Shown: positions 1 through 64,000 of the stretch, in pieces
Layout of the letters: every line of letters starts with the position of its first letter
Numbering within the stretch: the stretch's first letter is position 1
Assembly: GCF_026210795.1 (NCBI RefSeq)
Contig: NC_089459.1
Coordinates: 496,001 to 560,000 of the forward strand
DNA length: 64,000 nt
Source: Rhizophagus irregularis
Taxonomy: Eukaryota; Glomeromycota; Glomeromycetes; Glomerales; Glomeraceae
Direction: 5' to 3'
Position numbers and translations under genes: made by a program
Notes under the pieces: generated by a model
Database searches by the model: none
Told to the model about the DNA's origin: nothing
The model's input: only the letters and a program-made list of their open reading frames with translations

Positions 1-400
1 CTTTTTTGTAGCTGAAAGTTTAGGCAATCAAAAATAAATTTGCCAAAATTTATAATGCCGAAATTATTGCCAAAAGTCCGAAATTTGACCGAAATTATTG
101 GTATAATTCTGGCCAAAAAATGATTAACATTATAAATTTCCTTTTTTTGGAAATTCATGTAACCTTTGTGAAACTGATTTCACCAATTTTACTGGAAAAC
201 AAAATTTCCTTTTTGGAAATTGGTGTAATGTCACATGACACAATGTCATAATTTTGGCCGAATTTTAATTTTGGCCAAAATTAAGATTGAGAAATAATTT
301 TGGCATTTTCGGCATTTAATTTGATTGGCCGAAACCTTTCAGAATTTCCTTTTTAGTTTTGGCAGGCAACCTTAATTAGTTCCAGCATTTTTCTTTTTAA
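1..400. other. AT-rich intergenic DNA, no gene seen
   Basis: No open frame of note on either strand. The stretch has recurring GGCC(G/A)AAATT-like words and TTTGGCC/GGCCAAA inversions, which suggests remains of an old inverted-repeat element, but no clean ends or target duplication could be fixed. Confidence 0.5.
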
Positions 401-783
401 TTTTACATGCTAAAACTGAATAAGTGATCTAGTGTTTTGTTTTTGTTTTTATATATAAAAATGCTGAAACTATTTGTTATAGCATTTTTTTTATTTTATA
501 TGTAAAAATATCAGAATCATTAGTTCTGGTATTTTCTTTTTGATTTTACATATAAAAATACTAAAACTATTAGTTTTGGCATTTTTTTTAATTTTACATG
601 TAAAAATGCCAGAATCATTAGTTTTGGCATTTTTCTGTTTGATTTTATATGTAAAAACACTGAAACTATCAAACCACTAAAACTGATAGTTTTAGCATTT
701 TTTTTTTTATTTTACATGTAAAACGTCAGAATTATTAGTTCCAGCATTTTTTTTTAATTTTATATATAAAAATGCTAAAACTA
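400..783. repeat. Degenerate tandem hairpin repeat, left block
   Basis: Units of roughly 50-60 bp alternate a TTAGTTTTGGCATTTTT-like half with a TACATGTAAAAATGCCAGAA-like half. Each unit can fold on itself, because GGCATTTTT is complementary to AAAAATGCC. About six units precede the poly-T insertion, and the array resumes after it at about 1035-1160. Copies differ at many positions, so the array is old. Confidence 0.65.
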
Positions 784-1034
784 TTTTTTTTTTTTTTTTT
801 TTTTGCAGCGCATTTGCAGTTTTATTAAAGTAAAAAAATAAAGAAAATATATACAAAGTAAAATTCCCTAATAACTACTCTAATATAATTAAACTACAAA
901 CCACTCGTTATACTGGTAGTACCCCACGTGTGCATTATTGAGTGATCGTTTGACTCTGTAGGTAGACTTCATTTAGTAACAGGTCATCTTAGCCATAAAG
1001 GCCCTATCTTCAATGTCTGGTGATCACAGGACCC
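784..1034 (-). mobile_element. Retroposed, poly(A)-tailed cDNA fragment
   Basis: On the plus strand the insert begins with about 21 T residues at 784-804. Read on the minus strand it ends in AATAAA, then about 15 nt, then a poly(A) tract: the signature of a polyadenylated RNA copied back into DNA. It splits the hairpin repeat. The flanking words at 769-783 and 1035-1049 match at 14 of 15 positions, but this repeat carries such words natively, so a target duplication is not proven. The minus strand includes the end of an open frame (889-972). It could be a 5'-truncated LINE or a processed pseudogene. Confidence 0.65.
889..972 (-). pseudogene. C-terminal coding end within the retroposed fragment
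   Basis: A 27-codon frame from ATG to TAA on the minus strand ends in ...YYQYNEWFVV. The same frame continues upstream across one in-frame TAA into PDIEDRAFMAKMTCY, up to the 5' truncation at about 1034. The stop codon lies about 60 nt upstream of the polyadenylation signal, as expected for a 3' mRNA end. I do not recognise the protein. It may be the last part of a retroelement-encoded protein or of a cellular gene. Confidence 0.4.
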
Positions 1035-1159
1035 AAATGCTGAAACTATTAGTTTCAGCATTTTTTTAATTTTACATATAAAACGCCAGAATCATTAGTT
1101 CTGGCAGTTTTCCTTTTGATTTTATATACAAAAATACTAGAATTATTAGTTTCAGTATT

Positions 1160-1349
1160 TTTTAATTTATTTGATCCAAATATATGTTAGGACAACGAGT
1201 CAGGTCAGGTACCAAATTTGATAACCTGACCTGAATATTTTAGGTCAAGCCGTCAGGTCATCTGATTTGTTAAATCAAGTTGCAGAGCTCTAGGATTGAT
1301 AATTCTGACCATTTTATTTAAAGTTATTGTTAAATAGCATTAAATTATT
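1160..1349. other. Intergenic with AGGTCAGGT motif cluster
   Basis: Several direct and inverted copies of CAGGTCAGGT/ACCTGACCTG occur at 1200-1262. This resembles the subterminal repeats of the hAT-like element at 5290-6391, but no matching second terminus was found. Confidence 0.35.
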
Positions 1350-2290
1350 TTCAGATTAAAATCTACAAAAAAAGGACAGTTAATAAACATTCTTATATAA
1401 AAAAAATTAAAAATCCACTTTAAAAATACTACTCACTGGATTTCATTTTCAAGTTCTAAGCTGAAATCTACAAAAAAAAGTAGAAGAACACTTCAGGAAG
1501 CATTCCCTATAATAAAAATAAAAAAAGAATGTTATTTAAATGTTCTTAAACGAAATTAATAAAAAAAAATTGAGTTCCTACTTACTTCTTGTTTTAGGTG
1601 TCCATTTTGAAGTCAAGAAAGACCAGAAAGCGTCCTTGCAAAAAAAAAATGAAAAAAAAATATTAGTAAATGTTCTTAAACAAAATTAATAAAAAAATTG
1701 AGTTCCTAGCTACAGGATCCCGCTTACTTATAATAAAGGTCACTGTAGAAAATTGGCCCTTTACTAATAGTTTTTACCTTACTTTTTTCTTAAATTCTAT
1801 TGGTTAATTAGCTAAAAAGGAAAAAAATCATAACAATGTAACATAAAATTTCCTTTTATAATAGGATCTGCAAAGAATTTATATATGATTTTTACTTTAG
1901 ACCTGGGGATGACCTATCTTATAAATAAACAGGATCCTGTTACTGTCCTATTCCTATTTACTTCTCATTTCAGGTGTTCATTTCAAAATTCAGAAAGTCT
2001 ACTACAATAAAATAAATAAAAAAAATATTAGTAAATGTTCTTAAATGAAATTAATAAAAAAAAATCTGATCTCGCTTACTTCTTATCCAGGTGTTCATTT
2101 TAAAGTTCAAAAAGTTCACTACAATAAAATAAATAAAAAAAAAATATTAGTTAATATTCTTAAACGAAATTAATAAAAAACCCTTCCAGTTTTTACTTAC
2201 TTTTCATTTTAAACAACTATTTCAAAATTCAGAAAGTATTCCTATAAAAAAAGATTTAAAAAAAAACATTTAGTAATAAAATAAAATTGA
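1350..2290 (-). repeat. Tandem array of mini-exon-like units (array A)
   Basis: Read on the minus strand, about five units share the plan: T-rich tract, TGTAG or TATAG acceptor, a 39-49 nt block, then GTAAGT or GTAAAT donor. The donors lie near plus positions 1584, 1960, 2077 and 2199, so the undisturbed period is about 117-122 bp. The blocks share a core resembling CTTTCTGAATTTTGAAATGA. Most spacers contain TTCGTTTAAGAACATTTA-like sequence. The 1711-1938 inverted-repeat insert interrupts the array. The exon-like blocks have no conserved reading frame. Confidence 0.55.
1711..1938. mobile_element. Small inverted-repeat insert (MITE-like)
   Basis: ACAGGATCCCGCTTACTTAT at the left end pairs with the complement of ATAAATAAACAGGATCCTGT at the right end. 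Both are followed inward by AGGTCA-type sequence, giving imperfect terminal repeats of about 30 bp around a 228-bp segment. No target duplication could be fixed with confidence, so the family is unassigned. Confidence 0.45.
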
Positions 2291-2570
2291 ATAATCAATA
2301 AATCAGATTGACAAGTCACATGATCTGTATGACCAATATATCTATACTAAAGAATTCATTATACTATACCAGATAATTTTATTATAATATTAACGAAGTT
2401 GCTTATAATGATGGCCTAATAAGCTGGAACATAACTAGTTAATTAACTAATAGAATTTAAGCAAATTCTAAGATAAGGTTTTATATAAAAGTAAAATTTT
2501 TACTAGTGACATATCTTAGTAGTAGGTAGAATCCTGATTCAACTAATATCGGCTAAAACACCTCTATATC
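2291..2570. other. AT-rich intergenic DNA
   Basis: No gene or repeat is seen apart from the 8-bp target copy (2563-2570) of the next element. Confidence 0.5.
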
Positions 2571-2997
2571 TAGGAATGGGGACGGTTTGTTCAGTTCCAT
2601 TTCAGTTCGCCATCAGTTCTACGTCAGTTTCCATTAAGAAAAATATGAGCTACATGTGTCAAATTAAAGACACAAGTCGAACATATATTGATTATAAATT
2701 AAAAAAATTTTGATTGATTAACAATCAATAGTTGGTTCATGATCATCATAATTTTGATGTTGATCATATTTTGAACCAGTTTTTAGAACCGGTTTGGAAC
2801 CGGTTCGGTTCAATTTTTAAAAGCTATTAAAAAATTGTTTTGACTTATAAATTTTCTTTTTTTTTATTTATTGTAAAAATATTAGTGTTTCTCTATTCCC
2901 AATAAGATTTTTGGCTCATATAAGTTCGAAACTCACGAGATTTTGATCAGTTCCAAAAACCGCTCAAAATTACGTAATCAAACTGACCCCATCCCTA
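2571..2997. mobile_element. hAT-like MITE, 427 bp
   Basis: The left end TAGGAATGGGGACGGTTTG matches the complement of the right end, TAGGGATGGGGTCAGTTTG. The flanks are TCTATATC (2563-2570) and TTTATATC (2998-3005): an 8-bp target duplication with one mismatch. TAGGG-type termini and 8-bp duplications are typical of hAT transposons. The interior has repeated AACCGG(T/A) words and no transposase frame, so it is non-autonomous. Confidence 0.75.
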
Positions 2998-3155
2998 TTT
3001 ATATCATTATACTATCTTCACTATTGTAGTGCCATAAACCTGGAATTGATTTTAGTTTAAATAATAGAGTATTTCAGAATTATAGGATCATCTATATTTT
3101 GTGTAACATTAATAGTCTGAAGTGATTTGGATCAGAAATAAAGATCATTCTAATA

Positions 3156-3335
3156 AGGGAGCTTACACATATTATGTAATTATTATAGGGGGGGAGGGGG
3201 TAGTTAAAATTTTACGTTACACTTATTTAAATCATATGATTTATAAATATTATAATTTGATTGGTTATGAAATCTAACAGGGGGGGGGGTAAGGTTTATA
3301 ATAAAATGAATATTACGTGATATGTGTAACTCCCC
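3156..3335. mobile_element. 180-bp MITE with two poly-G runs
   Basis: The imperfect terminal repeats start AGGGAGCTTACACATA on the left and GGGGAGTTACACATA on the complement of the right, extending about 30 bp. TAATA flanks both sides (3151-3155 and 3336-3340), which fits a 5-bp or TAA-type target duplication. Inside are G7AG5 near 3187-3199 and a run of about ten G near 3281-3290, striking in such AT-rich DNA. No coding capacity. Confidence 0.55.
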
Positions 3336-3340
3336 TAATA

Positions 3341-3855
3341 ATAATGATGTGATAAGTTACAATTAATTTATTATTATTTACGTTGATCAAAGGATCAACA
3401 TGTAAATTATTATATAAACCCCAACTTTTTGACTTAGTATTAGAGTTCCTTTCAATTCCTTTTTCTTAAAAAGTTCCTTTTAATTATTTTAAGTCCACTT
3501 TAATAAAGAAATAATTCTTTTAATTATTATAATTATTTTATAATGTTCTGACGAAATTTTATGATTATATTATTTTATATTTAATAAATAACTGTATTAT
3601 AATGACATATTTTTACATAATAAAGAATAAACCTTTTATTAAATTATAAATTCTATGACTTTATAAGAGAGACGAAATTCTTGTGGCGACAGTGTGGCAG
3701 AAGCTGTCGTTGCACTATGTTTTATGATCAGAACAAAATAATTTACATTATGACTTTCCTTTAAAAGATACTATATATAAATATTTTTATCACTTTAAAA
3801 TAAAGTGAATCCAAATTCATCACTTCACACAATTTTCTTTTAGTCATTTATTGTT
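3341..3855. other. AT-rich intergenic DNA
   Basis: No gene recognised. A short GC-richer patch at about 3670-3715 (GTGGCGACAGTGTGGCAGAA) stands out from the surrounding A/T but has no open frame. Confidence 0.45.
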
Positions 3856-3858
3856 TAA

Positions 3859-4442
3859 TTGCCGATCTGCCTAAAATCGGCACTGCATTACTAATAAAAT
3901 TTGGAAATAATAGTGATAATAAAAAAAGCATTTTTTGCATCTCGCACGCGAAATAAGTTTCACCCATTTTACAAACAGAAATATCATAAATACAATATTT
4001 TCTTTCATTTTATGACAAGTCATATTTGCCAAAAAATTTTATAATTATATTTCTGCAACTGGTTTTCTTCAACTTTCACTTATTTTTAATAATAAAAATA
4101 TTTCAAAAAAGCTTTTAAAAACAACTTTAAAAGCTAAAAATTATAGGTTTTTAATGTAAATAATGCAATATAGTAAAATAAAATATTGAAATTTCATATA
4201 TTTTAAGGTGTAAATCTGATGCATGCACATAGTAAACTCATTATTTTGCATATGAATGTATAACTTTTTTTTGCAAATTTGTTTTTTTCAAGTATTTTTT
4301 CAGTATATCATATGATTTTTTTTATAGTCAATATGTCATCTATGAGATATCCTTTTTTGAAGTTTATATTCTAGCACAAAATCGGAAAATTTAACCCCAA
4401 ATTTTATTAATAACGCAGTGCCGATTTTAGGCAGATCTGCAA
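3859..4442. mobile_element. 584-bp inverted-repeat element, TAA target (PIF/Harbinger-like)
   Basis: About 45 bp of inverted repeat: TTGCCGATCTGCCTAAAATC on the left against TTGCAGATCTGCCTAAAATC on the complement of the right, continuing through CGGCACTGC and TAATAAAATTTGG. TAA flanks both ends (3856-3858 and 4443-4445). A 3-bp TWA duplication suggests PIF/Harbinger, although the TIR sequence itself was not matched to a known family. No transposase frame, so non-autonomous. Confidence 0.7.
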
Positions 4443-4445
4443 TAA

Positions 4446-5098
4446 GAATGTTTTTACGAGCTTAAGATAAATAAATTAATCAGTTATTAAAGGTTTTTTG
4501 AAAGCAGCATAATTATAATATTCCATTTTATACAGTGTACGCTATACAGTACTTTTGTTTACTTCTTTTTCAGTTGATTCAATAAATTCTTTTTGCATTT
4601 TTTCTGCTAAAATATAAATTTACCAATCATATCATTCAGAGTTCAAAAAGTTTAATACTTGCAAAAAAAAAGAAAAAAAATTAAAATAAAATCAAGATAA
4701 TAAAAAAACAAAATAAATTTAAAAAGTTTGAAATTTCTAAAATTTATTAAGATGCCAACCTATTATAAAAGAAGATCCCAACATTAAGAAATCCAACCAA
4801 AATCTGAGAAGTTAACATCTAAAGTCTTTATAAAAAATAAGAAAATTTTTAAAAAAAAACTTTTTTAAAAAAAATGCATGTTACCCTAAACTTTTTTTTT
4901 AAAAAAAATATATCTTATGAAGTTTAGTTCGTAAGTAAAATAAAGATCTTTTTTTTTAATAGACTTTTTTTATTGAATTAAAAAAAAAATCAATCAGCAA
5001 ATTGATTACATAATACCAATCAAACTTTTTTATTAGATTTTTTTTTATTAAATTGAAAAAAGATTGATCAGCAAATTGATCATGTGATACTGATCAAT
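4446..5098. other. AT-rich intergenic DNA with a local duplication
   Basis: No gene seen. Two diverged direct copies of a ~70-bp unit lie at about 4960-5030 and 5030-5098, sharing AT(T/C)A(A/G)TCAGCAAATTGAT(T/C)A followed by (C/T)AT(A/G)(A/T)(A/G)TAC(C/T)(A/G)ATCAA. Confidence 0.45.
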
Positions 5099-5289
5099 AG
5101 GCTGTTCCAAAATTAATAATTAGTTTAATGTCAAAAATTTTGAAGGGAGAAGGGAATAATTTAAACAAATATAAAAATTAAACATATTAAAAATTTCAGA
5201 AATTTTCAGTAAAATCAGAAATTCTCAGTACTATTAAATTTTAGTAAACTTTTAAGCATATTTAAACATATCAAATATATATGTTTAAA

Positions 5290-6391
5290 TAGTGTTCCGA
5301 AAGGGTCGAGTCGGTCGGGTTTGAGGATGTATTCGAACTCGACCCGAGTATAAAAACCAACCCGTACAAATACCCGAGTTAATATTTACATGACCCGACC
5401 CTGACCCGATCCGATATAGTTTAACCCTTGGATAACCCGGGTCCAAATAAAATTTTCAGATGTTTAAAAAGGACCCCAGATATCTAATATAAAGGTCATA
5501 ATGGACTTTTGGCCAAAAACACCCCTTTTTGCTGAAACTCAAAAAATCGTTTTTTGTAAATATCTCAGCATCCAGTAATTCAATTTTAATGAACTTTTTT
5601 TTATTTTGTAGCCCTCATTTAGCTCTACAATTTAAAAAAAGTTCATCAAAATTGGACCACTGGATGCCGAGATATTTACAAAAAACGATTTTTTGAGCCC
5701 CTGAAAAATGGGCTAATCTGCCGAAAGTGTGACTTATGACCTGTTTTGGAGATATCCGGGGTCCTGTTTAAAATATATAATTTTTATTAAATCCTCCTAC
5801 GCTCAAACATATACACGCAAGATTTGTATTTGGTTTTAGATTGCTTCTTTTGGCCGGTTCCTCCAGAAAATATCTTCAACTGTAACACTTTCAATTACAG
5901 GTAAAAAAAAAAATTTGACCAATTTTAATATTATTTAATGATTACTCTTACCATTGCTGCTAGGTGTGAAACTGTGAATACTTTACTATAGTTAATTAGT
6001 ATATTTTCATAACGAATCAATAAAATCTAATAAAATATACTAGTTATTATTAAACATATACCTTCCATCATAGTAGAACATCTTGATTTCGATCTGCTCA
6101 AGGGTTATAGACTTCTTAACTAAATTCGTTTTCCAAGAGTTAATTTCTCAGCCTCACTCATTTTATACACAAAGTTAGAAATTAAAAATTGTGTTTATAA
6201 ATATTTTAAATATAAATATTTGATTAAACCCGGTCAACCCGGGTCAACCTGGGTCAAGCAAAGGTGTGACCCTGACCCGACGGGTCAGGTTGAATATAAA
6301 ACTCGTGTCAAATAATGATAAACCCGATTCAGATTTTAAACACGGGTCGGATCAAATGACCCAGGTTTGACCTGACCCTTTCAGAACACTA
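5290..6391. mobile_element. hAT-like element, 1.1 kb
   Basis: The termini TAGTGTTCCGAAAGGGTC and (complement of the right end) TAGTGTTCTGAAAGGGTC are near-perfect inverted repeats. A perfect 8-bp target duplication TGTTTAAA lies at 5282-5289 and 6392-6399. Both facts fit the hAT superfamily. GACCCG/CGGGTC words are crowded at both subterminal regions (5305-5455 and 6225-6380). Short minus-strand frames at about 6165-6125 and 5890-5810 might be transposase residue, but no domain is recognisable. It carries the 5470-5765 element. Confidence 0.8.
5470..5765. mobile_element. Nested fold-back MITE, 296 bp
   Basis: The ends AGGACCCCAGATATCT and (complement of the right end) AGGACCCCGGATATCT are inverted. 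The central part is a long hairpin: CAAAAAATCGTTTTTTGTAA at 5550 against its complement near 5690, with arms of about 70 bp around a short loop. A perfect 8-bp duplication GTTTAAAA flanks it (5462-5469 and 5766-5773). No coding capacity. Confidence 0.8.
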
Positions 6392-6469
6392 TGTTTAAAT
6401 CATTCCTGAATTTTTCAAAAATAGAGGGGGAAAAGGACGTTAAACTAAAGATTAAATTGAAACAGCCAT

Positions 6470-6690
6470 ATTTTGATCCATAAACTAAAAAGTTATTATA
6501 GTATAATTACATTACTCAACATCAGTATTATATACAGTGTATGTTTATTACTAGATATTGAGCAAATGATATTTATTGTCAATAAATATTGCATATACAT
6601 TAAAAGAATAAATATCATAATGTATATAATTTGCATAAATGTACATATAATATATATTTTTCCTGTGACTTTCTGATGGATGTTATTTGC
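6470..6690. other. AT-rich intergenic DNA
   Basis: A 67-codon frame at 6473-6676 is composed of Ile/Tyr/Asn-type codons expected from random AT-rich DNA. No gene is supported. Confidence 0.45.
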
Positions 6691-7353
6691 TTAAATTAAT
6701 TATTAAGTGAACAAGTGAATAAGAAAAATAAAAAAAAATAAAAAAAAGAAAAAAATAAAATAAAAAAATAAAAATAAAAATAAAATAAAAAAGAAAAAGC
6801 AGGTAATTTTTTTAAATCAACCTTATGAACTTTCCAATTCAATTGAATAATCCATTTTAAATTTTTCTAGAAGTTATCCATTTTACTTACTCTTATCCAA
6901 CTCAAACAAACAAATCCAGTACCTTTCTAAGTAAAATTTGTAAACTTCCCAATTTAATGCAGTGAGTAATCTGTTCTAATTTTAACTTTAGGAAGTTACC
7001 CACATTGCAAATAAAAAAATACACACCTCTTTTAAAGGCTCTTGAGCTATTTACATTTATTTAAAAATCAGTAACCATCAGAAAACTTTCATTTATTGTC
7101 CAGTATTTCAATATAAAATAGTGCTGTAACTGATAAATAAAAAAAGAAATAATTACAATTTAATAATAAAAAATCAGATAACAAATATAAAGTATAAACA
7201 TAAAAAAATTTTTCACATTTTTAATATTTGATACGCACTCTTTTCAAGAACTCCTCTAAGAAATTTCTTTATTTTACCAGTGATTGTAAATTTCTGCATT
7301 TATCTATTATAAGAAAGAAAAAATTATTAATAATATGCTAAATTTTTATTTAA

Positions 7354-7768
7354 TAACTAGGAAACAAAAACTGTTAGAATGTCTGAAGTATTCAGTATAA
7401 TTAATAATTGTACATTTAATACTAAAAAAAATTATCAGCGTGCTGTGTATACCCAAATTCTTGTGTAATATTTGTCTAAGATATCTCACTAAATACTTTC
7501 ATTCTAAGTTACAATATAATCAGTTTTCACCCTTAACATAATTTTTTCAATATTGCTTTTTCTATCAAAATAAGTAAAAGTTTTAGCCCTTTCTGCTTAA
7601 AGTTTATTTATTTATTTATTAAAATTTTATTGATATCATGAGATCCATAACATATGGCTAAATTTGTATATATGTAACACAAAATTTCATTTATTGATCA
7701 GGCTATAATACAGAATAACATTGCATTTGAAATGCGTAGAAGTAGTATGTTCTCATACTTCAGACAAT
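7354..7768. mobile_element. ~415-bp insert within macrosatellite copy
   Basis: Sequence absent from the other repeat units separates ...TTTTTATTTAAT from the ATAGCCAATTCC block. It contains a (TTTA)4-like tract near 7606. A 55-bp tandem duplication of repeat sequence follows (7780-7875). TGTCTGAAGTA near 7380 and TACTTCAGACA near 7759 are inverted, but this is short and may be chance. Family unknown. Confidence 0.4.
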
Positions 7769-8196
7769 GAAGAAAATATAGCCAATTCCTTTTCCAGAAT
7801 TAGCAGACTTTATTAATAGTAAAAAAGACATAGCCAATTCCTCCTTTTAAAATTAGCAGACTTTACTAATAACAAAGTAGGATTTTATTTGCTTGAGTTA
7901 GTTATCAAGTGAACAAAAGAAATAAAAAGAAAAGAAGAAAAAAAGGGAATAAACAAATAAAAATAAAAATAAAAATAAAAATAAAATAGAAAAGAAAAAG
8001 CAGGTAATTTTATAGGAATTATCCACTTTGCTCACCCTTACCCAACCCAAACAAACAAATCCAGTACCCTTCTAAGTAAAATTTGTGAACTCCCTGACTC
8101 AAATAAGTTATCCGTTCTAATTTTGACTTAGGAAGTTACCCACTTTGCAAATAAAAAAATACACACCTCTTTTAAAGTTTCTTGAGCCATTTACAC

Positions 8197-8712
8197 TGTA
8201 ATAACCGAAAAATACAATAGAATAGAATAAGGATAAATAATTAGCCGAAGGATAAATAATTAACCGATGGGTAAATAATTAGCCAATAAAATTATATTTA
8301 TAGTTTAGTTTAGTGTAACGAGATAGTCATATGATAATAGATCTTCAAATTTTATTAGAAAAGATAGTAAATATGGGAAATATTTTTCTTAAAAATGTAT
8401 AAATACAAGTGGATTTCGATAGGAAATTCCACAGTCAATTTTTGGCTCAATAAAAAAATAATATAAAAATATTAATTATTAAAATTTATTCAAATATGAA
8501 TATACTCATTGTACGCTTGAGAATTAATTAATATTATATTATTAAGTTTGAGATTTTAAAATAAATAAAAATAATATTTGGTAAGAAAATAATGTTTGTG
8601 TAATTTTTATAACTAATTTTATTTTAAACCAAGCATAAATATTATTCGAACTCAACACGTCAGTGGTAACATACAATATTTAATTTTAATATCCTATGGG
8701 CGGCATGTCACA
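8197..8712 (+). mobile_element. Solo LTR, 516 bp
   Basis: This segment interrupts an otherwise continuous macrosatellite unit between ...GAGCCATTTACAC and ACACTTTCTAAAAAATC, with ACAC repeated on both sides (8193-8196 and 8713-8716). It starts TGTAATAACCG and ends ATGTCACA, the TG...CA rule for LTRs. A TATA-like GTATAAATACA is at about 8394 and AATAAAAAAATAATA follows near 8449, consistent with promoter and polyadenylation signals in an LTR. No internal retroelement genes adjoin it, so it is a recombination-derived solo LTR. Orientation follows the TATA box. Confidence 0.7.
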
Positions 8713-10910
8713 ACACTTTCTAAAAAATCAGTAATGCTCATTCAAAGAATTTTCATCTGTTGTCCAGTATTTCAATACAAAATAATGCTGTAATTGATAA
8801 ATAATAAATACAATTCAATAATAAAAAATCAGATAACAAATATAAAGTATAAACATAAAAAAATTTTTTCACATTTTAATACTTGATATGCACTCTTTTT
8901 CAAAAACTTCTTTAGAAAATTTCTTCATTTTACCAGTAATTGTAAATTTCTGCATTTACCTATTATAAGAAAGAAAAAATTATTAATAGTGTGCTAAATT
9001 TTTATTTAATGGTAAAGAAGACATAGCCAATTTCTCCTTTAGAATTAGCAGACTTTACCAATAATAAAGTAGGATTTTATCTGCTTGAGTTGGTTATCAA
9101 ATGAACAAAAGAAATAAAAAAAAAAAGAAAAAAAAGAAGAAAAAAAAGGGAATAAAAAAATAAAAATAAAAATAAAAGAAAAAAGAAAAAAGCAGGTAAT
9201 TTCAAGGAATTACCCACTTTGCTCATCCTTACCTAACCCAAACAAACAAATCCAGTACCCTCCTAAGTAAAATTTGTGAACTCCCCGACTCAAATGAGTT
9301 ATCCGTTCTAATTTTAACTTAGAAAGTTACCCACTTTGCAAATAAAAAAATACACACTTCTTTTAAAGTTTCTTGAGCCATTTACATTTTCTAAAAAATC
9401 AGTAATGCTCATTCAGAGAATTTTCATCTGTTGTCCAGTATTTCAATACAAAATAATGCTGTAATTGATAAATAATAAATACAATTCAATAATAGGAAAT
9501 CAGATAACAAATATAAAGTATAAACATAAAAAAATTTTTTCACATTTTTAATACTTGATATGCACTCTTTTTCAAGGACTTCTTTAGGAAATTTGTTCAT
9601 TTTACCAGTAATTATAAATCTCTGCATTTACCTATTATAAGAAAGAAAAAATTATTAATAGTGTGCTAAATTTTTATTTAATGGTAAAGAAGACATAGCC
9701 AATTCCTCCTTTAGAATTAGCAGACTTTACCAATAACAAAGTAGGATTTTATCTGCTTGAGTTGGTTATCAAATGAACAAGTGAAATAAAAAAAAAAAAA
9801 GAAAAAAAGGAAATAAAAAAATAAAAAAAAAATAAAAGAAAAAAGAAAAAAGCAGGTAATTTCAAGGAATTACCCACTTTGCTCACCCTTATCCAACCCA
9901 AACAAACAAATCCAGTACCCTCCTAAGTAAAATTTGTGAACTCCCCGACTCAAATGAGTTATCCGTTCTAATTTTGACTTAGAAAGTTACCCACTTTGCA
10001 AATAAAAAAATACACACCTCTTTTAAAGTTTCTTGAGCTATTTACACTTTCTAAAAAATCAGTAATGCTTATTCAGAGAATTTTCATCTGTTGTCCAGTA
10101 TTTCAATACAAAATAATGCTGTAATTGATAAATAATAAATACAATTCAATAATAAGAAATCAGATAACAGATATAAAGTATAAACATAAAAAAATTTTTT
10201 CACATTTTTAATACTTGATATGCACTCCTTTTCAAGAACTTCTTTAGGAAATTTCTTCATTTTACCAGTAATTGTAAATTTCTGCATTTACCTATTATAA
10301 GAAAGAAAAAATTATTAATAGTGTGCTAAATTTTTATTTAATGGTAAAGAAGACATAGCCAATTCCTCCTTTAGAATTAGCAGACTTTACCAATAACAAA
10401 GTAGGATTTTATCTGCTTGAGTTGGTTATCAAATGAACAAGAGAAATAAAAAAAAAGAAGAAAAAAAAAGAAGAAAAAAAGAAGAAAGAAAAGGGAATAA
10501 AAAAATAAAAATAAAAATAAAATAAAAAAGAAAAAAGCAGGTAATTTCAAGGAATTACCCACTTTGCTCACCCTTACCCAACCCAAACAAACAAATCCAG
10601 TACCCTCCTAAGTAAAATTTGTGAACTCCCCGACTCAAATGAGTTATCCGTTCTAATTTTGACTTAGGAAGTTACCCACTTTGCAAATAAAAAAATACAC
10701 ACCTCTTTTAAAGTCTCTTGAGCCATTTACATTCATCTAAAAATCAATAATACTCCATTCAGACCATTCAGAGAACTTTCATCTGTTGTCCAGTATTTCA
10801 ATACAAAATAGTGCTGTAATTGATAAATAAAAAAAGAAATAAATACAATCCAATAATAAGAAGTCAGATAACAAATATAAAGTATAAACATAAAAAAAAT
10901 TTTTCACATT

Positions 10911-11089
10911 TTTTAAAAGATATGATGTAAGCCCAAAGCATCAGAAGAAATAAGTCCAAGACAAAAAAAGAAGCAAGTCAAACAAAATAAAATAAAAAAC
11001 CCGACCAAAAAAAAAGAAAACGAGACTGGTTAGTTAAAGAAAATAAATTCCTAAAGACCGAAATGCCTGAAATACCTGAAACTATTTAT
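10911..11089. other. A-rich intergenic DNA
   Basis: A purine-rich stretch immediately after the macrosatellite. No gene seen. Confidence 0.4.
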
Positions 11090-11430
11090 TAGAACACCAA
11101 TGCTAAAATTCAAGGCCAAGTTGAAAGCTAGAGAGAACTACCTAAAAAAAGAGGACGGTTAACATTAATTGATGAATAGAAATAGGCACAATATTAAAAA
11201 AAAACTTACTGAAAGCTCTGAAGCTAAGAAAAAAAGTACCTACAAAAAAAAGATCAGGTAACGTTAATTAACAAAAAGAAACATATATTGTAGGAATAAA
11301 AGACTTACTGAAAGTCCCCTAAGCTGGAAAAAAACTATCTATGAAGAAAAAAGAGTTACTTAAAGCTAATTAACAAAAAAATATATATATAATATTAGAA
11401 ACTTGCAAGACGTTTCGAAGCTGTGAAGAA
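11090..11430 (-). repeat. Tandem array of mini-exon-like units (array B)
   Basis: On the minus strand, units consist of a T-rich tract, an AG acceptor (TTTTGTAG or TCTTCATAG), a block, and GTAAGT. Two blocks are exactly 30 nt and share TTTTTTTC(T/C)(T/A)(A/G)CTTA/CAG-type sequence ending CTTTCA before the donor. The donors at about 11206 and 11305 are 99 bp apart. Two flanking units are degenerate. This is the same architecture as 1350-2290 and 28800-29330 with different block sequences. Confidence 0.5.
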
Positions 11431-11499
11431 AAACCGCAACGCGTTAACGCGTTAAAAAAATTTTTATTTGATACCTTAAAAATGATCATCATGTGATAG

Positions 11500-12100
11500 G
11501 GGTTAAAAAATCATGTACCCGGGGACTTTACCTTATAATATAATATTTATTTACAAAAAAAAGTGATTGTAATCAATACTTCGAATTGTGGCTTAGTGAT
11601 TAGTAATCATATTTTTAAAATACAGCTATCAAAGTACCTTTGTGATTAAAATACAATAATTTTATGTCCGGCATGAAGATGATGTCAAATCATACTATAA
11701 AGATCGGTCCAACTAAATTTTTACACGTTATAAAATTAATATTATCAATAAATTATTTTTTTTTCATTGACTAGTGATTAAAATTGCATCAAAACATTTA
11801 CTAAATGTTTAGGTCAGGTTCGTAATTAATCTGATTTAATCTGATTTAAACGTGTACTCAAATTTTATTCATATGAATGGCGTAGTTCCTATTATAGTAT
11901 ACAAATTATATGGCTTTACAATAAAATACGATCTAATATTAGATTATAGATTTCTCAGAATTTATTTTATGACTAGTTTGTAACTCAATTAGATTCGGAG
12001 AAATCTAATCTTACTGTGCTTTATCTTTTTATCATCTCTATATCAAGTAAATGACAAAGCCACATTAGTTATTATAAATATTTTAAATATTTTGAGCCAA
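11500..12100. promoter_or_regulatory. Upstream-type region duplicated at 36337-36760
   Basis: Segments such as ACAATAATTTTATGTCCG, GATGATGTCAAATCATACTA, TAAAGATCGGT, TGACTAGTTTGTAACTCA, ATTAGATTCGGAGAAA and ATCTTACTGTGCTTTAT occur in the same order upstream of the minus-strand Arb1-like pseudogene (36337-36760, there in plus-strand order). Here they precede the frame at 12268. It is probably a duplicated 5' region or element; its function is unknown. Confidence 0.5.
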
Positions 12101-12267
12101 CATTCGTATTACTCAGAGGTTTAAATTTATTTACCAGTCTACTCGATCAAACTGATCAAAAAATTCCGATCAATTATCTTACATCAATTACACTTAACAC
12201 ATTGCTTGCTAAAAGTATTGGGAAAATTAACTATTCAATCAAATTTATCAAAATTTTATTATACTGA

Positions 12268-13080
12268 ATGAAACTATTCGTCGCACAGTACAGAAAGTAC
12301 AGAAGTAATTTTAAATTCCGCAGGACGACTGTTTCAATATCCTATATATACCCATTCATTTTTTTTTTCATTTTATTTTTATTGACTTTTAGTAAGCGTA
12401 TTTTTGTGTTTTCACTAATGATCAATACTAATACGCCAAAGGAAAAATGGGTCCTATCTGAAGAAATTCTTAAGAAAGTTCATTATAAAGGTAAGGATTT
12501 TATTTATCTTTACTAATCACTGAATTAAATATATTCTAATGCTGTATCCCATCTAGAATAGTTTGTGTGTGGGAGTTTGTGTATGTGCCGTTTCATTTAT
12601 TTTTTTTCGTCATCTTTTTTTTTTTAGGTCTATCTTCTCTCTGTCTAGGTCTTCTCTTAATTAGATCTTCTTTTAGGCCTTTTTCTTTACGTCTCTCTTT
12701 AGGTGTGCGGGTTGGGAGTGTAGTGTGGGAGTGTGGGAGTGTGTGTGTGTGGCATTTTAACTTATTCTTTTTCGTCTTCTTTTTTTTTAGGTCTATCTTC
12801 TCTGCGTTTAGGTCTTCTCTTTATTAGGTCTTTTTCTTTCTTTACGGCTTCCTTTCATACAAATTCTGTATTGCCCGGTACCTTATATTACCGATCCACA
12901 AGATACTGGGAACATGGAAAAATGTGACAACTTTTTCTTCAAAGAAAACCATATGCTAAGAAAGCCGAGTTATACAACACTTTAAGAACAGAACTAACAA
13001 ATATTAAAAATATTAATTAAAAATCTTGAGTCAGAAACAAAAGGATTAGAAAAGGCTCTCACATTGCAAAAGGTTGATAT
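12268..13080 (+). pseudogene. Unrecognised gene fragment(s), probably broken
   Basis: The first frame (12268 to about 12491) encodes MKLFVAQYRKYRSNFKFRRT, one hydrophobic segment (about residues 27-48) and ...KEKWVLSEEILKKVHYKG. It ends at a good donor, AAAG|GTAAGG. Downstream, 12916-13017 can encode a short Lys/Leu-rich helix (QLFLQRKPYAKKAELYNTLR and onward to a stop), but I could not join it in frame to the first block. Between them is a T-rich tandem duplication. The first exon may belong to a real membrane or secreted protein; no family is recognised. Confidence 0.3.
12555..12845. repeat. Direct duplication of a ~150-170 bp T/G-rich segment
   Basis: GTGTGGGAGT...TTTTTTAGGTCTATCTTCTCT...TAGGTCTTCTCTT appears twice (about 12560-12690 and 12728-12845). 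Both copies contain a long pyrimidine tract ending TTTTTTTTAG. The short frames here are by-products of this composition. Confidence 0.6.
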
Positions 13081-13369
13081 TCATGGGCGATGAGTGTGCT
13101 GCACTCTATGCTGATGGCATAGGGGAAGATGCGCCCAGACATGTACTAACAACACTACTGGCACGGGAAAGTGTAGTGGTGCATTTGTTAAGGTCTACTG
13201 ATTCTGGATGAGGGATCAGCTACCTGTTATGATAATAGGAATTTTATTATCCGGGCTGACGTGGCACCATACATATGATATTTTGTAAGTATTATGATAT
13301 TTATAGCTTACAACCTGGAACATCATAATATATTAGAGCACTTTCAAATATTATTGTACTCACACAACA
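13081..13369. other. Intergenic, no feature recognised
   Basis: The base composition is more balanced than the surroundings (for example GGGCGATGAGTGTGCTGCAC), suggesting eroded coding DNA, but no frame remains open. Confidence 0.35.
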
Positions 13370-14336
13370 ATGTCCCAATCAAAATTTTTTCACTCGCGAA
13401 CAGTGGAAAATAATTATGATACAAATCCATACAAGTTAAAAGATCACGGAATACCACCTTCAGTGTTGGCATCTTTACACGATGCTGCATTAAAGCATTT
13501 ATGTGGAGATGATAGCTTAATTTATCCAGATCAAAACTCCTCTTAGCAAGATCTCATCACGAGCATTTAACAAACTGTAAGTTTGCACGATTTTTACAGT
13601 ATTTTATAAGATTTGTCTAACAAAAATTATTTCATAACAGGACGAGAGAGCGTCCCCAATCTTGCATCAAAAACAATGTCTGAAATAGAAAATTGCTCAA
13701 AATTCTTATATCCTTACATAAATCCGATTTTCTGTAAAAGGGGTAAAGATTATGAAGTGCGAATGGACCATTCTGTTAAAGCAACGTATCAATTTGTTCT
13801 CTTTTATTATTTGCTAATTATTTATTGAAAATTACAGGTGATATTTTACAATCATATAATCATATGTTATGGACTTACGGTTTGATGGCTTATACCGATC
13901 ATGGCCTTTCCTTACTTCAAGGCTCGTGATAGACGAACCCAGTTTACCATAATTGAATCGAATTTTATATATTTTGTGACTCCGGAGGTACGAATTCTTA
14001 ATGTATCAGAACCACTGTTAAGTAAACACCATCTACATATTTATCCCATTTTATCATTTTATTCATTTACAGAGACGTGTTTCCGAAATTTCAGAAAACT
14101 ATAAAAGTCAAAGGGATCTACAACAAATTCAGTATACGCGTAGCGTACCTGATTTTCTTGAGATTAAAAAAATAATTAAAAGGATTAGATTTAGTATGCA
14201 TCAAAGTTTCCTTTGCAAATGCAAATCATGCGGTAACATTGTTTTTTCGAAATATTTGATCTTGATTGGCTATATTTTTTTTGGAACCTTCTCGTTATCG
14301 GCAATAATTTTCATGATCTCTTCAGTTAGTGTTTGA
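13370..14336 (+). pseudogene. Multi-exon hypothetical gene with frame breaks
   Basis: ATG at 13370 opens MSQSKFFHSRTVENNYDTNP and continues to ...DDSLIYPDQNSS before a TAG; a +1 frame stays open to the donor CT|GTAAGT. The next exon (13640-13790) encodes RESVPNLASKTMSEIENCSK and onward. A third (from 13838) encodes DILQSYNHMLWTYGLMAYTD, then needs a frame change to ARDRRTQFTIIESNFIYFVT. The last exon (14073-14336) is clean, 87 codons, joined by a good 85-nt intron (13988-14072). It contains CKCKSCG and a C-terminal hydrophobic helix. At least two frame conflicts suggest a pseudogene, though mis-set introns remain possible. Family not recognised. Confidence 0.45.
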
Positions 14337-14339
14337 GAA

Positions 14340-16440
14340 AATCCAAACTACATAGCATAGTACCCATATGTATGTTGATTTTGATAAACTCGAATTAATG
14401 AACGTGTAGATAAAAAGGAAGGACGATAATTAATACCACAAAATCAATACAGAAAAAAAAAATATGAATAGCAGATAGGTTCCAAGCATTGGGAGCATTA
14501 AGTATAACTTACAGGGTATAATAAATACGCATGTAAAGATTATAGTAGTAGCGTGTAAATTTTTTGGTAATATTTCGAAAGTGTATCCAAATAAAGAATA
14601 TATTTATTATACTATGATAAAAGGACATGACTAAGATTTCTTAATAAAATCGTACTATTATCAGTTTTAAAATTAGAGAAAATAATTTTTTTTATAAAGT
14701 TTATCAGAATTTCGTTCTTTGAATTTTATTTTCTTTTTTTTATAAGGGATTATTTAACATATTATTATGGAATATTTACGATAAACCTATTATTTATTTT
14801 AATAAATTTACCACTAAGAACGTCTAATGACATTGTCCTTGATATGATAGACCTTCATTTATATGATTAATGTTTGAAAGAAACGTAATCTTTGGATATC
14901 CGCCCACGCAAGTAATAATTCTTTCGCCGCAAAGAAGGTATATGTTAAGTTTATGATTTCCATAACATCAAATGAAATTGATTTGACAATATCGTTTGCA
15001 TAATATTTTTAAAGAAAACAAATATTTTGATGGCTAAAAAAATATGGTGAAAATTTAGTATTATATGGTGCACACAGTCTAAAGCCACCACTTTTTATTA
15101 TGTGATTTCAAATGAATAGAAAAAAAAATTTAATCAATATTTTTTAAAAAAACTTTCTGTAATATTGTAGTTTAAACAGTATGCTTTTATGTAACAGAGA
15201 GTTTTTTCAAATTGAATTACTGTAGCATAAGATATAAAAGTTTTAATTTTGGTTATTTTACTATGTTTTGAATAAATTTAAAGGAATTTGGCCAGTTTAA
15301 TACTAATATAATGCAGGCCAAAATTTATAAACTGGCCTAAATTAAGAATTAATATAAAAATATTTTTGTTTAAAATAACTGAATGAGAATTATTTATCTT
15401 TAAACTTTATTTTTTTTTGAAACAAATTAAATATATGTTTATATTTGGGATAAGTTTCACCATATTTAATCTGAATACTATAATTAATAATTGACTGAAA
15501 AATTCGTGATTGGATCGAGCCAACGTATGGTGTTTTCATTGACTCAGCCGGTTATCTTATATTATTCATAGGGTAATTTGAAAATAAATAATTTCCGTCC
15601 GTGTAAAATTTTATTCTACATCCAGGTATTTTATTCTGACTTAATATTCCTTTAATAATATAATTCAGGCTTCAAGAAAAATTCTATATAATTAAAAAAA
15701 ATTTGTAACGTTTAGATTACCTGTATAAATAAATTCTAAATTGTGCAACCGTATTTCCATTGGCCAGTTTATTACGTGACGTTCAACAAATTCAAAAAAA
15801 ATGAAATTTATATGATTATATTATTTCCAGCCAGCCAATCCTGGTGCGAAGCAACAGGTTACAACTAGTAAATAATATATTAAATTTTATGTTATAGTTA
15901 TAGAATTTTTTATACTTTATTACTAGTTTAAAAATAATTGTAGGACTTAATGAAAACTCAGCTCATAATCGTAATTACATGTTCATTCTCTTCATCGCGT
16001 TGGTATAATAAAGTTAGGCTTTAGTGATAATTTCATCCTTTTTGATATATTTTACTTTTACTATTTAACAAATTGTAATAAGAAAACAAAATAATAAAAA
16101 TTAATTACCGAGATATGTTTATCCGATAGAAGTATCGGTCATTGTTAAAATATTTTCTATTCGCCAATTAAATCATAATTATCATACTGAGGACTATTAG
16201 TTTTTGTTGAACAAAAAAGAATTCTTAAATATTATTATTATTATATTATTTAGTAAAGGACAGCAGGAACTTTATTTACAGAGGGAAGAGTAAGTTTTTC
16301 AGGCGGCAATTATAATTCTTTCAACTATTTCAATCGTAATCGATTTATTTACCCTATTGCGCTACATATTTAAATAGTGAATCTGCAGATATAAATTGCT
16401 AGTAGCGTTGATCAAACCTAATATTTTTGGTCAATCAATT
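14340..16440. other. AT-rich intergenic DNA, 2.1 kb
   Basis: No gene seen. One clear hairpin lies at 15288-15345: GGCCAGTTTA pairs with TAAACTGGCC, with a GCAGGCC word inside. The rest is low-complexity AT-rich sequence with no periodic structure I could define. Confidence 0.4.
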
Positions 16441-16461
16441 ACTCTAGCGTTGATTAAACCC

Positions 16462-16625
16462 GTTTTTTTACATTTGGTTAATTAATGACCCGCTTTTACA
16501 TTTGGAAAATTAACGCCTGTTTTTACATTTTGGTCAATTAATGACCCGTTTTTACATTTTAAAAAATTAAAAACCCGCTTTTACATTTTTGGAAAATTAA
16601 TGACCCGTTTTTACATTTTGGTTAA
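16462..16625. repeat. 28-30 bp minisatellite upstream of a BTB gene
   Basis: Six imperfect copies of TTTTACATTTTGG(T/A)(T/C)AATTAATGACCCG(T/C) end about 55 bp before the ATG of the BTB pseudogene, in its promoter position. Spacing between TACAT words is 27-30 bp. A related AT(C/T)AAACC(C/T) motif precedes them (16410-16460). Confidence 0.7.
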
Positions 16626-16679
16626 TTATTATATAAATTGGCCTATGAAATTTTTTTTTTTTTAAAAAAAAAGAAGAAA

Positions 16680-18137
16680 ATGGAGTCAAAATTTTGGCCG
16701 GAGCTTATGAAAGATCTTGAACATCTTTTTGAAAATAAAGAGAATTATGACGTTATTATACAAGCGGGAGAAGAATCAAACGTACAAGAAATTTATGCTC
16801 ATTCCATAATTCTCTGTTGTCATTCAAATTATTTTCGTTCTAATTTGAAGGAAAAGGAGGACGGAAAGTACATTTTAAAGAAATCTAATATTCCATCAAA
16901 AATTTTGGAAAATATTCTCAGGTAATTTATCTCAAAATAATTTTTAAATTAATGTATACAAAAAAAAATTAAAATAATTTTAATAATAGGTTCTTATATT
17001 GCGGAAAGATTAATTTAAGTGTTGAAAGTTCTTCAGATATTGTGACTTTATAACAACGGCAAACGAATTTGAATTACATTCACTTGTAAAGCATATTCAA
17101 GAATTTTTAATTGATAATCAAGAAGAATTTATCAAAAATAATGTGGTTAAATTTCTTGAAAATATTTTTCAAAGTGATACTTTTGAACTTATACGAAACC
17201 ATTGTTTAGAAATCATCCATAAAACTCCAGATTTATTATTTGAAAATAATACTTTTTTAATGTTATCATCCCAAATGATTGAACTCATTCTTAAACAAGA
17301 AAATATTACATTAAATGAAATTGAAATTTGGAATTATTTGATAAAATGGTCATACGCTCAAAATCTTAATATTGATCAAGATCCTTCAAAATGGACCAAT
17401 GATGATATTGAAGTAATGAAACGTACCACACATAGATTAATTCCATTGATTAGATTTCAAGATATTTCTTCTGATGATTATTATGAGAAAGTATTTCCTT
17501 ATGAAGAATTACTACCAAAAAAACTGAAGGGTGAAATTATGCAATTTTATTTAGTATCTAATAGCACAACAAAAATTATTAGCTTATTACCAAAAGATCA
17601 AGGAGTGATTCAGTTATAATTAAGTCTCAATATTTTGCTATTTTTGCTAGTTGGATTGAAAAGAAAAATGATTCTTATTATAATATAAAAAATATTCCAT
17701 ATAAATTCAATTTACTTTATCGTGCTAGTAGAGATGGCGATACAGCTGCAGCATTCCATAATCTATGTGATAATGGAGGACCTACTATAGTTATAGCAAA
17801 AATTGCAAGTTCGGAACAAATAGTTGGAGGATATAATCCATTGGATTGGAAGCCGGTTATAATTAATTCAAGGTATTATAAACCAACAAAAGATAGTTTT
17901 ATTTTCTCATTTGCAGATAGAAATAACCTCCAAACTGCAAAAGTAAGTTACCCGAAAGAAAATCAACAACAAAATTCTATATATAGTAATTCAGTTTATG
18001 GGCCAAGATTTGGTGGTGGCCATGATTTATGTTGGCATCAAAATGGTACTTGGGGATGTATTCCACATACTTATTTAATCGATTTACCACGTAATTTCAA
18101 TGTGAGTGATTACGAAGTATTTCAAGTTATATTTTAA
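16680..18137 (+). pseudogene. BTB-BACK-TLDc protein, broken copy
   Basis: Exon 1 (16680-16921) and exon 2 (from 16990) are joined by a GT-AG intron at the same place as in the intact paralogue 19084-20558. Exon 1 gives a BTB domain start (NYDVIIQAGEE...IYAHSIILCCHSNYFRS). The BACK region and a C-terminal TLDc domain (LLYRASRDGD...IVGGYNPLDWK...DYEVFQVIF) follow. Two single-base frame breaks interrupt it: one near 17051, where one T seems lost in a TTATTA-type run before ACAACG, and one near 17604, before the TLDc domain. Proteins of this plan are thought to be Cullin-3-type adaptors or TLDc stress proteins. This copy can no longer make the full product. Confidence 0.85.
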
Positions 18138-19083
18138 TAATAAGTAACTTAATATTTTTTTTATATACTATTTATGATAATTAAGTAACTGTTTTACATA
18201 TTCAGCTTTTTATGGATGGATTTCCTCGATTTATCATCTTTTAAAAACATAATAAAACACATATAATAAAATACTACCAAAATTACTCCAGCCATTAAAT
18301 AAAAAGATATTCGCTTTTTCATCATTAAATCAGATACCGTGATTTACGGAAGATTTATTGCAATTCTACAACCACCCCATCCTCTGAATGCTACCAGTTT
18401 TCAGATATCTGTGTACGTGATTACTGGGTGATTATAATTACAAGATGATTACCGGACAATTTGTCCAGTAATCATCCTGTAAACCAATAATTTTATTTTG
18501 CATTGGTAACAGAATTCTGAAAACAGCGATAATATAAATTTCTTTATTTTAAATTACGATTTGTAAATCGAATTATCATTATTGAAAATTATCAAATTAA
18601 TCAAAATGATATAAATGATATAAATGATATAAATGAATTTGTAATTAACCAGATTACTTATTTAAAAAAACTAAATTTTTTATTTTAATTTATTATCTAT
18701 CTTTGAAGTAATTCTAACGTGAGACAATTTTTTATGTTAGTGAAATTTCTATTTAGGAATCAAAAATGGAAAGTGGATTCCATTCTTATTATGTGAATTT
18801 TTCAAGACAATTTTATTCTCACGAAAAGGGAAATCAAAAATGGAAAAGTGAATTCCATTTTCATCTGAAAAATTTTTAATACATCATTATTACGCTTTGA
18901 ATTTTTTCCAATCTCACGAGGATATGATCGTCAAAAAAATCCCTTGGATAATTTCCACATTATTCACCCAAAAAAGGTGATATTATGTTTATTTTGCACA
19001 TTTGACATTTCTAATGGTGTAACGTCATTCGGATTATAAATACTTCTACAAAAGTGATTTTTATAAAAAATTATTTTCTCATT
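18138..19083. other. Intergenic between the two BTB-TLDc genes
   Basis: It contains a hairpin at about 18443-18480 (GATGATTACCGGACA against TGTCCAGTAATCATC), a run of four ATGATATAA-type 9-mers at 18606-18640, and two direct copies of ATCAAAAATGGAAA(A)GTG(G/A)ATTCCAT at about 18758 and 18833. No gene. Confidence 0.5.
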
Positions 19084-20558
19084 ATGTCTATAAATTTTTA
19101 TAAGGAAATAATTGATAATTATAAAAATCTTTATGAAACCAAGGAAGGATATGACACGAAGATTTATGCTGGTGAAAAACAAAATATAAAAGAATTTCAT
19201 GTTCATTCCTTCATATTAAAAACACAATCTAAATTTTTTAAAAGTGCTTTTACGGAAGAAATTCAAAAAAAGGATGGTTATTTTATTTTAAATTTAAATT
19301 ATTCACCTAAAATATTTGAAATTCTTTTAAGGTATTTTTTTTTTGTAAAGATTTTTAAGTGACTATGATAAATGGATTGTTTCATATGAAGATTTTCATT
19401 TTTTTTTTTAGTTATATGTATAGTGGAAGCATCGACATAACAAAATTACAACCCTTTGATATAATAAATCTACTGTTACCATTAGATGAGCTTGGACTTC
19501 AACCTTTAATTACTTATATTCAGAAAATTTTGATCGAAAATTATTTTGATTTAACTGCAAATAATGTTATTGAAACTCTTGAATTAACTTATCAAAAAAA
19601 ATCTTTTGATAAATTATGGGATTTTAATATCCAACGAATCTGTTATAATCCAGATCTCTTATTTAAATCAACTAAATTTCTCACCGTTAATCCATCTATT
19701 TTAGAAATATTTTTGAAACGAGATGATTTTTGCATTGATGACGAAATCATTATTTGGGAAAATTTATTCAAATGGGCTTGTGGTCAGAATCCTGTTACTC
19801 ACCAAGATATTAATAAATGGAATAAAAATGATTTTACAGTGATGGGAAGAAGATTAAACAGGTTTATTCCATCAATCAGATTTTATAATATATCTTCTGA
19901 AGATTTTCTTTTAAAAGTATATCCTTTTAAAGAATTATTACCAAATGATTTAATCAATAATATATTTGCATATCATATGGTACCAAATAATAGACAAAAT
20001 ATTATTACTCAACCTTATCGAAAATCACATTCAATCATAATTAATTCTCAACATTTTGCTATTTTTGCCAGTTGGATCGAAAAGAAAAATAGTTCTTACT
20101 ATAACGAAAAAAATATTCCATATAAATTCAACTTACTTTATCGTGCTAGTAGAGATGGTAATACGGATGCAGAATTCCATAAAAAATGTGATAATAAAGG
20201 TCCTACTATAGTTATTGCAAGATTTACAGATTCAGAACAAATAGTTGGAGGTTATAATCCATTGGATTGGAAACCGGTGTATTCATATAATGGTTATTAT
20301 AAATCAACAAAAGATAGTTTCATATTCTTATTTACAAATAAAAGTAACCTCCAGACTGCAAAAGCTAGTTATCCTATTGATGAGAATCAAATATATTCTA
20401 TATGGTGTAATCCATGTTGTGGGCCAACTTTTGGTAGTGGAAATGATTTATTATGTTCTAATGGTAATTGGTCAAGTAATCAATTTACTTATCATAAAAT
20501 TCATTTTCCATCAAATTTTAATATAAATGATTACGAAGTATTTCAAATTAAAAAATAA
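19084..20558 (+). CDS. BTB-BACK-TLDc domain protein, 464 aa
   Basis: Two exons, 19084-19331 and 19412-20558; the 80-nt intron (GTATTT...TTTTAG) keeps phase and gives 464 residues. Residues about 20-120 form a BTB/POZ domain (GYDTKIYAGE...EFHVHSFILKTQSKFFKSAF...YMYSGSIDI). A BACK-like helical region follows (about 125-235, IWENLFKWACGQNP). The TLDc domain fills about 260-464 (FNLLYRASRDGN...TIVIARFTDSEQIVGGYNP...NDYEVFQIKK). BTB-BACK proteins usually bind Cullin-3 as substrate adaptors; TLDc domains are linked to oxidative-stress protection and V-ATPase regulation. The biochemical role here is inferred only from the family. The start is the first ATG giving an intact BTB fold. AATAAA lies about 95 nt after the stop. 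It is a tandem paralogue of 16680-18137. Such proteins form a very large family in arbuscular mycorrhizal fungi. Confidence 0.93.
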
Positions 20559-21931
20559 ACATGTAATGTTTTAAGATGTCACATTATTTTTCCTTCAATA
20601 TTAAGTTCTAATTTTTGTTGTAAATTATTTTCACATAATATACTGTATCTCAATAAATTTGTTTTTAATATTTATTCTTTCTAAAACAATCATCGCACAA
20701 TCCCTACGTAGAATTATCTTTAATTGTAAATAACTCGATGGATTCTTATGAATAATTTGTATCAAATCCTTATGCCTCATGTTATGTGTTGTTTATAATC
20801 TGCAAATCAAACATTTAGAAATTAATTATAGAAGAAACTCGATATTATTCACTTGCCGGCATTACGAACGATATTAGTTTACCTTAAAACAAAGCTATCC
20901 TATTTATCCCAGGAATTATTTAAAATTGAAATTATATCAGGTATTTGTACGGAACATGGCTAAATTGCCCAGAATTAGCCTAATTCTACAGAATTAATAT
21001 TTTTTATAATGGGGTACGCCGCAAAAGTGGGGCTCTTTTAATCAGTTTTCAACATTTTTGATAAACTCAACTCTTGCTTGATAATCAAAACATTATAATA
21101 ATACAATTTTATTGGTTAGTACTGAGACACGACTACGTGACTTGAATTTTTTTGATAAAAGAGCGCTATACATGAATTATTTTAATCATTCTTTAGTAAT
21201 ATCTAATAAAAATCATCAAAATTTCCAATTAATTCATTCATAAATTAGATTTTTTTTTTTAGTAAATAGTAAATTTTCTTCAAACAAGATTTTGAGATTT
21301 TTTGAATTGAAATAAAAATACCTAACCAAAACCCGCATCATCCTCTAAGTAAAATATTCAGATTATGCAATTAATTTTGTATACATTACTGACAAGCAAT
21401 TTACAAGTGTTTTTAATAAAGCAATCTATAAATATTTTACATTACAAAGCAATTTACAAGTGCCTTAGATTGTGTGTTAACAATAAATGATCAAGTGACC
21501 ACCAAATCCTTAGTATAGCCGAAGAATAGACGACGCGATAAATTTAGACACTTCTAGTCCGATATTTATAAAGTTGACTGTTAAAACCGGTGGTTGGACA
21601 TAAAGTCCTAGAATCACCGCAAGTGATATTTCTAATAATGGCGGTATAACAATGATTACATCATGTAATTTATTGTAAATAATTCCTACACAATTTGAAT
21701 TAAAATGAAAATTTTGGTTGATTTTTCGCTTGAAAAGTAAACTGCGCTTCCTATACAAACGGAAATTGTAATAATTGCGTAAATGAAAATGGAAATCAGT
21801 CCACAGAAGACTTCCTATCGGTTTTATAGGAAATAAAAAGTGACGAAAAACCTTTTCAGTGCAAATGTGAAATATATTGATCGCAAAATAAGTAAATGAG
21901 TATGTGAGAGCACGATAGTTGCGATAATATT
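20559..21931. other. Intergenic, no supported gene
   Basis: A minus-strand frame of 82 codons (21510-21758) encodes a hydrophobic stretch (VIIVIPPLLEISLAVILGLY) and could be a relic exon of a membrane protein, but no splice partners are seen. An imperfect inverted pair GGGGCTCTTTTAATCA/TGATAAAAGAGCGC (21030-21175) hints at an eroded MITE. Confidence 0.35.
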
Positions 21932-22176
21932 TTATAAATGTGCCGATTTCTTTCGATCTTCTAAAATCATTTCCAACACTCCGACTTTACTGTTCAAAAT
22001 GCAGGCATTGTAATCCCTTCTCTGTTTTGGAGTCAAGCTGTCAAGTACTTCTTGTAGTTCGGGAGACAGTTGTAGTTGTCCTTAGATGACAATAATGGTA
22101 TTAATAAACTTGAAAACTTGCTATATACTCTAAAAACTTACTTACCACCATTACTACTGTTACCAGCACCATCCAT
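21932..22176 (-). CDS. Small two-exon protein, 59 aa, unknown function
   Basis: On the minus strand, exon 1 (22176-22146, 31 nt) starts ATGGATGGTGCTGGTAACAG. It is followed by a consensus donor GTAAGT and a 65-nt intron ending CTAAG. Exon 2 (22080-21932) ends with TAA. The join keeps phase (180 nt in all). The product begins MDGAGNSSNGGQLQLSPELQ, continues EVLDSLTPKQRRDYNACILN and ends in a charged EDRKKSAHL. It is Gly/Asn/Ser-rich at the N-terminus and then predicted helical, with no signal peptide or membrane segment. I do not recognise a family. Support is the consensus splice sites, phase maintenance and GC content above the neighbouring DNA. It is too short and too split for an ORF scan. 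Confidence 0.6.
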
Positions 22177-22725
22177 ATTTGTAATATTTACGAGAAATGT
22201 ATAAAAAAAATGTATTTTTTTTTTTGAAAGAAATTATTTAAAAACGTATTTTTTTATAGATTGCTGAAAGAAATGATTTAAAAACTTTTATAAATTTTAT
22301 GTTACATGATAATTGTCATAATGATATAATTGACTTTCTTCTCACAACTCCCCTAGATTTTAATATCCTGGTACCGGTTAATGGCGCAGACGCAGCGTCA
22401 CAGCCACCTATCATGTGATACAACAAATTAGAAACTCTTGTTGCGAACATTATATTCCAATAATTTATAATTTTATCATAACGATTAAAATATTATATAA
22501 ACAATACAGTTGGACCTCTATGTACCGATACTATATCAGTATATCAAATTATTTTTACATATACCGTCATTAATGCAGCACTAATATGTCATGTGATTTG
22601 GATGGAACCTTTATGTTAACTTTGGCCAAATTTATAGTGTTGGCCCGAATTAATACCAGTGTAACCTAAAGTATTGGTACATTTTACCATGTATTAATTA
22701 TAAAAGGGAAAAGTATTGAGAATTG
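22177..22725. other. Intergenic
   Basis: Two direct copies of a short segment (TGAAAGAAAT(T/G)ATTTAAAAAC, about 22225 and 22264) occur. A GC-richer patch, GGCGCAGACGCAGCGTCACA, is at about 22383. No gene is supported. Confidence 0.4.
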
Positions 22726-22729
22726 TGAA

Positions 22730-23002
22730 ATGAGACAGGCAATTATGCTCTTTCAGGGTGAAGCAGAAAAAAATTATAAAGCTATTTTATTCGAGAGTAT
22801 TTTAAAAGTTATCACCCTGCAGTTAAAGATCTAATTCATGCTATTTTTGATTTACCAATACTATATTGAAAAGCTTATAGACTTTCTCAGCCCTTTCCCT
22901 CTTTCGCAAAAGCATTAGAAAATTTTGGTTTACCTTTAACGCAAAGCACGACAACCCTACTGCAATGATTGGGTTTTAAGCTTAAGTATAAAGCTTATTT
23001 AT
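22730..23002 (+). pseudogene. Degraded coding relic, unknown family
   Basis: ATG at 22730 opens MRQAIMLFQGEAEKNYKAIL. After one frame change, YFKSYHPAVKDLIHAIFDLP, then AYRLSQPFPSFAKALENFGL and PLTQSTTTLLQ follow in one frame, interrupted by TGA codons. The composition and continuity look like former protein-coding DNA. No domain is recognised. Confidence 0.4.
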
Positions 23003-23169
23003 GACTTCTGTAGCTTAATGCAAATTTTTTATTTGTGGCTTATTAGTTATTACAAATATGGAGTGAATAAATACAAGAGATTATACTACGAAAGACTATT
23101 AAACAATTTGTTTCAATGTTTAATGTTGAAATCGATTGTTGAAAATTTTACTAATACACCAGATTACAG

Positions 23170-24950
23170 CTCATACAGGATCTCTTCCTCTTCCCCTTCC
23201 CCTCCCTTTACTCACTTCACTATTCTCTTTTAATACTATTGGTAAGAATTGTGAAAAGGTAACAACTCTAGATCGTTCTGGTGTAACTCCAGTTGCATAC
23301 TTGATTCTAGACTTCACAATGCGTTGCTAACTTTCCCTTTCAAACTCCTTAAACTTCTCAATCTTTTCTGACACCTCAAGCAAAAATAAAGGAATTTGCC
23401 TTGGTCGCTCAAAAAGCTCCAAAGATACCATTAGCTTTATACCCATTATTTTGAGCATCGATCTTGGTAGAAATATCTCGTTCACATGAGATAAGCTAAT
23501 ACATGAGCTGTCCATGTACGTTTAGGAGTATTCCTCATTAAACCATTCATTTTTGTGATTGTATTAAGGTGACTAGAGATGCTCTTAATAACAAAAATAT
23601 CGGGCGTTTCTGATTGATCATAACTCTCTGCTGGAATAGGAAAGGTGTTAGATATATAGTGAAATTTTTTGGATAGACTGTCTAATTGATGAACTTTTCT
23701 CTTTATTTTTGCGATGGCTTTCTCAAACTCCTCGCTGTTTCTTTAATCAGTTATATCATTATTCTCGCCTTCTATATCATCATCATCATAATTACTTTCC
23801 TCAATGATCTCATCAAACAGTATCATGTACCTATGCGCCTCCGTACTTATACATTCATTCTCATCCGTCAAACTTAACCTTTCAGACAAAAAATTCAATT
23901 CATTATCGCTCAAAAGTTTATGAACCTGATTTAGTGTTTCCTCATCTCCCATATCAATAATATAATAATTCGCCTTAGCATCTCGAGTATGCCATATCGA
24001 CTTGAGTTTCTCGTAATATACTGGGAATTTGGTTTTCCTGAAAGTATCAGAAACTTCGAAAACAGAGTTCAGAACATCTTCTTGAGTAATATCTTCTTCA
24101 GCCAACTCTTCTTCGTTTCCATAAGAAGATCTTGCGGGTTAATAATTAAATTATATCCTGAGTCCTGACCTTTTTTAATGAAGTTGATGGTAATTCATCA
24201 TCGTATGATCGCTTATGTCCAAATGATGTATCTGCTTCTTCTCCTTTTGACATCTTACCTCGTTTCAATGAGCGTGAATTAATTTTATCAACATATTCTT
24301 CACATTTTTGATTACAAGTAACCTCAAGCACATTTAATGCGTCAATTTGCGATTGTTTATTGAAAATATCCTTGAAAATGAGAACGCAACCAAAGTCATT
24401 GGCACTTTGAGAAGTCTTAATCAACGTTTATACGTACCTCCTTTACCATTAAATCTTTTTCAGTCTTGACATTATTCCAAAAGTTTTCTTCTTCAGGTGG
24501 AATGCGGTTAGTAAATATCAATAAAGATGGTATGTCCAATATGCTATTTCGCATGATCTTTCTGGAGGAACAATACCTCACAACCGTCACACTGAGGAAT
24601 GATACTCTATACTCAGAGATTATTTACGGTACGTACAGTAATTCTTTTTTTCAAATTGACAAACCTGTTGAATCAGAAAAGTTGCACGCTCTTTGCTAAT
24701 ACTATCCTGTTTCTCGATAAGAACGTTACTTAAATATGTAAGATATCGTTTTCTCCATATAGATTTTTGATCAGCCAGCGAACGAACTTCAGAGACACAA
24801 TTAGTTTTCAGTGCTTCTAAAAATCCCATATACGACCATTCTGAGATAGGTGTACTCTCGAAATATAGATTTATCAGGTCTAAACAAAGTTTTACAGATA
24901 TCAAGCAAAAAGTAAGCAAATCGAAAGTTGTCAGAAATTGGGAAATAGCA
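23170..24950 (-). pseudogene. Multi-exon gene with in-frame stops, unknown family
   Basis: Minus-strand blocks in order: 24919-24650 (SEWSYMGFLEALKTNCVSEV...FLIQQ, ending at a CAG|GTTTGT donor); ENFWNNVKTEKDLMVKE near 24450; 24424-24180 (KTSQSANDFGCVLIFKDIFN...LPSTSLKK, donor GTCAGG); then 24140-23175, starting YGNEEELAEEDITQEDVLNS. The last block stays in one frame past a TAA at 23743, needs a frame change near 23500, passes a TAG at 23327, and ends in an Arg/Gly-rich tail (GRGRGRGRD). The acidic DDDDIEGEN stretch and lack of hydrophobic segments suggest a soluble, perhaps nuclear protein. Two in-frame stops plus a frameshift indicate a pseudogene. I do not recognise the family. Confidence 0.5.
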
Positions 24951-25009
24951 TTACGCGTAGAAATCTATACGTGATCTGATTTCAGATAATAGGCCAGTTC
25001 ACAAATTCT

Positions 25010-25210
25010 ATTGGTTGGTATAACTCGATCAGACGTGAACCAGTGAACTACCAATACTATTTGCCATTCAGACTCGCATATAGAGAATCATTTTTACCAA
25101 AGCATCATCTTGCAAAGAGGAAAGAGCTTCAGAGAAGCTTAATTAAAGGTACTGCGCATGAATGTTTTGAATTAGGTGGTGTAAGGCATTTAGCTTAGAT
25201 TTCAAAGTTA
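25010..25210 (+). pseudogene. Short coding relic
   Basis: An open stretch encodes VNYQYYLPFRLAYRESFLPK, HHLAKRKELQRSLIKGTAHE and CFELGGVRHLA, then a stop. It has no initiator and looks like a fragment of a larger protein. No family recognised. Confidence 0.3.
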
Positions 25211-26551
25211 CATGATTCTAATCGTTACCAATGATAACAGTTTTCTACAAAGAAAAAAAAATTGATGCAAATGCCCTGAAGTGGATGAAACTTTATTAAT
25301 AATTTTTCAAGTTCATAGTTAATCAGAAATGATGGAACTATCAAAATGCCGATATATAATAAGAAAAGTAATATATTTATTTTGGGACATCTATAGAGGC
25401 ATAAAAATCGATTAAGATGATGGTGTTCTTCTAAAAGCTAGCTGAGCAATAAAACCAATTTGCCTTATTATTACTTTGCGGAATATACGGGTTCGTTTGA
25501 TTGTAAATATTGATGATGCAAATAATGGTAGATTTAAATTTTATTAATTTTATTAGAATTTTCATTTAATTTTTCTTGCTTTTATATTTGTACAAGAAGG
25601 ATAAAAAGATTTACTAACTGGGATATCACCTTTTTATGTAATTCACAGGATCGATTTTGTTATACGCTTTTAGGGGAAATTATGTTAATATGTTTGCATC
25701 ACGAAAATGTGATCAACAGACTCAATTGGTTTGAAAAGGATAAAGGAAGAAATGGGGTTGATACTTTAATGATGTGTCAAAAGTACAAAATATATACAGA
25801 AAGAAAAAAATATCTTAATATTTTCCCTATTTTTCTTGCCAAAAATTCATTTTATTCATCAATGTGTAGATAATTGTTTAATAGAAAGTCATGATTTATT
25901 GCAACCTTATTTGCTAAATGAGTTTTTCTATAATGTGATATGATTATTTAAACAATAAAATTATCCAATATATCTTATGTAATTGAAAGAAAACTAAATT
26001 TAGTTTTAGATAATGAAAAATTCTTGTAAATAAATTATTTATTTTTATTTTAATTTATTTCTGAACATTGTCTGTTACATTAACAGGATGTTAAACCAAT
26101 TTAGCAGTACTTTAAGTTTTTTTTATTGAAAATTTTTAGTTATGTGGAATTTTGTGATTTCAATCATGTGTAATTTGTAATATAAACAAACTTAGTACAT
26201 TACTTTTTTTCTCGGTAGGATTTCTGGTTTTATTCCCTTTTAAATAAATAAATATGAGAAACATATTTGTTTTTTCTCAGTAGGCTCTCTTTTGATATTT
26301 AAAAATGTAGTTTCAAATGTTCTTTTTTGTTTTTCTAAGTAGGTTTTGTTCCCTTATTTGGAAAAAAAAATATTAACGAAAGTTTAAAAGGACAGTTATT
26401 ATATTTAAATATGTAGGCTTTCTTTCTTAGAAATGGTAAGCTTTTATTTTTTGTTTTATATTATAGGGAAAATTCTTTTACCTTGAATCAAGTAATATAC
26501 TTTTACGCTATTAAAGCTATATAATATTGTAGATATAGGAAATAATTAATT
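25211..26551. other. AT-rich intergenic DNA
   Basis: No gene supported. At 26205-26450 there are four loosely repeated T-rich tracts each ending in (C/A)(G/A/T)GTAGG (near 26214, 26280, 26339, 26415), resembling reiterated splice acceptors in plus orientation, but no matching donors are visible. Confidence 0.35.
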
Positions 26552-26789
26552 ATGAAGACTAATATACCGGCTGAATCTGCTTATTTGTTAGATGGAGATA
26601 ACTTTGAAGTTAATGTGTATTCCTACCTAGTAAATAAAAGAAACAAAAGTTAACTCAATATTTAATACATATAAAACAAATAGAACTTGATAAAGAAGAT
26701 GAAAGTAACACAAATATTCTTATAAAGTCTATTCTCTGGATGAAGATGGAAGGTCTCAACTTAACACAATACCCTCTGCTAAGTTAACC
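26552..26789 (+). pseudogene. Coding relic, unknown
   Basis: ATG at 26552 gives MKTNIPAESAYLLDGDNFEV and stops after 33 codons (stop at 26651-26653). A second open stretch (26674 onward) gives KQIELDKEDESNTNILIKSI then LWMKMEGLNLTQYPLLS. They may be two exons or one frame split by mutations. No family recognised. Confidence 0.25.
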
Positions 26790-27554
26790 TTTAGAATTGT
26801 CCATTAGTGTACAATTTAGTTTTTGGGAAATTGCTGAACACTATATAAGAGAATATGAAAGGTAGAAGGGATTTGTGGTAAAACGATATAGAGTTTTGAT
26901 TTTGTTTTTCCAGAAATAAAAATTTTATATTAAAAAGAAATAGAAATAAAGTTTCCAAAAAAAGAGAGAAAAGCAACAAAGTTGTAAAATTTAAGAGATT
27001 TACCTTTCTAAACCAAAGCATGAAAATTAAGAAAATAGAAAAATCTCATCTTTCAGTAGGTAACTGATATTAAATAATGCTTTTTTTTCTTATATATAAT
27101 ATCTAATAAGTCTTATTAGAATAGTTCTCACTCTTTAGACATTAGCATGCTTAAAGTTGTCTGCCTAAACCTCTCCAAAATTCTATGATTAGTTTCTCCA
27201 AGATTTTACTATAGTTTTATTATAGTTTTGGCAAGGTTTTGGCAATTTTGGCATTTATAATAAGTTTTGTCAAGTTTCACTTTTCTCCAGAGTTTCGCCA
27301 ACTTTTTAATAAGACTTTCATATAGTTTCGGCAAAGTTTTGCTATTTCAGCATTTTGCCAACTTGCCAAAACCCCCTAATTTCTCTAGCAACCTTAAGCA
27401 TGCTATTAATTAAAGCATGATCAGAAGGCTTACTGCGTAAGAATCTATTAGGATACTAATGTTGAATGTTGATTTATGTATGATGTACTGTATATTTCTG
27501 ATCTAACTAAATATTATTTATCTAAATATTTTAAATTTACAAATTTATGTAATA
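26790..27554. other. Intergenic with TTTTGGCAA-rich patch
   Basis: From about 27200 to 27385 the words TTTTGGCAA(G/A)/TTTCGCCAA/TTTTGCCAA recur at short intervals, forming an irregular low-complexity block. No gene is seen. The minus-strand frame at 26791-27021 is Leu/Phe-rich noise. Confidence 0.4.
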
Positions 27555-27835
27555 TATTATAATTTTATACATAATACTTTTACAATATAATAAAGTTATT
27601 TCTACAATACTTTTATGATACTTTTACGATGTAGTAAATTATTTTTGCAAATCTTTAAAATATTTTTACAGTATAATAAAGTTATTTTTACAAATCTTTA
27701 AAATACTTTTACAATATAATAAAGTTATTTTTACAAGTCTTTAAAATACTTTTACAATATAATAAAGTTATTTTTACAAGTCTTTAAAATACTTTTACAA
27801 TATAATAAAGTTATTTTCAAAATATTTTTACAATA
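27555..27835. repeat. 43-bp minisatellite, about six copies
   Basis: Core TCTTTAAAATACTTTTACAA plus TATAATAAAGTTATTTTTAC. Consecutive copies start at 27738 and 27781 (exactly 43 bp). The right-hand copies are nearly identical and the left-hand ones more diverged. It abuts the next inverted-repeat element within about 60 bp. Confidence 0.8.
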
Positions 27836-27888
27836 TTTGTATAATATTACATGATCATAAAACTATATTTTTACAATATTGTATTGTG

Positions 27889-28449
27889 CCAGAAGTCTAT
27901 ACTCGACAATAAAAATGTAACACTTAAAAATCTTTCAACTTCTTAAAAAAAATACAATTTAAAAAAAATAAACTGGTAACTTTATTCTTTAAGGTAAGCT
28001 TTATCAAATTACTGGTCAGATTTTTAAAAGAAGATTTACGTAAAAAGTTATAACTTATAAGCATTTGAAATTGCATAATTTTCATATGATCAGCCCAAAT
28101 TTGAAACAAAATATGTTGGCCAGAACTTATGATAATTTGGGCTGATTCCATGCATTGTGATAATGCAGCCAGCCCAAATTATTATAATATGAATTAAATG
28201 CAATTTTTTTTAAAAAAATTTTTTTATCATTATATGACTTTTATGAAATGGTAGTTGCGATTTATTGCTAAAATCTACTTTTTCTTATGTTTTATCTTGT
28301 TTGTAATAATAAATTTTTAAAAATTGCATTTTATTAGTACTTTACATAAGAAATTCTGATTTTTTATTGGCTGAATTTCAGATCACATAATATAGAATCG
28401 GCCAAAAAATTAAAATAAAATCACGTGATTGTCGAGTATAGACTTCTGG
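27889..28449. mobile_element. 561-bp inverted-repeat element
   Basis: The left end CCAGAAGTCTATACTCGACA and the complement of the right end are identical over 22 bp. Target duplication is unclear (flanks ATTGTG and TACCAT). Inside, CAGCCCAAATT occurs three times in alternating orientation (28093, complement near 28133, 28172), giving nested hairpins. No coding frame. A non-autonomous DNA element is likely; family unassigned. Confidence 0.65.
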
Positions 28450-28483
28450 TACCATATAAAAATTTAAATTATATTCTTATGAA

Positions 28484-29777
28484 TATACTTCTCAGCGTAA
28501 TTGATTTTTAAATGCTATAATATTACAGCATAATGCCAAATTGCATATTGATGTAACGTAATTTATTTATACTGACGTAATTAATTTGTACTGACGTATT
28601 AAATTGTACTGATATAATTAATTTTATATTAGACATAATTATTCAATAAGCTAAAAATAAAATTTTAAAAAATAATTCTTTGATACCACTCAAAGTATTC
28701 ACTAACAGCTACAGCAAAATCATTTGAAATAAATATTTATTTTCGCTTTAATAGATCATTTGCTGATAAAAACATCATTGACTAATTCTTTATTCATAAT
28801 ATCATAGCATTTCTAAGGCTATTCCCTATAAAAATAAAGAAAAAAGAAATGTTAGAATAGTTGTTTTAAATTAATTTTACAAAACTCCCTTCTTTACACT
28901 TACCTAAGGTCTCCAAGACGTTCCCAACTCATTATCTACAAAAATAAAGGAAAAAAAAATGTTAGAACGTTTTATTAAGTCAAATCACAAAAATTCTCTT
29001 TATTCAACTTACCCGAGATCCTTCAAGACCGTTTCCAAGTCTTTTCTACAAAATAAAGAAAAAAAGAACTTTAGAATGTTTTTTTTAAATTAATTTTACA
29101 AACTCTCTCCTTTCAACTTACCCGAGATCTCTAAGACATTTCTTAACTATTTCTACAAAAATAAATAAAGAAAAAAAGAAACTTTAAAATGTTTCTTTTA
29201 AGTTAATTTCCCAAACTTCCTCCATTCAACTTACCTGAGGTCCTTTAAGACCATTCCCAAGTCATTCCTTACAAAAATAAAGAAAAAAGAAATGTTAGAA
29301 TGTTTCTTTATCCAAACTCCTCTTTAAAATTTTACTATTTTTTTATTTTTCCCTAAAATCTAAAAGTACGTTTCCTACAAAAAAAAAACCAATCACATTT
29401 TTTTTTAAGAAAAATTCGGTTTAAAAAAACTGAAAAATTGGTGATTAAATAAATATTTTATTTTATTTTTTTTAAAGCTGTTTTTTTTTTAGTTTTTAAT
29501 AAACCGAAACTTAAAAAAATTTTTTTTTTATTATTTGGTTTACCAGATTTTTTAAACCAAAAAAAAAGATTATCCACAAACAATCAGTGGTAAATCGATA
29601 TAAATCATATGACCGAAATCAGCTGATTAATCTGGATAATCTGGGAATACCATAATTAATTCGATAGGTTAATTTAATTACGGTATATCGGCATTTTTAA
29701 AATTTGTAACTGTAATTATTACGGCATATTACGTCAGGTATAATGCCGTAATTAAATCAATTACGCTGAGAAGTATA
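28484..29777. mobile_element. 1.3-kb inverted-repeat element carrying mini-exon array C
   Basis: TATACTTCTCAGCGTAATTG followed by ATTT is exact at both ends in inverted orientation. The flanks CTTATGAA (28476-28483) and CTTATGAG (29778-29785) look like a 7-8 bp target duplication. Subterminal regions contain scattered ACGGCAT/ATGCCGT and CGTAATTA words. The middle (28800-29330) is a tandem array of splice-site-bounded units. No transposase frame was seen. hAT or MULE affinity is possible from the duplication length, but the TIR does not settle it. Confidence 0.65.
28800..29330 (-). repeat. Tandem array of mini-exon-like units (array C)
   Basis: On the minus strand each ~110-bp unit reads: TTCTTTTTTTCTTTATTTT-type tract, TGTAG acceptor (TATAG or GTAAG in others), a 31-33 nt block, then GTAAGT(T/G). 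Donor complements (CTTAC) start at 28899, 29008, 29117 and 29230: spacing 109, 109 and 113. Block lengths are 32, 33, 31 and 33 nt with a shared core like GACTTGGGAA(C/T)GGTCTT. Both splice signals are better conserved than most of the spacer. Confidence 0.65.
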
Positions 29778-29879
29778 CTTATGAGTCTTAATTGTTTATA
29801 ATTTTATAATTGCTATTATATAATTGCAATATCATAAAAATATTGTAAAAACATTGCAAAAAATTAAGGGTTTTAGTAA

Positions 29880-30130
29880 AGTTTTCTTTAAATTAAAATG
29901 CTATCTTGCTAAAAAAAGTCTATATACAGTATTTCCTAAACTTCTGCATTAGTAACAAGTAGTAATAAAAAGTTATAGGTAGTGCTCAAATTTTTTTAGC
30001 AGTGATAAGTAGTAATAGGCATTTTTTGGTAATAATGGATAATAACAAGTAATACTCAAATTTTTTTTAGTATTAATAAGAAGTTGTAAGTAGTATCCAA
30101 ATTTTTTTTGGCAGTGATAATCATTAATTA
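29880..30130. repeat. Imperfect AGTAGTAATAA-type repeats
   Basis: Irregular repeats of AA(C/G)(A/T)AGTA(G/A)TAATA and TCAAATTTTTTTTAG(C/T)A(G/T) recur three or four times at 50-60 bp spacing. Low complexity, no gene. Confidence 0.5.
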
Positions 30131-30235
30131 TTATGATACTTCAAGTAAAATATTGAATAAAAAATTTGTTCAAATAGAATTCTAACAATTTTTAATTTAA
30201 ATATTTCATTTTGTTTAATAAAAGATTATATTTTT

Positions 30236-30421
30236 TTTAGTGAATTTATCTTATCTCTTACTATTACTAAATTTAAGATCAATTTAAAAAGATTTAATTA
30301 TGTTAAATTTGATAATAGGTTTAAATCTATTAGTGATATTATCACCATTAATAGCAATTTTATTCATAAAGTTTTTGCAAATTGTAAACAGTATTTATCT
30401 AAACCAAAAGGTAAAAGGTGA
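30236..30421 (+). pseudogene. Possible relic exon
   Basis: After a TTTTTTTTAG acceptor-like site, a frame stays open for about 60 codons (SEFILSLTITKFKINLKRFN, then NRFKSISDIITINSNFIHKV, FANCKQYLSKPKGKR) and ends at TGA. The Lys/Ile/Asn-rich composition is partly due to AT content. No family recognised. Confidence 0.25.
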
Positions 30422-30871
30422 TGCAAATGAAGTATACTTAATAATTCTAATAATTCATTAAATAGTTATGTTATTCGTTATTTTCTTTGCTTTGTAAGAT
30501 GCAAGTTTTCAGATTTTTGAATTACTAATTCTTTACATAATTTATATCTTTCTATAAAATAATTTTCTTTTATTCTTTTAAATATACTAACAATATTACT
30601 ATTATTTCAATTTTTATTGTAACTTATAAAATTCATTAAATAATGGCCAAATAATTTTTCAAAAAATCAATTAAAGTTTGCATTAATAAATAAAGCCAAT
30701 AAAGTAATTAGTATATGAATTTAAAAAAGATATGTTGAAAGTTAAATATAAAGTTATTAGAGAAAGATAAACAATTAAAGGAATTGGATTAAATAATGAT
30801 TTATTAAGCAAACTCCCTATAATGGTAATTAATTTTCAAATCCAAAATGATTTTGATTTTAATTTAATATA
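30422..30871. other. AT-rich intergenic DNA
   Basis: Nothing recognised. Confidence 0.4.
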
Positions 30872-30889
30872 AAATGTTAAATAATATAT

Positions 30890-31207
30890 TTATTTATTTA
30901 TTTATTTTATGGCTAGTCAGGAGGACTATATTGAAGATCAAAAATTACAAGTATACTATGAAAAATATGAAATACAGTATAGAACTTCACCTCAGAGTAA
31001 TGAACTATAGTTTGGAATAACAGGTCCTAACTAGTATTAAATTGTAACTATTTAAAGAGAAATAGACATTAAACAGTAACAAACTTAAGTAAAATATATG
31101 AAAACAAATACTAATTATTGGTGAACTGTACCATAAACTTAAAAAAACCTCAAGGAAAAGAAAAAACTGGAACCTCTGCAGTTAAACAATTACGTAACTG
31201 CTGAAAT
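30890..31207 (-). mobile_element. Non-LTR retroposon insertion with 18-bp target duplication
   Basis: A perfect 18-bp direct repeat AAATGTTAAATAATATAT flanks the segment (30872-30889 and 31208-31225). On the minus strand the insert ends in a (TAAA)n-like tail (about 30888-30905), typical of a LINE or LINE-mobilised SINE. The body begins TCAGCAGTTACGTAATTGTT. No reverse-transcriptase frame is contained in its 318 bp, so it is either a SINE or a strongly 5'-truncated LINE. Confidence 0.75.
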
Positions 31208-31225
31208 AAATGTTAAATAATATAT

Positions 31226-31782
31226 ATTTTTATATTATAGAAATTTATGTAATAGATTATATATAGAATTGTATGAATTTATAAAGATTCAAAATATTAA
31301 ATGTTTATTAATAGAAAATTAGTTTCAAATTAAACAAATTAAATTTCATAACAATGTTTTTTAAAAAAATTCTCCTCCTGTTTTTCATTAACTTATATTA
31401 CAATTTTACAAGTTTAAATTCATTTAAGAGTATAAATAAAAGATGAAGATTTTATACATTAAATTCAAATTTGAAATTTTTATATTATAATAGTATCAAA
31501 TAATTAAATAATTTGTTTTTTTTAAAAAAAAATAAATAAACAATTTTTTTATTAAATGTTATTTTTTGATTTTAGTTAATTTATTTTTAGTGATTTTATT
31601 TTTAGTAACTGATATAATGACATGACCTTTATTATATACTGGGATTATCAACTAAAACTATATTACTTATAATATTTTAATTTTAGTAATAAATGATTCA
31701 GTTTATTTATAATTAATATTTCTAGTAAAACCATTAACTAATTAATTATTTATCATATATTATTACTTTTAAAGTTAAAATT
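31226..31782. other. AT-rich intergenic DNA
   Basis: Nothing recognised. Confidence 0.4.
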
Positions 31783-34440
31783 TTTTCATTCTACAAGTAA
31801 TTGTAAATCTCTGCATTTACCTATTATGAGAAAGAAAAAATTATTAGTAGTGTGCTAAATTTTTATTTAATGGTAAAGAAGACATAGCCAATTCCTCCTT
31901 TAGAATTAGCAGACTTTACCAATAACAAAGTAGGATTTTATCTGCTTGAGTTGGTTATCAAATGAACAAGAGAAATAAAAAAAAAAAGAAAAAAAAGAAG
32001 AAAAAAAAAGGGAATAAAAAAATAAAAATAAAAATAAAAATAAAATAAAAAAGAAAAAAGCAGGTAATTTCAAGGAATTACCCACTTTGCTCACCCTTAC
32101 CCAACCCAAACAAACAAATCCAGTACCCTCCTAAGTAAAATTTGTGAACTCCCCGACTCAAATGAGTTATCTGTTCTAATTTTGACTTAGAAAGTTACCC
32201 ACTTTGCAAATAAAAAAATACACACCTTTTTTAAAGTTTCTTGAGCCATTTACACTTTCTAAAAAATCAGTAATGCTCATTCAGAAAATTTTCATCTGTT
32301 GTCCAGTATTTCAATACAAAATAATGCTGTAATTGATAAATAATAAATACAATTCAATAATAAGAAATCAGATAACAAATATAAAGTATAAACATAAAAA
32401 AATTTTTTCACATTTTTAATACTTGATATGCATTTTTTTTCAAGAACTTCTTTAGGAAATTTCTTCATTTTACCAGTAATTGTAAATCTCTGCATTTACC
32501 TATTATAAGAAAGAAAAAATTATTAATAATGTGCTAAATTTTTATTTAATGGTAAAGAAGACATAGCCAATTCCTCCTTTAGAATTAGCAGACTTTACCA
32601 ATAACAAAGTAGGATTTTATCTGCTTGAGTTGGTTATCAAATGAACAAGAGAAATAAAAAAAAAAAAGAAAAAAAAGAAGAAAAAAAAAAGGGAATAAAA
32701 AAATAAAAATAAAAATAAAAATAAAATAAAAAAGAAAAAAGCAGGTAATTTCAAGGAATTACCCACTTTGCTCACCCTTACCCAACCCAAACAAACAAAT
32801 CCAGTACCCTCCTAAGTAAAATTTGTGAACTCCCCCGACTCAAATGAGTTATCTGTTCTAATTTTGACTTAGAAAGTTACCCACTTTGCAAATAAAAAAA
32901 TACACACCTTTTTTAAAGTTTCTTGAGCCATTTACACTTTCTAAAAAATCAGTAATGCTCATTCAGAAAATTTTCATCTGTTGTCCAGTATTTCAATACA
33001 AAATAATGCTGTAATTGATAAATAATAAATACAATTCAATAATAAGAAATCAGATAACAAATATAAAGTATAAACATAAAAAAATTTTTTCACATTTTTA
33101 ATACTTGATATGCATTTTTTTTCAAGAACTTCTTTAGGAAATTTCTTCATTTTACCAGTAATTGTAAATCTCTGCATTTACCTATTATAAGAAAGAAAAA
33201 ATTATTAATAGTGTGCTAAATTTTTATTTAATGGTAAAGAAGACATAGCCAATTCCTCCTTTAGAATTAGCAGACTTTACCAATAACAAAGTAGGATTTT
33301 ATCTGCTTGAGTTGGTTATCAAATGAACAAGAGAAATAAAAAAAAAAAAGAAAAAAAGAAGAAAAAAAAAAAAGGGAATAAAAAAATAAAAATAAAAATA
33401 AAAATAAAATAAAAAAGAAAAAAGCAGGTAATTTCAAGGAATTACCCACTTTGCTCACCCTTACCCAACCCAAACAAACAAATCCAGTACCCTCCTAAGT
33501 AAAATTTGTGAACTCCCCGACTCAAATGAGTTATCCGTTCTAATTTTGACTTAGAAAGTTACCCACTTTGCAAATAAAAAAATACACACCTTTTTTAAAG
33601 TTTCTTGAGCCATTTACACTTTCTAAAAAATCAGTAATGCTCATTCAGAGAATTTTCATCTGTTGTCCAGTATTTCAATACAAAATAATGCTGTAATTGA
33701 TAAATAATAAATACAATTCAATAATAAGAAATCAGATAACAAATATAAAGTATAAACATAAAAAATTTTTTCACATTTTAATACTTGATATGCACTCTTT
33801 TTCAAAAACTTCTTTAGGAAATTTCTTCATTTTACCAGTAATTGTAAATCTCTGCATTTACCTATTATAAGAAAGAAAAAATTATTAATAGTGTGCTAAA
33901 TTTTTATTTAATGGTAAAGAAGACATAGCTAATTCCTCCTTTAGAATTAGCAGACTTTACCAATAACAAAGTAGGATTTTATTTGCTTGAGTTGGTTATC
34001 AAATGAACAAGAGAAATAAAAAAAAAAGAAAAAAAAGAAGAAAAAAAGAAAAAAAAGGAAATAAAAAAATAAAAATAAAAATAAAAGAAAAAAGAAAAAA
34101 GCAGGTAATTTCAAGGAATTACCCACTTTGCTCACCCTTACCCAACCAAACAAACAAATCCAGTACCCTCCTAAGTAAAATTTGTGAACTCCCCGACTCA
34201 AATGAGTTATCCGTTCTAATTTTGACTTAGGAAGTTACCCACTTTGCAAATAAAAAAATACACACCTCTTTTAAAGTCTCTTGAGCCATTTACATTCATC
34301 TAAAAATCAATAATACTCCATTCAGACCATTCAGAGAACTTTCATCTGTTGTCCAGTGTTTCAATACAAAATAATGCTGTAACTGATAAAAAAAAATAAA
34401 TACAATCCAATGATAAGAGGTCGATAACAAATATATAAAA
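31783..34440. repeat. Macrosatellite array 2, unit ~680 bp
   Basis: A partial unit followed by three full units and the same terminal variant as array 1. The landmark CAGTAATTGTAAATCTCTGC recurs near 32476, 33158 and 33837, about 680 bp apart. Units are nearly identical to each other. Most length variation lies in the A/G tract after ATGAACAAGAGAAATAA. The array ends after ATTCATCTAAAAATCAATAA/CATCTGTTGTCCAGTGTTTC (34293-34360), as array 1 does, so the two arrays probably arose by segmental duplication. No LTR or other insert interrupts this copy. Confidence 0.85.
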
Positions 34441-34800
34441 AAAAAGAAATCGCGTTTTTTAATAAGAAAATATGTGTACCTTCATCTTCGTTTTATCCTC
34501 TCTATAATAAAAAAATGATTTTTTTTTAATATTTGTAATAAAGATTCAAGTATAAAAATAATAAAGTAATAAATACTTACTACTAACTTTGCTGAAAATA
34601 TTGTCAAAAAATTTTGTTCACAGATGTCACTTCGTCTCTTTCTTACGTCTTTATTTGTTAGGCTTCTTCAGAACAGTATTTTTAAAACTCCTTAGAAATG
34701 AATATTGTAGAATCGTCCGATCATGAGTCAAAAAAGAATTTACATAAAACAATACAAAAAAAAATAAAAAAAAAATTTTTACCATAATGCAAAATCTAAA
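34441..34800. other. Intergenic, 3' of the Arb1-like pseudogene
   Basis: A/T-rich with poly-A/poly-T runs. The 70-codon minus-strand frame here is not supported as a gene. Confidence 0.4.
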
Positions 34801-34807
34801 ATTTAAT

Positions 34808-36062
34808 TTAATCATCATCATCGGAATCATCATTACAAGGTTGATAATATGAAGGATATACATTTGTTACTTTATCCCAATACCAAAATCCATTAGATAA
34901 CTTATGAAAATCGGCAGTGATACGCATTCCGGGCATAGCATAAATTCCTAAATCTGAATTTACACAGTTATAAAAAGGTTCCGCAGTAGACACATCGAAT
35001 TCACGTAACTTTATTTTCTTGAGATCAGTTTCTTGCGTGTTGTGTAATTCATTAGAATTTTGAAGGGTTTCATCTGCGGAAGCCTCCGATATATCCTTTT
35101 GAAAAGGTTCAACTCCAATAATTTCACATGTCAAAGCGGTTCTAGAATCTTTTTTAACTCGGTCAACTCTTAGCGCCAAATAACTATCATTGACGCTACC
35201 ATTTCTTCTCCATTCCAAGGACCATCAAGCATACCATATAATTCTCCTCCGAATAACAAAGAATACGCCTTGTTGAGTTTTCCTGGCGCATTCTGTGCGA
35301 GCGCTTTGCAATTTGGTAATTCTTCTTTTGCTTTGTGAGCGATTTGCAAGCCGTTTGCATATCTTCTTCATACTCCGGACATACCTTATGGTTATGTAAA
35401 TAATTTAAAAACGATATCACAGCCTGAGGTCCTTCGCGAAATTGGTCCATTTAAACATAACCAGATTTATCGATTAAAAAGCTAGACAAGGCGAACAATG
35501 AACGTGAAGTTTACTTCCAAGTCATCTGCTTCATCGTCGATATATTCTGTTGCGCGGCGTGCAGCAATTTCTTCCGCGTCCGCGTCTGCGTTATCGAGTC
35601 CATCCTGACCTAAGAAAGACTTAGGACCAGTGCTATTAACCAAAGTTGTATCACTTTTGTTATCGTTTAAATTTTTATTTTCTTTTAACAAATTTCCTGC
35701 CGGATTCTCGTCTTCCTTCATATTCACAATTTCACTGGTTGAAGAGGGATCGTTTGTGCCATTAACAAAGTCGTATCACTTTTATTTTCGACCAAGTTTT
35801 TATTTTCTATTAATAAGTTTCTTCCGGATTTTCGTCTTCCTTAGTTTCGCCAGTTGAAGAGGCCATGTCATTAATTGAATTCATATCAATTTTATTATCT
35901 TCTGAATCTTTATTTTTTTCTAACAAGTTTTGCCCCGAATTTTCGTTTTCTATTGTTACTTTTTTATTCTCCACATTAACCTTTTGACGTGTTTTGCCCT
36001 ATATCATTCGATTCTTTTGTGAGTGCAATTGTAAAAGCTTCTTGTTGACTTTGTTCTGCCAT
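34808..36062 (-). pseudogene. arb1-like: Argonaute siRNA chaperone subunit Arb1-like pseudogene
   Basis: The minus strand starts with MAEQSQQEAFTIALTKESND and a polar, Glu/Asn-rich N-terminal region with imperfect repeats (DENPxxNLLxENKNLxxNKS twice). It then carries the Arb1 signature AVISFLNYLHNHKVCPEYEE, LFGGELYGMLDGPWNGEE, FYNCVNSDLGIYAMPGMR and FWYWDKVTNVYPSYYQPCND, ending in an Asp-rich tail. Arb1 belongs to the ARC complex, which binds Argonaute and duplex siRNA in fission yeast RNAi. Frame changes are needed near 35985, 35822, 35766, 35486, 35345 and 35210, and a TAA lies at 35451-35453. The middle of the domain also looks short. The nearby kinase gene is clean, so real decay seems more likely than sequencing error. 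Confidence 0.75.
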
Positions 36063-36069
36063 GGTTGAC

Positions 36070-36336
36070 TATTTTTATTTTACTTTGTTTTTAAAAATAC
36101 CGGTTTTATTTTTTAAAGAGTATGAGAGAGTTTGTTGAGAGTATATATATATTTGTAAAAAAATCGCGACTCGCGACTCGTGAGTAAAAAAAATGATGAC
36201 TAACATCTCATGTGGATGAGATGATGTGCGGAACTTGTGTGCGCGCCTATCGATTGAATATATTAATACACTAACAGCTAATATATAAAACAACTACTTT
36301 ATGTATATATTAATATAATACATAAGTAGCTATAAT
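36070..36336. other. Upstream region of the Arb1-like pseudogene
   Basis: It contains TATATATATA near 36141 and the palindrome-like GCGACTCGCGACTCGTGAGT near 36167. No gene. Confidence 0.4.
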
Positions 36337-36760
36337 ATTTATTTACAAAAAAAAGGTTCAATACTGAAAATACAGCCCTTTGTGATTAAAATAGTATTTT
36401 ATACAATAATTTTATGTCCGACATTAAGATGATGTCAAATCATACTATAAAGATCGGTTCATAAAATTTATGATTTAATCTGATTTAAACACTTACTGAT
36501 TATTTTATGTAAAAAAAATAGTAATATGATAATGTTACTACTGTAAACTCATAAAATATTGCAATTTACTGTATGACTAGTTTGTAACTCAGAAGATGCT
36601 TACAAATGCACAGCCGCAACAAAAAAGTTATATATCCTATTTAAGATAAATTAAGGGTATCATAACAATTAGATTCGGAGAAAATAATGAGTGGTCGGAG
36701 TAAGAAAAAGGTTGTATAGTCTTACCAATCTTACTGTGCTTTATTTTTTTTACCATCTCC
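36337..36760. promoter_or_regulatory. Second copy of the duplicated upstream-type region
   Basis: It shares with 11500-12050, in the same order, TATTTACAAAAAAAAG, ACAATAATTTTATGTCCG, GATGATGTCAAATCATACTA, GATTTAATCTGATTTAAAC, ATGACTAGTTTGTAACTCA, AACAATTAGATTCGGAGAAA and ATCTTACTGTGCTTTAT. A 30-40 bp stretch (AATGAGTGGTCGGAGTAAGA and onward) is present only here. The shared segment lies upstream of the Arb1-like pseudogene. Confidence 0.5.
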
Positions 36761-37253
36761 GGCAGAAGATTCCTGGAATGCCGGCCAAAGACACGTGTAA
36801 TTACGATATTTAAACACTCATAGTTATCAAATACGAACTTGAATAAATATTAAACACCTTTTGTAAGAGAATTCGTATAAATTCTACTATTCAGTATTTC
36901 AATAAGACTTGTATATCAACAATAAAAGACGAGAGGATCCTAAGATATCATCTAATTACAGCTAATACATATTTCAATGAACGTTAAAGCGAAATTAACG
37001 AAGACATCCAAAAATGGATGTTCTAATTACAATTGTATACGTATTACTTTTTTTGTGATTACTACTAAATATATCATATAATCCTTATTATATTGTATTA
37101 CGAATCCCAACCTTACTTATAGTTTGTCAAAAAAAATAGAAGTATGTAGTTAACCGAATTCAATTATAAAATATTTGCAATCGCAAAACTTTTTTTCATG
37201 TGATATTCCACATACAATATTGTTTACCATTGATCTCACAATAAGTCGACTTA
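36761..37253. other. Intergenic, 3' of the kinase gene
   Basis: No gene recognised. Confidence 0.4.
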
Positions 37254-38591
37254 TTAGTCGATTAATTTTAGTTTATTCCAATCTTCAACCGTAAGTTTTT
37301 GTGATAGATACTGAGAGTAGTCAAGTCGTTTACTGGTGAGCAAGTTCTGCGATTCTTTCAGGGGTATTGGATTTGTAGCCAATTCTGCTAATCGTGCTTT
37401 CCACTTGTCTTCCCTTTCCTTACTGAATTCTTTTATAATTTCTAGCCGGCTTTCCTTGTCAAGGCCAAGTTCTAGATCAAAAATCTGTTCGTTTAATTCT
37501 ATGGCCGTTGGACGATTGGTAGGAATAGGATCCCAACAACGTTTCATTAACGCAGCATATGGTTCAGGAGTATATTCTGGAATATGTGGACGTTGACCAA
37601 AGCAAATAGCCAAAGCCAAATTCTCATCATAATCCCTATCAGCAAAGGGTGGTTCGCCGCTGATTACTTCTGCCATCAACATCCCGATCCCATAAATATC
37701 CGCTGCTTTAGTGTACTCTCTACCAAGTAAAACCTCTGGTGCGACAAATGGTAAAACACCACATATAGTTTTATCTGTGGAACTTTGATCCATAGGACGA
37801 CACAGACCAAAATCTGAAATTGCTGATTCAATTATACCAAGTCTTATATTTAAATTATTGATCAAAATGTTGCCACTATGGAGATCTTTGTGGCAATAAT
37901 TTTTATAATGAACATGACGTAATCCCATGCAGACGTAAAAAAGTATATTAAGAACAATTTCCCATGTTAGGCTACTATGATTTTTTTTAATCATTTCCCT
38001 CAGATTTCCACCATTTATGAATTTAGTAACAATTCCGTATTCCGCACTTTGCGGATCACGAGTCACTCCATATATTGTAATAATTTCATCACGGTTAAAC
38101 TCGAAACATAATCTAGAGTTAATATTAATCTGAAATATATAGTATAAATTACTTAATTGATCTTTGTTCCTTAAAAAACTTCAACATCTGAAAAAAAGGT
38201 TAACCACCTCATTCAACAACTCTGGACTGACATGAGTCACATTTTGAAATTTCTTTATCACTACTTCCTGGTTATGACGTCGTTTCCATATAGAATAATC
38301 AATGTCCCAAGCTTGTTCCGTTAATGGACCATCTTTCCAAATTGCTTTATAAACACTTCCAAATCCACCGTGTGCAATTAGTTCAATATTTTTGAAATTT
38401 GAGTAATCAATCCATTCAATTAATTCTCTCGAACTATGTGCATTAAGTTGCGAATTTTGAATCAATATGTCAAGTTTCGAATCATCACTGGTCCAATATG
38501 CAAAGTTGTCACGGAAACGTGTTGAGTTACATGGATTACAATACTCCTTGGAACTGCATCCTGAACATGGATTCATTCTTATTTGTTCCAA
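37254..38591 (-). CDS. Protein kinase, TKL-like, about 420 aa
   Basis: Two exons on the minus strand, 38591-38205 and 38129-37254. A 75-nt intron (GTTAAC...TTTCAG) keeps phase and gives 420 residues; a donor 3 nt earlier (GTGGTT) would give 419. The N-terminus has a Cys cluster (CSGCSSKEYCNPC, residues 9-21). The kinase domain has the glycine loop AHGGFGSVYKA (73-83), VVIKKF with the catalytic Lys at about 113, HKDLHSGN (Asp about 211), the DFG motif at 235-237, APE at 259-261 and a C-lobe ending ...CWDPIPTNRPTA. All catalytic residues are present, so it should be active on Ser/Thr or Tyr. Kinases with this N-terminal Cys motif are greatly expanded in Rhizophagus. A 35-nt spliceable block inside the intron (38187-38153) would break the frame if included. 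Confidence 0.88.
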
Positions 38592-38599
38592 AAGCGATT

Positions 38600-39270
38600 T
38601 TGAAGCCGGAAAGAATGTTTTTGTGTGGATAAGGGAAAAAAGAGAAATTATGCACCCTTATGCTGTGCGACGATAATGAAGGACCCTACTCTCTGCCTAA
38701 CTGTTTTTAGTAGCATAGTAACCTCACAAAAATGGGACTCGTAACACAAAGAATAATAGTAGGGCAATAGTTGAGAGATCTTGTTAACTCGTCCATAACA
38801 ATTTACGTTACTGCCTTATATGAACATTTTCACAAAAGTTAGGAACATAAAAAGAGATGCATTGTGTAGGGAAATTGTATGGGCCACGATGTCATGAACG
38901 CTAAATTTTTTGTTCTTCGTTGGAATATAAAATATTATTTATTGAGCTGCATAAAAAACATAAAAAAGCAAGTATACCGGTAGAGTGATCATGTCACCTG
39001 AAATGCGCAGAAAGATGCTGTGCGACGTAATGACATGGTACCACCTTTCTGACCGAGATACTCAAAACATTTAATTTTTTTGAGGAAGAAAGATTTGACT
39101 TGACGAAAATGGGTTTTGAGGAATGTGTTTACTAATCGCCGCGATTTATAAGAGGCAATAGTGAAATGACGAAATGCAATTTTGATCCAGTGAATCGCTT
39201 TCTCTTGTGGAATTTACAAGTACTATAAAAACAAGTTAATTTTTTCGAGACAGAAAGCAATTAAATTCAA
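38600..39270. other. Upstream region of the kinase and intergenic DNA
   Basis: No gene seen. Less AT-rich than the surroundings, and possibly eroded coding DNA. Confidence 0.35.
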
Positions 39271-39271
39271 A

Positions 39272-40060
39272 AATGTCGAACTCCGAACAATTCAGTGTAT
39301 TGAGAGAGATGCGCCCTGCAAGCATATTGTGATTGCATCAATAATCCACGAAAGTCGTCGTACCCTATATGCCGTCAACTGATGCTTTGGAAACAATTCC
39401 GGAAGAATCTTCTTCGCAGGAAGAGGAAGCGCTGGAGGTACTGTAATGGATCAAGAAATGGATATTAATAAGGATGTGGATGAGGATGATACAGAAGTTC
39501 AAGTCCAACCCAATACCAGCGGGTTAATGAAGTTACGGATGCGTCCACTGCGAAAAAATCTTAGAAATGGGTTAAGGGAGATGACACTTTCGTATTAGAA
39601 GGCTTATCCGGGGGTTGACGTCTGATATCACTCAATTTTCGGACATTACTCACTGAGAATCTGTGCGAGAGGTTGAAGATTCCGGAACTTTTTTTCGATC
39701 TATTACAGAGGGAAAACAGCATCAGATCGGTATTGGCTTCGCTCACGGTATAGGTGTAGTTTATCTCGGCTTGAGCTCTTAATAACGAGCTTTTATCTCC
39801 ACCCTGTAGAATGTCATACAATGCGAAAGTACTTACCAAACCAATAGAGGAAACGAAAAGCTGATGACGTTAATGGAAGGAATATGACTATTTCTATGGA
39901 ATCATTATCACAACCACGGAGTGGTACTTTCTCCTTTATACCTAGAAAGGTATTTCGTGTACAAGTGAACCAAATACTATATCAATCTTACTAAGTCCAT
40001 TGTTAAAGAAGAAACCGAAGCCAAATTACGCAAAAATGAGTGTAAGTCATTGGGATATTA
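39272..40060 (+). pseudogene. Degraded coding relic, acidic protein
   Basis: ATG at 39272 gives MSNSEQFSVLREMRPASIL, then a stop. Other frames carry MPSTDALETIPEESSSQEEE, MDQEMDINKDVDEDDTEVQV, WVKGDDTFVLEGLSGG, FDLLQRENSIRSVLASLTV and MTISMESLSQPRSGTFSFIP. Frame jumps and stops separate them. It looks like one acidic protein gene eroded by indels, perhaps gag-like or cellular. No family recognised. Confidence 0.35.
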
Positions 40061-40559
40061 AAGGATAGGGTAGGCGTGGAGAAAAAGCTGAAGAATAAAA
40101 AAGAACCATGTCCAAAAAGAATAATGTCCAAATTTTGATTGTTGTTTATCAAAGTACTGTATATAGAAAAGTTTGTGTCCGATGCACAAGTATTTATTAT
40201 AATCAATGAAAAGTGTATGGAAAGTTTGCGCCTCATGCAAAAGTATAAATCAGTTCCATTCAAAAGTGGAAGTTACTCTCTCTTTGCTTCCCTTTGTGGA
40301 AGCTCTTCCGTGAAAGCTACTCTCCTTTCGCTTCCTTTGTCCCTTCGCTTCTTTAGAAGCATCTTTTGTTTTTTACAGATACTCTTGCTGCGACAAGGCC
40401 GGTCATCCAGACTCTTAACTTTATCGAGATATAAGACCGGATTAAAACTATTTCCTCATTTCCGTTTGCGCATGCAAAAAAAGGTTATTATAATTAATAA
40501 AAAAATTCAATTTTGATAAATCTAATCAATTATTAATAAATAAATTTGATGAATATTAG

Positions 40560-41110
40560 TTACGCGTACATTCACTTTTGATACACATAAAGATGCTATT
40601 TATTTTTTTAATGGTATGAAAGGAAAACAATTTGATGAGCCAAAAGGTTCCAAAGTTAATTACCTCATTGAGGTAAGTTTTTTATTTCCACTTTTGACCT
40701 TTTGACCTTATGTTATACATTATGCACATTATGTAATTCGACCACTTTTTTACTTTATCAGATTTGGGACGTGCTTTAACGAAGAAGCTCAGGATCATGA
40801 ATCTACCAAAAAATAGATGCAACAAAATCTCAGAATTCCTAAACTTACTGGAAAACCGGAGCAACAAAACCAAAATCTTCAACCTACCCCAAACCTACAA
40901 AGAACGGGTTGGATTTTCAAAATGCCTAACTGTCCGAACATCACGTACGAATTCATCACTTATCGAACCGAATTCAAAACTTAAAAAAGATTTTGTCGAT
41001 AATGTTTGGTCGCGCAAACTGCAGAACCGCCCGATGAGGAAATTTCTAGTCCATTTATCACCACGCACTCCCTCATTGTTTTATACCCGACTATCCTTTC
41101 GCTTTCCCTT
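40560..41110 (+). pseudogene. Degraded coding relic
   Basis: THKDAIYFFNGMKGKQFDEP then KGSKVNYLIE ends at a consensus GTAAGT donor (40674). After the intron, Gln/Pro/Thr-rich text follows (KPEQQNQNLQPTPNLQRTG, MPNCPNITYEFITYRTEF), then frame changes to DFVDNVWSRKLQ and TAEPPDEEISSPFITTHS. Multiple frame breaks make this a pseudogene. Family unknown. Confidence 0.35.
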
Positions 41111-41469
41111 AAAAAAACAGGACAAATCACATATATAGATCTTAATTACACTTTAGGTATAAATTGCCGATTTCGTAATATTTTTGGGTTAAATAAATTA
41201 ATCAATATTTATATTATTAGAAACACTTTGAGGAACTTGAAGTAGAACTATATATTCAAAATTCAGATCAGGGAAAACAACACAATAAATTCTTGAATTG
41301 AAATTTAAATTTGAAATTTTATATAAAATTTCGGCCAGATTTATAGCCAAATGCAATATATAATTATTGAAAACTTTTCAAAAAGATTAGAAAGATTGCA
41401 ATTATTAAAAATTTTTACGTTAAATATGAGTTAACTTATGACCGGAAGATGATGATAGAATTGTCCTGG
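41111..41469. other. AT-rich intergenic DNA
   Basis: Nothing recognised. Confidence 0.4.
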
Positions 41470-42310
41470 TCATCTGTAAATCCAGGTTAGGTTTCAGTGA
41501 ACTATCTATAATCCTTTGAATTTCTTTAGTAAACTTTGAAGTGGAGTTCTCACTGTATGATTTTTCGAATAACTTGTAAAATTCTGCGCAATAATAAAAT
41601 CATAAATAGACCTTTGGCTTTTCGTGCCTACCTTATCTTTACTCATGATTTCATTAATGCTTTTATCAAATGCTATAATAAAATTACACCAGCATAAAAT
41701 CTCCACTTGATTGGCCTTTATCTATTCTTCTTCCACATTACATGCTTTTTCATATGCTGTAAGTTGACTATATTTTGCAAGACATCTGACTTTTTCTGAA
41801 CTGAGATCAGTCGAATGTGAAGTCACGATCCGATCCTGGATATATCGTTAAATAGATGTTTCTCGAATCATGAATTGTCTCCCTGTTCATGCGAGGTAAA
41901 ATTCGTGTCTTGGCTAGCAAGTAATAGAAGTGGCATTTTGGAAAATTGGAGATGCCTCCTGGACCTTTGTTACAAATGCGTTATCTCACGCTGAAGTTTT
42001 TCTTTCGCTCCCTCTGCCTGATCTCATTGCTAACCCTTTTGCCTCTTCGCACTAGGTTTTTTGTTTAATTTCATCAATATCATGCCTCAATCTTGAGCTC
42101 GGAATTCTCGGCAGCAGTATCTGCTCTATTTCTCGGTTATGCTCTTAAGTTTGGCTCTTAGCTTTGCATTTTCCTCCTTAAGTCCAGCAATTTCAGCTAA
42201 GAGCTTGGGATTCAGTTCTTTCAACGAATCAACAGATGCATGATTGATATTATTTTTCTTTTTATACAAGATAGAATAATCGCCTTTCTCAATCATAAAC
42301 TTCAGAAGGC
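41470..42310 (-). pseudogene. Degraded coiled-coil gene of a Rhizophagus repeat family
   Basis: The minus strand in order: ASVDSLKELNPKLLAEIAGL KEENAKLRAKLKS (leucine-heptad coiled coil), a broken stretch, SEKVRCLAKYSQLTAYEKAC, then KANQVEILCWCNFIIAFDKS and VGTKSQRSIYDFIIAQNF. Several stops and frame changes intervene. From memory, the coiled coil followed by an EILCW...YDFIIAQ block is a highly reiterated, lineage-specific ORF family in Rhizophagus, probably spread with mobile elements. Its function is unknown. Confidence 0.5.
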
Positions 42311-43200
42311 AAGCAGAACAACAAAAAAAAAATTCGGTCAGTTATATAACATATCCTTCGAACATAAAATGTGGGAATGCAGAATAAAATGTCACAACCA
42401 GAATTATTGTTAAATTTTGACTTTATTGATATAGAAAATAAAATACATGATTCGGTGATACATGGGTTTGTTTTACAAAGTGAGATGGCGTTTCTATACT
42501 AATGCCCGCGACAACACCAGTTTTTCGTTACCTGTATTAATTATTCCATCATTAACTCTAATCCGGTTTCATTTGTCACAATCATCATTCTGGATAAAAC
42601 AAAAACGGACATCAGTACAAGATATGCAGTATTGGAAAGTAAATCTCTTTCAGCCACTAACCAATTTCTCGGAAGTCCTGGAAAAGTTTGTAAGCTCTGA
42701 ACCCGTTTTCTTGTAAATGCACAATAATAACCAAAAAAATATATTTCATTTATACTATTCATACATTAATTGTGTAATGTCTCGACCAAGAACCTCGATA
42801 ATTTCTTTAATAAGTTCAGGTGAAAGAAAGAAAAAATCTTAACATCGCACAGTCACTGCGCTCTAAGCCACATTAGGTCAATTGTATGACCGAAAAACTA
42901 CGTTAAATAATATTCGCGTACTGATAAATTACTATATATATATATATATATATAATATACTTATTAATTTTTCGAAATATTCAAGAGTATATTAGTCACG
43001 ATATATTCAGAAAGGTTTAATTGAACATATTGAACATGTTTAGATACGCAAGAAACGCAAGAACGTCACATATTTAAAAATTATCCCGATCCCTACAAGT
43101 AACAGTTCTTACTAGTAACTCAACTCCCAGTTTTGTGATTGTTGTGATTTGGGCGGGACATCCTTGGATGGGAGTGAAGTGAGTGGGAGTGAGTAAGTTT
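42311..43200. other. Intergenic, includes (TA)n microsatellite
   Basis: A (TA)12-like run lies at about 42931-42955. Short frames on both strands around 42460-42760 overlap each other and lack support. Confidence 0.4.
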
Positions 43201-43201
43201 T

Positions 43202-43350
43202 AGTGTTGGATTTGGATATGTCCAATTCATATAACTGGACATTGGGACCAATTGGATAAAGTCCACATTGTCCAAGTCATAAATAATCGGACAATGGAAT
43301 ATCCAATTGGACGTCCAATGTCCAATTGAACAGATAGCCCAACATCAGTC
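43202..43350. mobile_element. Small hAT-like MITE
   Basis: AGTGTTGGATTTGGATATGT on the left and the complement of the right end (TGATGTTGGGCTATCTGTTC) form imperfect inverted repeats. Between them TCCAATT/AATTGGA recurs many times. TAAGTTTT on the left and TAAGTTCT on the right could be an 8-bp duplication with one mismatch. hAT affinity is tentative. Confidence 0.45.
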
Positions 43351-45155
43351 TAAGTTCTTTTAACGTCTGGGGCATTTATAATATAAAATGTAATTTAAAG
43401 GACATTCCACAAATTTATAATCAAATTTTAATAAAATATAACTTATTACAAATGATAGTAATCTCTTATTTTTAATTTTAATATTGGTAGAAATATGATA
43501 GTTTAACTTATTTCATAATTTGGCAATTATTTTGGAAGAGGAAAAATCAATCTATAGATATTCAATGTCTTCTGCTAAACGTGAGAATGAAATGCTCGGA
43601 AAGGTAGTGATATTTTTTTAGTCGGATATCAGCCGGATATTCACTGAATGTTCGCTGATACGGTGAAGAACTACTCCGGTTAATGTAAACGGACATATCC
43701 GGCGGATCAACGGATTACGGATTACACTAATTAAATGGTGTTTCTTTGTGTCTAATGTATGAAACAACTTGTTATAAAATTGCATAAATTTAATAAAAAA
43801 TGTGAGAAATGAGCCTTTTTTATTGGTTTTTCATGTTTATACATTTTGTTAAAAACTCAAAGCCTAACTTGGGCGAATTTATTAAAGTTCATTAGCTAAA
43901 TAATTATACTGATATTAGTTAACAAATAGAGCTGATAAAAAATTTAGGATTTAAACTAAAATTTCGATTATATTGAACGGGTTGACCACTGGCACACGGT
44001 CATAGAAATTTTATATTAAAAAGTTCAAGAATTTCTAAATTTTTCAATTTTGACATGAATTGAAATGAACAAATGTTTCAAGAACTTTCTTTCAACATAC
44101 CCACTAATTTGATTGCCACTACCACAGGTTCTCCAAGACATCAAATAAAGGGTAAAACTGTATTAAGCTGACAAATAAACATCAAGAATTTCCGTAATTC
44201 ATGACGTCTGATTATTATAGAAAGTAAATAAAAAGGTAACCCGAGCTTTAATTGAATTTATTGTTTGTTTATTAAAACGTTAATTCGAGGGTTTCCCGTC
44301 ATTACACCAATTACCTTTGTAAAATGGGAAGTTGATATCATCAGAAGAAAAATTGGATAATTTGACTTGGTGTAACAAAGACTTAATCATAATCATTTAA
44401 TATAAAGAACGTCAAAAAGATAAGATTTGGTTCACGCACTTCATTTTTGAATGAATTTATGGATTGCACTATTTATAATTATTGAACCCTTCAATGAGTT
44501 CAATCACTATCTAATTGTCACATACTTACCTTCAAGCCATTGGCACATTACACTAACTCGGCGTTACATGCCATTAAGAATTATTACACCCTTATGTATT
44601 AAACCACTAAGACTAGACAAAGTTTTTTAAATTTGGGTAAAAAGAAATACAATGTTTATATTTAGAACTTGTCGCCCTTAGCCACAATAATGCATTTTAT
44701 TATATAATTATGTCGTGATATTTAATGCGGTGAAATTTAATTAATCACATTTGCAAATTTGGTAAATAATTGTCGCGTGTATGTAAATCTCTAAACAATA
44801 TATAAATATATAAATATATAAATTGACTTAAATTAACTTTGTGAACTTTGTGAACCCAACAGAATATTCGTATATTAAATAACACCAATATAAAAGAATC
44901 TATAAATAATAAATGACTTTGTGTCACATAAGATATGCAGGATTTAAATTACATTTCAAACCTACAAATAAATATATAAATTGCATGAATTCGTTATGTT
45001 TGTTATCTTTTTTTTTTGGTTCTTTCGTTATTACATTTTAAAAATTTTAACACTCCTTTTTTTTTAATTCTCAACACTCTTTATATTATAATAATTTTTT
45101 TTTATTCTAGAATTTTTTTCTAAAATAAATTAAAAAAAAAATAATATAATTCACC
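43351..45155. other. Intergenic; CGGATAT cluster at 43620-43735
   Basis: At 43620-43735, GTCGGATATCAGCCGGATAT and its relatives (GGACATATCCGGCGGATC, ACGGATTACGGATTACAC) form a cluster of near-palindromes resembling the core of another MITE; no target duplication was found. The rest is AT-rich. Long T-runs before 45156 (45008-45115) are the probable promoter of the next gene. Confidence 0.4.
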
Positions 45156-46109
45156 ATGATACCAAATAAACGAGCCCTTGCGATTGTGGCTCTCTTCATA
45201 TTAAGTGTTGTGATTAAATCAACCTTATCATCTCCAACAGTCGATTTTAGGTCTATAAACTTACATAAAAGGCAAGCACCAGCAGATGGTGCCCCAAAAG
45301 AAAAAGCACCGTAAGTATAATTTATTTTATTTTTTAAAAAAAAAATTCTTTCAACATGAAAATTTGCTTAAAAAAATTATTATTTTAGTGATGCACCAAA
45401 GGATCAGAATCCACAAGCAAAACTTCCAGTAGTGGATCCAGCAAAGGAACCCGCAAAGGAACCAGCAAAGGAACCAGCAAAGGAACCCGCAAAGGAACCA
45501 GCAAAGGAACCCGCAAAGGAACCCGCAAAGGAACCAGCAAAGGAACCCGCAAAGGAACCAGCAAAGGAACCAGCAAAAGATCCAGCAAAAGAAGCAGCAA
45601 AAGATCCAACAAATGATCCTGCGAAAGATCCCGCAAAAGTTCCTGATCCTGCAAAAGATCCAGCAAAAGTTCCAGCAAATGATCCTGCGAAGGATCCCGC
45701 AAAAGATCCAGCAAAAAATGCCGCAAAGGATCCTAAAGCTCCTACTGATCCAAAGACCGTACCACCCCCTCCAGCTCCGGTTCCCGCTAAAGCCGCAGCA
45801 AATCCTCAAAACACTCCACTTCCAACCATAACATCTCTTAATACAGCAGCAAAAGGATCTCCAAAGTTAACGACTAGTACGAGTGTAATTCCTGAATCAA
45901 CGACAAAAGTTACTAAAACTTTAGATGATGGACAAGTAACTGTTGTTGAAGAAAAGGTTCCTGCAAAAACTGTTGTTGTTGTGACAGATGCACCTGATGC
46001 CGATGGATTGGAATTTAGTTCCACAAATTCTTTAATTGACTATAAAAATATTGTAACTATAGTGTTAGGCTTAATTATAGCAGCATTCGCTAGCATCATA
46101 TCTCTATAA
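45156..46109 (+). CDS. Secreted Glu-Pro-Ala-Lys repeat protein, probable GPI anchor, 291 aa
   Basis: Exons 45156-45310 and 45389-46109 join in phase across a 78-nt GT-AG intron, giving 291 aa. The N-terminus MIPNKRALAIVALFILSVVI is a signal peptide. LHKR|QA near residue 38 is a dibasic Kex2-type site. Residues about 65-160 are at least a dozen tandem EPAK tetrapeptides (12-bp DNA repeats) decaying into DPAK/VPAN/NAAK variants, then a Pro/Ala linker (PPPPAPVPAKAAA). A Thr/Ser/Val-rich segment follows. The C-terminus IVTIVLGLIIAAFASIISL is a hydrophobic tail expected for GPI attachment. It is likely a wall or plasma-membrane surface protein. In a plant-symbiotic fungus it is also a plausible host-interface protein, which is inference. 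AATAAA lies about 80 nt after the stop. The long antisense frames are repeat artefacts. Confidence 0.82.
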
Positions 46110-46466
46110 TTTTTTGAGCGAGAAACATAGAACCAAGATAAATTAATTATTATTATAATTATATAAATATTTATAAATATTTCGTAAAAATAAAATCTAT
46201 AGATTGATTCTAAATAATAAGTTAATAAATAATTAAGTTCTCATTTTGAAAGTAGTTCTATTTTTTAAACATGGCTGTCAAATTTTTGGTTTGAATCACA
46301 TGAAGACATGATTTACATTACCCGGTCCAAATTGAGTAGTGCCTGGGTCCAATTGCCGTGCATATCCAGAATGATTTGGTAAGTATGACGTTCATAGTGA
46401 TACAATGTTGATATGCATGTCTTATAAAATGCGTTATTTGCTAAATCATCATTTAAAAAAAAAATC
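46110..46466. other. Intergenic, promoter side of the transporter
   Basis: An A-rich leader (AAAAAAAAATC) precedes the ATG at 46467. No other feature. Confidence 0.4.
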
Positions 46467-48943
46467 ATGGAAGAAATGAAAGAAACACCACGTTCTTCGA
46501 CGACCTCGGTAGACATATCAGCAAGAGGGATAGCTGGTCAAGAAGACATTGATTCAAATTTTAACGTGAATAATAATTCTGACCATGGTATTCGATCTAA
46601 TAATAAAGAAATTAATATTCCAAGTATCAGAGGTGGTAATAAGACCGTGAAAATGATATTATTGACTCAATGTTTAGCTGGGTGAGTTTATATTAAAACA
46701 AAAAAGCTTTGGAAATTATCACCATTACTAATATTTACATCTCAATAATTTTTACTTCTTTTAAGTTTACAATTTACTTGTAGGTAAAAAGCAAATTAAA
46801 ATTATGCGTTGGATTTTTTTAACGATATATATAATGATCCATGTAATAATTATGATTAAAAAATTATTTAGGGACAGTGGAACTGGCATATGGTAATTCT
46901 TCTACATGCAGTTGCATACCAGATTTTGAATTTATGAATATCGTAAATTTCGAAATGGCGGACTATATCAAGTGTGACTATATGTTATAATTTATATTCA
47001 TATGATCAACTACTAATTGAAATATTTATATATTTGTTTCATTAGGAACACCATATTTACTTTCTATAGGATTATCAAAATCAATAATGTCTTTAGTTTG
47101 GCTTGCGGGGCCTTTATCAGGTAAATTATAAATTTTTTTTTCTTTTTTTTTGGTTTAATCATATGTATAGTATATTTATTTTATAGGCCTTATAATGCAG
47201 CCTATAGTTGGAACACTTTCAGACAATTCAACATCTAGATTTGGCAGAAGAAGGCCTTTTTTATTAGCTGGTAGTCTTGCCGTAGTATGCGCTTTTATGT
47301 TTATTGGCTGGTCCAAAGAAATTATTGGTATCTTTTTTAGTAAAGAATCATCAATGGTAAATTTTAAATTCTTTTTTTATTAAAAATACAAAAAAAAAAT
47401 ATATTTTTTTTTCTAAATTTAAGTAACTTTGTTTATTTTTAATTAGATGACATTATTAACACAATGTTTAGCAGTCGTATCATTTTATGTTCTCGATTTT
47501 GCGATAAATTGCGGTAAGATATTTATTTTAATTATCTTTTGAAATAAATACAAATTTTATTCGTTTCAATTAATAATTTTCGTTAAAACTGAAGTTCAAG
47601 CAAGTTGTCGAGTTCTCATTGTTGACATTTTACCACCATCTCAGCAAGAGGAAGGCACAGCTTGGGCTGGTAGAATGGTTGGAATTGGAAGTGTTTTAGG
47701 TTATTTTATGTAGGTGTGACAAAAAGATATGTCGGATCAAACTTGATTTATATTTAAGAGTGAATCTTAGTCTAACATATTACAATTGTTATACAGGGGA
47801 TTTGTTAATTTAGTTGAGGTTTTTCCTTTTCTTGGCAAAACTCAATTGCAAGTTTTATGTGTTATTGCATCTATTCTTTTATTAGTGTCAGATGCATTAA
47901 CATGTTGGGCCGTTACTGAACAGATATATACTGGAAGTTCGAATAAATCCACAAGTGCTTTAACTGCAGCTTATGAAACACTAGCATCCATAATTAAATC
48001 TATTCGTACCCTCCCAAAGTATATTCAACAAATATGTAATGTTCAATTGTTTGCCTGGATTGGCTGGTTTCCATTTTTGTTTTATTCAACAACTTGGGTT
48101 GCAGAAATTCATTCCCGTTTCGCTAATGATTCATCTGAGGAACCATCTGATGATTCAGTTGGTGACTCAATACGTGCTGGTTCTTTTTCTTTATTATTAT
48201 ACTCGATTATAAGTTTAGTGGCATCATTTGTCTTACCATTTTTAATCAGCTCTAATGATTCAACCAGACCAAAATTTTCATGGAGGCAACTATTTCAAAT
48301 ACCTTTTGTATTTCTCACGGTACCAAAATTATGGACGATTTCGCATTTTATTTTTGCATCTTCAATGTTATCAACTTGGTTTGTAACCAATGGTACTCAA
48401 GCAAATATTTTAATTAGTTTATGTGGGATCGCATGGGCTATCACCATGTGGGCGCCATTTTCAATTTTGGGAGAATATATTGCAAAAGAATATAGATCTC
48501 CCAAACAAAGTAATGATATAGATGATGATACAAATCAGTTAATGTATAATTTAGTTGAAACTGGAGCTGTTCTAGAAGGTGGAGATAATGAATCGGAAGA
48601 TAATGATGAAAATTTAAGAACATCTATGAGGACTTCAACCGAAGAAACTACGTCAGAAATTCCATTTATAGATTCACATGGTGATATTTCAACCAAAGAT
48701 TCTTCAGAAGCGGGTGTGTTATTAGGAATTCACAATATATATATCGTATTACCTCAATTTTTAGTAACAATTTTTAGTAGTATAATATTTGCCATATTAG
48801 AACCTAGTGGTGATAAAAATACTATAAGGCAACATCATCCACATGACAAAAATTTAGATGCTGATTCTATTGGTTTTGTGTTAAGGGTTGGGGGTTTTAT
48901 GGCTATTATTGCGGGCTTTTTATCTATTAAATTATGGAAGTGA
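46467..48943 (+). CDS. Sucrose/H+ symporter-like MFS (GPH) transporter, 607 aa
   Basis: Eight exons: 46467-46681, 46766-46779 (14 nt), 46872-46892 (21 nt), 47046-47120, 47187-47356, 47447-47513, 47595-47709, 47797-48943. All have GT-AG borders and all phases agree, for 1824 nt. The microexons supply residues in LAGLQFTWTVELAYGTPYLL, the conserved first helix of the SUT/GPH family. WLAGPLSGLIMQPIVGTLSD, SRFGRRRPFLLAG and the EGTAWAGRMVGIGSVLGYFM block also match plant SUT and fission yeast Sut1. Twelve membrane helices are likely, with a polar cytoplasmic loop (about residues 455-530, acidic and Ser/Thr-rich). It should import sucrose or maltose with protons at the plasma membrane; substrate is inferred from family. 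Such uptake would suit a fungus fed by plant sugar. AATAAA lies about 127 nt after the stop. Confidence 0.9.
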
Positions 48944-50340
48944 ATTAATTATATTTTTAATCTATTAAACTATGAAATTATATTTTTAAGTTATAAATAT
49001 TAATTTTCTTTTTGTACATATGCATTTTTAAGTAAAAGTAAATTGCTTTATAACATTTAGAATTTTATTAATAAATGTGGTTACATCAATAGAGTATTTA
49101 ATCCATCCAATTAAAAGCACGCGAGGTTATTTTTTATGAAATAAAATAAAATTATATATGATTTTGATTGAAAAATTTATTTCGCCCACATTTGAGTTAA
49201 TCGGTATAATTCCTCGAATTTAAACTCAATAGTATAAATAACCTCTTTCCGCGAGGGAAACATATATTAATTTCAATGATATATACTGAATATATCGAGT
49301 TGATTTACCTCCAAGTGTATTTTAGATTATCAATCAACAATTATTTCCTTTCAGAATAAAAGATACTCGAAATTTTACAAGCTAAAGTCACACCTATTTT
49401 TAAAGTGAGAAGATTTGTAAAATGGTTGGACTTACGTTTTCTGAATTTTAGAGAATTTGGGGGTATAGTAGTTCTATCGCCAAATGGAATCATGACAAAA
49501 GACTTTCAAGAATTTGAGAAACATATTCCAAAGAAATGTTATATGAATTCATGAACATTAGGATTTAGGAGACTATTATTAACATCTCTTATTTTTATAA
49601 CAAAAAGAATTTAAATAAAAATGAAGAAATGAAGATTGGAAATCAAAGAAATCTGAAAAACAAATTAAAAAGAATTCATCTTTAATTATCGATATTAAAA
49701 TTGACGCTAAAATTGGTGTTTTTCAAAAAAGTTAAAAATAATGGAATCATGTGAAAAGTTTATAATCGATTTATTTGATTTATTTTAGATTATGCAAATT
49801 TTATAATTTTATACACTTCAAAAGCATTGCTTAGCAAAGTTTTTTGTAAAAAAATGTAGATTCTCACCATCATTTGATTTTATTGATTACTCATCAATAT
49901 CAAAGTAAAAAAAGGTATACACATATGTATTATTATTTTATACCATGTTTATAATCCAAAAAAAGAACAAAACTTTGTATATAGCAAGTAATTTGATATA
50001 TAACGGCTATTATATAAGTATATAATTATTATCTATTATTATAATTGTGTAATTGATTACTTAATTCGCAAATGATTCAATTGATAAAGTGAGTAGATTA
50101 AAGTTAGATCTTGATGTAATTTCAATTCATAATCTTTTACATATAACACATAATATCTATTCATATTGAATTTGAAATATACACAGGTTAAAGGTTCCAT
50201 TATTGATTTGCACAACATTTAAGTTCACGTCTAGAAAGACTGCTGTCAAAAGCATGTCTTTCACGGTATTCCCTTGTTAAAATTGTAGCGTATTATCATT
50301 ACAAAACTTTTTCACTTTCTAAAAACTCCAGTCGCATGTG
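48944..50340. other. Intergenic; one short open relic
   Basis: Mostly AT-rich. At about 49364-49554 (+) a 60-codon frame encodes ILQAKVTPIFKVRRFVKWLD, LRFLNFREFGGIVVLSPNGI and MTKDFQEFEKHIPKKCYMNS. It lacks an ATG at its start and has no recognised domain; it is probably a relic exon. Confidence 0.35.
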
Positions 50341-50357
50341 ACTTGGCCTAGATTATA

Positions 50358-50700
50358 AAGGTAATTTCATAGTCTATAGGTATCTTTATAGTCTATAGGT
50401 AACTTCATAATTTACCAGTAACTTCATAATCTGTTGGTAACTTCATAGTCTACCAGTAATTTCATAATCTATTGGTAACTTCATAATATAGCGGTGATAT
50501 CATAATCTAATTTCATAATCTGGTAGTAACTTCATAACCTATTATTCATGATCTGATAGGAACTTCATAACCTACTTATGGATAGCTCCTTTGCATTTAT
50601 GACATTGTTTCAACTGTTTCCTGTATAATATGGTGGTATCTTCATAGTCTAATGGTGACTGGTAGTGCTTTAATTTAATGATAATGTCATGATCTAATAG
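50358..50700. repeat. ~21-bp minisatellite (GGTAACTTCATAATCTAC-type)
   Basis: About fifteen imperfect copies of GGTAACTTCATAATCTA(C/T)(C/T) with T/A and A/G variants. Spacing between TTCATA words is mostly 21-23 bp, becoming irregular on the right. Confidence 0.75.
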
Positions 50701-51160
50701 TGAGTGCTTTCTTCTTGTTCCTAATCCGTTTACATATAGTAATAAAATCTATATTGTTAATTCTGGCTTTCCAGTCATCTTTGAATACCTGGTTCTATAA
50801 TGAGGGTGCCAGCTCTCTATGCTAGTTTGGATACTAGATCTATATTAAGAATTTGCACCTTTTTGGTTGCCTTTCTAGATACTGAAGTGGTATAAAAAAA
50901 GGTGATGGGTGGTGCAGTAAATTTGTGATTAATTTCAGCTGACATTATGCCATAATTCTAGCTGATCTTAAAACTTATAATTTGGATCTAACTTGGTAAT
51001 ATAATGCGTCATGATAGTCACATGATAGCTAAGCTACCGTTATTATTTGATTAATCATTATATTGATCAATTAATTTGCCTCGCAATGATCCTACTAACA
51101 TATCACTCAATATTGTTTTATAAAACAGATCCTTAAAAAATCTTCTTATCATGTAAAAAA
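50701..51160. other. Intergenic
   Basis: No gene recognised between the minisatellite and the SANT-like pseudogene. Confidence 0.4.
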
Positions 51161-51164
51161 AAAT

Positions 51165-52185
51165 TAACTATAGAGTTCTCTAATGCCCAACTTCACGTTC
51201 TTATTGATAAACGAAAAAATAGAAATGCAGAGTATCATTCTACTACAAATAAGAAGAAGTATCTCTTTTGAAACAAGATTGCTGAAAAATTAAATGTTCA
51301 GGAAAAGACTAATTATTTCACTGGTGACGAATGCTATAAAAAATTCTTAAGCCTCACAAAAGCTTTTTATGTAAGTAGAGTTGGTTGATAGGATATTTCC
51401 CTTGAAGACCTGTCTGGTTAATATACTTATTATTATTTTTTTTAGACTGCCAAGAGAATAAAAGAAGAAACTGAAGACAAAAGGAGTATAATTGGAGAAG
51501 AGCTTTATGAAGAGTTTTCGACAAATAGTGTTTAGAATCGAATATATTCGAATATACTCGAGTATTCATTTAATAATATTCGAATAAGTTAAATTTCCTT
51601 TTATAGTAATGATTTACATAATTTTTAGCCTAAATTATGATTTTAACTCAGTTAAATTTAAGGATTTAATGCCCAATTAGAATTTTAACTATACTATATC
51701 TGGCTAAATGAATATTCAAATAACCACTATGCTTATTCGAATACTCAAATATACTCGAGTTATTCGAATAACTGTTACATGATTCCAAATACTATCGACA
51801 AAGTTCTGGCAAAAACCAGGTATATATATTTTTTCTGGTAAACTATTTGAGAGAGAAACTTTTCATTATTAATAACATATCTATTTTATTTGATAGAATC
51901 ACAATTCAGAAAAACATGTAGTGGAAGCGTTAAGTGGTTAAGGGATCAAATAGGGCGAGTTTATCATCTCGCTCATCAATCTCTAAATCTGAACGAATAT
52001 CAGATATTGCAGATTTATTCGAGATCTCCTCTCCAGCATTAAGACCGGTAACACTATCCATGAAAGCATTTGCCGTTTCTAGGCCTATTACTTCTACACT
52101 TCCCTCCTTTTCACAAAATGCAAGTGTAATAAATGTTACTATTAATTATGGTGGTAATAATTCCAAAAGAACTGGTTCAAACTAG
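51165..52185 (+). pseudogene. SANT/Myb-like DNA-binding gene, broken copy 1
   Basis: Block A (to 51370) encodes AQLHVLIDKRKNRNAEYHST, then KYLF, a TGA where the paralogous position is Trp, and KIAEKLNVQEKTNYFTGDEC YKKFLSLTKAFY, ending at GTAAGT. Block B (51446-51819) encodes TAKRIKEETEDKRSIIGEEL YEEFST, is split by the 51526-51794 MITE, and resumes with FWQKP to a donor. Block C (from 51897) contains ALRPVTLSMKAFAVSRPITS and PSFSQNASVINVTINYGG. The spacing of aromatic and charged residues fits a trihelix/SANT-like DNA-binding fold. Lesions are a TGA stop, the insertion and a frame change in block C. Confidence 0.65.
51526..51794. mobile_element. 269-bp hAT MITE inside an exon
   Basis: The termini TAGTGTTTAGAATC and (complement of the right end) TAGTATTTGGAATC are inverted. 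The perfect 8-bp target TCGACAAA is duplicated at 51518-51525 and 51795-51802. Inside, ATATTCGAATA and ACTCGAGT palindromes are clustered at both ends. Removing the element and one target copy restores a continuous reading block that aligns with the paralogue at 53380. Non-autonomous. Confidence 0.85.
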
Positions 52186-52424
52186 TAGAACTAGGCTAAA
52201 TATATTATTTTTCTGGAGCGCAAACCAGAAGTTTTTATATAAATGGGTTGGGATTATAAAAATTTTTTCTTTACCATTACAGAACGTATTTGTATAAAAA
52301 GCTAAAATTAAAGGTTCTTTTGGACCAAATCTTTAAGCAAATAAAATATTTTATTGTAATATCACTTTGTTGATATGCTCTTATTGCAAAAAAATCAGAA
52401 TAAAGAATATATCATTTACATTCT

Positions 52425-52528
52425 CTGTACCTTCTTCTGGTTCAAAACCCGTGACACCCTCATTTTCTCAAAGTGTTAAAAAAATTAATATTTTTATTAA
52501 TAACAAAAAGCCTGATAATCAAGAGTGA
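52425..52528 (+). pseudogene. C-terminal remnant of a third SANT-like gene copy
   Basis: It encodes SSGSKPVTPSFSQSVKKINI and FINNKKPDNQE before a TGA. PSFSQ followed by an Ile-Asn-x-x-Ile-Asn-Asn pattern matches the ends of copies 1 and 2 (PSFSQNASVINVTINYGG, PSFSQNTNVINVTINYNS). The upstream domain is not recognisable. Confidence 0.5.
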
Positions 52529-53009
52529 TTTTATAAATAGTAACAAAAAAAAGAACATTTAATTCGTGATTCGTTTAAGAAGCAGAGAAAAATTTTTATT
52601 TTTTAGAATCTCGCAGACTTGAGTGATATATAACTTAACAATGAAACGCTTTCTCCTATGCAGAAAGTATATTAAAAAATATGTCTTTTCATATATCTGC
52701 CGTTAAGGCGCTTCGCATAAACAGATCGTAAATTAATTTACTTTGCTATTTTGTATTAAAGCAGGATTTTTTCATATCTATAAATAACTAGTTTAGTAAA
52801 TTTTATATTTTTTTATAACTGTAAGGCAATAGATTGTAAAGCGAATGAAATATTTTATCATAGTATCACTTGAAATTTATTCGATTGTTCAGATGAAGAC
52901 AGATTAATAATTTTTTGATTTGGCTAAATTAGACCAGATCATCATGCTCAACTAAACTATTCGCTATGATCAGAATACATTATTCGATATTTTATAAAAC
53001 TGGCCCAAT

Positions 53010-53691
53010 TTTTACAGAATTCTTTCACCAATGTAAACATATCTTCTTCTACTAAGTATTTTGATGCTCAACTTCATCTTCTCATCAATGAACGTAAACA
53101 AAGAAATTTCAAATATCATGCCACCACAAATAAGAAAAAATGAGTTTTCTGGGATGATATCACTAGTAAGTTGAACAAACAGGAAAATACTAACTATTTC
53201 CTAGGTGAGGACTGCTACAAGAAGTTTTTAAATCTCACGAAAGCTTTTAATGTAAGTATATCTACTTGGATTTTACGTGGAATCTAAAATTAATATACTT
53301 ACTATTTTTTAGACAGCAAAAAGATACAGAGAAGGTACTGAAGAGCTTGGTTAGAGAGAAAATATATGATGAGTTCTCAACGTTATTCTGGTTAAAACCA
53401 GGTATGTTTTTGTGAAAAATAAGTGGGTGATTATTTCTAAATTAACACGATTCTCACCATTTGCTAGAATTTCTATTCAAGCAGATACATAACGAAAATG
53501 TTGGGTCAAGTTTTGAGCAACAACCATTGGAAAAGACTGTCAAAAAACCTCCTAAATTATCATCACTCACAACATCAAATCCATCAACTGTCAAAACAAC
53601 TAATACCTCCAGACCCGTAATTTTAACAATTCCTTCTTTTTCACAAAATACTAACGTAATCAATGTCACTATTAATTATAACAGTACATGA
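53010..53691 (+). pseudogene. SANT/Myb-like DNA-binding gene, broken copy 2
   Basis: Block A (to 53251) encodes NVNISSSTKYFDAQLHLLIN, ERKQRNFKYHATTNKKK, a TGA, then VFWDDITSKLNKQENTNYFL and CYKKFLNLTKAFN. Block B (53313-53401) encodes TAKRYREGTEE and, after a one-base shift, LVREKIYDEFSTLFWLKP. Block C (53468-53691) is clean: EFLFKQIHNENVGSSFEQQP ... PSFSQNTNVINVTINYNST. The gene structure is the same as copy 1, 1.9 kb upstream, so it is a tandem duplication. A stop and a frameshift disable it as read. Confidence 0.65.
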
Positions 53692-53857
53692 GAAGAGGAT
53701 TAGAGTTTTTTCCATTAATTTAGTATAGTGGTCGAAGGATATGTTTCATATCAATCAACTCTAACTTTTTATGTATTTTTTACCTGTATTTATGCTCACA
53801 AAAAGATTTATCATAAGGGAGTACAAAACCTAATTATTTTTAAAAGATCTTCAATAA

Positions 53858-54064
53858 AAAAGAATATGGAAGTTCTGTCTGGGTGATCGTGAAAAAGCTG
53901 AGAACATAAGAGATTTTGTATGTGAAACAATAGAAGGAACATATTCATCGATCGATAGTAAATTTAAAATTTTATTGTTTTATCATGTGGTATTGGACGC
54001 AGTAGAAAAAACAAATGTTAAATATAATAAAAGTCTTGAGGATTACATTGCAGATTTGCAGTAA
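53858..54064 (+). CDS. Orphan ORF, 68 codons, unknown
   Basis: Open from a preceding stop, without ATG at its start: KRIWKFCLGDREKAENIRDF, VCETIEGTYSSIDSKFKILL, FYHVVLDAVEKTNVKYNKSL, EDYIADLQ. The balanced composition looks like genuine protein sequence, perhaps the last exon of a gene whose start is lost. No family recognised. Confidence 0.3.
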   Translation, partial: KRIWKFCLGDREKAENIRDFVCETIEGTYSSIDSKFKILLFYHVVLDAVEKTNVKYNKSLEDYIADLQ

Positions 54065-54246
54065 TACAAATGAATTATTTACTATGTATATACTAGAGAG
54101 TATTCTGTTTTGAAATTTCTTCTAGCAAGTTCCAGTTGCTATAATTTTGCGATTACAAGTGGAATATGTTCAGAAGTATAAAAATGCCCTCCTTTCGCTC
54201 ATCATAACATTTTTCCTGTAAATCGCATCTCAAAAAAAAAATACTA

Positions 54247-55196
54247 ATGGAATCAAAAAGTTCTAATAACACCCCTCCACTTGTTCCATAGACCATTGAA
54301 GAAGAAATATTTGGGCTTCAACATGAGGGTATACTCAATAGAAGTATTCCTTATCACACTATTTAACTCACTGCACTTATCAATTCTCAAAGGGAATCCG
54401 CTCGAGAGGGATCTGAAACATGTTCTTTGTGTAATAAATTCGATCTATTATTCGAACCTAATGGAGCTAACCTGTGAGATTGTCCTGTCTTCATAGCTTT
54501 CATCTTAGATGTATTATTATTTCCTTAAAAAAAAATACGACATGTTCTCGTTGTCAACGACTTATTTATCTTGGCGAGGATAATGATGTAAGGTTAAATC
54601 CTCAAGAAGAAGATCATAGGGTTAAAAAATTTTTTAAAGAGTTATCCAACAAACCACAAGACTTTAATCCGTCACCAGTGACAAATATAGAAACGGAGAA
54701 CTCTACAACTCCAGATATAGTGTTCGTCGAATTACACAATAAAATACTTGTTGCTGAAAGGATTCTTAAAGAAAAAACACTTAAAGTATCCCACATGGAA
54801 TATGAAATCCTTGACTCATACTATCCTCTCGGAGAAGCATTGGAGAAGAAATTGGCTGAATTTAAATCTATTCACCCTGGCCAACCTGTGAAAATCTTGC
54901 TTAATAATGTAGAAATTAAGTGACAATTTCCCTCTGAAATGACTTGTAATGTCTTTAACAAGAAAAAGCACTCAGCCAAAAATATTTACAACATATTCAA
55001 AACAGAAGGTTTGGGAAGAGATGAGATCAAGCAAATTAGGAGAATTTCACTATTATCTTTTGGAAAATTTACTGATAAAGAAATAAAGATCATTCAAGAA
55101 AAGGTTAGAGCGAATTCTTCTCGACCAAATTGGCTTGAAAATCAATTTAATGATTTAGATCTAAATAGGGAGTCGGTACCAATGCAGACTGATTGA
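54247..55196 (+). pseudogene. RING-H2 finger protein, broken
   Basis: One plus-strand frame from ATG 54247 (MESKSSNNTPPLVP) runs with in-frame TAG, TAA and TGA through IEEEIFGLQHEGILNRSIPY, SAREGSETCSLCNKFDLLFE and PNGANL. After a one-base shift it continues RLSCLHSFHLRCIIISLKKN TTCSRC. The CxxC ... CxHxxHxxC ... CxxC spacing is a RING-H2 zinc-binding domain, typical of E3 ubiquitin ligases. A helical region follows (DIVFVELHNKILVAERILKE) and, past a TGA at 54920, a further conserved-looking block (IYNIFKTEGLGRDEIKQIRR to SVPMQTD). Four stops and one shift make it non-functional. Confidence 0.6.
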
Positions 55197-55730
55197 ATAA
55201 CATCATTGGCCGGTGCTGTGCATATTTACATATAGATTCTAAAAAAATGATCACGCTTCTAATTTATTTTTTTAATATAATAGAAAGCATTAGCTCAAAC
55301 ATATTTACATAGATTCTACTATATGATCTGTTTTATTTTTATATGTAATAGAAAAGCATTAGCCGAACATATTTAATAAATGATCTGATTTATTTTTATT
55401 TTTTCAAAGATCGAAATTTTTGGTTATAATTTTTATCATGTGATCAGAAAATGATTGGCTATTAATTATCTAAACATATGATTTTGTCACGTTTCTTTTG
55501 TAACACAATTAATGAGCATATTAAAAATTACGCAAATCAATTACCATTTCGAACTACTTGTGCTATGCAAACAAATCTGACGCAACAACATCTACATTAT
55601 GTAATATAATTACGCCATAAAAATGGATCTCGATTTATACAAGACAGATAAAAAGTCACAAATCATTTGGAAAGAGATCAACGGATCACATCTATGATGT
55701 CATTTGGAAAATTTCATTCGTATTAACATA
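55197..55730. other. AT-rich intergenic DNA
   Basis: Two loosely similar copies of AGAAA(A)GCATTAGC(T/C)(C/G)(A)AACATATTTA occur at about 55283 and 55350. No gene. Confidence 0.4.
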
Positions 55731-55734
55731 ATAA

Positions 55735-56442
55735 TGCATTAATAATAATAATCATGAAATAAATTGGAGGCAAGTTTGTCTTCAAAAATTAGTAACACGA
55801 GATGGCAACATTCTACGAGAAGAACGGAGGCTGCATAGAGAAAAAAATGGTGTGCAGCAGGTTGACCCTGAAGATATTATCACGTGGATCACGTATATTA
55901 AAGAAGAAAAACCGCGAAAACGTTCCGATATTTCAGACGAGAAGTGGAATGAAGTGATTGCTAAAACGGACGCCTTGCTAATCGTTGATAAGGATAAAAA
56001 AAGTACGTGTATCTTGATCTAATACAAATGCTTAACCATGTTAAACTCAAACTTAATTATTGCTAGATAAATGTTCCGGCGAAAAAATGATCGATACGAG
56101 AAATGATATTTGCAACATAATTGGAATGTGGTACAATCTTTTATTAAAAACTTACAATACCCACTTACCATATAATAAAAGATTCGTGAGTTGTATGAGG
56201 AAATGACTAAAAACAAAAGTGTTGAGGGGAGAGTTTATGTTTTAGCTAAAGATCATTATGGGATGACAGCTGATGAAGTGGGATCATTATTTGGGTACAA
56301 ATTCAAGCGAAACCGTACTGTTCACAAAAAGTCCCTAGAAAAGGGTAAAACTAAACCAGTACTTTCTCAGCAATTGCAAAACGCTCTCGAACTATTGCAA
56401 TTAGTAACTGATCAGCCATCGGATTTTCCGATAGCATTTTGA
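55735..56442 (+). pseudogene. Two-exon unknown gene, start and phase unresolved
   Basis: The first block (55735-56002) encodes INWRQVCLQKLVTRDGNILR EERRLHREKNGVQQVDPEDI ITWITYIKEEKPRKRSDISD, ending at a GTACGT donor. The second (56182-56442) encodes IRELYEEMTKNKSVEGRVYV LAKDHYGMTADEVGSLFGYK and ends QPSDFPIAF. The apparent splice (AAAA|GTACGT ... AAAAG|ATTCG) is off by one base, and no initiator ATG is in frame. The protein is charged, soluble, and helix-rich; DEVGSLFGYKFKR could be a helix-turn-helix. It may be a decayed gene or have a missed intron border. No family recognised. Confidence 0.4.
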
Positions 56443-56716
56443 AAAATGCGCAAAATGGGTGTATAGAAGTAGTTAAACTTTAGTTTTTATTTTCTAATAA
56501 ATATACATTTGATATACGACTATTTTATTGAACGATTAATTTCGTGCGGTTCTTTAACATTTTTGTTTATTCTTATTCTTCGTTAAAATTATAAATAATT
56601 GATCGTAAGGAAAAAATTAAGGGGACAAAGCTGCTTGGGTGTTTTGCATCTGCTTCGCACAATACTGTTAACTATATGTATAAAGAGAATGTTGTAACTA
56701 GTAGCGGAATCTGTGC
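56443..56716. other. Intergenic between convergent genes
   Basis: AT-rich spacer between the plus-strand relic and the minus-strand zinc-finger gene. Confidence 0.4.
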
Positions 56717-57861
56717 TCAAGGTCCTCCTTCCATTAATTCAAAGGCTTTACTAAAATATTCGACAGCTTTTGAACCTTCGTAGGCTTTACGAAATGCCTC
56801 CCACATAAGTTCGTCCTGTTGATCCTCAGACAATATTTCTCCTTGTGGCGCGTCAGGTAAATCATCACAGTTTTCATTATCCAAATCATATTCGACTTGC
56901 CTCGGTAATGATGAGATAGCTTCCATTGCCATATAAAGTAATTCTTGCACGGTCTGATCATGTTTATTACGTCCATTTACAAGAACATCACGGTAAGATA
57001 ACTTTGTGTTATTATTCGTTGGTATAAACTCGTTTTTTTTGTCTTTTCCTTTAATAGAAATGGTAGCTTCATCTTTGCTAGACTTTTTCTCCACACGAAC
57101 ATCATTTTTATCTTCAGTTTTCCCTTCAACAAGAAAAGAACATGTGTCTTCAGAAGGACAAGTGGAAATATAATTCATCATAATATAATAACAATCCAAA
57201 AAGCTATTTAATACAATACAGATAATTGTAGCAACATACCTAAGTTCAATTTTTCATTTTCATCACATAATGTATCATTATCGGTGTCAGAGTCCACTAC
57301 ACTATCATTATGGTTGATAATCAAATGTCGGTTTAGCGCATCAAGAGAACAAAATCGCGAGCCAGTGCAAATTGGACACTAATATAAAAAAGTCACACAA
57401 AAAAAGTATCAGGTAGTGTTGTTAAACAGCGCAAATAAACTATTGGTATAACATCGCAGCAACTCTTGTCGCGAAACAAACCACGCCAATTGATAACACT
57501 ATTATCAGGTAGATATTTGTTTGAAATTACCTTGAATGGTCTTTGACGAGAGTGTCTATGTAAATGTTCTGCAAATATAACAATAAATTTAATTTTTACG
57601 ACATCAGCGGAACTAGTAAAGTCAAAAGTACTTGACATATTTTTCTATACCTTCTAATTTAGTAATACTACTTTGATGCTTATTGCAACCTTCCCACGGA
57701 CATATATAAATTGGATCTCCTATAGATGCTCTGTTGCAAGAATTGATGTCGTGTTCGTCGATGTGCTTTCTAAGTTTCTCCTGGGTTTCGAAATGTTGTG
57801 GTTTTGAATGAGAATATAACCACTTACAGACGAATGGCATCAGATTAGCACTTTCAGTCAT
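56717..57861 (-). CDS. C2H2 zinc-finger protein, 272 aa
   Basis: Four minus-strand exons join in phase: 57861-57651, 57568-57531 (38 nt), 57378-57240, 57147-56717 (819 nt). Finger 1 is degenerate (FVCKWLYSHSKPQHF...LRKHIDEHD: one Cys and an HxxxH pair). Finger 2 is classical and spans the exon junction (YICPWEGCNKHQSSITKLEE HLHRH). An RQRPFK linker leads to finger 3 (CPICTGSRFCSLDALNRHLI INH). The rest is acidic and Ser/Lys-rich with no domain. The CxW spacing in fingers 1-2 recalls the PacC/Rim101 and GLI/Zic groups, but the lost Cys in finger 1 argues for a diverged member. A nuclear DNA-binding regulator is the likely role; its target is unknown. The reading frame is intact. Confidence 0.8.
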
Positions 57862-57935
57862 GGTAGTATGGTAGATTATATCCAGAAAAATATTTTGAGT
57901 GGTTGATATGTTACACAGTTGCCTCGTGCTAACCG

Positions 57936-58186
57936 GCCGATGGACGGTAAGTTATTCCAGAAGTTGATTCGTGAAGGTTAATAGACTTTCGGATTATTTA
58001 GAAGATATTGGGAACGCATACGTCTGTGAATTCGAATTAGATCCCTTAGCTGACTTCTACTATCCGGCTCTAATTCCACCTTTATCTATCCTAGCTAATA
58101 GATCAGATATTCGTAAAAAGATTCCTATTAGTGTAGAATCTGCTGTTATGGGAGGAGTGAGTCTATTTACTCTAGAAAAAAAATAA
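57936..58186 (+). pseudogene. Coding relic with one frameshift, unknown family
   Basis: QLPRANRPMDGKLFQKLIRE G ends at TAA. One base over, the text continues in the frame containing LEDIGNAYVCEFELDPLADF YYPALIPPLSILANRSDIRK and SVESAVMGGVSLFTLEKK. The join point near 57975 implies a one-base change. Both ends are truncated. No domain named. Confidence 0.4.
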
Positions 58187-58239
58187 ACGATCTTCACTCC
58201 AGAATCTAATCCAAATGAACTATTCCATTGATAACTTGA

Positions 58240-58600
58240 CTACGTTAATAGGAATAACTTGGGAGCAAGAAGAGATGATATGTCTCTGCTATTCGATTTA
58301 GTGTTTTATCGCCAAACCCTGTGCTAAAATTTAAATCTAAATGGGCTATATTTGGGAATATACGCGAAAAGCCATTGAATTTTTTATCTGAAAGTGGATA
58401 GTAGTTCAAAATTTCTAGATGTGTTAGATTTAAGCTATAAACCGGCTTTTGCCTTTTACATACTATTTTCATAAATTTTTTCAATTGAGAGTGGCATTTA
58501 TTCTTCCACTTTAGCTCGATGCGTTTCCACAGAACAGGAGCACCGCATCTGTACCACAATCGGGAAACAAATAGAGTGATAGAGTGGGATAGAGTGACTT
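58240..58600 (-). pseudogene. F-box/LRR-type protein fragment
   Basis: On the minus strand, TLFVSRLWYRCGAPVLWKRI ELKWKN matches the second half of F-box domains in Rhizophagus F-box proteins (pattern L(F/Y)xxRxW...AxPxLW+). LTHLEILNYYPLSDKKFNGF and FPNIAHLDLNFSTGFGDKTL are leucine-rich repeat text. A stop lies upstream near the ACTCTATC direct repeat (58580-58600) and the LRRs end abruptly after AETYH. Both ends are missing. Intact relatives would act as SCF ubiquitin-ligase substrate receptors. Confidence 0.6.
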
Positions 58601-58720
58601 ATCTACTGCTAAGAAATGTAAAATATGTTCTAGTAATTCCTGTATATTAAAAATACTTGTATGCACCATAAATAATATATGCTGTATCTTTAATCAAAAA
58701 AATAAATTTTCTGGGTTGGA

Positions 58721-58927
58721 TCAGACTCCCAGATATCCACTCAGCTCAAAGTAATTGAACACGCCTACAACTCCATCCTGTCTTATGTTCTTAACAGTGA
58801 TTAAGCCAGTGGCCCTATCATATGTGTGTTCATATTTGACCGGATTGCATAATGGCAAATACTGCGTGGGGTTAGTAGTGAACTTACCCATTGTCTTGCG
58901 CCAGTTATTCCTTGATTTTTTAGCCAT
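58721..58927 (-). CDS. Small ORF, 68 aa, of the decayed mobile element
   Basis: ATG to TAG frame on the minus strand: MAKKSRNNWRKTMGKFTTNP, TQYLPLCNPVKYEHTYDRAT, GLITVKNIRQDGVVGVFNYF, ELSGYLGV. A basic N-terminus then a likely beta-rich segment. It lies downstream of the recombinase and the 59034-59497 frame in the same orientation. The protein-like composition suggests a real small gene, perhaps DNA-binding. Unknown family. Confidence 0.4.
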   Translation of the reverse strand: MAKKSRNNWRKTMGKFTTNPTQYLPLCNPVKYEHTYDRATGLITVKNIRQDGVVGVFNYFELSGYLGV

Positions 58928-59033
58928 ACTAATAATTTATCTGATTCAATTATCTTTGATCAAAAATATGCAAAGTGCCTAATTCATCTCTTTAAACTAC
59001 CACTCGCTTAACCTTTCTTGGTTGTGTCCTACT

Positions 59034-59497
59034 TTATTGCTTAGCCAAAGGCGCAAAAGCATGAGGGACAGCCTTTTCTTCTCTTACCCAGTACCCATAG
59101 GATCTCTCAATTATCTCAACCGAATCAGAATCTTCAGAAAACTCAGACAAATAGGCAGAACCCTTACTTTTTTCATTAATCAGTATGGGAACTGTTTTAT
59201 GTATTAAGTCAATCACAGTCTCCCTATCCACACATTCATCCAGTAGTTGTACATATAGATCTTCTTTATTTCTTTCCAATCTTCTTACCATCTTTTTAAA
59301 GCTATTATACTCAGAATGATAATTATCCAGTTTTTTCTCGAGCTTTCAAATCTGTCCAGAGAGTGCTTTATATGCTCTTGCATTCTGCTCATCCAGTTCA
59401 AATAACCAGGCTGTTTTCTCTGTACCTCTGATTTCTTTTTGCTCCTAGCTATACTATCAGATAAATGCTTTTGATCGGTTAATTCCATTCTGGCCAT
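59034..59497 (-). pseudogene. Coiled-coil ORF of the decayed element, one frameshift
   Basis: The first part (59497 to about 59340) is MARMELTDQKHLSDSIARSK KKSEVQRKQPGYLNWMSRMQ EHIKHSLDRFE. A one-base shift near 59340 leads to KKLDNYHSEYNSFKKMVRRL ERNKEDLYVQLLDECVDRET and ends in VREEKAVPHAFAPLAKQ. The heptad-like Leu/Ile spacing suggests a coiled coil of about 150 residues in all. It has the same strand and spacing as the recombinase, 50 bp upstream. No family recognised. Confidence 0.45.
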
Positions 59498-59860
59498 TTT
59501 TGTGATATTTTATATATGCTAGATCTTAGGCGAATGAAAAAATAAAATTTAATAAATGTTGTCTAACTCATCTATGTGATTAGTTTTCGTCAAAGAGCTT
59601 AAATGCCATTGCCTAATCATAAAGCTGTCCTCTTTTTCAAAATTGACTATAGTATAGTTTTGCGCTGGGGAGGCATAATTGTCTGGCGAATATCGAAGGG
59701 CTTGACTGGCGATGCTCATGCATAGCTTCTGATAAATTCTTCGCACCATTCAATATGACCGCAAATACTGCCCCTAATTTGCGCAAATAGCTAGAAAGAA
59801 GTGGTTTACCAGTTTCAGGAAGAAATCTATCTTTTTTTCAAAAATGTATTAAACTATTTA

Positions 59861-60155
59861 CACTGGTCAAAAACCAATATATCAGGTAGTAGATATGTAT
59901 CAGATATGTACCCGATATGTGTAGTATTAATGCAGAAAATTGGGTACCCGATATGTGTAAGATATATGTAAATATATATATCATATACATATCGGGTACC
60001 GATATGTATATGATATGTATATGATATGTAGACGATATATATATTTACACATATCTTACACATATCAGGTACCCGATTTTCTGCATTAATACTACACATA
60101 TCGGGTACATATCTGATACATATCTGCTACCCGATATATTGGTTTTTGACTAGTG
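59861..60155. mobile_element. Long palindromic fold-back element, CACTA-like
   Basis: CACTGGTCAAAAACCAATAT on the left and CACTAGTCAAAAACCAATAT on the complement of the right begin a near-perfect palindrome whose arms are about 130 bp each, meeting near 60000. GGGTACC and GATATGTAT words repeat within the arms. TTA flanks both ends (59858-59860 and 60156-60158). CACTR termini plus a 3-bp duplication suggest CACTA/EnSpm; some Tc1/mariner termini look similar. The transcript would fold into one long hairpin. Confidence 0.75.
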
Positions 60156-60225
60156 TTAACTCCTGGCACTTCTGGATCTCTCAACTGTCCATAAGAAATT
60201 GCATTCTGAATCCAAGTAAGGCATA

Positions 60226-61148
60226 TGGGCTGATTTGTTTACTCTGCATTAAAAAGAGTTATTGATTGATTTTCACAATTTTTGTTACTCAAAATTGTTT
60301 TGTAATACCAAAAAATCATCTGATTGATGATCACTTAACTAAATAATAAGTTGAACAAAAATTTACATTTGTGAAACTTAAATTATTAAATGTAAAAGAG
60401 CTGTGAAAAAACTCATTTCACTAATAAAAAACTCATTTCTCATATATATGGAATTTTTAACATATATTATTAAAAAGTAAGTATATTTTAATAAAAAATA
60501 AAGTAAAATAAAAATTTATATAGCCTTAGTAGCTATAAATGTTTATAAAAGTATAATAAAAATATCATATAAAAAATGGTATCATAATAGATATTTTCAA
60601 ACAATAAAAATAATTATTTTATGTCAGAGTTTGTATTACCATCTTTAAACGCAAATATATCAAGATTCATTGATCTGTTTTCTATAATTTTAGGCTCGTT
60701 GGAAGCTCTTGTTCTAGACTTTATAGGCGAAAAAAGAGCTCGCCAATTGAATCATTAGATCCAGAAATATTTACATTTAAAGTTGAAGTATGAACTTTTT
60801 AACATGCTTAAATGCAAATATCTTGGGATTCACTGATCTATTTTGTATAAATTTAGGCTCTTTGGAAAGCCCTTAATCTGTTCTATATGAACGAAAAAAG
60901 AGCTTGCTGATTGGATCACTGGATCTGGAGATATTTACGTTTTAAGTTAAGATATAAATTTTTAATATATATAGTAAGTGCTAAGAATTATATTAATTTA
61001 AAAGAAATATTTACCAAATTATAGTATAATAACATTAAATAAAAATTTTTTAATACTCATTCCCAATTTACTGTATATTATATAGTATTTTGTATAATAA
61101 AAATGTAATAAAATTAATATTTTAATTAAAGGTAGACAAATCAGTCCA
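60226..61148. mobile_element. 923-bp TA-flanked inverted-repeat element in the recombinase
   Basis: TGGGCTGATTTGTTTAC on the left and TGGACTGATTTGTCTAC on the complement of the right; TA flanks at 60224-60225 and 61149-61150 fit a Tc1/mariner-type target. Recombinase coding text stops at its right edge (ERAKLL) and resumes at its left edge (WIQNAIS). No transposase frame. It contains the duplicated block 60645-60970. Confidence 0.7.
60645..60970. repeat. Two tandem copies of a ~165-bp unit
   Basis: GATTCA(T/C)TGATCT(G/A)TTTT, TAGGCTC(G/T)TTGGAA, GA(A/C)(G)AAAAAAGAGCT(C/T)GC, GAAATATTTAC/GAGATATTTACGTTT occur twice in the same order (about 60650-60805 and 60815-60965), with roughly 80% identity by eye. 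Confidence 0.65.
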
Positions 61149-61971
61149 TATAGAGAAGTTTAGCCCGCTCTTCATCTCTTTTTAACGATCTAAATATCTG
61201 AGGATTATCCTATTGGCCTCAGTTTTTTGTGTATTCAGTTACACTTCCATTAGATATGCGCAAGTCTTTAATTTCGGTGGGACGGATGCAGAGCATTATT
61301 ATTATATCGGCTAAGGCTTGTACATCAGATGTGTTAGACACATCATAGAAATTGAGTCTCTTCTTAACTGATTCTAACGAAAAGTAATCTGAAAAATCAA
61401 TCCCTTTATTTTTACGTTAATCCCTATGCTTTATTTGAATTTTATTAGATACGCAGGTTGTATCTTTGTTTAATATAGCAGAGATTATCTTTTCTGGGCA
61501 TTAAGTCACAAATTTTATTTTTCATTACACCATTTGGAGTTTTTGCAACTCTCTTCAGAACTTACTAAGACGGGATGTTGTGGCGATAGGATTAAGGGAT
61601 GTTATAGTTAAAGCTTTGGCTATCGCCTTTACTTCTTTTTCACTAAGATTATTTCGAACAATACGCTAGACTATACTTTCGATGGTTTCTCTGTCTGGGA
61701 TGATGTTGAATATTTGGCATATATTAACTTTCCCTGTTTCTTTGGGAATTACCTGACTTTTACTTCAGCAAATTTTCTAATCAGGAACTAATACAAACGC
61801 CTGCTCTTTACTAAAACTATACCCTTTCTGAAAGCGCTGGCGACCCTTGTCTCTTTTCAGTTTATCTGTCAAAAGCTTGAGTAATGCTAGGACGTGCTGG
61901 CTAAGTTCTTCATTACTCATATTTTTATTGAGTTTGTGCTCTGCAACATACTTTGTTACAATCGTGGACAT

Positions 61972-62150
61972 AGCTGTGTAAATATAGGTTGTGAAGTAAC
62001 TACTAGATTTTGCGTAATTGTTAGATTATTATATATCTGAAAAACTTCAATTCAAAAAAAAAATATTCTGACAATTCTCTATATGCAGACCTCACTTATA
62101 ATCGGTAAAAAATAATAATAATAATTTAGATTTATATATCGCCTAATTGT
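61972..62150. other. Spacer between helicase and recombinase relics
   Basis: AT-rich, no feature. Confidence 0.4.
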
Positions 62151-64000
62151 AAAGAAAAAAAAAGACCCTCTTATTCAAACACCTTATTTATAAACTGGCT
62201 TCTTATTTGCTCTTTACCAAAGCATACCATTCTCCTGGAATATACTTACATTTTTTTGCCATTCCTCATCAGTATCAAACCATGAGGATGTGAGTCCTTT
62301 ATCTTCAAATTCACATCAGATAATCTCTTCGCCTATTAATCTTTCTCGTACTGTCATTTCCATATGTTCTTTGGGGTCTTCTCCACCCTCTTTTGCATAA
62401 CCATACATTCGTGTATCTATTTTCATTTTATATTGAAATGCGGTAAAATCAAGCCTGTCTTCTTCAGTGATGGTTACAAAGACATCTGGATCCTTTTCAA
62501 GTTCGACTGCCTTTTTTCTGAGACACTCTTCTCACTAAGCTCTCGACAGAAGTATAGCAGATAATACTTCATTAAGCTTGGGTAAATTGCGCTTGACACT
62601 TATTTCTTTAGGAGATAAATTCACCACTTTGTTGCTAGATTCGTTAAATTTGGAAGGCTTATTAACTTTGGACTTATTGATTAGTGACTCAGGCATTTTA
62701 GAAATCTCAGATATGCCAGATATTGAGGTGACTGCCTGACTGGAACTTTGGCTTACTCTGATACATAATCAAAAAGGTCTTGAGTCGAATCACCCTACTT
62801 ATCTGCCTTTTTATTTTTATTAGTATTAGGTGGAGGCGTATTCTTTTCTGGAAGAGTCAGGATTATTTTGGAGGAATGATTTCTGGCATATTGAATATGA
62901 GTATATTTGTGGTCTCATGAGCCAGCAATTCATTTTGAGGTATATCAGAAAATTCTTCGATATTACCTAAACCAGATTCTTGGAGCTTGACTACGATCTT
63001 GAAGCAGTCAAGAATATACTGATATACTCTTATTTTATTATTCTATAAACATGTCCGATCAATACTAATTAGTGAAAATTTCTTACCATCGACTTTACTA
63101 ATTAATGGCTTTTTTTCATTAAACCTGCACTATTTGAGATAATTCTGGTATACTTTTTCACAGCCAAACCTGCTAATTTAATTTTCAGGCCAAGTTGTAA
63201 TATAATTAATTATAAATCGAATAGGATTAGAAAGTTGCTCTCGTATTGTTTCTATCTTTATCTTAGTTGCAGGAATTTTTCCTGAACTCCAATTTGATAA
63301 ATCACAGCTAAGAAGATATGACATGACTACTCTAAGTGCATTAGCCAGGTGCATCAGGATGGTCTAGAATATCCTTAGCTGATCAAAATATGGTATATTA
63401 CCTCTACAGCATGCAGAGACATTAAAACAAACTATACAAAAATCACTTATATTTATTTTGAGTGGTGCATCCTGATTGCTTGTAATTATATACCTAGCAT
63501 AATTATTTATTCATATAGTTTCAAGGTCTTTGCGTTCTATAGTTACCATTCGTTTTGTTATAAGTGATTTGAGATGTCCATTAAATCTATACCATTCCCA
63601 CTAGACATCCCAGTCTTATTTATTATAACAATAAGCTTTCGAGCTTGAATGGCACTATTAAATCGTCCAAGAATTTTTTCCAAATCTGACGTTGTGAAAT
63701 GGAAGTATAACCCTAAGACTTTGTCACCAATAAAGTCAGTAATAATATTTTTTCTGCACTATTGCAATGTAGATTTTAGTACCAAAATTGTTCAAGGCTT
63801 ATTTTCTGGCTTCTGCACTAAATATGTCTACCAGTTCCAGATATACTCATTAAACTCTTTGTTTTTATCACAAATTACATTCGATATATACCAGAGAATC
63901 AGATCTATAATTTCTTTATTAATTTCTATCACTGGTTTAGCCAAAAATCCTAAGAAAAGGTTAAAGAACTTTGTATTGAGAGCTGGAGTATTCAGTGAAT
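62150..64000 (-). pseudogene. DUF5906/NrS-1-like primase-helicase relic, runs off the window
   Basis: Minus-strand text from the window edge: FFNLFLGFLAKPVIEINKEI, ILVLKSTLQ (P-loop position, lacking a clean GKT/GKS), NIITDFIGDKVLG, TTSDLEKILGRFNSAIQARK LIVI, LMDISNHL, then MSYLLSCDLSNWSSGKIPAT KIKIETIREQLSNPIRFIIN. This is the superfamily 3-type helicase module seen in a large Rhizophagus ORF family (DUF5906, NrS-1 polymerase-like). A polar C-terminal region follows: ILDCFKIVVKLQESGLGNIE EFSDIPQNELL, then KDPDVFVTITEEDRLDFTAF. At least fifteen stops and several frame changes kill it. It lies upstream of the recombinase in the same orientation. Helicases of this type unwind DNA for replication of plasmids or viruses. 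The 5' end is outside the window. Confidence 0.65.

Follow-up and report, generated by a model that had tools for sequence, protein, structure and literature searches.

Does a DUF5906 helicase relic beside a tyrosine-recombinase-like relic, on one strand of Rhizophagus irregularis DNA, mark a single mobile element or two neighbors? The initial annotation of the window (the whole 64,000-nucleotide stretch analyzed here) had placed one decayed helicase-recombinase element at 58721..64000. Having located the ends of this copy and compared it with full-length relatives, we consider it very probable that the two relics represent one end of a decayed, large, virus-like DNA transposon, self-replicating and related to Polintons (Mavericks).

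Extent of the window copy

The relic is 17.9 kb long, starting at window position 50330 and ending 4.2 kb beyond the window, at C31:564211. The helicase and recombinase relics do lie within 58721..64000, but the element is larger than that interval, with more relics at 58639-57926. The idea, drawn from a rise in G+C, of an element filling the window from ~30 kb was dropped, since the ends were located at 50,330 and C31:564,211. The copy carries inverted repeats and, on both flanks, an exact 5-bp target duplication, ACTCC; of the terminal palindrome (see below), the outermost 14 bp remain in the right repeat. The features, in window coordinates, are as follows.

50325..50329 (.): ACTCC, the target site duplication on the right flank; the second copy, at C31:564212-564216 (L053 5212-5216), lies outside the window
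50330..51018 (+): shortened right terminal inverted repeat, which aligns over 665 columns at 92.0% identity to its left counterpart in L053
51019..57925 (.): interior, where tblastn with the 26 C21-copy proteins gave no match; includes fragments of a weak RING-like ORF, among others
57926..58277 (+): relic of a conserved 195-aa element ORF, two pieces, 69% and 94% identity
58278..58639 (-): relic of an element-borne F-box/LRR protein gene, 75% and 44%; the C21 copy gene has F-box-like and LRR matches
58721..58936 (-): 71-aa ORF from the initial annotation, without a relative among the C21 proteins
59022..59444 (-): remnant of a small ORF conserved among the elements, 53% over 147 columns; its length is 163 aa in the C21 copy and 137 aa in the C30 copy
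59583..61971 (-): fragmented relic of the tyrosine-recombinase-like gene, whose pieces each match the C21 copy gene at 45-76%, split by the foldback insertion and an AT-rich stretch
59857..60159 (.): foldback (MITE-like) insertion within the recombinase relic, with 137-nt arms, 93% complementary
62217..63995 (-): DUF5906 helicase relic, C-terminal part, running on beyond the window to L053 2168 (C31:561168)

Of the two small ORFs that had been counted as members of the element, the one at 59444-59022 does derive from a conserved element gene; for 58936-58721, no match was found among the C21 proteins. The DUF5906 assignment was borne out: pieces of the region 63995-62217 align to an uninterrupted 981-aa frame elsewhere, with identities of 40-69%, and in a six-frame search its place scored 37.9 bits with one internal stop, exceeding the 27.6-bit cut-off (one piece scanned alone gave an E value of 0.0038, under the curated cut-off). 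The helicase of the C21 copy matches DUF5906 at 1.9e-18 and PDB 6k9e ("Primase," presumably NrS-1) at 3.4e-8. The element helicase is probably a primase-helicase. Its matches are confined to the middle and later part of the protein, the best PHROG "DNA primase" families aligning within residues 436-708 only and not N-terminally, so that they show no primase domain.

Full-length relatives and their gene content

Twelve related elements of 36-86 kb are present in the same 146.7-Mb genome, each between a pair of 50-bp, mostly perfect palindromes. The palindrome core occurs at 44 places in the genome, compared to none for a reversed control; 24 of these form the 12 close pairs and 20 are unpaired. 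Four different perfect versions with mirrored changes exist, and 9 of the 26 palindromes read are imperfect. Target duplications of 5 bp, read by eye, are exact in 11 of the 12 pairs and agree in four of five bases in the twelfth, and the flanking 5-mers are 12 different ones, which speaks against segmental duplications of one place. When two copies are compared, their homology sets in precisely at the palindrome. The C21 copy (37.7 kb), the sole copy read from end to end, has terminal inverted repeats (TIRs) of 2.03 kb that are 98.5% identical and begin with the palindromes. The search for shared ends and target sites proposed in the initial annotation yielded palindromic ends, TIRs, and 5-bp duplications, and the duplications, together with a replication gene set, agree with its suggestion of an integrating, self-replicating element.

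Matches to the recombinase-like gene, an A32-type ATPase, and an rve integrase were found in one order in all 12 palindrome-bounded elements, compared to a mean of 0.11 and a maximum of 2 out of 12 random intervals holding the three together (2,000 trials, with the ATPase and rve lists, partly entered by hand, identical for pairs and intervals). A Gag-like match is present in 11 of the elements and a helicase match in 9, the other three pairs being without a listed helicase (150 of 161 candidates scored). Two elements, C1 and C3, each have two helicase matches, and the C1 recombinase lies 20 kb from the end, compared to the usual distance of about 6. In the C21 copy, both the integrase (PF00665, rve, 7.5e-9) and the ATPase (PF04665, Pox_A32, 2.9e-6) score above cut-off. 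The proposed helicase-integrase pair is therefore one integrated element with replication genes, as suggested, but a far larger one (36-86 kb) that has an rve integrase of its own. A smaller second family in the same genome carries a nearly textbook Polinton gene set.

Origin of the gene set

The Gag-like gene has a weak Pfam match only (0.0038), and its protein has no solved relative below an E value of 0.16, its matches being mostly coiled coils. This weakness, and the presence of the near-textbook family, would fit an ordinary Polinton in which retrotransposon genes (Gag and protease) and a recombinase gene are inserted passengers. We consider this very unlikely, however: Gag-like and protease genes adjoin rve in both the big and the smaller Polinton-like families, with 28-34% identity; of the 41 rve matches tabulated (out of 91), 18 have a Gag-like match within 3 kb, in all 18 cases on the opposite strand; and the big family shows no match to a Polinton-type (protein-primed) polymerase. 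Neither a double jelly-roll capsid nor a cysteine protease was matched in Pfam among 20 proteins or protein pieces, a subset of the ORFs of the C21 copy; some known Polintons/Mavericks lack capsid and cysteine protease.

A family B DNA polymerase lies near the far end in all three copies looked at, in two of two further copies at the place predicted. The C21 polymerase (DNA_pol_B, 9.7e-45) matches PF00136 and exo1 and not PF03175, and its closest solved relatives are two sister sequences and PDB 8ywg (4.3e-135), which we take to be the polymerase of African swine fever virus; any other chain follows only at 1.4e-17. Such closeness would be expected of asfarvirus-like giant virus genome fragments left by repeated infection, for which the A32-type ATPase and D5-type helicase, giant-virus marker genes too, could also speak; indeed, Zhao et al. 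2023 (PMC10640383) interpret the 15-33 asfarvirus-like polymerase genes of each genome as evidence of infection. We nevertheless regard this origin as highly improbable, with TIRs, exact 5-bp duplications, rve, and a constant gene order denoting a transposing unit. Moreover, asfarviruses are not known to carry rve, Gag-like, or F-box genes. The screens in PMC10640383 detected neither A32 nor D5 in five strains, so that the polymerase was seen there without these neighbors.

Searches with the recombinase-like protein turned up no recombinase in Pfam, PHROGs, or PDB; the weak matches obtained were to PHROGs families of unknown function and one tail-fiber family and to unrelated Pfam families, and hhalign comparison with Cre, lambda Int, and TelN, from a shallow alignment (effectively 1.6 sequences), gave nothing. 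Across five aligned proteins, R232, K251, R322, and Y363 are invariant, the His of LRHS is lost in the most distant one, and the box II His is absent. With the profile check negative, the name "tyrosine recombinase" from the initial annotation rests on this conserved R..K..R..Y pattern. The palindromes, found at both ends and, at one of them, near this gene, would fit site-specific recombination in which the recombinase serves as integrase and attaches at the palindrome. Duplications of 5 bp that differ at every place, as with DDE/rve enzymes, and an rve match in 12 of 12 elements make this reading most improbable.

A helicase match lies within 30 kb of 25 of the 68 recombinase matches, on the same strand in 24 of these 25, and, since the gene order recurs in the genome, the adjacency is not a product of chance. 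The weakest alternative, a Crypton-like recombinase transposon and an unrelated helicase element that decayed side by side by chance, could draw on the lack of a recombinase profile match, on the 43 of 68 recombinase matches without a listed helicase within 30 kb, and on a window copy that by itself does not discriminate, but 22 of the 68 lie 1.9-3.1 kb downstream of a same-strand helicase match, recombinase-like gene, rve, and ATPase co-occur in every bounded element, and ends with a target duplication are present in the window copy as well. The probability of this alternative is negligible and, in our view, linkage has already refuted it. The initial annotation had tied the single-element idea to a recombinase profile match as well; that match failed, yet helicase and recombinase do belong to one element, and the idea stands on linkage.

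Replication, insertion, and relation to known systems

We read the element as a Polinton-related transposon with a swapped replication module. Because the target duplications are variable and 5 bp long, its insertion enzyme is most likely rve and not the recombinase-like protein. The element would copy itself as linear DNA with its own polymerase and helicase, its palindromic tips could fold into hairpins and so solve the end-copying problem, and the rve integrase would then insert the new copy by joints staggered by 5 bp. Either joined copies or the palindromic tips might be resolved by the recombinase-like protein, and the ATPase could serve in DNA packaging, perhaps together with the Gag-like protein. 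More speculatively, and we think improbably, this could be a new class of fungal integrating DNA element, with an asfarvirus-type polymerase in place of the Polinton polymerase, a retroelement Gag-protease module in place of the jelly-roll capsid, and hairpin ends that arise from perfect palindromes and are resolved by the recombinase-like protein (compare protelomerases).

Polintons/Mavericks have been reported from Glomus intraradices (R. irregularis) and share TIRs, the rve integrase, an A32-type ATPase, and target duplication with the present elements, which differ in their asfarvirus-kind rather than protein-primed polymerase, recombinase-like gene, palindromic tips, length of 36-86 kb, and 5-bp instead of 6-bp duplications. 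Cryptons likewise bring a recombinase-like gene into fungal genomes but, to our knowledge, have neither the TIRs nor the rve seen here, and the target duplications and 12 rve-bearing elements exclude a Crypton as the sole explanation.

Polinton-like viruses, as described in PMC10120064 and PMC7805220, combine a primase-helicase or polymerase, a tyrosine recombinase or rve, an ATPase, and TIRs, some with 5-7 bp duplications. These components recur here, but those reports rest on a major capsid gene, which was not recognized among the C21 proteins scanned, whereas recombinase-like gene, rve, and long polymerase occur together in our elements. Viral-contig scans with the helicase, polymerase, ATPase, and rve gave no match; the recombinase scan returned one locus (L092; 28%, E value of 1e-5 among candidates), judged a chance match because its other genes are phage-looking and do not match C21 proteins below an E value of 0.2.

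In R. irregularis strain 4401, the endogenous asfarvirus-like region described in PMC10640383 is a single 1.5-Mb insertion in which that paper found no A32, D5, or major capsid gene; it shares the asfarvirus-type DNA polymerase and apparently the species, but the elements described here are shorter, repeated, and TIR-bounded. Each R. irregularis genome is reported to have 15-33 asfarvirus-like polymerase genes, many of which these elements may explain. If so, the scattered genes would belong, at least in part, to transposons instead of each recording a giant-virus infection, and viral signals in fungi would have to be counted differently. A Polinton-like element with a swapped replication module and palindromic tips, if confirmed, would also make end maintenance testable. 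Finally, in a genome reported to be about half repetitive, some of the repeats that are difficult to classify may derive from this element.

Helicase and recombinase-like relics and their linkage

The initial annotation had proposed that minus-strand relics of a DUF5906 helicase and a tyrosine recombinase belong to a single element. These coding relics are real, and more relics follow them in the window (C31:496001-560000; 146.7-Mb assembly, 32 contigs):

63995-62217, minus strand: helicase relic in pieces, which can be aligned to an open frame of 981 aa at another genome place
61971-59583, minus strand: pieces of the recombinase-like gene, related to a gene family with 68 genome matches
on to 57926: relics of a small conserved ORF, of an F-box/LRR gene and, on the opposite strand, of an ORF of 195 aa

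At the helicase locus, a six-frame search found DUF5906 at 37.9 bits, above the curated cut-off and with one internal stop; a lone helicase piece scanned by itself gave a weaker match (E 0.0038). The recombinase relic also contains a foldback element (59857-60159; 137-nt arms, 93% complementary) and is split by an AT-rich stretch holding a tandem duplication of ∼164 bp (60636-60963; 73 to 81% identical).

The proposed linkage is supported across the genome: when 150 scored helicase matches (from 161 candidates) were compared with the recombinase-like family, a helicase lay within 30 kb of 25 of the 68 recombinase matches, on the same strand in 24 of these 25. Of these, 22 recombinase matches, two of them pieces of one gene, lie 1.9 to 3.1 kb downstream of the helicase; 43 of the 68 have no listed helicase within 30 kb. 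Matches to a retrovirus-type integrase (rve) or an A32-type packaging ATPase, drawn from 41 of 91 and 87 of 150 matches, respectively, occur within 45 kb of 23 of the 42 recombinase matches scoring at least 47 bits, whereas random points average 3.6.

The identity of the tyrosine recombinase fared less well, in that no recombinase profile matched the protein (open frames of 384 to 389 aa) and no match emerged when it was compared to Cre, lambda Int, and TelN. Yet all five proteins in an alignment keep R232, K251, R322, and Y363, including one that is 35% identical to the reference (121 of 344 aligned positions), and the order and rough spacing of these residues are similar to those of Cre. Judged from these residues, "recombinase" is probably the right name.

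Terminal palindromes and target duplications

Homology between the C30 and C21 copies sets in at the same base, where a perfect 50-bp palindrome has its outer edge. The C21 copy has inverted repeats of 2.03 kb, 98.5% identical, with the palindromes at their tips. With up to 2 mismatches allowed, the 26-nt palindrome core was found at 44 genome places, compared to none for the reversed pattern, and 24 of these places form 12 pairs spaced 36 to 86 kb apart. Read by eye, the flanking 5 bp vary between insertion places and are identical on both sides in 11 of the 12 pairs, with 4 of 5 bases agreeing in C8. The other 20 places are unpaired, several without a listed element gene within 60 kb, and are candidates for solo ends, truncated copies, or short nonautonomous elements.

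Reading 24 paired and 2 single ends gave 26 palindromes, of which 17 show perfect symmetry across 50 bp. Perfect palindromes come in four versions—the common one and those of C5, the C30 copy at 2792410, and the window copy—whose differences are mirrored in both arms, which argues that symmetry rather than sequence is maintained. Against such upkeep, the outer arms of both C8 ends carry a change absent from the inner arms. In C15, C21, and C23 (loci L070, L061, and L072), one inner arm loses symmetry 20 to 22 bp from the center, as though cleavage or repair had a set position, and the C3 and C9 palindromes have additional mismatches.

The window copy is a 17,882-bp element bordered by ACTCC at both ends. 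Its left end, at C31:564211 (4.2 kb past the window), carries a perfect 52-bp palindrome of different sequence, whose 28-nt core has a single genome place (up to 3 mismatches). As single-stranded DNA, this palindrome folds at −26.6 kcal/mol compared to −4.2 for shuffles, as expected of any perfect palindrome. At the right end, at window 50330, little of the palindrome is left; the missing part apparently lay between two short direct repeats. The inverted repeats are 92.0% identical (665 columns), indicating a copy older or less homogenized than that of C21. The polymerase, rve, ATPase, and Gag had no tblastn match at E up to 0.001 in the window (51019-57925 included) or in the DNA past its end (L053). 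Elsewhere in the window, 25361-25717 matches the C21 element interior (74%, 368 DNA columns; 17648-17991 of the joined pieces) and is perhaps a stray fragment of such an element, and a 32-nt stretch repeated three times at ∼682-bp spacing near a G+C change (∼32019-33414), which matched a C21 element flank, suggests a tandem array.

Gene content of the two families

The 12 bounded elements all have recombinase-like, rve, and ATPase matches, together with a helicase match in 9 and a Gag-like match in 11; the first three co-occur in a mean of 0.11 of 12 equal-length random intervals (maximum, 2). Genes keep one order and relative orientation, with variable spacing (a second helicase match in C1 and C3; the C1 recombinase 20 kb from its end). 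Pfam matches in the C21 copy are as follows:

Helicase: DUF5906 (1.9e-18); Pox_D5 in the same protein, slightly below cut-off (7.4e-4)
Integrase: rve (7.5e-9)
Packaging ATPase: Pox_A32 (2.9e-6)
Polymerase: family B (9.7e-45) with exonuclease domain (1.2e-14)
F-box/LRR
Weak: Gag (0.0038), aspartic protease (0.015) and, between them, CCHC zinc knuckle (0.0019)

Ten further ORFs of this copy had nothing above the Pfam cut-off. In PDB, the best matches to the C-terminal half of this polymerase are 8ywg, 9l8u, and 9l8t at 4e-135 to 3e-134 (next other chain, 1.4e-17), and these entries, titled "DNA polymerase" and presumably the African swine fever virus enzyme, are the sole matches of its N-terminal half at E up to 1e-6. 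A polymerase stood at the predicted place in both further elements inspected (79.5% over 200 residues; 60% over 166). The helicase matches the PDB "Primase" 6k9e (3.4e-8), which we take to be the phage NrS-1 protein, and its helicase part matches PHROG "DNA primase" families (5.1e-20); we infer that the N-terminal region may hold a primase domain. F-box/LRR ORFs follow the recombinase-like gene inside the element at loci L051 (8675-9771) and L052 (8346-10074) and in the window (58278-58639), as does, by eye, a retropepsin-like ORF in the C30 copy.

A copy of a second, smaller family (C15:4111876-4125211; L090/L091) has a nearly textbook Polinton set: a polymerase with weak PF03175 (4.9e-5, slightly below cut-off), a single protein that combines a chromodomain (9.3e-18) with rve (1.3e-8), Pox_A32 (1.2e-10), and aspartic protease (3.2e-8). 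A DUF5906 helicase (4.2e-19) is present in addition. The recombinase-like gene had no match in the 18 kb around it. Its ATPase has dozens of genome matches (42 to 44% identity, frames near 400 to 411 aa), which suggests many copies. The copy also has relatives of the big-family Gag-like and protease genes, although Pfam gave no Gag match for its Gag-like protein. In the C21 piece L060 (1919-5210), the neighbors of rve are the Gag-like gene, an aspartic-protease-like ORF, and a weak zinc-knuckle match, shared with the smaller family at 28 to 34% identity. Because both families have these genes, the block looks old rather than a late retrotransposon insertion, Gag being a weakly based name.

Relation to known elements and proposed working

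A protein-primed polymerase and 6-bp duplications, as in Polintons, were both tested for and not found in the big family, which is therefore Polinton-related but not a Polinton. No description of this element was found in literature searched by title and start of abstract, largely outside subscription journals. PMC7805220 mentions R. irregularis Polintons without a detectable capsid gene, PMC8647823 and PMC11075540 list Maverick and Crypton families for this fungus, and PMC10640383, whose main text lacks the words Polinton, Maverick, and integrase, gives 15 to 33 polymerase genes per genome and takes asfarvirus-type ones as signs of infection.

The 5-bp duplications together with an rve gene point to insertion by rve, which would act with a 5-bp stagger. 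Judging by their families, the polymerase and helicase would copy the element. As the polymerase is not protein primed, another way to copy linear ends would be needed, which the palindromic tips could allow, and the recombinase-like protein would resolve multimers or tips.
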